37,547 nucleotides of DNA from Candidatus Parcubacteria bacterium. GTDB lineage: Bacteria; Patescibacteriota; Minisyncoccia; Phycocordibacterales; JAACPR01. Below the pieces are notes generated by a model. It was not told where the DNA came from, searched no databases, and saw only the letters and a program-made list of their open reading frames with translations. This document shows, in pieces, positions 1-37,547 of this stretch. The translations under genes and the position numbers were made by a program. Positions within the stretch are counted from its first letter, which is position 1, and each line of letters opens with the position of its first letter. The stretch covers positions 1 through 37,547 of the forward strand of contig JAACPR010000007.1 in NCBI GenBank assembly GCA_009995365.1, read 5' to 3'.

Positions 1-84
1 AAAGTGTCCACTAAATGGGGTACACATCAAAGCTAGTTTTTTGTATCTAGAGACCTAGAGAGGCCAATTTGATATTATTGATCT

Positions 85-648
85 ATGGAAATAACTAAAT
101 TAATTTTAGAAATAATAAACACCGTAGCTATTGGTGTAGGTGCCTTTATGGCAGTTGTGGGTATAAACGCATGGAAAAAACAACTTAAGGGTAGTACTGA
201 ATATGAACTTGCTAGAAGATATTTAAAGGCTGTTTATAAGGTTCGTGATGCTATTAAGTATGTTAGAAACCCGTTTATTTCAGTTGAAGAAATGACGAAG
301 GCTTATGAGGAAAATAATATAAATGATCCAGATTTTTCTGATAATAGAAAAACAAACAGAGCTGTTTATTCTGTAAGATGGGAAAAAGTTATTGATGCAA
401 GAACTGATCTTGATGTTGAACTATTGGAGGCTGAAGTCATTTGGGGCAAGAAAGCAATAGAGGTAGCCTCTAATCTTAATGCACAAATTACAAAACTTTA
501 TGTTAGTTTAAAATTTTTTTTAGAAGAGAGAAAAGTTAAGCCTGATCGAGATATTATTTACGATATGGGTGATGAGGACAAATTTAATCCAGAATTAAAT
601 AAAGCAATTGAAGAAATAGAGGAATTACTCAAACCACATTTAAAATAG
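85..648 (+). CDS. hypothetical protein with N-terminal transmembrane segment
   Basis: 187-aa ORF; hydrophobic N-terminus (LILEIINTVAIGVGAFMAVVGI); TATTAT 6 nt upstream of ATG. Confidence 0.75.
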   Translation: MEITKLILEIINTVAIGVGAFMAVVGINAWKKQLKGSTEYELARRYLKAVYKVRDAIKYVRNPFISVEEMTKAYEENNINDPDFSDNRKTNRAVYSVRWEKVIDARTDLDVELLEAEVIWGKKAIEVASNLNAQITKLYVSLKFFLEERKVKPDRDIIYDMGDEDKFNPELNKAIEEIEELLKPHLK

Positions 649-650
649 TA

Positions 651-670
651 TAATCACTAGTAATCACTAG
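651..670. repeat. 10-bp perfect tandem duplication
   Basis: TAATCACTAG TAATCACTAG directly after the first CDS. Confidence 0.8.
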
Positions 671-726
671 TATAATTATTTAAACATGAAAGATAATATT
701 CTTAGAATTAAGAAGATAAAATAATT

Positions 727-1125
727 ATGAACAAAACCAACGAATTTTCATTCATATTAAAACCTTCGCAACACGGTGTGGGTGTTTTTGCTACACATGA
801 TATTGTAAAAGATGCAAAGCTTAGATTGTTTGGTGACGATAAATCTTTAGAAGACGGCATGCGAATATTACCAAAAGAAAAATTTGAAAAGAAATTCATT
901 GATTTCTGTATAGAATTTGAAGATAAAGTTTTTGCTCCAAACGATTTTGGACAAATGGAGATTGGTTGGTATTTGAATCATTCAAAAGATTTTAATGCCT
1001 ATCACAAAGATTATAATTGGTTTGCAAGTAGAAATATAAAAGAAGGGGAAGAGATACTAATTGATTATAATTCGCTTGGGGAACCTGAAGAAGTTAAAAA
1101 AGAGTATTACCAAAACATGAATTAG
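727..1125 (+). CDS. SET domain-containing protein
   Basis: Motifs GVGVFATHDI, GWYLNHS, NWFASRNIKEGEEILIDYNS match the SET fold (G-x-G, NH, EEL-x-DY). Confidence 0.85.
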   Translation: MNKTNEFSFILKPSQHGVGVFATHDIVKDAKLRLFGDDKSLEDGMRILPKEKFEKKFIDFCIEFEDKVFAPNDFGQMEIGWYLNHSKDFNAYHKDYNWFASRNIKEGEEILIDYNSLGEPEEVKKEYYQNMN

Positions 1126-1141
1126 CTTATTGCCGTGTCGT

Positions 1142-1170
1142 ATTTATGCGACCAAGACGCATAAATTTTA
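1142..1170 (+). terminator. possible intrinsic terminator hairpin after SET gene
   Basis: 9-bp perfect stem ATTTATGCG-accaaga-CGCATAAAT followed by a short T-rich tail. Confidence 0.4.
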
Positions 1171-1331
1171 ATACAAAATTAATTCTGAAAGACTCTTATG
1201 ATGCTTGCAGGGCAATAGTTCTTAACTGGAGTAGCCCAGCAGTTTGATCTATACTTCACAAAATATAGTTATCACGCTTGGATATTCATATTTTTTCTTT
1301 AAAGATTTTAAAAATATGATAAAATAAGAAA

Positions 1332-4300
1332 ATGAAATCACTGCTTAACTTTTTAAGTATTTTTATTTTATTTTGGTTATTTTTTGCACCAACTGTCGTA
1401 GATGCTGCAATGTCAGATCATTTTGTTACTACATGGAAGACAGACAATGCTGGTACTTCAAGTAGTACTTCTATTACTATACCAACAACAGGTTTTGGAT
1501 ATTCATACAATGTGGACTGGGACAACGATGGGGTATTTGATCAAACTGGTCTAACTGGGAGTATTACTCATGATTTCGGTACTCCGGGTACTTATACTAT
1601 TAGAATTGAAGGTAATTTCCCGAGGATTTATTTTAATAATGGTGGCGATAAAGAAAAAATAGTATCTATTGATCAGTGGGGTAGTATAGTCTGGTCTGAC
1701 ATGACTAATGCTTTTTATGGTTGTTCCAAATTGGTTTTAAATGCAACAGATTCCCCTAATTTATCAGGCGTTACAAAAACTACTTCTATGTTTAGAAATG
1801 CTACATCACTCGATGGTGATGTTTCAGGTTGGAATATGAGTACGGTTCAATTTATGGCTTCTATGTTTTTGTTCGCTAGTTCATTTAATGGTGATGTTTC
1901 AGGTTGGGATGTGGGGTCAGCATCTAACATGGCTAATATGTTTTTTGGTGCATCTTCTTTTGACCAAGATTTAGGAAATTGGAATATTAGCTCTGTGACT
2001 AGTATGTCTAATTTTTTACAGAGTGCTTCATTGTCAACAAATAATTACGATTCAACACTGAAAGGGTGGAGTTCCCTCTCACTAAATTCAGAAATTGATG
2101 TAGATTTTGGTAGTAGTGAATATTGCGATGCTAATTCGCGCAGTATCTTAACTAACACCCCTAATTCTTGGACGATATTAGACGGTGGGATTTCGGAAAG
2201 TTGCGATAGTACTCCTCCTACTCAGAGTAGTCATAGTCCAAGTAGTGGAGTTACGATTTCTGATTCAACCCCGTTAATAAATTTTAATTTAAACGAAGCC
2301 GGAGATTGTAGAGTTTCTTTGTTTGATGAATCGTACGATGATATGTCAGATGATACAGACTGTACAGGCGATGGAACAACCTCAATATCTTGTGTGTCAC
2401 CTGATTTGGGTTCAAATGGTTCTAAAAATATTTACTTATCTTGCCAAGATACATCTGGGAATAAAGATACTTCTGAGACAAACACATCTATTTCTTATAC
2501 ATTAGACACATCTGCAATTACAAAAATTTATCACATCGGAAACTCTCTAACACGAGATGCGCAACCAGGTACTATAGAATCAGAATTAAACCTTTTGGCA
2601 AGTGGTCAACACATAGCTTGTGGTCAGAGCTTAACTAGTATTGTAGATAACCCAGATTATACATGTGTAACTCCAGATGAACCTTATGGTAAATGGGAAA
2701 ACGCTTTAGGTAATTACGATTGGGATGCCATAACTATTCAGGTTTATACTGGCTCTACCGGCACGACTGATCTGGCGTCTGCTGTCTCTATAATAGATAA
2801 AGCTACTTTGGATGGTGAAAGTAATATGAATAGAAATCTAAATACTACATATTGGATGTACTTACCTTGGCCAGCAAAAGATGAGTCAAAAATATTATCA
2901 GATTTAATTATTAACACTCCATTCATTGATTCAAGTGAATCAATGACTATATCGTTAGGGTATATTTACTGGCTACAAAACCAACTACAACTAGAATACC
3001 CCTCTCTAGACATAAGAGTTATACCTACTGGGGCAGTTATGGCTCAACTCGATAAAGAGCTGAGATCAAGTCCGATTAGTGGTGTTTCTATTGCACCAGA
3101 AGTTGGTGATTCTATAACAACATTATCTAGTGGTTGGAATTTATACCGTGATTCAGATCATCTTAATTGGAACTCTTACTCAGATTATGGTAGAGACATT
3201 GCATCTGAAGTAATGTTAAGTTCTATTACAGGAGGGTCGTCATTAGATTTTGATTTGGTCGAAGGGTTATCATCTTGGAGTACCTTAGTAAATGAAACCA
3301 TAAATAATGTTTTATCTTTAGAATCAAAAGGATTAGAATCACAATCTCCACCTATCATAAGTTCTATTGCTTCTGATGTTACTGCAGATAGTGCATCAAT
3401 AACTTGGGATACAGATGAGGTTTCAAGTTCTCAAGTACACTATTCCCCAATATCAGATCTTATATCAACAACATTAGATGTTTCTCTAAAAAGCTCTCAT
3501 TCTATATCTATAAATAATTTACAATCATGTACAAAATATTATTATAAAGTAGTTTCAGCTGATCCTTTGGGTAATACAGCAACATCTTCTTTGAATTCTT
3601 TTGATACTGATGGATGTGTTGGGGATTCATCTGTATCAGACTCTTCAGAAAAAGAAATTAGTTCAACTGGCGGTACAATAAATCTTTTATCGTCCAATAA
3701 AGGTATATCTTTGTCTATACCAGCATCTTTTAAAGAGGGTTCTTCTTCTGCATATTTTCAGATAAGGAAATTAAATAAGAGTATCTTCTTAAGTTCTGCT
3801 GGAAGACCAGGTGGAAGAATTGAAGTTGGTGATTATGTTTATAATTTAAAATCTTTAGAAAATTCAACTTCTTCTATTTCATCTTTCGATAACCCAATAG
3901 AAATAACAATTACTTATGACGATTCAGATATTTCTAGTATAGATGAATCATCTTTAAATATCTATAGATATGATGGCATTTCTTGGAATCAACTATTAGA
4001 CTGTAATGTTAATAAGTCTGCTAATACGGTAACTTGTTCAACTTCTAATTTTTCTGATTTTGTACTGTTTGGTGATAGATCAAATAATTCAGGTACTATC
4101 AGAGGCGGTGTAAAATTTGGTTGTAAAGATAAAAATGCTATAAATTATGATTATTTTTCAAGCCACAAAGAAAGTCTATGTGAATATAATAATTATACAA
4201 TTGGTGATTATGAAATAATAGAATTAATTAATATGTTGGTCTCTATGGGCTTAATAGATTCAAATAAAGTTGATTATATAGATAAATTAATTGCTGGCAG

Positions 4301-4544
4301 TAATTATAATTTTACAAAAAATCTACAATTTGGTGATGTTGATGAACAGGTAATACATTTACAACGTTTTCTGAATAATAATGGGTATCTTTTAATAAAA
4401 GATGGGCCAGGATCTCCTGGAAAAGAAACAAATTATTTTGGAGAATTAACTAGACAAGCAGTTATAAAATTTCAAGAAAAAAACAACATTAATCCCGCTG
4501 TTGGATACTTTGGTCCGATAACACGTAGTTCTGTCAATTATTAG
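1332..4544 (+). CDS. multidomain secreted surface protein: BspA/DUF285 repeats, Ig-like, SGNH-hydrolase-like, Fn3, C-terminal peptidoglycan-binding domain
   Basis: Signal peptide; repeats (GDVSGWNMSTVQFMASMF / GDVSGWDVGSASNMANMF / QDLGNWNISSVTSMSNFL); HIGNSLT and DSDHLNWNSYSDYG like SGNH blocks I and V; Fn3-like SITWDTDEVSSSQVHYS; PG_binding_1-like C-terminus (DVDEQVIHLQRFLNNNGY...FGPITRSSV). Confidence 0.85.
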   Translation: MKSLLNFLSIFILFWLFFAPTVVDAAMSDHFVTTWKTDNAGTSSSTSITIPTTGFGYSYNVDWDNDGVFDQTGLTGSITHDFGTPGTYTIRIEGNFPRIYFNNGGDKEKIVSIDQWGSIVWSDMTNAFYGCSKLVLNATDSPNLSGVTKTTSMFRNATSLDGDVSGWNMSTVQFMASMFLFASSFNGDVSGWDVGSASNMANMFFGASSFDQDLGNWNISSVTSMSNFLQSASLSTNNYDSTLKGWSSLSLNSEIDVDFGSSEYCDANSRSILTNTPNSWTILDGGISESCDSTPPTQSSHSPSSGVTISDSTPLINFNLNEAGDCRVSLFDESYDDMSDDTDCTGDGTTSISCVSPDLGSNGSKNIYLSCQDTSGNKDTSETNTSISYTLDTSAITKIYHIGNSLTRDAQPGTIESELNLLASGQHIACGQSLTSIVDNPDYTCVTPDEPYGKWENALGNYDWDAITIQVYTGSTGTTDLASAVSIIDKATLDGESNMNRNLNTTYWMYLPWPAKDESKILSDLIINTPFIDSSESMTISLGYIYWLQNQLQLEYPSLDIRVIPTGAVMAQLDKELRSSPISGVSIAPEVGDSITTLSSGWNLYRDSDHLNWNSYSDYGRDIASEVMLSSITGGSSLDFDLVEGLSSWSTLVNETINNVLSLESKGLESQSPPIISSIASDVTADSASITWDTDEVSSSQVHYSPISDLISTTLDVSLKSSHSISINNLQSCTKYYYKVVSADPLGNTATSSLNSFDTDGCVGDSSVSDSSEKEISSTGGTINLLSSNKGISLSIPASFKEGSSSAYFQIRKLNKSIFLSSAGRPGGRIEVGDYVYNLKSLENSTSSISSFDNPIEITITYDDSDISSIDESSLNIYRYDGISWNQLLDCNVNKSANTVTCSTSNFSDFVLFGDRSNNSGTIRGGVKFGCKDKNAINYDYFSSHKESLCEYNNYTIGDYEIIELINMLVSMGLIDSNKVDYIDKLIAGSNYNFTKNLQFGDVDEQVIHLQRFLNNNGYLLIKDGPGSPGKETNYFGELTRQAVIKFQEKNNINPAVGYFGPITRSSVNY

Positions 4545-4615
4545 TATTTAAGTTTTTAGATATATTGATGAGTATTTGGTGAGTGCGTAGAGTTGAATTG
4601 TTTAGAAATAACTTG

Positions 4616-5230
4616 CTATTTTTTTAATCCTTTAACATCCTCAACAATTTCCGGCAGATTGTCTGCAAAAATGTGAGACCTATTTTCTAATTTAATTAAC
4701 TTGGAGTTAGGTAGGGTAGAGTGATATTTTTCTGCATGCAAATAAGGGACAACCGGATCGTCAGTGCTGTGGTAGATAAATATCTTTTCTGCTTGTTCTT
4801 TTAATAAATTAAGTTCCATGTCAGTTAGAGAAAAATCATTCAAAGGTTCTTCGTCCATACCCTCATCATCAAATGGTGGAGCAACTAGAAATAATCCTTT
4901 TATATTTTTATCTATTTTATTTTCTGATAAATATTTAGTCAAAAAGATTGAACCTAGTGAATGCCCTATTAAAATAATTTCATCGTCCAGCTTGTCCAAG
5001 ACTTTTTCAAAATAAATTTTCCATTCGTCATATTTTGCGTTGTCTGTTTGGGGAAAGTTTGGATTGAAAACATCATATTATTCACCCAAATGATTTTGCA
5101 AATTTTTCTTCCAGTCAATGACGAATCTTAATCTATCTAATTTTATTTCAGATGTTTTTAAGTTTTCTAGATATGCATCATATGAACTGAAATTTGTTCC
5201 ACCGTGTATTACTAAAATTTGTTTTTTCAT
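4616..5230 (-). pseudogene. RBBP9/YdeN-like alpha/beta hydrolase interrupted by an in-frame TAA
   Basis: Minus-strand frame from ATG 5230 reads MKKQILVIHGGTNFSSYDAYLENLKTSEIKLDRLRFVIDWKKNLQNHLGE*YDVFNPNFPQTDNAKYDEWKIYFEKVLDKLDDEIILIGHSLGS...; stop at 5080-5078, same frame continues to 4616. Confidence 0.8.
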
Positions 5231-5358
5231 GTTGGTAAAAGTATATCAAAATAGTCATTTTTTCAATGGTTTTGTTCCCAAATAAAAAAATTACAAAATT
5301 ATACTAAGACATATCAGCGGAATACTGGTAGAATTTAATTAAAGATAAGAGAATCATT

Positions 5359-5810
5359 ATGAATTCGTCGCAAGAGGTAGATAAAAAATAATTAATCTGA
5401 CCGGTACTAGTCTAGAAGAATTAATCGAAGATATAAAAATTTCCTGGGTAAATCCTAGAATTACCGATTTTGAATATCCGTTTAGTAAGTCGCTTTTAGG
5501 TAAATGGCAAGTTCAAGTCTTGAGAATAGATAATAAAACTAAATTTGAAGAGACCGTTAAGCTGTGCAAACAGGACGGTTATGAGCCTGCAACGGTTTAT
5601 CACTTGCTTAACTTTTTTAAAGAAATTGAAAACTCTAACAGATATAAAAAAATAATGGCACCGGGTTCTCTTTGTGTTGATGATTTTAAACATCCAGCTT
5701 GCGTTGTGTTGAGTAATGATGGGGTGGACGATATTAAATTAGGACTTGGTAATTGGCGGGGTTCCAAAATTAGTGGGTATGATATCCTTAGGGTCAAGAA
5801 GATTAAATAA
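5359..5810 (+). pseudogene. hypothetical protein, apparent single-base frameshift at an A6 run (5383-5388)
   Basis: ATG frame MNSSQEVDKK stops at TAA after A6; adding one A joins it to an open frame IINLTGTSLEELIEDIKISWVNPRITDFEYPFSKSLLGKWQVQVLRIDNKTKFEE... ending at 5810. Confidence 0.6.
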
Positions 5811-5812
5811 TC

Positions 5813-6319
5813 ATGAACAAGCTATATTTCATTACAGGTGCGTCAGGTTCAGGGAAGACAACTCTAATTAAAAATTTAGAAAAGAAGAATTTGCGAGGTG
5901 TTGAAACTTTTATTTTTGATAGTGTCGGAGTTCCGTCAGAGGAAGAAATGAAAGAAAAATATGGAAGTGGCGAGAAATGGCAAAAGGAAACTACAAAATA
6001 TTGGGTGAGAAAAATAAAAGAAAGCTATTTGGACAAAAGCGACGTTGTTTTAGATGGTTCAATAAATTATGACTTTATAGAGGAAGCTTGCAAGCAGTTT
6101 AAGTTGCAAAACTTTAAAATTATTTTAATTGATTGTTCTGATGAAGAAAGAAAGAAGCGCTTGATTGATCGTGGACAAGGCGAGCTCTATAATCAAGATA
6201 TGATTAATTGGTCGCAATCGCTTAGAAAAACTGCAATTGAAAAAAACTACACAATTATAGATAATACAAATTATTCTCAAGAAGAAACTTTAGAAGAATT
6301 GTTAGGGTATTTAAACTAA
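5813..6319 (+). CDS. P-loop NTPase / kinase-like protein
   Basis: Walker A GASGSGKTT near N-terminus; 168 aa; kinase-like LIDCSDEERKKRLIDRG. Confidence 0.8.
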   Translation: MNKLYFITGASGSGKTTLIKNLEKKNLRGVETFIFDSVGVPSEEEMKEKYGSGEKWQKETTKYWVRKIKESYLDKSDVVLDGSINYDFIEEACKQFKLQNFKIILIDCSDEERKKRLIDRGQGELYNQDMINWSQSLRKTAIEKNYTIIDNTNYSQEETLEELLGYLN

Positions 6320-6380
6320 ATTTTTTCTAAAATTTTAAATTGCTTTTTAAAAATTATTATCATAATGTATAATTATGTAT

Positions 6381-6608
6381 ATGAAAAAAGATCAAATAAA
6401 TGATTTAACTGTTTATATCGAAAAAGATGAAGACGGGGTCTATATTGGTTCTATCCCTACATTGAAATCTTGTTATGCGGAAGGCAGAACTCAGCAAGAG
6501 ATGCTTAAAAATCTAAAGCAGGTTGCTAAACTTTGTCTGCGTAACAGCGAGGAAGCTGGCTCTAGCACTTTTATCGGCATTAAAAACATTAATCTGAATA
6601 ATGCCTAA
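6381..6608 (+). CDS. hicB: HicB-family antitoxin (short, no obvious C-terminal DNA-binding domain)
   Basis: LTVYIEKDEDGVYIGSIPTLKSCYAEGRTQQEMLKNLKQVAKLCL matches the HicB fold; overlaps a HicA-like ORF; TATAAT 7 nt before ATG 6381 (alternative ATG at 6375). Confidence 0.85.
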   Translation: MKKDQINDLTVYIEKDEDGVYIGSIPTLKSCYAEGRTQQEMLKNLKQVAKLCLRNSEEAGSSTFIGIKNINLNNA

Positions 6609-6828
6609 ATTGGCTTTAATAAAACCAATTAAATTAAAGAAGATTTTATTAAGTTTGGGCTTTAAAGAAAGAGACGCAGAAGGATCTCATGTTTTATTCA
6701 AACATAAAGACGGCAGAACAACGGTGATACCTATAAAATCAAAAGAGATAAGTAGAGGTCTCCTGAGAAAGGTTTTGAATGATTGCAAGATTAGCGTACA
6801 AGAATACGATAAACTTAGAAAAAAATAA
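6601..6828 (+). CDS. hicA: HicA-family mRNA interferase toxin
   Basis: LKKILLSLGFKERDAEGSHVLFKHKDGRTTVIPIKSKEISRGLLRKVLNDCKIS: dsRBD-like HicA with catalytic His (GSHVLF). Confidence 0.88.
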   Translation: MPKLALIKPIKLKKILLSLGFKERDAEGSHVLFKHKDGRTTVIPIKSKEISRGLLRKVLNDCKISVQEYDKLRKK

Positions 6829-6829
6829 T

Positions 6830-7414
6830 ATGAAAAATAACCACAAAGGCAAGCGTTTATTTATAACAGGCATTCCAACATCAGGAAAAACATATTTAGC
6901 CAAAAAAATATCAAATGAAATTGATGCTATAGTTGTTCATTTAGATAATCTAAGAGCTGATTTATCGAAAGATTCAAAATATAAAACTTTTACAAATTTT
7001 TACTTAGATAAAAATGAAGAGGAGTATTTAACAAAAACTTCTCCTGAACAAATATGGAATGATTTAGTTTGGCAATCAGAAAATTTGTGGCCAGCTTTTG
7101 AAAAAGAAATAAATAGATACAAAGACGAGGAAAAACCAGTCGTCTTTGAGTGTGTAAATTTATTACCTCATATCGCTCAAAAATATTTGGATTTTGATGG
7201 GGTTGTTTTGATTGGTGATTCTTACCAGAACACCCTTGAAAGAAATAAAAAAGAGCCTCGTTGGGGTGCAACAGAAGATTTACAAAAACTAGAGGCTGAA
7301 AGTTTTTTTAATGTTGAGCGTCCTCGTTATAAAGCCGAAGCGGAAAAAAATGGTTATCCTGTTTTTGAAACTGCAGATGAAGCTTTTGAATATTGTTTAA
7401 ATCTATTACAATAA
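6830..7414 (+). CDS. P-loop NTPase / kinase-like protein
   Basis: Walker A GIPTSGKTYLAKK; ATG at 6830 preferred to upstream 6779 start, which overlaps hicA. Confidence 0.8.
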   Translation: MKNNHKGKRLFITGIPTSGKTYLAKKISNEIDAIVVHLDNLRADLSKDSKYKTFTNFYLDKNEEEYLTKTSPEQIWNDLVWQSENLWPAFEKEINRYKDEEKPVVFECVNLLPHIAQKYLDFDGVVLIGDSYQNTLERNKKEPRWGATEDLQKLEAESFFNVERPRYKAEAEKNGYPVFETADEAFEYCLNLLQ

Positions 7415-7418
7415 AAAT

Positions 7419-8342
7419 ATGAAAACTAACCACACCTCCTACGGCATAATTCCGTTTTATAAAAAAGACAACCAAATATTTGTCTGTTGCGTTCATAATA
7501 TAAAAAGCAACGAATGGGGTCTGCCGAAAGGTACACCAGAGGAAAATGAAACATCTTTTGAAACTGCACAGCGGGAACTCCAAGAAGAAACAGGAATTTC
7601 AGAATTTGAAATAATTGGCGGAAAAACTTTTTCTGAAAAATATTCTTTTGAACAAGATAGTGCAATTCATAACAAAGAAAATATTTACTACATCGCTGAG
7701 GTAACAGAAATGATTGAGATAAATCCAGCTATAGATTCAAAAGATATAAAGTGGATTAACATAAATGAAGCTGGGAGCTTTTTCAAATTTGACGCGATCA
7801 AACAGGTTTTGAAAGAAGTTTCTGAATATTTAAATAAATTTCCATTAATGACCGAATACCACGGTCGCTCTGGTGAAGATTATCGATTTGAATATTATGA
7901 ATCAGATTCAATTGAACACTTGCCAAAAGAACAGTTATCACAGGTGGCGATTACGGCTTTTCACGGTGATAAGCTATTAATTGTTAATAACACAGTCAAG
8001 CCTGGAACCTACGGACTAATTTCAGGAAGTATTGAAGCAGGCGAAACTCCAGAACAATGCCTACCTCGAGAATTACAAGAAGAGTCAAATATGAGAGTTA
8101 TTGGAGAACCTCGTCTAATCGGTTATCAAAAATGTACAAATCTCACTCAATCAGAAAAACCAGATGAATACCAACTACGATATTTTGCAAACGTCGAACC
8201 GATTGGTCCTTTTACTCCTGAATGTGATCCAGATGGTGACGTGACGGAACTTCTCGAAATTGACCCTGCGGATTACAAAAAATATTTTGATTGGGGAGAG
8301 ACTGGAGATGTTATAATGCAGAGAGCTTTGGGGTTTAAATAA
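7419..8342 (+). CDS. tandem NUDIX hydrolase-domain protein
   Basis: Two NUDIX boxes: GTPEENETSFETAQRELQEETGI (canonical) and GSIEAGETPEQCLPRELQEESNM (terminal G replaced by N). Confidence 0.9.
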   Translation: MKTNHTSYGIIPFYKKDNQIFVCCVHNIKSNEWGLPKGTPEENETSFETAQRELQEETGISEFEIIGGKTFSEKYSFEQDSAIHNKENIYYIAEVTEMIEINPAIDSKDIKWININEAGSFFKFDAIKQVLKEVSEYLNKFPLMTEYHGRSGEDYRFEYYESDSIEHLPKEQLSQVAITAFHGDKLLIVNNTVKPGTYGLISGSIEAGETPEQCLPRELQEESNMRVIGEPRLIGYQKCTNLTQSEKPDEYQLRYFANVEPIGPFTPECDPDGDVTELLEIDPADYKKYFDWGETGDVIMQRALGFK

Positions 8343-8345
8343 AAA

Positions 8346-8939
8346 ATGATTATGCAAAAACTAAAATTTATTTATGCTTTTCCGCTTGATAGAGGAAGGA
8401 GGGTATTAGCAAAAGAAAAAGGTCGAACAGATTATCCTAGTTTAGAGGAAGTTAGAGAGACCAAAAGACACTTGCAAGAATTATGGGACAAAATTGATTC
8501 AGAAAAGAATGTTTTAGAAAAAATTAAAGACTTAACTAAAATTACTCCTAAAAGAAATTTAGAGTGTTTTGTGATAGGAGGACTACTCCGTCCTATGTCC
8601 ACTCCTTTCATAATGCCAATTTTAAGTAGGGACGGAAAAAGAACAGATGAGGATTTTATAGACACCACTATACATGAACTACTTCATATTTTTGTATCAC
8701 GATCCGATACTTATTTTGAATTTGTTAGAAATAAATATAAAGATGAACCTATACTTACACAAAATCACATCATAATTTACGCTTTTCTAGAAAAGATTTA
8801 TAAAGATCTTTTTGATTCAAGACCCCTTGATTATTCAAGAGATGGTTTGTCAGAAGATTATCAAAGAGCTGTAGATATTGTTAAAGAACAAGGGTCCGAA
8901 AATATTATTGAAGAGTATTATCATTTGGTCAAAAGATAA
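8346..8939 (+). CDS. hypothetical protein with HExxH-type motif (putative zincin-like)
   Basis: FIDTTIHELLHIFVSR contains HELLH; 197 aa; start could be 8346 or 8352. Confidence 0.65.
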   Translation: MIMQKLKFIYAFPLDRGRRVLAKEKGRTDYPSLEEVRETKRHLQELWDKIDSEKNVLEKIKDLTKITPKRNLECFVIGGLLRPMSTPFIMPILSRDGKRTDEDFIDTTIHELLHIFVSRSDTYFEFVRNKYKDEPILTQNHIIIYAFLEKIYKDLFDSRPLDYSRDGLSEDYQRAVDIVKEQGSENIIEEYYHLVKR

Positions 8940-9074
8940 AAAAACTTTTGAGTATCAAGGAAGAGGTAGTTTAAAACGAAAACTTGCCTAATGCATAAAA
9001 TTTTTCTGACAGAAAAAACATTAAAATCTTTCTAAAATTATTGAAACATTTTCAAATATGTTAAAATCATAACC

Positions 9075-9476
9075 ATGAAAAAAGGATACAAACAAAATAT
9101 AGAAAAATTAACAGTTGAAAATAATAATTTTAGAAAAGTCGAGTATACAGGCGAACAATTACAACTAGTCCTAATGTCTTTAAAACCAGGAGAGGATATT
9201 GGTTCTGAAATTCACCCTGAAAACGATCAATTCTTTCGTTTTGATGCAGGTAGTGGAAAAGTCGTAATCAACGAGACAGAATACGAAGTAGCGGACGGCG
9301 ATGCGGTTATTGTTCCAAAAGGAGCAGAGCATAATGTGGTTAATACTTCTGAAGCAGAAGATTTAAAATTCTACACAATTTACGCTCCATCTCATCACAA
9401 AGACGGCATTGTTAGAGAAACAAAACAAGAGGCGTTAGATAATGAAGAAGATTTTGATGGAACTACAACTGAATAG
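9075..9476 (+). CDS. cupin domain-containing protein
   Basis: MSLKPGEDIGSEIHPENDQFFRFDAGSGKVVINETEYEVADGDAVIVPKGAEHNV: two cupin motifs. Confidence 0.92.
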   Translation: MKKGYKQNIEKLTVENNNFRKVEYTGEQLQLVLMSLKPGEDIGSEIHPENDQFFRFDAGSGKVVINETEYEVADGDAVIVPKGAEHNVVNTSEAEDLKFYTIYAPSHHKDGIVRETKQEALDNEEDFDGTTTE

Positions 9477-9511
9477 TTTGAACCAATAGAAAAATGCTTT
9501 ATAATAAAGAT

Positions 9512-9865
9512 ATGACTATTTTTCACTGGATCATATCAACTTTTTCAATATTAGTGGCAGCGTATCTGTTGCCGGGTGTTAGTGTTACCTTGTTAGGTGC
9601 ATTGGTCCTATCGATTGTTCTAGGAATAATCAACATGTTTATCAAGCCACTAATTTTTATTCTAACTTTGCCGATTAATATTTTGACTCTGGGGTTGTTT
9701 TCACTAGTTATCAATGCGCTTTTGATAATGTTAGCAGCAATAATTGTCCCAGATTTCTCAGTTGCAGGATTTTGGACTGCATTATTTTTCTCAATCGTTC
9801 TTTCTTTAGTTAATACATTTTTTGTAAGAACAACTACAGCAAAGAGAGAAGTAAACGAAAAATAA
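9512..9865 (+). CDS. phage holin family / YvlD-like 4-TM membrane protein
   Basis: Hydrophobic; LGIINMFIKPLIFILTLPINILTLGLFSLVINALLIMLAA typical of this family; TATAAT 6 nt before ATG. Confidence 0.85.
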   Translation: MTIFHWIISTFSILVAAYLLPGVSVTLLGALVLSIVLGIINMFIKPLIFILTLPINILTLGLFSLVINALLIMLAAIIVPDFSVAGFWTALFFSIVLSLVNTFFVRTTTAKREVNEK

Positions 9866-9904
9866 CTTTACCTATTTCCTCAATAGTGTAAGCTACGAGT
9901 CTAT

Positions 9905-11401
9905 ATGCCACGAAATGCAGGAATAATAACTTTTGACGAAGTGTCCTATGAATACGATGCAAACAGCCCGGTTCTAGTCGAGGCTAGTTTTTCTGTGCGT
10001 CGTGGAGCGAAACTTACCCTAATGGGACAAAATGGTGCAGGGAAAAGCACGCTTTTCAATTTGATAATGGGTGAGCTGGAGCCAGATGAAGGTCAAGTCA
10101 ATATTATGCACAACACTAGTATTGCTATTTCTCGTCAGGTTATTCCACGAGACGAGCTTGAATTAACAGTTAGAGATTTCTTTCAAAAATGTTTCAAGGA
10201 AACTGTTTATGCAATTGATCCAAAAATTGATGAAGTTCTGGAAATCATTAACTTGCAACCTGAAGACAAAGAGATTGCTGATTCATTCAAAGATAGATTG
10301 GTAGGAAGTTTTTCTGGTGGGCAACAGGCACGACTACTTCTCGCCTCTGCTTTGATTCAAAAGCCGGATGTTTTACTTCTTGATGAGCCAACTAACAATT
10401 TAGACAAAGAGGGGATCGCGCACCTAACAGATTTTTTGAAAAAATATAATAAAACTGTTGTGGTTATTTCTCACGATGCTGATTTTTTGAATGCTTTTAC
10501 CGAAGGGGTTTTGTATTTAAATGTTCAAACTAGAGCTATTGAAAAATACGATGGTAATTATTTTGATGTTATAAAAGAAATTACTGCTCAGGTTGAAAAG
10601 GAAAAGCGAAAAAACGCTCAACTAGAAAAAGAAATTCAAGCTAACAAAGACAAGGCTAACTTTTTCGCTAACAAGGGAGGGCAGATGAGAATGGTTGCCA
10701 AGAGAATGCGTAACAAGGTTGAAGAATACGAAGAAAATAAAGTCGATGTTAGAAAAGAGGACAAGACAATTCGCCCTTTTACAATCCCTGTCCAGCAAGG
10801 AATTCCACTCGAGGTTTTGAAATTAAAATCTTATAAAGTAGTTGTTGACCATAAACCTCAGGAAGTTAAGTGTGATCTGGTCTTGAATCGCCAAGAGAAA
10901 TTGCAAATTGTCGGTCCAAATGGTATTGGCAAGACAACCCTATTAGAGACTTTTGCTACTAAAGATTCTGACGGAAAAGAAGTCGCTGAAGGAGTTCAAA
11001 TCGGATATTACCGTCAGGACTTTTCAAACCTTGATTTTGAACAAACAGTTTACGATTGTCTGATGTCTGTCACAAAAAATAAATCAGAAGAGGATATGCG
11101 CTCTGTCGCTGCTGGATTTTTAATCACCAAAGATGTCATCAGAACCAAAATCGGACTTTTGTCAGAAGGACAAAAAGGATTGGTGGCTTTTGCTAGGCTT
11201 GTTTTATTACAGCCCGGCCTATTAGTTTTGGACGAACCAACAAATCATATTAATTTCAGACACATTCCCGTAATTGCCAAAGCACTAGACGAATACAAAG
11301 GTGCGATGATTATCGTCTCTCATGTTCCAGAATTTATCAAACAAATCAAAATAGATAACACACTGGATTTGAGTAAAAACATTCCAAAGCTGAAAAAATA
11401 A
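9905..11401 (+). CDS. ABC-F family ATP-binding protein
   Basis: Two NBDs (GQNGAGKST, FSGGQQARL, LLLDEPTNNLD; GPNGIGKTT, LSEGQKG, LVLDEPTNHIN), charged interdomain linker, no TM domain. Confidence 0.92.
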   Translation: MPRNAGIITFDEVSYEYDANSPVLVEASFSVRRGAKLTLMGQNGAGKSTLFNLIMGELEPDEGQVNIMHNTSIAISRQVIPRDELELTVRDFFQKCFKETVYAIDPKIDEVLEIINLQPEDKEIADSFKDRLVGSFSGGQQARLLLASALIQKPDVLLLDEPTNNLDKEGIAHLTDFLKKYNKTVVVISHDADFLNAFTEGVLYLNVQTRAIEKYDGNYFDVIKEITAQVEKEKRKNAQLEKEIQANKDKANFFANKGGQMRMVAKRMRNKVEEYEENKVDVRKEDKTIRPFTIPVQQGIPLEVLKLKSYKVVVDHKPQEVKCDLVLNRQEKLQIVGPNGIGKTTLLETFATKDSDGKEVAEGVQIGYYRQDFSNLDFEQTVYDCLMSVTKNKSEEDMRSVAAGFLITKDVIRTKIGLLSEGQKGLVAFARLVLLQPGLLVLDEPTNHINFRHIPVIAKALDEYKGAMIIVSHVPEFIKQIKIDNTLDLSKNIPKLKK

Positions 11402-11421
11402 ATTAGTGGTATAATTTTTAC

Positions 11422-11781
11422 ATGAAAAAGTTTTTAAATATTTTCTTTGTAACACTTGGGGTGATTTTCTTTATTATTATTTTAGTAGCGGCGTATTTCT
11501 ACATCACAGATCCTTTGAATTTAAAGCCATTGATATTTGGTGATGAAACTGAAACCGTTGGTGCCTCTAGTTCAGCAGAAACTTCAAATCCGACCTTGTC
11601 AGAATCACAAGAAAAGGCTCTAGATAAATTCGGAATTGACCCTAATGATGTTCCCAGCGAATTTACTCCAGAACAAGAGGCCTGTTTTGAAGCAGAACTT
11701 GGTGAAGATAGGGTAGCTGAGATAAAAGCCGGTGATTCACCAACTGCGATTGAGTATTTAAAGGCACGAGATTGCATCTAG
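11422..11781 (+). CDS. hypothetical single-TM/secreted protein
   Basis: 119 aa with N-terminal TM helix; extended -10 TGGTATAAT immediately upstream. Confidence 0.75.
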   Translation: MKKFLNIFFVTLGVIFFIIILVAAYFYITDPLNLKPLIFGDETETVGASSSAETSNPTLSESQEKALDKFGIDPNDVPSEFTPEQEACFEAELGEDRVAEIKAGDSPTAIEYLKARDCI

Positions 11782-11845
11782 TTTTAGTGGTATAATTAAA
11801 TTGTCGATAGATAATCGGTTATTAAAATTTAATTAATTTATCATT

Positions 11846-12889
11846 ATGAAAAAAACATTACTAATTCCTTTACTTGTGTTGATGCTATTTGCAACACCAG
11901 TAATGGCTCAAGAAGATACATTGCCAGAAGCTGGAACTACACCAGCTAGTCCATTTTATTTCGCAGAGCGTTTCTTTGAAGGTGTTGGAACTTTCTTCAC
12001 TTTTGGAAATTCTGCTAAAGCAGAGCGTTATTTAAATCTTGCAGAAGAGCGCTTGGCTGAAGCAAGAGAGCTTGCTGAAGAAGGTGACGAGCGTGCTGAA
12101 AGAGCAGTAGAGAGATACGAAGAGCAAGTAGCCAAAGCAAAAGAGCGTGCAGAGAGAACTGGCGAAGTCGATTTAGAAGCAACAGTAGCAGATGCAACAA
12201 CAAAACATCTGTCCGCACTAGATCAAGTTCTTGAAAGAGTTCCAGAGCAAGCTAGAGCATCTATTGAAGCAGCTAAAGAGCGTTCTATGAATGGTCAGCT
12301 TGAATCATTGCGTGGGTTAGTAGAAAGAGATCCAGAAAGAGCGGTAGAAATTTATGATCGCGCAGCTGAAGGTCGTCTTCGCGCAGTAGAAGCACGAGCT
12401 AATCGTGGCGGCGCAGAAGGTGACGAAGAGGATACAGAAGATGCAGAGGATGCCGAAGAAGCTCTTGAAGAGTTTGAAAAATATTCAGAATTTGGTCGTG
12501 AAATATCAAATATTGCACAAGGACTTCAAACAGGGGAAACAACTGTAGAAGAGCTTGTTGAAAGAGCAACTTCACGCCACCAAGAAATTCTTTCTGGAGT
12601 TCGTGAAAGAGTTCCAGAACAAGCGAGAGAAGGTATTGATCGTGCTATGGATAATTCTAGAATGGCTGATCGTCCGTCAGCAGAAAGGGGACAGTCAGAA
12701 AATTCTAATATTCCTGAGAGGGCACAAAATAGAAACTCATTAGGCTCAGATGAAACTGAAGCTGAAACTGAAGACGCTGATGTTGAATCTATTGATGAGG
12801 ATGACGACGATGACGGTATTTCAACAGAAGTTGAACAAAGAGCTGGAAACGTGTCAGATAATGCTGGTCCAGAAAATAGAAGACGATAG
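11846..12889 (+). CDS. DUF5667-like secreted protein with acidic C-terminal tail
   Basis: Signal peptide; LPEAGTTPASPFYFAERFFEGVGTFFTFGNSAKAERYLNLAEERLAEARELAEEG; D/E-rich tail. Confidence 0.85.
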   Translation: MKKTLLIPLLVLMLFATPVMAQEDTLPEAGTTPASPFYFAERFFEGVGTFFTFGNSAKAERYLNLAEERLAEARELAEEGDERAERAVERYEEQVAKAKERAERTGEVDLEATVADATTKHLSALDQVLERVPEQARASIEAAKERSMNGQLESLRGLVERDPERAVEIYDRAAEGRLRAVEARANRGGAEGDEEDTEDAEDAEEALEEFEKYSEFGREISNIAQGLQTGETTVEELVERATSRHQEILSGVRERVPEQAREGIDRAMDNSRMADRPSAERGQSENSNIPERAQNRNSLGSDETEAETEDADVESIDEDDDDDGISTEVEQRAGNVSDNAGPENRRR

Positions 12890-12913
12890 AGAATAAAATA
12901 ACCAAATAAAACG

Positions 12914-12954
12914 AAGCAATAAAAAAACACCGCCTAGGTGTTTTTTTATTGCTT
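12914..12954. terminator. strong, possibly bidirectional intrinsic terminator
   Basis: 18-bp perfect inverted repeat AAGCAATAAAAAAACACC-gccta-GGTGTTTTTTTATTGCTT. Confidence 0.92.
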
Positions 12955-13000
12955 AAAAAGATTGTGTTATAATTTTTTGTATAAATTAATATCAAAAGAT

Positions 13001-13747
13001 ATGTCAAAAAAAGCAAAAATATATAGGATGGTCATACCTGGTAAACATATTTGCCCATATGGGGTTAAGTCGCTTCGTCTTTTAAAAAAACACGGTTATG
13101 AGGTTGAAGATATACATTTAAAAACCAAGAAGGAAACAGAGCAATTCAAAAAAGAAAATAATTTTGAGGATACACCTCGAATTTATATCAATGGTGAACA
13201 CATCGGTAATGATGATGATTTGGCAGAATTTCTCGGTTACGAGGTTCCAGACGAGAACAAGAAAACTTACAGGCCTGTTATAGCTATTTTCTCAGTCGCT
13301 TTTTTGCTGTCGTTAGTAATCAATTTTATAATCAATTGGTCTGAGGGGTGGTGGATGATCTTTCCAAATTTTATTGCAATCTCAATGATATTGCTTGCTC
13401 TACAAAAACTTCAGAATACTGAATCATTCTCGATAATGTTTTTGGGTTATGATTTGCTGTCTCAAAAATGGGTTCCGTATTCATATCTGTATCCTTATTT
13501 TGAGTTGATAGCGGGTGTATTGATGTTGGCTGGTATCTTGGACTACATTTCAATTCCAATTGCTATGTTGATAGGTTTAGCTGGATCGATTTCAGTTTTC
13601 AAGGCGGTTTATATTGATAAACGGGAGTTGAAATGCGCGTGTGTCGGGGGCGACTCAAACACACCATTAGGATTTGTCTCTTTGACTGAAAATGTAATGA
13701 TGATTGTTATATCTATCTGGATGATAGTAGAGAATTTAATTTTCTAA
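13001..13747 (+). CDS. glutaredoxin domain fused to MauE/DoxX-like membrane domain
   Basis: N-terminal glutaredoxin-like fold (GKHICPYGVKSLRLLKKHGYEVEDIHL...DTPRIYINGEHIG) followed by 4-TM MauE-like region ending in KCACVGG; ATG 13001 avoids overlap with the terminator. Confidence 0.82.
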   Translation: MSKKAKIYRMVIPGKHICPYGVKSLRLLKKHGYEVEDIHLKTKKETEQFKKENNFEDTPRIYINGEHIGNDDDLAEFLGYEVPDENKKTYRPVIAIFSVAFLLSLVINFIINWSEGWWMIFPNFIAISMILLALQKLQNTESFSIMFLGYDLLSQKWVPYSYLYPYFELIAGVLMLAGILDYISIPIAMLIGLAGSISVFKAVYIDKRELKCACVGGDSNTPLGFVSLTENVMMIVISIWMIVENLIF

Positions 13748-13773
13748 ATATAGTGGTAGAATATACCAACGAA

Positions 13774-14136
13774 ATGAAAAAAAAGTTTAATAAAATATTT
13801 TTGTTGTTTTTATCGCTAGTGATTGTTACAGCAGGAATTTTTTGCTATCAAGGCACTCAGAAAATGAACACTCACTGCATGAGCGAATCTAGTTCAATGT
13901 GGTGTGGTGATATTGCAGAGCATGGAACAATTATTTCAGCTACGATTTTAGCTACTTTTTCTTTGATGATTTTACCGGCAATTTTTCTAGGTCGCAGAAG
14001 GGCTAATTTTCTATTCAAGATGCTTAGCGAAATTAATCTATCGAGAGGCGAACCTAAGATATTAAGGTGGCAACTAATAATAACTCCATTTAAACAAGCT
14101 TTGAAAAGAGGGATAATTCACCCAAGCATACCGTAA
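13774..14136 (+). CDS. hypothetical membrane protein
   Basis: Two hydrophobic helices flanking a Cys/Met/His-containing loop (KMNTHCMSESSSMWCGDIAEHG). Confidence 0.65.
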   Translation: MKKKFNKIFLLFLSLVIVTAGIFCYQGTQKMNTHCMSESSSMWCGDIAEHGTIISATILATFSLMILPAIFLGRRRANFLFKMLSEINLSRGEPKILRWQLIITPFKQALKRGIIHPSIP

Positions 14137-14189
14137 TAGCTTATTTTAATTTTTATTAAAAACTTACTAAATTAAATTAAAATAAAAAA

Positions 14190-14603
14190 ATGAAAAATAA
14201 TGTATTAACAATTAGTTTATTGACACTAATTATAGGTTTACTCGTAGGTTATGTATTAGGTAACAATAACTATCCATATCAAATGCAGGAAATGCACGAT
14301 GAAATGATGGATAATTCGCACGCTTTAGAGGAACACGATGAAGAAATAATATCAAGTGACGGTGCAATGCAACATGCCATGGAAGAGATGATGTTGGATT
14401 TTAGAGGAAAGACTGGAGAAGAATATGAAAAAGCCTTTCTGAAGGGTATGATTGTTCATCATATAGGTGCAATTGAAATGGCAGAGCAATTACTAGAAGA
14501 AACTGACAGACCAGAACTTGTGAAAATGGCAAATGATATTATAACTGTTCAAAATAAAGAAGTTGATATTATGAAAGCTTGGTTAGATCAATGGTATAAC
14601 TAA
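14190..14603 (+). CDS. DUF305 domain-containing protein
   Basis: FLKGMIVHHIGAIEMAEQLLEETDRPELVKMANDIITVQNKEVDIMKAWL is the DUF305 core; Met/His-rich N-terminal part. Confidence 0.92.
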   Translation: MKNNVLTISLLTLIIGLLVGYVLGNNNYPYQMQEMHDEMMDNSHALEEHDEEIISSDGAMQHAMEEMMLDFRGKTGEEYEKAFLKGMIVHHIGAIEMAEQLLEETDRPELVKMANDIITVQNKEVDIMKAWLDQWYN

Positions 14604-14611
14604 TATAAATT

Positions 14612-15091
14612 ATGACTAATAAAATATTACCAAGTGTCCTAGTTGTTGTGCTGATAGGCACGCTTGTCTGGATGACAAACGACAGGCAAACAGTATCAAA
14701 TGAAATCGCAACTGAATCCAATAATATAGAAATGACAGTATATAAATCTCCATATTGTGGATGTTGTGGTAAGTGGAGCTCTTATATGGAGGAGTTCGGC
14801 TATAGTGTTGAAAACATCAATGTTCAAGATCTCTCTACTGTTAAAGAAGAACATGGTGTTCCTTATGAATTAGAAAGTTGCCATACTACTATTGTCGACG
14901 GATATGTTGTAGAAGGGCATATACCGAACGAAGCAGTTCAGAAATTATTATCTGAAGAGCCTGACATAAAGGGAATAGGAATGGCTGGAATGCCAAGTGG
15001 TTCACCTGGAATGCCAGGACCAAAAGAAGATTTCTTAATCTATGAAATAAATCATGACGGAACAAAAGGAGATATGTTCATGAGATTATAA
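14612..15091 (+). CDS. DUF411 domain-containing metal-binding protein
   Basis: MTVYKSPYCGCCGKWSSYMEEFGYSV...ESCHTTIVDGYVVEGHIPNEAVQKLL: DUF411 CxCC and CH motifs. Confidence 0.93.
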   Translation: MTNKILPSVLVVVLIGTLVWMTNDRQTVSNEIATESNNIEMTVYKSPYCGCCGKWSSYMEEFGYSVENINVQDLSTVKEEHGVPYELESCHTTIVDGYVVEGHIPNEAVQKLLSEEPDIKGIGMAGMPSGSPGMPGPKEDFLIYEINHDGTKGDMFMRL

Positions 15092-15121
15092 GTAGATTGA
15101 ATTAATAATCAGAACAACTAG

Positions 15122-15152
15122 AAAAATGCGCTCATTTATGGGCGCATTTTTT
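15122..15152 (+). terminator. intrinsic terminator
   Basis: AAAAATGCGC-tcatttatgg-GCGCATTTTTT. Confidence 0.85.
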
Positions 15153-15231
15153 CAGTCTTTTTTTCTTCGCAATGACCAAGCTTTATTAATATGTTATAAA
15201 TTAAAATATATTAATATTTAATCGACTTATC

Positions 15232-15726
15232 ATGAAAAAAATAGCAGTAGTATTAGGAACCGCAAGAGAAAATAATTTTTCTGAAAAAGTGGCAAAAATC
15301 GTAGATGATTCTTTGCAAAAAAGAGAAATTGAGACTAAATATGTAGATGTCTCTGATCATTTATTTGGTAAGTCCGTTTCTTCAGATAATGAAGTAGTAG
15401 GAAAATGGGCAGAAATAATAGACGAAGTCGAAGGTGTTATCTTCGTTGCGCCAGAATACAACCACTCCTATCCTGGTGAATTAAAAATTCTAATAGATTC
15501 TCTCTATGATGAATATAAAGGAAAAGTGGCAGGTGTTGTAAGCATTTCTGCCGGACAATATGGCGGAGTAAGGTTAGCTGATAAGCTAAAAGATCTATTA
15601 CATACCGTGAATTTCAAATTAGTCCACAGCGAAGTTAATGTTTCAGGCGTTCAAAAAGAAATAGATGAAGAAAAAATTAATAAACATCTTGAAACACTTG
15701 TCGCTGAGATGAATTCTTTAGTTTAG
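15232..15726 (+). CDS. NAD(P)H-dependent FMN reductase-like flavoprotein
   Basis: VVLGTARENNFSEKVAK, VIFVAPEYNHSYPGELKILIDSL, SISAGQYGGVRLADKL: flavodoxin-like FMN_red family. Confidence 0.88.
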   Translation: MKKIAVVLGTARENNFSEKVAKIVDDSLQKREIETKYVDVSDHLFGKSVSSDNEVVGKWAEIIDEVEGVIFVAPEYNHSYPGELKILIDSLYDEYKGKVAGVVSISAGQYGGVRLADKLKDLLHTVNFKLVHSEVNVSGVQKEIDEEKINKHLETLVAEMNSLV

Positions 15727-15765
15727 ATGATGTAATCTAAATTATAAATGGTGCTTACAAAAATT

Positions 15766-17073
15766 TTATTTATTTCCGCTAACAAAAGTCAGAGCTTCAC
15801 CTTTTTTATCACCTCTACCAGTTCTACCAATACGGTGAACATAATCTTCGAAGGTTCCAGGTAAATCGTAGTTGATTACATGAGATACATCGTTAACATG
15901 AATTCCTCTAGCCGCAACATCAGTTGCAGTTAGGACTTTAACTTTCCCGTTTTTGAAATTATTCAAAGCACGCTGTCTTTGTTGATGGTTTTTATTTCCG
16001 TGAATTGATTCAGAACTAATACCCGAACTATTTAATTGTTTTGATAGTTTCTCTACGCTGTGTTTCATTGACCCGAAAATAATAACTCTTTGGTATTGTT
16101 GTTCATTCAAAAGAGAAGACAACTTTTCAAATTTGTCATTTGGACCATGATAGACAACATCCTGTTTGATACTGTTTGTAACATCTTTTTTCTTTACAGA
16201 AATAATAGTTGGATTTCTTAGAAAATCTCCGACAAGTTTATTTGTTCTGTCATCGATAGTTGCTGAGAAAAATAAAGTCTCTCTTTCTTTTGGAATGTTA
16301 CTAAGCAGGGTTTTAATTTGGTTAATGAATCCCATATCAAGCATTCGATCAGCTTCATCAAGAACAACCGCTGTAACTTTGGTTGTATCAAAATGTTTCT
16401 TCTCGTATAAATCGATCAGTCTCCCAGGTGTTCCAATAATAAAATGATTCTTTTTTCTTAGGCCATTTATTTGAGGACGAATATAAGCACCTCCAACACA
16501 AACAGTTGAAGAAAGTTTCTCTCGACCGATTAGTCCATAACTTAATCTTTGCAGTTCTTCTTCAATTTGAATAGCTAGCTCTCTGGTCGGTGTCATTATA
16601 AGAGTTTGCAAGTTCTTGTTTTGAAGTGTCTTTTGTATAAGTGGCAACAAAAAAGCCGCTGTCTTACCAGTTCCTGTTTCTGCAATACCGACAACATCTT
16701 TTCCTAAAAGAATTTCAGGAATGATTTGATCTTGGATTGGAGAAGGGTGAACTAATCCCATTTTGCTAAGTCTGTTTGTGATATTTTTATCAAAGCCAAA
16801 ATCAAAGAAAGTATGTTTTGGTTTGTAAACTTCTAGGATTTGTTCTACTGGGTTTTTGTTAATAAAAATAGATGGGTCAAATGAAGGACGTTTTTTCTTA
16901 GATCCTCTAGAGTTTTTTGAACCAAAACCACGTTTCTTTCCACCATTAAAACTACGACCACTACTGCTGGCCTGTTTATTATCCGGTTTTCTGTTTCGAT
17001 TGTTATGTCGAGATTCTTGTGATTTGTTGCGTTGAAATTTTCCACGCTGTGAAGTGTTTTTTTTATTATTCAT
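15766..17073 (-). CDS. DEAD-box RNA helicase
   Basis: AETGTGKTAAF, PTRELA, VLDEADRML, FSATI, HRIGRTGR motifs; basic Gly/Asn/Ser-rich N-terminal extension. Confidence 0.95.
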   Translation of the reverse strand: MNNKKNTSQRGKFQRNKSQESRHNNRNRKPDNKQASSSGRSFNGGKKRGFGSKNSRGSKKKRPSFDPSIFINKNPVEQILEVYKPKHTFFDFGFDKNITNRLSKMGLVHPSPIQDQIIPEILLGKDVVGIAETGTGKTAAFLLPLIQKTLQNKNLQTLIMTPTRELAIQIEEELQRLSYGLIGREKLSSTVCVGGAYIRPQINGLRKKNHFIIGTPGRLIDLYEKKHFDTTKVTAVVLDEADRMLDMGFINQIKTLLSNIPKERETLFFSATIDDRTNKLVGDFLRNPTIISVKKKDVTNSIKQDVVYHGPNDKFEKLSSLLNEQQYQRVIIFGSMKHSVEKLSKQLNSSGISSESIHGNKNHQQRQRALNNFKNGKVKVLTATDVAARGIHVNDVSHVINYDLPGTFEDYVHRIGRTGRGDKKGEALTFVSGNK

Positions 17074-17087
17074 ATATTAGGTTAGTA

Positions 17088-17109
17088 ACAGAACATTTAA
17101 GTGTTCTGT
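17088..17109 (-). other. near-perfect palindrome/hairpin upstream of helicase start
   Basis: ACAGAACATTTAAGTGTTCTGT, self-complementary except one T/G position pair. Confidence 0.55.
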
Positions 17110-17146
17110 GATTATTTAATGCAAATTATAATTATTTAGACTATAG

Positions 17147-17197
17147 ACAGGTCTGAACCTGTGGATATCCGCAGCCTCTGAGTTCTGCATAGATATC
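17147..17197. ncRNA. candidate structured RNA element (two adjacent hairpins)
   Basis: ACAGGT-ctga-ACCTGT, then GATATC-c-GCAG-cctctgagtt-CTGC-ata-GATATC; intergenic, no ORF. Confidence 0.4.
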
Positions 17198-17315
17198 AAA
17201 AGCCTGACTATAATGACATATATCACTTTAAAAGTCAAAAAAATTGCTATAAAATAAAGACATATGGATAAGTCATATTGCTTTTGAATTAAAAATAACG
17301 TAGTCTTAGTCTCTT

Positions 17316-19097
17316 ATGGAAATTAGAAACATAGCAATTATCGCTCACGTTGACCACGGCAAAACTACTTTGACCGATGAGATTCTAAAGCAAACAGGAA
17401 TGGTTGATACTGGAGTATCAATGGATTCAAACGATCTAGAAAAAGAGCGTGGTATTACTATTTATGCAAAAAATACTTCAATTTATTATAAAGATACAAA
17501 AATCAATATTCTAGATACACCAGGTCATGCTGATTTTGGTTCTGAGGTAGAGCGTGTTCTTCGTTCAATTGATTCAGTTCTGCTAATCGTTGACGCCGCC
17601 GAAGGCCCAATGCCACAAACAAAATTCGTTCTTAAAAAATCTCTCGAGCTGGGGCTTAAACCTATTTTAATTTTAAATAAAATTGATAAGCCAAATGCAA
17701 ATATAGAAAAAGCTCATGACGAAGTTTTCGATTTGTTTTCTGATCTTGGTGCTACAAATGAACAACTAGATTTTGAAACTCTGTATGCAGTTGGTCGTGA
17801 TGGAATAGCAAAGCGCAATTTAGAAGATGAAGCAAAAGACCTCACTCCGATTCTAGATTTAATTTTAGAAAAAGTCCCAGCGGCAAATGCAGATGAAGAA
17901 GACAAGCTACAAGCACAAGTTTTTAACCTGGCATACGATAACTTTTTAGGTCGTATGGGTATTTGTCGTATTTATTCAGGTAAAGTTAGGGACGGACAAA
18001 CTATTCATGCTAAAAATCATGATGGAGAAATTTTTACAGGAAAAATTACAAAACTTTTCACATTTGAAGGACTAGAAAAGAAACCAGTCGCAGAAGCTTT
18101 TTCAGGAGATATTGTTATGATTGCGGGTCTACCAGATATTTTTATTGGTCAAACTGTTTCGGAAGAAGCGAGTGGTGAACTACTTCCAGAAATTACAGTA
18201 GACGAACCTACTCTTTCTTTGAATGTTTTTGTTAACAACTCGCCATTTGGTGGAAACGCTGGAAAGTTTCTAACATCGAGACAAATCCGTGAACGCTTGG
18301 AAAAAGAGCTAGAGGTGAATGTTGGATTAAAAGTTGAATTCGATGGTGCAAACATGAAAGCAAGCGGTCGTGGTGAACTTCATCTAGCCGTTCTGTTAGA
18401 AAATATGCGCCGCGAAGGTTATGAAGTCATGGTCTCACAACCTGAGGTTATTATAAAAGATGTCGACGGGGTGAAAAGCGAACCATTCGAAGAGGTTACT
18501 GTCTTGGTTCCACAGGAATTTTCTGGTTCAGTTATAGAAAAACTAGGTAATCGCAAAGGACTTATGACAAATATGGTAGATGATCACTCTCAAAAGAGAA
18601 TTACTTTTCATGTTCCAACTCGTGGTCTCTTGGGGTATAGAAACGAATTTATTATAGATACAAAGGGTGAGGGAATTATGACTAATGTTTTCTTGGATTT
18701 TAAACCTTATGTAGGTGAAATTGATAAAACAGAATATGGTTCAATGATTTCTATGGCTCGCGGGAAGGCCCTAGGCTTTTCATTGGCTAACTTGCAAGAG
18801 AGAGGAATTTTATATATTGGTGCCGGAACAGAAGTTTACGAAGGAATGGTTATTGGTAATACAACAAAAGGGGAAGATATGGTGGTCAACCCGACAAAAG
18901 GCAAGCAATTAACAAACATGAGAGCCTCTGGTTCAGATGAAAATATTAAATTGATACCACCATTTACCCTAACTCTAGAGAGAGGTTTAGGAATGATGGG
19001 TGATGATGAATATTTAGAAGTAACTCCTGATGATATAAGATTGCGTAAAAAGTTCTTAACAGAGACAGAGCGAAAAAGAAATGGTGGAAAGGTTTAA
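17316..19097 (+). CDS. typA: translational GTPase TypA/BipA
   Basis: NIAIIAHVDHGKTTLTDEIL, LDTPGHADFG, NKIDKP, C-terminal TypA-like domain (FIDTKGEGIMTNVF, NMRASGSDENIKLIPP). Confidence 0.97.
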   Translation: MEIRNIAIIAHVDHGKTTLTDEILKQTGMVDTGVSMDSNDLEKERGITIYAKNTSIYYKDTKINILDTPGHADFGSEVERVLRSIDSVLLIVDAAEGPMPQTKFVLKKSLELGLKPILILNKIDKPNANIEKAHDEVFDLFSDLGATNEQLDFETLYAVGRDGIAKRNLEDEAKDLTPILDLILEKVPAANADEEDKLQAQVFNLAYDNFLGRMGICRIYSGKVRDGQTIHAKNHDGEIFTGKITKLFTFEGLEKKPVAEAFSGDIVMIAGLPDIFIGQTVSEEASGELLPEITVDEPTLSLNVFVNNSPFGGNAGKFLTSRQIRERLEKELEVNVGLKVEFDGANMKASGRGELHLAVLLENMRREGYEVMVSQPEVIIKDVDGVKSEPFEEVTVLVPQEFSGSVIEKLGNRKGLMTNMVDDHSQKRITFHVPTRGLLGYRNEFIIDTKGEGIMTNVFLDFKPYVGEIDKTEYGSMISMARGKALGFSLANLQERGILYIGAGTEVYEGMVIGNTTKGEDMVVNPTKGKQLTNMRASGSDENIKLIPPFTLTLERGLGMMGDDEYLEVTPDDIRLRKKFLTETERKRNGGKV

Positions 19098-19116
19098 TAG
19101 GTTATAATAACTATTA

Positions 19117-19377
19117 ATGACAACTATTGAGATAATATTTTTTGCTTTATTTTTTATCTGGGGTATTCCTCTTGTTAAGTATCGTTCAAAATTTAGAAAG
19201 ATTGTTTATCAAACCAATTCTTGGACAATTAATATAAAACCTTATTTTATAAAAGAAACTATAGCACTTTTCAAAAATATTTATCCTGAAAATCAAGAAT
19301 ATTTAAAGATGAGAAATTTTTATCGCAGGTATTTACTTATTTACATTGTTTTGTTTATTTTGGTTATAACCGTTTAG
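19117..19377 (+). CDS. small membrane protein
   Basis: 86 aa with N- and C-terminal TM segments; TATAAT 8 nt upstream of ATG. Confidence 0.65.
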   Translation: MTTIEIIFFALFFIWGIPLVKYRSKFRKIVYQTNSWTINIKPYFIKETIALFKNIYPENQEYLKMRNFYRRYLLIYIVLFILVITV

Positions 19378-19378
19378 A

Positions 19379-19405
19379 TTGACCTACTGAGTAAAAAGTT
19401 ATAAT
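19379..19405 (+). promoter_or_regulatory. putative sigma70-type promoter
   Basis: TTGACC (19379) and TATAAT (19400-19405); spacing 15 nt, or 17 to TAATGT. Confidence 0.5.
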
Positions 19406-19469
19406 GTTTCTCATCAGAAGAACATCTACTTCTAAATAAAAATAACAACAAAAGGAAAGGTAAAACATC

Positions 19470-20792
19470 ATGCCCATGTCACAACAGTTCAAAAATGATC
19501 TATCTCGTCATATCTTACAAATCAATCAGATGGCTGGTGGGTCGTGCCATGTCTTTCATGAAGGTGAAATTCGTCAAAAATTACAACTTCTCGTCGATTT
19601 GGCAAAGCGTTACGATTTGAAAAACTTCAAAGAATTTTACGCAGTCAAAGCCGCAACAATTCCTTATATTCTTCGGATTGTAAGAGAGTTTGGTTTTGGT
19701 TTCGATTGCAGTTCTATCATCGAGGTTCTAGAATCTCGCACAGCCAACATTGATGTTAGTGGACCTGATGATGATTACATCATGTTCACTAGCAACGACA
19801 CTACGTTTGATGAATTTGATTGCGCAGCCAATGGTTACGGCGGTGGAACAATTATCAATTTGGACGATGTCAGTTTTCTATATCATCCATTTTTCAAAAA
19901 AAATGGTTATCCTAAACAGCTTTTCTTTCGGATCAATCCTAGAGATGCTATCAACAAAAATACGGCTCAATTACAAATGTCTGGCAAGTCTGCCAAATAC
20001 GGCATAATGTACGAGCAAGTCGTTGAAGCTTTTTCAAAGGCCCGAGAGTTAGGAGTCGAGAAATTCGGTCTGCACACCATGGTTTGCAGTAACGATCTCG
20101 ATCACAAAAACATGGTCAATACGGTCAAGTTTTTGATCTCACTAGTGGAGGAACTTGAGGACGAGGCTGGGATTATAGTTGATGCCATTAATATGGGCGG
20201 CGGAATTGGTATTCCATACCGCTCTGCCCAAGAAAAATTCGACATTGAGGCGCTTTTCTTCAAGCTTGCTAATCTTCAACATAGTTTCGTCGCAAGACGC
20301 AATCGAGATTTAGCTTTCTATATGGAAAGCGGTCGCTATGTCACTGGCCCCCATGGAGTTTTGGTTACTCGAGCGATTAATCGCAAAGATATTTACCAAA
20401 CACATATTGGTGTCCTGGACGGAATGATTGGCAATCCTCGCCCTGCTGTCTATGGTGCTTATCATGAGATAAGTGTCTTTGACGGAAAAACTGGCAAGGA
20501 AAAGGTCGGTGGTCCAATGGAAGAAGTTAATGTCGTTGGTCCAATCTGTGAAGATTGCGATCGCCTCACTATTCCAGGTGAACCACGGTTGTTGCCAAAG
20601 ATTCATCACGGTGAGTCAGATGGCGACTTCGTTGTTTCAGAGGATTGTGGCGCGCATTCAATTTCAATGCCGTCAAATTACAACAATCGACCAAGGCTTC
20701 CGGCTTACATCATTACTACCAATGGTGATATTAAAATGGTTAAGCGTCGCGAGACAATTAATGATCTTATGCGTTTAACCAAAGGCCTCTGA
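19470..20792 (+). CDS. PLP-dependent fold-type III decarboxylase (ornithine/arginine/diaminopimelate decarboxylase family)
   Basis: FYAVKA Lys motif; GGGIGIPY; MESGRYVTGPHG; GPICEDCD; SD-like AAGGAAAGG upstream. Confidence 0.9.
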   Translation: MPMSQQFKNDLSRHILQINQMAGGSCHVFHEGEIRQKLQLLVDLAKRYDLKNFKEFYAVKAATIPYILRIVREFGFGFDCSSIIEVLESRTANIDVSGPDDDYIMFTSNDTTFDEFDCAANGYGGGTIINLDDVSFLYHPFFKKNGYPKQLFFRINPRDAINKNTAQLQMSGKSAKYGIMYEQVVEAFSKARELGVEKFGLHTMVCSNDLDHKNMVNTVKFLISLVEELEDEAGIIVDAINMGGGIGIPYRSAQEKFDIEALFFKLANLQHSFVARRNRDLAFYMESGRYVTGPHGVLVTRAINRKDIYQTHIGVLDGMIGNPRPAVYGAYHEISVFDGKTGKEKVGGPMEEVNVVGPICEDCDRLTIPGEPRLLPKIHHGESDGDFVVSEDCGAHSISMPSNYNNRPRLPAYIITTNGDIKMVKRRETINDLMRLTKGL

Positions 20793-20830
20793 GATTGTTT
20801 TTGAAAGAATCCGTGTTTAGAAGTTTTAAC

Positions 20831-20866
20831 AAGACCCTTACGATTTTTCGTAAGGGTCTTTTTTTC
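20831..20866 (+). terminator. intrinsic terminator
   Basis: 13-bp perfect stem AAGACCCTTACGA-tttt-TCGTAAGGGTCTT plus T-run. Confidence 0.95.
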
Positions 20867-20956
20867 TGAATAAGTGATTTCAAAAAAGTCTGAAAAATTT
20901 TACATTTGTGAAAAAACTTTTATAATGACTGTTAATTACAAATTAATCATTTAGTC

Positions 20957-21652
20957 ATGAAAAAAATCATAATAATTATCATCGCAGTTGTCGCTTTAAT
21001 TTTACTAGCTTTCCAAGCCGGTCTATTTTCTTTTACAAATCAAACTGATCAAGCAGAAGAAGTTCAGAATGATACAAATAATACACCATCTGAAACAGCT
21101 TCGATTTCAGAATCTTTCCAAAATGAAAATACCGAGACTTATCAAATCGTAGATCAATCAACCGTTTCATACACGGCTCAAAAAGAATTCTTCTCAAAAC
21201 CAACAGAGGCGGTGGTAGGAACTACAAACGATGTTGATGGTCAAATTTATATTAATGATCAAGAGAATAAAATATCAGTTGCAGCAGAAATAAATCCTCA
21301 AACCTTAAATTCAGGAAGCGGAGGTCGTGATAATTATGTTAGTGACCTTTTTGGTTCCAATATATCTGTGATTACAGAAGAGATTGATTTAGGTTCTGAC
21401 TTTAATCTTGATTTAGAAAATGGATCAGAAAACCAAATTTCTTTTTCTGCACCGATTTCAATTACAATAAATGGTGTTACCAATTCTGAAATTTTCGAAA
21501 TTTCAGGAACTGTTACAGAAGGTCGGGCTACATTTAGTGGTTCTACTCAGACAACAATTTCTAGTTACGGTATTACAACACCATCAGCTGCCGGAATTTA
21601 CACCGTCAATGATAATATTGAAATATCTTTTGATTTAGTTGCTGAGAGATAA
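20957..21652 (+). CDS. YceI-family secreted protein
   Basis: Signal/TM anchor; STVSYTAQKEFFSKPTEAVVGTTNDVDGQIYIND...NYVSDLFGSN...ISFSAPISITINGVT. Confidence 0.88.
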   Translation: MKKIIIIIIAVVALILLAFQAGLFSFTNQTDQAEEVQNDTNNTPSETASISESFQNENTETYQIVDQSTVSYTAQKEFFSKPTEAVVGTTNDVDGQIYINDQENKISVAAEINPQTLNSGSGGRDNYVSDLFGSNISVITEEIDLGSDFNLDLENGSENQISFSAPISITINGVTNSEIFEISGTVTEGRATFSGSTQTTISSYGITTPSAAGIYTVNDNIEISFDLVAER

Positions 21653-21683
21653 AAATTTTCGGTTTTGGCTTATAATTAAAAAG

Positions 21684-22112
21684 ATGAAAAAACTTTCCGA
21701 AAAAATTAAAAAAATTTATTACTACATTATTGCTATTCCAGATAAGCTTTATCCTTTTGCTTCAATTATAGAAGGAAAGGTTGTTCGTGGTGAAAGTTCT
21801 TATTTGGATGCTGTTAAAAAAGCTTTTGAATTGAATGGTGAAGGAAAGTTTGGAATGGGATTAATGTTTTATAGGCAAACTTTTCATTTAATAGGAGCTG
21901 TTCTGTTCGTAATATTTTCAACACTTATCTCTAGTAATTTTTTCGATAATGAATTGATGCCATTTTTTCTGTTTGGTTTTGTTATGGTCGCTTTGGCTTT
22001 TCAAGAGTTTTACTTTCATCCTAAAAAATATAATCAAGTTTTCAAAAAAGGCTTTATTGACTGGGTCGTTTGGATAGTCCCAATGGCAATATATTTAATT
22101 TATTTTGCATAA
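21684..22112 (+). CDS. hypothetical membrane protein
   Basis: C-terminal hydrophobic helices; ATG 21684 with TATAAT 7 nt upstream. Confidence 0.7.
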   Translation: MKKLSEKIKKIYYYIIAIPDKLYPFASIIEGKVVRGESSYLDAVKKAFELNGEGKFGMGLMFYRQTFHLIGAVLFVIFSTLISSNFFDNELMPFFLFGFVMVALAFQEFYFHPKKYNQVFKKGFIDWVVWIVPMAIYLIYFA

Positions 22113-22149
22113 TTTTGCCACACACAAAAGGGTGTTATAATCAAATTAT

Positions 22150-23094
22150 ATGAAAAATATAATTATTACAATTGTTGTTATTTTATTATTAGGTATTGGA
22201 GGGTATTTATTATTAGGTAATTCCAGTGAAACTACTTATGATGGGCAATCAAACCAAGAGTCTCAACAAGTAGATGAACAATCACCAGAGCAAGATGATG
22301 CCGAGGAAAATGAAGAAGAAATTTCTGATCAAGATTACGACAACCAATCACCGTTATCTGTTATTGGTAAATCAGTCGAAGGTCGAGATATTAAAGCTTA
22401 TCATTATGGAAATGGCGAAACAGAAATATTATTTGTTGGCGGGATACATGGTGGCTACTCATGGAATACTTCTTTAGTTGCATACGAACTAATTGATTAT
22501 TTTGATGAGAATCCACAAGTTATTCCTGAAAATGTTAAAGCTACAGTCATTCCCGTTTTAAACCCTGATGGTTTAGAGGAAATTATTGGCACAGCTGACA
22601 AATTTACAACTTCACAAGCTTCGGACGTATCTCTTTCTGAATCAATTCCAGGACGTTTTAATTCAAACGATGTTGATTTGAATAGAAACTTTGACTGTGA
22701 TTGGCAATCAGTTGGCACATGGCAAGATCGTGAAGTTGATGGTGGTAATGAACCTTTTTCAGAACCAGAAAGTCAGGCTATTAAAAATTACATAGAAGGA
22801 GCTAATCCTCAGGCTGTAATCGTTTGGTATAGCTCTGCAGGTGGTGTGTATTCATCAAGTTGCCACAATGGTGTTCTGTCGGAAACTAGAGATCTTACAA
22901 ATACTTTTGCTGATGCATCAGGCTACACTCCTTTTGAAGAATTTAATTTTTACGAAATTACAGGTGATATGGTTAATTGGTTAGCAAAAGAAGGAATCCC
23001 AGCAATTAGTGTCCTCCTTACTACACACGAAGGGATTGAGTGGACAAAAAATAGAGATGGAGTTGAAGCAATTCTAGATTATTACGCTGAATAA
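22150..23094 (+). CDS. M14-like carboxypeptidase homolog, probable pseudoenzyme
   Basis: GGIHGGYSWNT, VDLNRNFDCDW framework retained; catalytic positions substituted relative to the adjacent paralog. Confidence 0.85.
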   Translation: MKNIIITIVVILLLGIGGYLLLGNSSETTYDGQSNQESQQVDEQSPEQDDAEENEEEISDQDYDNQSPLSVIGKSVEGRDIKAYHYGNGETEILFVGGIHGGYSWNTSLVAYELIDYFDENPQVIPENVKATVIPVLNPDGLEEIIGTADKFTTSQASDVSLSESIPGRFNSNDVDLNRNFDCDWQSVGTWQDREVDGGNEPFSEPESQAIKNYIEGANPQAVIVWYSSAGGVYSSSCHNGVLSETRDLTNTFADASGYTPFEEFNFYEITGDMVNWLAKEGIPAISVLLTTHEGIEWTKNRDGVEAILDYYAE

Positions 23095-23111
23095 AAACAA
23101 TAAAAATAATA

Positions 23112-24005
23112 ATGGATATAAAGAAGGTAACAATAATTATATTAACTGCAATAATTGTGTTGGCTTTGGCGGTTTTCTTTATTTTTAAAAGTGAAACAGA
23201 AATTTTGGAAATAGAAGAAACAGTCGATCAGGAAATAATACAAGAAGAGGCTTCCTTAATAAATAAAAAAAATATCGGCTATTCTGTTGAAGGTAGAGAA
23301 ATTGAGGCGTATGAATTTGGTGGTGGTGATAAAAAACTACTATTCGTTGGTGGAATTCATGGCGGGTATGAATGGAATACGGTTGTCTTGGCCTATCAAA
23401 TGATTGATTACTTTGAGAATAATATTGATTTAGTTCCAACAGATGTTTCTATCTCTATAATTCCGTCTTTGAATCCTGACGGTGTATATGATGTTATTGG
23501 TGTTAGCGGTAGGTTTACTGCTTTGGATGTCCCTAAAGTTGTGGGAGAAGCTGGTCTCGGTAGGTTTAATTCCCATGGTGTTGATTTGAACAGAAATTTT
23601 GATTGTAAATGGTCGCCTGAGAGTAATTGGAGAGGGAATGTTGTTAGTGCGGGGGAAGGGCCGTTTTCAGAGCCAGAGGCCGCAACTCTGCGTGATTATG
23701 TTTATGAAAAAAAACCAGATGCAGCTGTTTTCTGGCATAGTAAAGCAAATACAGTTTATGCTTCTGAGTGTGAAAATGGAATTTTGGAACAGACACTAGA
23801 TATAATGAACTTATACGCTACGGCGGGCCAGTATAATTCTGTCGAATTCTTTGATGCATATCCCATCACTGGTGATGTAGAAGGATGGCTCGCTTCAGTT
23901 GGAGTTCCTGCTATTACTGTTGAGTTAGAGACTCATGAGACAGTAGAATTTGATCGTAACTTGGCAGGCGTCAAATCACTGATTGATTACTATTCAAATA
24001 TTTAA
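23112..24005 (+). CDS. M14-family zinc carboxypeptidase-like protein
   Basis: GGIHGGYEWNT, VDLNRNFDCKW, VFWHSKANTVYAS, ITVELETHETVEF. Confidence 0.9.
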   Translation: MDIKKVTIIILTAIIVLALAVFFIFKSETEILEIEETVDQEIIQEEASLINKKNIGYSVEGREIEAYEFGGGDKKLLFVGGIHGGYEWNTVVLAYQMIDYFENNIDLVPTDVSISIIPSLNPDGVYDVIGVSGRFTALDVPKVVGEAGLGRFNSHGVDLNRNFDCKWSPESNWRGNVVSAGEGPFSEPEAATLRDYVYEKKPDAAVFWHSKANTVYASECENGILEQTLDIMNLYATAGQYNSVEFFDAYPITGDVEGWLASVGVPAITVELETHETVEFDRNLAGVKSLIDYYSNI

Positions 24006-24048
24006 ATTTTTGCGATTTTTTGAACATAAATAGGTATATGTTATACTA

Positions 24049-24079
24049 TTGACAGAAAAGGTTTTTAACAGTATATAAT
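24049..24079 (+). promoter_or_regulatory. putative promoter with consensus -35
   Basis: TTGACA (24049-24054), 17 nt to TATATA or 19 nt to TATAAT (24074-24079). Confidence 0.65.
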
Positions 24080-24132
24080 TATCAAAGTCAATCGTATAGA
24101 AGTAGATATACAAATCTTTAAAAAACTATTTT

Positions 24133-24252
24133 ATGAAAATATCACAAGAGTATTCGGACAATGAAGGAATGTTCAAAAGAGGGGGAAGAAATGAGACAAT
24201 ATATGGTTCGGTCTTGGAACCTAAAAAAGAAGAGTATAAAAAGAAATTTTAG
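24133..24252 (+). CDS. possible 39-aa small protein
   Basis: ATG...TAG: MKISQEYSDNEGMFKRGGRNETIYGSVLEPKKEEYKKKF, downstream of a consensus-like promoter. Confidence 0.35.
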   Translation: MKISQEYSDNEGMFKRGGRNETIYGSVLEPKKEEYKKKF

Positions 24253-24284
24253 AAAAATTTTAATAATAATTAACTTTATAAAAT

Positions 24285-25328
24285 ATGAAAAAAGTAATAC
24301 TAGTACTAATTTTGATCGCTTTGTTGATTTCGCTTTGGTTTTTATTTGAAAACATAAATAAGGATAGACAAAATAGAGATAAAAATGGCGATAGTGATAT
24401 TGTCGAAACAATACAATATATGAATCCTGAGTATTCGTTTTCATTGGAATATCCAGAAGCTTGGCAAAATTTTACTTCAGCTGAAGAAATAACGCCCAAA
24501 TTTAATTTTTATTCAAGTGTTGGGGATTTAACTTCCGAAGAATTACCTTTTGATCATTTCGTCAACGAGACACACGTATCAGTTTATCCAGAAGGTATTC
24601 CGACAGAAGGAATTTTTGGTCAATCTGTTAGTATTGAAGAAAGTGGAATAGAATTTCCTTATGAATTAACAACAGATTCAAAAGTATTTGTTTTAGAAAA
24701 CGGCGAGCCTTTTGCTGCTTATTTAAAACCTTTAGAGAGCCCAGACAATTGGAATAGCTCAGGTTTTATTTTTGCTAAGGTAAAAATTAATAATCTTGAA
24801 ACAGTTTGTGAAAGAGATGGTCAAATAATTTCAGAGCAAGAAGGGTGCGATCCACTTGTTTTGGGAGATCAGATAATTAGAAATGGAGATATTGATACAA
24901 AATTATGGATTGATGCTGTCGAAGCTGTAGAATCATTTGAATTTACATCAGAAATTTCTAATAAAAATGATTTAGATGATGATTTTGTGCAAAATGAAAA
25001 TATAATTGTTAGCAGTCCACAACCTGGTCAAATAATATCTAGTCCATTAGAACTTGAGGGGGAAGTTAAGGGGAGCTGGTTATTTGAAGCTACTGCCCCT
25101 GTCGTTTTGACCGATTGGGATGGAAGAATAATTGCAGAAAGCTACATTGAAACTGATCAAAATTGGATGACGACAGATTTTGTTTCATTTAGTGGTCTAA
25201 TAGAATTTGAAACTCCAGAGGATATCGGGGACTTTTCTGATAAGGGAACAATTATTTTCCAAAAATCAAACCCATCAGGTCTTCCAGAAAATGACGATGC
25301 ATTAGAATTTGATGTTTTGTTTAGGTAA
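24285..25328 (+). CDS. secreted protein with C-terminal Gmad2-like (Ig-like) domain
   Basis: N-terminal TM; IIVSSPQPGQIISSPLELEGEVKGSWLFEATAPVVLTDWDGRIIAE...WMTTDFVSFSGLIEF. Confidence 0.8.
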   Translation: MKKVILVLILIALLISLWFLFENINKDRQNRDKNGDSDIVETIQYMNPEYSFSLEYPEAWQNFTSAEEITPKFNFYSSVGDLTSEELPFDHFVNETHVSVYPEGIPTEGIFGQSVSIEESGIEFPYELTTDSKVFVLENGEPFAAYLKPLESPDNWNSSGFIFAKVKINNLETVCERDGQIISEQEGCDPLVLGDQIIRNGDIDTKLWIDAVEAVESFEFTSEISNKNDLDDDFVQNENIIVSSPQPGQIISSPLELEGEVKGSWLFEATAPVVLTDWDGRIIAESYIETDQNWMTTDFVSFSGLIEFETPEDIGDFSDKGTIIFQKSNPSGLPENDDALEFDVLFR

Positions 25329-25352
25329 TTAAATTCTGTATAATATAAAAAT

Positions 25353-25910
25353 ATGGATTGGATTGATTTAAAAACTTTTTATTTAATACTTCATATTTTT
25401 GGTGCTGTTTTAGGTGCTGGAGGTGCGTATGTTAGTGATGCAATGTTTTTTGCATCAATTAGGGACAGAATTATTTCTGGTCGTGAACTTCAGTTTATGA
25501 AAATTGGTAGCGCATTTGTTTGGTTCGGTTTAATTCTGTCTATTATTTCTGGTATATTGCTTTTCTCTACTAATCCGGCTATCTATATAGAGTCTTCAAA
25601 GTTCTTGATAAAAGTCTTTATTGTATTAGTAATTTTAATTAACGGAGTATATTTCCATATGGGTCATCTACCTATGATTCATCGCCACAAAGATCATCAC
25701 TATCCTTCGTCTGATGAATTTAATCGCAAAAAGAAATTTCTCATTGCAAGTGGTGTGATTTCCGTAACATCTTGGACTTTTACAATTATTTTAGGGAGTT
25801 TAAGGATGATACCAATAGATTTTTGGACTGCTTTGATCTCTTATTTAGTATTTGAAATAATCGCTATCTTTTTTGCTTTATTGATTTTTAAATATAAGAA
25901 AGTTTTCTAA
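25353..25910 (+). CDS. integral membrane protein, several TM helices
   Basis: Hydrophobic segments; TATAAT 8 nt upstream of ATG; possible remote similarity to the 32690 gene product. Confidence 0.75.
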   Translation: MDWIDLKTFYLILHIFGAVLGAGGAYVSDAMFFASIRDRIISGRELQFMKIGSAFVWFGLILSIISGILLFSTNPAIYIESSKFLIKVFIVLVILINGVYFHMGHLPMIHRHKDHHYPSSDEFNRKKKFLIASGVISVTSWTFTIILGSLRMIPIDFWTALISYLVFEIIAIFFALLIFKYKKVF

Positions 25911-26001
25911 ATAAGCTAGTAAAAAAAAATCTCTGTGATAGTATCCAGACTAGAACAAATTTATACAGTAAAACAGTCATTCTACAGAAAGGAAAAGCAC
26001 A

Positions 26002-26895
26002 ATGAAAAAAATAAAAGTTCACTGTTTAGGGCCCGAAGGGACCTATGGTCATGAAGTCACCAAAAAAATTTTTGGTGATTCCATTGGAAAAATTGAAATG
26101 CATAAAAGTAACCAAGATGTGTTACGTGCATTAGAAAAAGATCCTAATAAAAATTCTTACGGAGTTGTTCCGGTAGAAAATTCTACTTCTGGTGCGGGTT
26201 TGGTTTCTGATGTTGTTCCAAATTTTTGGCTTCCAAGGATTAAAGATCGACCTGAAATCAAAGTTGTCGGTGAATATCGTCATGAAATAAAACATGTTTT
26301 GGCTAGTCCTGCTTGTCTTAATAATGAAGGTGTTCCTAAAATCAAAAGAATATTCTCACACTCACAGGCTTTAATGCAATGCGCTGGTAATATTAAAGAA
26401 TTTGAAGAGAAGTTGGGTTATTCTTTGGATTTGATTCCGACAACTAGCACAGCTGGTTCTATTGAAAAAATAACAGAACTAACTGACGCAGCGATTTGCT
26501 CAGAGTTTGCAGCATTGAATAGTGATTGTTTGGTCGGCGATTTAAAGCTACTTTATAATCCTTTTAATGATAGTGATTTTAACCAGACAACTTTTCATCT
26601 CTTGTCAAAGACAGGAATTTTTGAAGAGGCGACACATTGCGCGGTTTTGTTTGATTTAGATGACAGACCACACGCATTAGTTGATGCTCTTCAATGCATA
26701 TCTGGTTACAATGCTAATATGCATATGATTCATTCTATTCCAATAGGCCCGAGTCGGTATGCATTTTATATTGAATTCGATGAGTCGGAATATAGTGAAA
26801 AAGGTAGAAAGATTTTCAGAGCATTTGATTATGCAGTCGATAATCTTTTATGTCTTGGATCTTTTAAAATCATAAAAGAAAGGAAAACATCATGA
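26002..26895 (+). CDS. pheA: prephenate dehydratase with ACT-like C-terminal domain
   Basis: GPEGTYGHEV, GVVPVENSTSGAG, PTTSTAGSI, NQTTFHLL; SD GAAAGGAAAAGC upstream. Confidence 0.85.
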   Translation: MKKIKVHCLGPEGTYGHEVTKKIFGDSIGKIEMHKSNQDVLRALEKDPNKNSYGVVPVENSTSGAGLVSDVVPNFWLPRIKDRPEIKVVGEYRHEIKHVLASPACLNNEGVPKIKRIFSHSQALMQCAGNIKEFEEKLGYSLDLIPTTSTAGSIEKITELTDAAICSEFAALNSDCLVGDLKLLYNPFNDSDFNQTTFHLLSKTGIFEEATHCAVLFDLDDRPHALVDALQCISGYNANMHMIHSIPIGPSRYAFYIEFDESEYSEKGRKIFRAFDYAVDNLLCLGSFKIIKERKTS

Positions 26896-27719
26896 AAATC
26901 CTAGTAATAGGAGCAAAGGGGTCTTATGGGAAATGGTTATGCCGAATCCTTGAAAGTCATCCAAAAAAATATCTGACAGAATACGAGGTAAGAGGAATTG
27001 ATAAAGAAGAAACTGCTAATGTTTTAGACTTCAGAAGATTGATACATGAATCTGATGTCATAATTTCCGCAGTATCTCTGATTTCATCTTCTCGTATTTT
27101 GAAAAATGTTTGTGAAAATGCTAAGGAGGAAAGTTTGGTTATCGATTTTTCTTCATCGAAAAAAGAGGTTTGGACAATCCTTAAGGAATGTAAATCTGAT
27201 TTTTTAATGTTGCACCCTATGTGTGCACCACCAAATGGATCAGATAAAATCTCTGAAAAAAATCGTGTTTATGCGATTTGTCAGTATCGTCTTGACGGGG
27301 AAAGAAACAGGCTTTTCTATGTTGAATTGAAAAAAATGATGGGTGGTGATTTCACCGGTATCAGTATCGAAGATCACGATATTATCGATGAAATGCAAGC
27401 CGTCTCTCATAATTTACTACTTGGTTTTGCCTCTTTTATGATTGCGGCACAAGAAAATTCAAGTATGGATTATGAAGCTCTAAAAAGACATTCAACGCCG
27501 GTTTCCAAACCTCTTTTCACTTCATTGGAACGATTTTCAAAGAAGGGAAATGCTGATACATCAGCCAAGCTAATCGAGTTGGCGATGAAAAGTCATTCGA
27601 AACCTTACTTGTCTGCAGTTAAATCTGTGAGTAGTAATCAGCTTGTTGGTGTCCCTCGATTTGTCGAGAAACTCTCCAAGAGGATTACTCGGATTAAGGA
27701 GAAGCTTTTTGGTCCTTGA
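26892..27719 (+). CDS. tyrA: prephenate dehydrogenase-like protein
   Basis: Rossmann GAKGSYGKW; VIDFSSSKKEVW; LHPMCAPP; EDHDIIDEMQAVSH; ATGA overlap with pheA. Confidence 0.8.
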   Translation: MKILVIGAKGSYGKWLCRILESHPKKYLTEYEVRGIDKEETANVLDFRRLIHESDVIISAVSLISSSRILKNVCENAKEESLVIDFSSSKKEVWTILKECKSDFLMLHPMCAPPNGSDKISEKNRVYAICQYRLDGERNRLFYVELKKMMGGDFTGISIEDHDIIDEMQAVSHNLLLGFASFMIAAQENSSMDYEALKRHSTPVSKPLFTSLERFSKKGNADTSAKLIELAMKSHSKPYLSAVKSVSSNQLVGVPRFVEKLSKRITRIKEKLFGP

Positions 27720-27750
27720 ATCGGTGAACAAAGTTCTTTAAAGTAAAAAC

Positions 27751-27786
27751 AAAGGTGCTGCGACTAAAAATCGTAGCACCTTTTTC
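27751..27786 (+). terminator. intrinsic terminator
   Basis: AAAGGTGCTGCGA-ctaaaaa-TCGTAGCACCTTT(TT), one G.T pair. Confidence 0.93.
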
Positions 27787-27829
27787 TGTTTTTTATCTAT
27801 AAATTTTAAGTTGTGAATCATTTAGAAAA

Positions 27830-28681
27830 TTAATCAATATGATCCTCATCATCTTTATGATCCTCCTCATCATGTATTTCATGCTTTTCATCGTCGTACC
27901 CATGTCCGTGAGCATCTTCTTCGTGAGAATGAGAGAATTGATTACTAATTGTTAGCATTAAAATTAAACCTAGTAAAAATAACAAAACATGTTTCAGGTA
28001 ATGTTTTTTACTAATTGAATCTCTAACTGAATGGGGAATCAAGTCTTGCAAAACCACAATTAGAAAGGCCCCTCCAGAAATCGCAAGCAGGGGCATCTCT
28101 AATAGCTTGAAATTATCTAGCAAAAGAAAACCTCCAATAGAACCAATTAGTATTGTTGAAGATACTAGAAAATTAACTTTCAAAGCTTGTTTGATAGAAA
28201 ATCCAGCACTTCTCAATACAAAAAATTCTGAAACTTCTTGAACAAGTTCATGAATTAAAATACCCAACACTGTGACAATTCCAAAAACTGAACTAATAGA
28301 AAAAGCTGAAGCAATCAAAATACCATCACCAATATTATGTAATGAATCAGATAGGATAACTTTTTTAGGATCTATTTTTTTATTTCCATGCTTTTCGTCA
28401 TGATCGTGATCGTGATCATGAAATTCAGGTAATAATTTAAAGATAAACCAGATACCAACCATTCCAATCAATACCCAGAAAATTGGGGAGCTGTTGCTTT
28501 CACTTAAGTGAAGAGACTCTACTATTAATCCATAAGAGATTACTAAAAAGACTCCGGCAGAAAAGCTAACTAAAAAGTGTAGATTCCTCTCCACTAATGC
28601 CCCAGCTTTTTTCCATACAGAAAAAACACCAACCAAAGATGCCAACATCACTAATAAAGAAAAAATTATAATTTCGAACAT
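27830..28681 (-). CDS. ZIP-family divalent metal transporter
   Basis: His-rich loop HDHDHDHDEKHG; SDSLHNIGDGILIASAF; ILIHELVQEVSEF; His-rich C-terminus. Confidence 0.93.
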   Translation of the reverse strand: MFEIIIFSLLVMLASLVGVFSVWKKAGALVERNLHFLVSFSAGVFLVISYGLIVESLHLSESNSSPIFWVLIGMVGIWFIFKLLPEFHDHDHDHDEKHGNKKIDPKKVILSDSLHNIGDGILIASAFSISSVFGIVTVLGILIHELVQEVSEFFVLRSAGFSIKQALKVNFLVSSTILIGSIGGFLLLDNFKLLEMPLLAISGGAFLIVVLQDLIPHSVRDSISKKHYLKHVLLFLLGLILMLTISNQFSHSHEEDAHGHGYDDEKHEIHDEEDHKDDEDHID

Positions 28682-28711
28682 ATTTATATTGATTTAAAAT
28701 TTGTTTAATTG

Positions 28712-28734
28712 TTAATGCAAATCATTTGCATTAA
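28712..28734. promoter_or_regulatory. putative Fur/Zur-family operator
   Basis: Perfect inverted repeat TTAATGCAAAT-C-ATTTGCATTAA in the 70-bp divergent zip/fur intergenic region. Confidence 0.85.
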
Positions 28735-28751
28735 TGTTATACTACTTTTGT

Positions 28752-29171
28752 ATGGAAAAAGCAACAAAAACAATAGAAAAAATTCTTGAAGACAATAATT
28801 TAAAAAACACTAAAGGCCATTTCAATGTTTTGAGTGTTTTAATAAAAGAAAAACATCCTCTGTCAGTTGAGAATGTTGGCAAGAAAATTTCAATCAAAAT
28901 CAATACTACAACTCTTTATAGAATTTTGGACAAATTGTCAAAAAAAGGAATAATTTATCAGACAACTTTTTTAGACGGCAAGACTTATTATGAATATCAA
29001 AAGCATCACCACCACCATATAACATGCACGAAATGTGGTATTAAAAATAAGGTAGATTTTTGTGTTTCAAAAGAAATCGAAAAAATTAATATAAAGAAGG
29101 CTGGTTTTGTTGAGATAAACGACCATGTATTAGAATTTTTTGGTGTTTGTAAAAAATGTCAAAAAAAATAA
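28752..29171 (+). CDS. Fur-family metal-dependent transcriptional regulator
   Basis: Winged-helix region (ISIKINTTTLYRILDKLSKKGII); HHHHITCTKCG and CKKC metal sites; ATG 28752. Confidence 0.93.
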   Translation: MEKATKTIEKILEDNNLKNTKGHFNVLSVLIKEKHPLSVENVGKKISIKINTTTLYRILDKLSKKGIIYQTTFLDGKTYYEYQKHHHHHITCTKCGIKNKVDFCVSKEIEKINIKKAGFVEINDHVLEFFGVCKKCQKK

Positions 29172-29194
29172 AATTTGCTACAATAGTCCGACAA

Positions 29195-30319
29195 ATGAAA
29201 AAAATTATATTAATAATAGTTACTATGTTGTTAATAGGGTTAGTTGCACTAATTCTTGTTTTTGATAATACTGAAAGTTTTGATAGAGGTTCGATTTCTG
29301 TAAATAACATAGTTGGTAATATAACTGGAGAAAAAAAAGATAATAAACCAGAACTTGATAAAGAAAAATACGATGAGCTTTCTGAATATGTAGCAAACAA
29401 TCCAGAACCCAAAGAAATTATCGTTACATCAACTTCTACTAATTCAAATGGAGAAATAGTTTATTCAACCTCTACAAAAATAGTTAAAGAAGAGCATTTG
29501 TATCCTGTAAAAGATGCAGTTTATCCAAAGGCTGGTGCAATTCTGCCATTCAATAGAATTATTGCTTATTATGGAAATTTCTATTCAACTAGAATGGGTA
29601 TTTTAGGTGAGTTCGAAGAAGAGGAAGTTTTACGCCGTCTCCAAGAAGAGATTGATAAGTGGAATGAGGCTGATCCAGAAATTAATGCCTTGCCTGCAAT
29701 TCACTATATTGCTAGCACTGCCCAGGGTACACCCGGTGATGAAGGCCTTTATACTTTGAGGATGCCAGACGAACATATTGAAAGAGCAATTTCAATGGCT
29801 GATAAAATAGATGCAATAACTTTTCTTGATTTGCAGGTTGGACTTAGCACAATAGAACGAGAGCTTCCTTATATTGAAGAACATCTTAAAAATCCAAAAG
29901 TTCACTTAGCAATTGATCCAGAATTTTCTATGAAAAGTGGCGATAGACCAGGAACAATTATTGGTCATTTTACCGACGATGATATTAATTTTGTTATTAA
30001 TCGTTTGTCGAAAATTGTCAGAGAAAATGATTTGCCGCCAAAAGTTTTAGTTTTACATCGTTTTACTCAAAACATGATTCAAAATTACCAAAACATAAAA
30101 CCAACAGAAGAAGTTCAAGTAGTTGTTCATATGGACGGATGGGGATCACCTGCTAGAAAATTTGGAACTTATAATTATGTGGTTGCACCGGAACCAATTC
30201 AATTTACAGGCTTTAAAATATTTTATGGTAATGATTTGAAAGAAGAACCGCACCGACTCGTTGAACCCGAGGAATTATTAAAGCTTCAGCCAAATCCGGT
30301 TTATATTCAATATCAATAA
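29195..30319 (+). CDS. hypothetical secreted/membrane-anchored protein
   Basis: N-terminal TM; conserved-looking domain from AVYPKAGAILPFNRIIAYYGNFYS onward; family not recognised. Confidence 0.75.
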   Translation: MKKIILIIVTMLLIGLVALILVFDNTESFDRGSISVNNIVGNITGEKKDNKPELDKEKYDELSEYVANNPEPKEIIVTSTSTNSNGEIVYSTSTKIVKEEHLYPVKDAVYPKAGAILPFNRIIAYYGNFYSTRMGILGEFEEEEVLRRLQEEIDKWNEADPEINALPAIHYIASTAQGTPGDEGLYTLRMPDEHIERAISMADKIDAITFLDLQVGLSTIERELPYIEEHLKNPKVHLAIDPEFSMKSGDRPGTIIGHFTDDDINFVINRLSKIVRENDLPPKVLVLHRFTQNMIQNYQNIKPTEEVQVVVHMDGWGSPARKFGTYNYVVAPEPIQFTGFKIFYGNDLKEEPHRLVEPEELLKLQPNPVYIQYQ

Positions 30320-31053
30320 TGCTGTCTTTTCAAAAAAAAGTCGGAGAGACTCCCTTGGAAATGCTAAATCGTCTCAGAATTGAACAACCTGATTTCAAAG
30401 ATTCAAAGTTGTCTTATGCTGGAAGGCTCGATCCCATGGCAGAGGGTGAAATGCTAGTTTTGGTTGATGAGGAAAATAAAGATTATAAAGAATACCTTGG
30501 TTATGACAAAGAATATGAGGCGACTTTTTTGTTGGGGATTGAAACAGATACCGGCGACGCACTAGGGCTTATACAAAATTTTATAAAAAGTGATGAATAC
30601 GGAATGTTTTTAGAAAAAGAATTTCAAAATGTTTTAAAGGAAGAAGTTAAAAACCTAAAGGAAATTAAAAAACAGAAATATCCTTGGTTTTCGTCCATGG
30701 TTGTTGATGGTCTAAAATTATTTGATCATTTCAAGCGAGGAAATTTAGATATTAAAAGACCGACAAGAGATGTGAATATCAAAGAAATAGAACTTCTGTC
30801 TATTGAAAAAGAAAGCAAAGAAAATTTGGGAAAATACATTTCAGAAAATATATCCAAGATCAATGGAGAATTCCGACAAACAGAGATAATCAAAAAGTGG
30901 GAAAAGTATTTTGCCGATGATGCACCCGATTTTATCCTGACTTTTAGTGTAAAAATAAAAGTTTCAACAGGAACTTACATTAGAGGTTTGACCGAAAATT
31001 TTAATGAACCAACTATGCTTTTAAAATTAAAAAGAACTAAAGTTTTTGTTTAA
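30319..31053 (+). CDS. truB: TruB-like tRNA pseudouridine synthase
   Basis: YAGRLDPMAEGEMLVL matches the catalytic-Asp motif; EYEATFLLGIETDTGD; STGTYIRGL. Confidence 0.85.
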   Translation: MLSFQKKVGETPLEMLNRLRIEQPDFKDSKLSYAGRLDPMAEGEMLVLVDEENKDYKEYLGYDKEYEATFLLGIETDTGDALGLIQNFIKSDEYGMFLEKEFQNVLKEEVKNLKEIKKQKYPWFSSMVVDGLKLFDHFKRGNLDIKRPTRDVNIKEIELLSIEKESKENLGKYISENISKINGEFRQTEIIKKWEKYFADDAPDFILTFSVKIKVSTGTYIRGLTENFNEPTMLLKLKRTKVFV

Positions 31054-31088
31054 GTGCATTTTATCTTAATTTCTGTTAACTTAGACTA

Positions 31089-32669
31089 ATGATTGAAGTA
31101 AAAAATCTAACCAAATATTACGGAGAAGAGCGTATTTTGAACCGCGTTTCTTTTAAAATTGAGAAAGAGCACAAAGTTGCTCTGGTTGGTTTTAATGGTG
31201 TTGGAAAATCTACTTTATTGAAAATTTTGGCGGGTGCTATCAAGCCTGACAAGGGAGACATTAATTACAACAAAAAAGTCACCATCGGATACTTGCCCCA
31301 AGAAACCAATAAATATGATGGTTACAAAGTCATAGATTTCTTGAAAGAATATGTAGACAAGGACGACGACGAACCTTTTAGGAGAAAAATCGAGATTATG
31401 TTCTCTGGTTTTATTTTGGATTCAGAAATAAAAAATAAAAAAATATCTCAAATCAGTAGTGGACAAAAAACAAAAGTATTTTTGACTGCGGTTTTGTTAA
31501 AAGAACCTAACTTACTTTTATTGGATGAGCCGACTAACAACCTCGATCTCCCTGCGTTAATTTGGTTAGAAAATTATTTAAAAGAATTTAACTCTGCTTT
31601 TATAGTGGTTTCTCATGATAAAAAGTTTTTGAGTAATGTCGCCAATAAGGTTTATGAAATAAATTGGGTTAAAAAAGATTTGGAAATCTCGAATGGAACT
31701 TATGAAGATTATCTAGAGAGAAAAAATAAAGAATTAAAAAGACAACAGCTGGATTATGATTTACAACAAGAAGACATAAACAGACTTAGAAAGCTAGCAA
31801 AAGACAAGCAAGAGAACGCCGCTAAGGGCGCAAAATATGTTGCGCCAGATAACGATCATATGTTGCAAGGATATCGACGTAACAAATCTTCTGATTCTCT
31901 GAGAGATTCGAAAGTTATATTCAATAGAATCAAAAGAATGGATAAGGTCGACAAACCAGAGCATAGAAAAAGTTTTATCATTGATATTGAAGAAGAAAAT
32001 ATTGGAGATTCACGAGACGTTATTTTAAAAGACTTGATTACAGGCTATGAAGACTTTCAAATTGGTCCTATAAATTTAAATATTGAATCCGGAGATAGAG
32101 TTTGTATTTTGGGGTTGAATGGAACCGGTAAGACAACTTTGTTAAAAACTATCATTGGTGATTTAAAAGCGATCTCTGGCCAAGTTGAAGTTGGAGAAGG
32201 AATTAGGTTTGGAAATTTGATGCAAGAATATCAAAATATTCCGAAGAAAAAAACGCTGTCTAAATTTTTAATTGATAGAACCGGACTTGAGAAAAAAGAA
32301 GTTGAAAACTACTTAGACTTTTTTGGATTCAAAGAGGTGCAGTATAACGATGAAATATCTATTCTGAGTCCTGGATCAAAAGCTAGATTGATTTTGGCTC
32401 TTTTTGCGATTGAAAATGTTAATACACTTATTTTAGATGAGCCAACTAATAATTTGGACTTGGAAGCGGGTGGAGCATTACAAAAAGCTGTAGACAAATT
32501 TAAAGGAACAATTATTTTTGTTACTCACGATCGTATGTTTGTTGAAAAGTCTAGATTTAATAAATTATTTTTATTAGGAAACGGAGATTTATCTAAAGTA
32601 GAAAATTTCAAAGACTATGTTGATGAAATGGATAAAAAGTCTAAAAAATTAATTAGGTTGATTAAATAA
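31089..32669 (+). CDS. ABC-F family ATP-binding protein
   Basis: GFNGVGKST, ISSGQKTKV, LLLDEPTNNLD; GLNGTGKTT, LSPGSKARL, LILDEPTNNLD; charged linker. Confidence 0.92.
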   Translation: MIEVKNLTKYYGEERILNRVSFKIEKEHKVALVGFNGVGKSTLLKILAGAIKPDKGDINYNKKVTIGYLPQETNKYDGYKVIDFLKEYVDKDDDEPFRRKIEIMFSGFILDSEIKNKKISQISSGQKTKVFLTAVLLKEPNLLLLDEPTNNLDLPALIWLENYLKEFNSAFIVVSHDKKFLSNVANKVYEINWVKKDLEISNGTYEDYLERKNKELKRQQLDYDLQQEDINRLRKLAKDKQENAAKGAKYVAPDNDHMLQGYRRNKSSDSLRDSKVIFNRIKRMDKVDKPEHRKSFIIDIEEENIGDSRDVILKDLITGYEDFQIGPINLNIESGDRVCILGLNGTGKTTLLKTIIGDLKAISGQVEVGEGIRFGNLMQEYQNIPKKKTLSKFLIDRTGLEKKEVENYLDFFGFKEVQYNDEISILSPGSKARLILALFAIENVNTLILDEPTNNLDLEAGGALQKAVDKFKGTIIFVTHDRMFVEKSRFNKLFLLGNGDLSKVENFKDYVDEMDKKSKKLIRLIK

Positions 32670-32689
32670 AATTAAGTATAATTAGTTTA

Positions 32690-33118
32690 ATGATATTAAA
32701 TTTTATTGAATTATTTATTATATTGGCTGGTTTTGTTATTGGGTTAGGTGCGGTGGTTGTTATTGACCTGCATGGCTTTCTTGCTAGAAAATCAAATTAT
32801 TGGACACTTGCAACTACTAGAACACACAAAGTTACCAAGCCGATGATTTGGGTGGGTATGACACTAGTTTTAATTGGCGGTCTACTGAATTATTCTGGAA
32901 ATTTTTTATTGGTGCATTTAATTTTATCAGGCCTGCTTATTTTAAACGGTTTATTCCTCAATTTTGTTGTTAGTCCATTTCTATTAAAAAGAGAAAGGGA
33001 AGGGATGGAGTCAGAATTGCTACCAGATTCTCTACAAAAAAAGATTATCATAAGTTTTATTCTATCTGTTATTGGGTGGTGGACATCAATCGGGCTTTTT
33101 ATTTTGTTTTTGTTGTAA
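32690..33118 (+). CDS. integral membrane protein
   Basis: Four hydrophobic segments; TATAAT 7 nt upstream of ATG. Confidence 0.75.
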   Translation: MILNFIELFIILAGFVIGLGAVVVIDLHGFLARKSNYWTLATTRTHKVTKPMIWVGMTLVLIGGLLNYSGNFLLVHLILSGLLILNGLFLNFVVSPFLLKREREGMESELLPDSLQKKIIISFILSVIGWWTSIGLFILFLL

Positions 33119-33151
33119 TTTAAAAAGCATAAAGTTTTCTGACTTGCGACT

Positions 33152-33180
33152 TTGACTTTAGTCGAATAATGTTGTATTCT
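33152..33180 (+). promoter_or_regulatory. putative sigma70-type promoter
   Basis: TTGACT-17 nt-TATTCT upstream of the 33261 gene (end coordinates approximate). Confidence 0.55.
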
Positions 33181-33181
33181 G

Positions 33182-33209
33182 CTTAAAGATCATTTCGGGT
33201 CTTTTTAAG
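33182..33209 (+). promoter_or_regulatory. 5' UTR hairpin, possible attenuator
   Basis: CTTAAAGATC-atttcg-GGTCTTTTTAAG between the promoter and the SD of the 33261 gene. Confidence 0.35.
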
Positions 33210-33260
33210 TAAACAAAAAACAATCCAAGCAATCTTCAAACAATAAAAGAGAGGAAAAAT

Positions 33261-33776
33261 ATGACAGATACGACAATTCCTGCAGTGAAAGAAAACAAAT
33301 TCATCGATGCAACAAATATTCTGGATCATAACGAACCAGTTTCTGTAAAGCATAATATTCCGTTAAAGGATCTAATATTCAAATTAGGTCCAGGATTCGG
33401 ATACGCAAAAATTTTTGACGAGCTAACCCCTTCGTCAACAGATCGAAAAGTGATTTTTCATCTAATCGGTCATCAGGTCGAAGGTGCCGAATCTTGGCCC
33501 ATAGTAAAAGAGATGGAAGAATTTGGAGCTTCTCTAGGGTATCGAAAGACAAATATCAGAGAACTTCTCTATTTTTGTAAAGATATTCGCGAAGAGCACC
33601 ATCAACATCATGAAATCAGGAATTATGATGTTGTCGCTTCCGGATCGGAAGCTCAGATGACAAGAAATATTTCGGGTCATTATCCTATGGCGCCAAGCGC
33701 ATTTTCGATGTCTTCTTTCTCAAAGAGGGCAAAGTGTCCGCCAAAGGTATTACTATTGATGGCTGAAGAGGTTTAA
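33261..33776 (+). CDS. hypothetical protein, family not recognised
   Basis: 171-aa ORF with own promoter, SD (GAGAGGAAAAAT) and terminator. Confidence 0.75.
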   Translation: MTDTTIPAVKENKFIDATNILDHNEPVSVKHNIPLKDLIFKLGPGFGYAKIFDELTPSSTDRKVIFHLIGHQVEGAESWPIVKEMEEFGASLGYRKTNIRELLYFCKDIREEHHQHHEIRNYDVVASGSEAQMTRNISGHYPMAPSAFSMSSFSKRAKCPPKVLLLMAEEV

Positions 33777-33812
33777 CGGTCTCCGGATTGAATTGTCTGA
33801 TAAATTTACAAG

Positions 33813-33842
33813 GGAACTCACAACGCGTGGGTTCCTTTTTTT
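33813..33842 (+). terminator. intrinsic terminator
   Basis: GGAACTCAC-aacgc-GTGGGTTCC followed by T7. Confidence 0.88.
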
Positions 33843-33867
33843 ATTCAAATAGTAGATAATGTAATTA

Positions 33868-34377
33868 ATGAGAATTTTTTATTCAGTAATAATTTTTGTT
33901 GCTATTTGTGTGATTGCAATTTTTGCTATTGGTATTGCAGCCCCTGAACAATACGAACAAGAATTGAGTGCTACTTATGATTACAAGATAGAAAAAGTTT
34001 GGAACATATTAACTTCTGTTGAAAATTATCCCTTGAAGAAAAACAATTTAGTAGAAATTGAAGTTCTAGATAGTTCATACAGTCGTATATTTGAATGGAG
34101 AGAAATTTACAGTGATAAAATAATGGAATACAAAGTTTTAGAAAAAAATCCATATTACTACAAGGTAGAAGTTAAAGAAGACAATTTTTATGAAGGAGTA
34201 TGGGAATATTATTTGGAATTTACAGATAAAACTAAACTTACAATTGTAGAAAAAAGCGTCAATACAAATATTTGGGAAAGAGGTATTGATACTATTTTAA
34301 GACGCAATCAATACATAAATAATGAATTTAAGTGGATAAGAGTCTCACTGTTGAATGACTTAATATATGAATTATGA
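33868..34377 (+). CDS. SRPBCC/START-like protein with N-terminal TM
   Basis: Signal/TM then QELSATYDYKIEKVWNILTSVENYPLKKNNLVEIEVLD...GVWEYYLEFTDKTKLTIVEKS. Confidence 0.7.
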   Translation: MRIFYSVIIFVAICVIAIFAIGIAAPEQYEQELSATYDYKIEKVWNILTSVENYPLKKNNLVEIEVLDSSYSRIFEWREIYSDKIMEYKVLEKNPYYYKVEVKEDNFYEGVWEYYLEFTDKTKLTIVEKSVNTNIWERGIDTILRRNQYINNEFKWIRVSLLNDLIYEL

Positions 34378-34868
34378 ATTTAAGCAAGGCCGATAGACTA
34401 ATAATTTTAGCTACAAAAACTATACTTGGTTTCGTGGTGTTTTTTGTGTTTTTGTATACAGTCCCAATTTATAAGCAATTCAAAAACAGCGATATTGTCT
34501 TAGCTTTTATGAATCAAAAAAATGCTGTAATAGGGGAAACTGCGTTAAAAGTCGAAATCGTCGATACTTTACAAGAAAGAGCTAAAGGATTAAGTGGTAG
34601 AGACAATTTAAAACAAAAAGAAGGGTTATTCTTTGTTTTTGAAGAAGATGATTATCATGGAATATGGATGAAAGATATGAATTTTTCAATAGATATTATT
34701 TGGCTTGATTCTACGATGCAGATAGTTGATTACAAGGAAAATGCGAGTCCGGATAGCTATCCAAAAGTTTTTAAGCCTCAAAAAAAGTCTAGATATGTGC
34801 TAGAAGTTCCCGCAGGTTTCTTCTCAGAAAATAATTTAAAGCTTTATGATGAGATGACAATTTTATAA
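34374..34868 (+). CDS. DUF192 domain-containing protein
   Basis: VEIVDTLQERAKGLSGRDNLKQKEGLFFVFEEDDYHGIWMKDMNFSIDIIWLDSTMQIVDYKENASPDSYPKVF. Confidence 0.93.
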   Translation: MNLSKADRLIILATKTILGFVVFFVFLYTVPIYKQFKNSDIVLAFMNQKNAVIGETALKVEIVDTLQERAKGLSGRDNLKQKEGLFFVFEEDDYHGIWMKDMNFSIDIIWLDSTMQIVDYKENASPDSYPKVFKPQKKSRYVLEVPAGFFSENNLKLYDEMTIL

Positions 34869-34959
34869 TTTTCGTTCTGATTTTTTTAGAAAAACTTTAT
34901 CTAGGCGACCATATTTACAGGCTTGATACGGAACCATTCTTTACATCTTTTTTATTTTG

Positions 34960-34979
34960 TTATCCCATAGTTATCCACA
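34960..34979 (+). promoter_or_regulatory. DnaA-box-like pair upstream of RNR
   Basis: TTATCCCAT (34960-34968) and perfect TTATCCACA (34971-34979), 11 bp apart. Confidence 0.45.
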
Positions 34980-35039
34980 GCTTTTCACCAACTACAAAGA
35001 GATAGAATATAACAACCTTAATAGTTAATTATTAAAATT

Positions 35040-37409
35040 ATGGCAAAAAAGAGCACAAAAAATATTAAAAAAACACCTAATAATAAGGTTAAAAATACAA
35101 TAAAGACAAATAAAAACACTTCTAAATTTGTAAAAAATGTAAGAAAAAGAGATGGTTCAATCGTCCCATTTGATCTAGAAAAAGTGACAAATGCTATTTA
35201 TAAAGCTTTAGTCAATACAAATGAAGGTGATATGGATGATGCAATTTTGATTACAAATCATGTTCATTCAGAATTAGCTAAAATATCAAAGACTTTCAAA
35301 GGTTTTGTGCCAACCGTTGAAGGAATTCAGGATATAGTAGAGCAACAGCTTATAATCAATCAATATCCTAATACTTCAAAACACTATATTTTATATCGCG
35401 AAGAACGTGCCAAAATTCGTGCTCAAAAAGCCATAGTTATTCCAGAAAAAGTTAAGAAACTTGCTTCTGAATCTAAAAAATACTTTAAAAACCCTCTTGC
35501 AGAGTTCGTATATTACAGAACTTATTCAAAATGGATTGATACTGAAAATCGTCGTGAGACATGGATTGAAACAGTTGGGCGATATATTAATTTTATGAAA
35601 AAGAACCTTGGTAATAAACTGAAGGAATCAGAATACGAAGAAATTCGCCAAGCGATTTTAAAACAAGAAATTATGCCTTCAATGCGTCTAATGCAATTTG
35701 CTGGTGATGCTGCTGAGAAAACAAATGTTTGTGCCTACAACTGTTCATTCATTGCACCATCAAGGATCAAAGACTTTTCAGAAATTATGTATGTTTGTAT
35801 GTGTGGAACAGGAGTTGGATTCGCTGCCGAATCAGAAAATGTTCAAAAATTCCCACAAATCCAAAAACAAACAGGAAAGAAAAGACCAATATTTGTGGTT
35901 CCAGACTCTACTGAGGGTTGGTGTGATTCTCTGAATGCTGGATTAGAGGCTTGGTTTGCTGGTGAAGATATCGATTTTGATTATTCACAAATTCGCCCAG
36001 AAGGAGAGAGATTGAAAACTAAAGGAGGAAAAGCTTCAGGGCCAGCACCACTAAAAGAACTGCATGAATTTTGTAGAAACAAAGTTCTATCAAAACAAGG
36101 TCGCCGGCTTGCAAACATCGATGTTCATGATATTGCTTGTATGATTGGTAGAGTCGTCGTCGTTGGAGGAGTTCGCCGTAGCGCCATGATTTCTCTTTCA
36201 GAGCTTAACGATTATGATATGAGAGAAGCAAAAGACGGACAATTCTGGATTAATCATCCTCAAAGATCAATGGCAAACAACTCTGCAGTTTACGAAGTAA
36301 AACCTTCTACAACAGATTTTCTTGATGAATGGGTTTCTCTTATGAAATCAGGAACAGGTGAAAGAGGTATTTTTAACCGCGGAAGTCTTAAAACTCAATT
36401 ACCAGAAAGAAGGATTGAAAAAGTTGGTGAAGATACACAGTGGGGAACAAATCCATGTGGAGAAATTATTCTACAATCAAAACAATTCTGTAATCTTTCA
36501 GAAGTAGTGTGTCGTTCAGAAGATACAGAAGCTTCACTTCTTAGAAAAATTCGCCTAGCAACAATTCTTGGAACTTACCAAGCTTCTCTTACAAAATTCC
36601 CATACCTATCAAAGAAATGGAAAGACAACTGTGAAGACGAAGCTCTTCTAGGGGTATCTCTAACAGGACAATGGGATTGTAATACAGTTCGTGATGATAA
36701 AGTTTTGCAAAAACTTAGAAAAGAAACTATCAAAATTAACAAGCAATTTGCAAAAAGATTCAAAATCAACGAATCAACATGTATCACAACAACAAAGCCT
36801 TCAGGAACAGTTTCTCAAGTTGTGGATTCTTCATCAGGAATGCATCCTCGTCATGCAGAATATTATATCCGTCGTGTGAGAATTGGTAGAACAGATTCAC
36901 TTTTCCAAATGCTAAAAGACCAAAACGTTCCTTATTTTCCAGAGGTTGGATACAACTACGACAACGCTCCTACTTTTGTTCTAGAATTTCCAGTAAAGGC
37001 TCCAAATGGCGCTATTGTGAAAGATAAAGTTTCAGCGCTTGATCAATTAGAACATTGGAAATTAGTGAAAACTAACTACACAGAACATAACCCATCAGTA
37101 ACAGTTTCAGTTGGTGATGATGAGTGGATCAAGGTTGGTAACTGGATTTATGAAAATTGGGATAATGTCGGAGGTCTTTCATTCCTACCTCGTTCAGATC
37201 ATGCTTACCAGTTAGCTCCATATGAAGAAATCGACAAAGAGAAATATGAAGAAATGATTAAGAAAGTTGATCACATAGATTTCTCAAAAATTCTTGCATA
37301 TGAAAGCACAAACAATATTGATATGAAGCAAGAGTTAGCTTGTTCGTCAGGAGTTTGCGAGACGGATGATTTGTTGGCGCAGGAGGCTAATAAGTCCGCT
37401 AATAAGTAA
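35040..37409 (+). CDS. nrdJ: adenosylcobalamin-dependent (class II) ribonucleoside-triphosphate reductase with N-terminal ATP-cone
   Basis: ATP-cone (VRKRDGSIVPFDLEKVTNAIYKAL); NCSFIAPSRIKDFSEIMYVCMCGTGVGFA; NPCGEIILQSKQFCNLSEV; TTTKPSGTVSQVVDSSSGMHPRHA; C-terminal CSSGVCE Cys pair. Confidence 0.88.
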   Translation: MAKKSTKNIKKTPNNKVKNTIKTNKNTSKFVKNVRKRDGSIVPFDLEKVTNAIYKALVNTNEGDMDDAILITNHVHSELAKISKTFKGFVPTVEGIQDIVEQQLIINQYPNTSKHYILYREERAKIRAQKAIVIPEKVKKLASESKKYFKNPLAEFVYYRTYSKWIDTENRRETWIETVGRYINFMKKNLGNKLKESEYEEIRQAILKQEIMPSMRLMQFAGDAAEKTNVCAYNCSFIAPSRIKDFSEIMYVCMCGTGVGFAAESENVQKFPQIQKQTGKKRPIFVVPDSTEGWCDSLNAGLEAWFAGEDIDFDYSQIRPEGERLKTKGGKASGPAPLKELHEFCRNKVLSKQGRRLANIDVHDIACMIGRVVVVGGVRRSAMISLSELNDYDMREAKDGQFWINHPQRSMANNSAVYEVKPSTTDFLDEWVSLMKSGTGERGIFNRGSLKTQLPERRIEKVGEDTQWGTNPCGEIILQSKQFCNLSEVVCRSEDTEASLLRKIRLATILGTYQASLTKFPYLSKKWKDNCEDEALLGVSLTGQWDCNTVRDDKVLQKLRKETIKINKQFAKRFKINESTCITTTKPSGTVSQVVDSSSGMHPRHAEYYIRRVRIGRTDSLFQMLKDQNVPYFPEVGYNYDNAPTFVLEFPVKAPNGAIVKDKVSALDQLEHWKLVKTNYTEHNPSVTVSVGDDEWIKVGNWIYENWDNVGGLSFLPRSDHAYQLAPYEEIDKEKYEEMIKKVDHIDFSKILAYESTNNIDMKQELACSSGVCETDDLLAQEANKSANK

Positions 37410-37508
37410 CAACACCCAACACCATCACAACATATCTTTTCTAAAACAAACCACTAATAACATTATCTCTCTCGTTCCCGTCCTCGACAACACCCAACAC
37501 CACCACAA
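37409..37508. repeat. 22-bp direct repeat pair (21/22 identical)
   Basis: ACAACACCCAACACCATCACAA (37409-37430) and ACAACACCCAACACCACCACAA (37487-37508). Confidence 0.85.
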
Positions 37509-37547
37509 TAATATTATTTTAATAGACACACGTTCGTTGCTACGCAA

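Follow-up and report, generated by a model that had tools for sequence, protein, structure and literature searches.

Two adjacent genes of a Patescibacterium encode paralogous M14 peptidases, of which the upstream one has lost residues of the catalytic machinery and kept those that would grip the C-terminus of a peptide. They lie at 22150-24005 of the window, by which we mean the whole stretch of 37,547 nucleotides analysed here. This lasting association, seen in over 80 species, suggests a pair made of a reader and a cutter, probably acting on the cell wall. We give an even chance to the reading in which the two membrane-anchored, extracytoplasmic proteins form an enzyme and pseudoenzyme pair whose upstream member is a subunit binding C-termini, probably those of peptidoglycan. 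For brevity, we call the upstream protein the dead copy, after its residues, and its sister the live copy.

The tandem M14 arrangement claimed by an earlier, sequence-only reading of this DNA is borne out by both reading frames, by the similarity of the two proteins, and by their domains and folds (Table 1). The upstream frame is intact and clean, and its product is 48% identical to the downstream protein over 242 aa. Both match the M14 profile PF00246 above its cut-off of 21.6 bits (E-values of 1.6e-20 for the dead copy and 1.5e-20 for the live one). The AlphaFold models have mean pLDDT values of 87.9 (dead) and 92.8 (live), and for both the nearest solved structures found by Foldseek are carboxypeptidase A/T and MpaA, with a probability of 1.00 to carboxypeptidases.

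Table 1. Features of the tandem M14 genes, in window coordinates. Counts refer to 81 loci.
Feature	Position	Strand	Evidence or conservation
Dead M14 paralog (putative pseudo-carboxypeptidase), 314 aa	22150..23094	+	ORF, PF00246, AlphaFold M14 fold, without His196/Glu270 equivalents
N-terminal membrane anchor helix, dead copy residues 2-22	22153..22215	+	hydrophobic sequence, helix in model
HGGYS, first zinc motif of dead copy in the HxxxE form, with His retained and Ser replacing Glu	22447..22461	+	
Arg169, Arg127 equivalent retained in dead copy	22654..22656	+	R in 81/81 dead and live
Asn178-Arg179, Asn144-Arg145 carboxylate clamp of dead copy	22681..22686	+	N and R in 81/81 dead and live
Cys183, dead copy (partner Cys238, 22861-22863)	22696..22698	+	conserved pair, possible disulfide
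Tyr227, replacing third zinc ligand His196, dead copy	22828..22830	+	
Tyr268, Tyr248 equivalent, dead copy	22951..22953	+	80/81 dead, 80/81 live
Leu289, replacing general base Glu270, dead copy	23014..23016	+	
17-bp junction between dead and live genes	23095..23111	.	
Live M14 paralog, 297 aa	23112..24005	+	ORF, PF00246, AlphaFold; H83, E87, H209, E271 kept
N-terminal membrane anchor helix, live copy residues 3-26	23118..23189	+	hydrophobic sequence, helix in model

We numbered the functional positions (H69, Glu72, Arg127, Asn144, Arg145, His196, Tyr248, and Glu270) as in bovine carboxypeptidase A and counted residues over 81 loci, i.e., the window and 80 fetched relatives. The dead copy has Ser104 (codon TCA, 22459-22461), Tyr227 (TAT, from 22828), and Leu289 (CTC, from 23014) where the live copy has Glu87, His209, and Glu271. 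Two of these substitutions, the zinc-ligand histidine to tyrosine and the catalytic glutamate to leucine, had been placed exactly by the earlier reading, and both sites are altered in every upstream copy: position 196 is Y in 76, F in 4, and N in 1, and position 270 is L in 79 and I in 2. The live copies have H at position 196 in 81/81 and E at position 270 in 80/81, the remaining one being truncated at its end. The codon of the third change, Glu to Ser at position 72, was also read correctly, but this is the weakest of the three: dead copies have E in 46 loci, S in 25, A in 7, G in 2, and T in 1, and live copies have E in all 81. Because the first glutamate is retained in 46/81 dead copies, we rejected its replacement as a defining loss. 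The H69 equivalent is kept in all copies of both kinds (81/81 each). The live copy thus carries the H69, E72, H196, and E270 of an M14 enzyme (81/81, 81/81, 81/81, and 80/81), albeit with HxxxE spacing, and is predicted to be active. The dead copy lacks this set, from which we infer that the normal means of holding a catalytic zinc and activating water have been lost.

The equivalents of Arg127, Asn144, Arg145, and Tyr248 are retained in the dead copy while His196 and Glu270 are gone. The dead copy thus appears to have kept the residues that grip a carboxylate and to have lost those that cut. The Arg127 equivalent was aligned with the arginine of carboxypeptidase N, and its assignment also relies on the position of this arginine in regulatory carboxypeptidases, nine residues before Asn144; the Tyr248 equivalent was aligned in the carboxypeptidase T alignments. 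The retention of these residues could serve folding and not ligand binding.

The two copies also share features that set them apart from other M14 proteins. The zinc motif HGGYE (HxxxE) occurs in both and is one residue longer than the usual HxxE, which is the form in all 17 of the single M14 proteins of other Patescibacteria in our alignment (e.g., HGSE and HGNE). In the AlphaFold model of the live copy, a helix begins directly after H83, a start that would put the histidine and the glutamate one turn apart. A cysteine pair (C165 and C220 in live numbering) is present in 81/81 dead and 81/81 live copies, and its first position has no cysteine in the single M14 relatives. Other residues are fixed specifically in the dead copies: D166 (81/81), N258 (80/81), K262 (80/81), and H221 (73/81), all in live numbering. 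Such dead-specific fixation would agree with a new catalytic site made of Tyr209, Asp166, His221, Asn258, Lys262, and His275 (live numbering). We regard this as very doubtful, since H275 is common to the live copy and we know of no chemistry that fits this set of residues.

A scan of genome contigs with the upstream protein gave the 80 relatives, and all named lineages among them are Patescibacteria. Both genes were found in 80/80, on one strand and in the same order, the upstream one always being of the dead type. Between the dead stop and the first live ATG, the median gap is -1 bp, with no more than 60 bp in 79/81 loci. We also analysed a separate whole-genome sample of 397 genomes of the window's order, which is not fully independent of the first set because species are probably common to both; 95 of these genomes match, and 82 of the 95 have exactly two matches. 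The 13 exceptions are 8 cuts at contig ends, 2 genomes of a solo lineage (G393 and G643), one in which a frameshift breaks the dead copy (G706), one with a very divergent pair (G418), and one with two full pairs (G697). Other orders of this class have pairs too (G836, G941, G1001, and G1013), and 17 genomes from outside the order in a phylum-wide sample have single M14 proteins only. The pair is thus syntenic in essentially all relatives. Among 162 ORFs we found no fusion of the two M14 domains, which would have argued directly for contact, and viral and plasmid collections gave no close relatives. In other Patescibacteria (L089-L112), a single C-terminal M14 domain is found in membrane proteins of 480-680 aa, some with Big_5 Ig-like domains; in those of 640 aa, a lone M14 domain follows domains of other kinds (in L102, Big_5 Ig-like) and there is no second M14 domain.

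In the two solo genomes the live-like copy has no dead sister, and therefore a relative of the enzyme can occur by itself. The copy of G393 (L143, contig C27) is complete in its catalytic residues, and no dead gene flanks it for ~1.2 kb in either direction. That of G643 (L147, contig C75, 780-2048) reads HGGNQWN, with the glutamate zinc ligand replaced by glutamine and the third histidine and the glutamate base kept.

Patescibacteria live attached to hosts, and both copies are membrane anchored and extracytoplasmic. The dead copy might then be an independent binder of peptides or surfaces (a receptor, adhesin, or decoy) that is merely co-expressed with the enzyme. A precedent is domain III of CPD, an inactive M14 domain that serves as a virus receptor (PMC11266112). 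We consider such independence unlikely: we saw no clear case of a dead copy lacking its live sister in the 80 relatives or in the 397 genomes of the order, and the only frequent close neighbour besides the sister is a cell-wall carboxypeptidase (see below). The earlier suggestion that the dead copy is a binding protein or a regulator of its neighbour fits the strict pairing and the near-zero gap, and it is from these that we infer a partner role.

Selection on the two genes was estimated with a counting method on the seven pairs with dS < 1 in both. The dN/dS ratio is 0.07-0.15 in the dead gene versus 0.11-0.25 in the live one, and mean identity is 60% within dead copies versus 58% within live copies. 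Purifying selection on the dead copy is as strong as on the live one. The grounds for refutation given with the earlier reading fail: H196 and E270 stay absent from every upstream ortholog, and this copy shows no decay. With an intact frame, purifying selection, and catalytic residues lost in 81/81 loci, the proposal of a retained pseudoenzyme is supported. In the minimal genomes of these organisms, a useless duplicate should vanish. The only sign of a recent pseudogene or an assembly artefact comes from G706 (L142, L150, and L156 on contig C53), where the dead copy is frameshifted into frames of 247 and 92 aa next to an intact live copy, by sequencing error or local decay. As a general explanation this has practically no probability and is refuted by intact frames under purifying selection in 81 genomes.

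In the trees, the dead copies form one group and the live copies another (the live group with weaker support, 66/98, in the second tree). There is no sign of gene conversion between the copies, whose identity is 46.9% within the same genome versus 46.0% between genomes. Nor is there a clear sign that dead and live copies co-evolve within a genome, as judged by a correlation of 0.44 between identity matrices, a weak test. The simplest account is one old duplication followed by joint inheritance.

The genome G418 encodes a very divergent tandem M14 pair with reversed gene order (L149, contig C6, 11250-13069). The live-like copy of this pair retains H and E; in the dead-like one, tyrosine replaces the histidine and valine replaces Glu270, and R, NR, and Y are kept. 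The longer zinc motif is present here too (HTGKE and HAGAE). The two copies are each other's sisters (100/99), and placing the dead one in the common dead clade was rejected (AU test, p = 1.1e-5), the G418 branch being long (2.19 changes per column). As read from the sequences of this one genome on its long branch, the G418 pair is an apparently independent duplication in which the same two sites were inactivated.

The repetition in G418 bears on another explanation, namely that the dead copy binds no peptide itself and serves as a structural or allosteric subunit, contacting the live enzyme through a protein interface and so stabilising or activating it. The strict pairing and the coupling of the genes agree with it, as do analogues such as Csd1/Csd2, MPP alpha/beta, and the degenerate LytM activators. 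It does not predict the retention of the clamp in 81/81 copies beside a complete loss of the residues for catalysis, or the same pattern in the independent G418 pair, and we hold it to be somewhat unlikely.

We found no universal neighbour gene across the 81 loci. Besides the sister, neighbours recur in at most 22/81, the commonest being a large cluster of ABC-ATPase type ~3 kb away. A larger conserved operon was rejected: VanY alone combines frequency with proximity. This M15B carboxypeptidase (PF02557) is encoded in 20/81 loci, on either side of the pair and mostly no more than 210 bp from it. VanY is nearly single copy in the whole-genome sample (72/77 genomes have it). Of ~72 genomes with the pair there, 17, from at least 10 family codes, have VanY within 2 kb of it, when ~0.65 would be expected by chance, an expectation that ignores the shared ancestry of the genomes. 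In the window's own genome, VanY is on another contig (C20) and not beside the pair; because of this, the link applies there only by analogy. Enzymes of the VanY Pfam family (PF02557), to which LdcB belongs, act on stem peptides of the cell wall. LdcB trims the C-termini of these peptides (PMC4087270). Two other genes lie close to the pair in the window. Just downstream (24285-25328) is a protein with a Gmad2 domain (PF10648); members of its cluster, which is itself loosely linked, lie near the pair, on either side, in 19/81 loci. At 20957-21652 is a membrane-anchored protein that by eye resembles a YceI-type domain and has no significant Pfam match.

We propose that the downstream protein would be a zinc carboxypeptidase, extracytoplasmic and anchored in the membrane, and that the upstream protein may grip the C-terminal carboxylate of a peptide with its Arg127/Asn144/Arg145/Tyr248 clamp. 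It would most likely serve as the subunit that binds C-termini, docking, presenting, or sensing the free C-terminus of the substrate in cooperation with its active sister, with which it probably forms a heterodimer. As substrate we favour the stem peptide of peptidoglycan, the most likely candidate, which the VanY-type carboxypeptidase often encoded nearby would help to trim. Against this reading stand the possible role of the clamp residues in folding, the lack of a clear sign of co-evolution, the two solo genomes, and the proximity of VanY in no more than about a quarter of genomes, the window's own not among them. A more specific version, which we put forward tentatively as a possible description, is an obligate two-subunit M14 carboxypeptidase in Patescibacteria of the Paceibacteria type, whose zinc-free subunit reads the carboxylate of the stem peptide, which works with a VanY-type enzyme, and which arose at least twice. 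An inactive enzyme that is deeply conserved, with catalysis lost and the clamp cleanly kept, would provide a testable case for the retention of inactive paralogs. It would also give access to the remodelling of cell walls in Patescibacteria, which are largely uncultured.

Pairs of enzymes and pseudoenzymes are familiar from eukaryotes and from some bacterial cell-wall systems. Our literature search, whose scope excluded subscription journals and preprints, found neither a bacterial M14 pseudoenzyme nor an account of this pair, an absence of evidence. The closest bacterial folds in the PDB, MpaA (a murein tripeptide amidase) and carboxypeptidase T, are single active proteins with HxxE, and the MpaA equivalog model NF007897 gives the two copies 26.6 and 28.8 bits, against a cut-off of 157. 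VanY/LdcB (M15B), the neighbour in about a quarter of the loci, has another fold and family and is a partner gene, not a homologue. The window's proteins are paralogous and genetically linked, with one member inactive as judged from its residues. In this they resemble Csd1/Csd2 of Helicobacter pylori (M23B), in which a zinc-bearing cell-wall peptidase heterodimerises with a homologue whose set of metal ligands is incomplete (PMC5053510). Unlike here, where a heterodimer is predicted, that one was shown; it is of an unrelated fold (LytM/M23B) and dimerises through a separate helical domain. The alpha and beta subunits of MPP and the two-gene operons of prokaryotic M16B peptidases (PMC11266112) likewise pair active and inactive paralogous metallopeptidase subunits, but MPP is an M16 clamshell endopeptidase with no sequence relation to the M14 pair. 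Csd1/Csd2 and MPP are thus best taken as analogies of principle between unrelated proteins. Within M14, a 2024 review lists five pseudopeptidases: CPD domain III, AEBP1/ACLP, CPXM1, CPXM2, and Ecm14 (PMC11266112, Table 2). Like the dead copy, these eukaryotic proteins have the M14 fold and have lost catalytic residues, and CPD even joins active and inactive domains in one chain; unlike them, the pair is bacterial, is encoded by two separate genes, and has no transthyretin or discoidin domain. All five have lost Arg145 (to T, E, H, N, and H, in the order named); CPXM1 and Ecm14 still have the full set of three zinc ligands, AEBP1 and CPXM2 two of them (PMC11266112). The dead copy, in contrast, keeps Arg145 and Arg127 (81/81) and loses His196 and Glu270. 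If our reading is true, it would represent a class of pseudopeptidases that loses the metal and keeps the substrate clamp, the opposite of the five M14 cases in the review.
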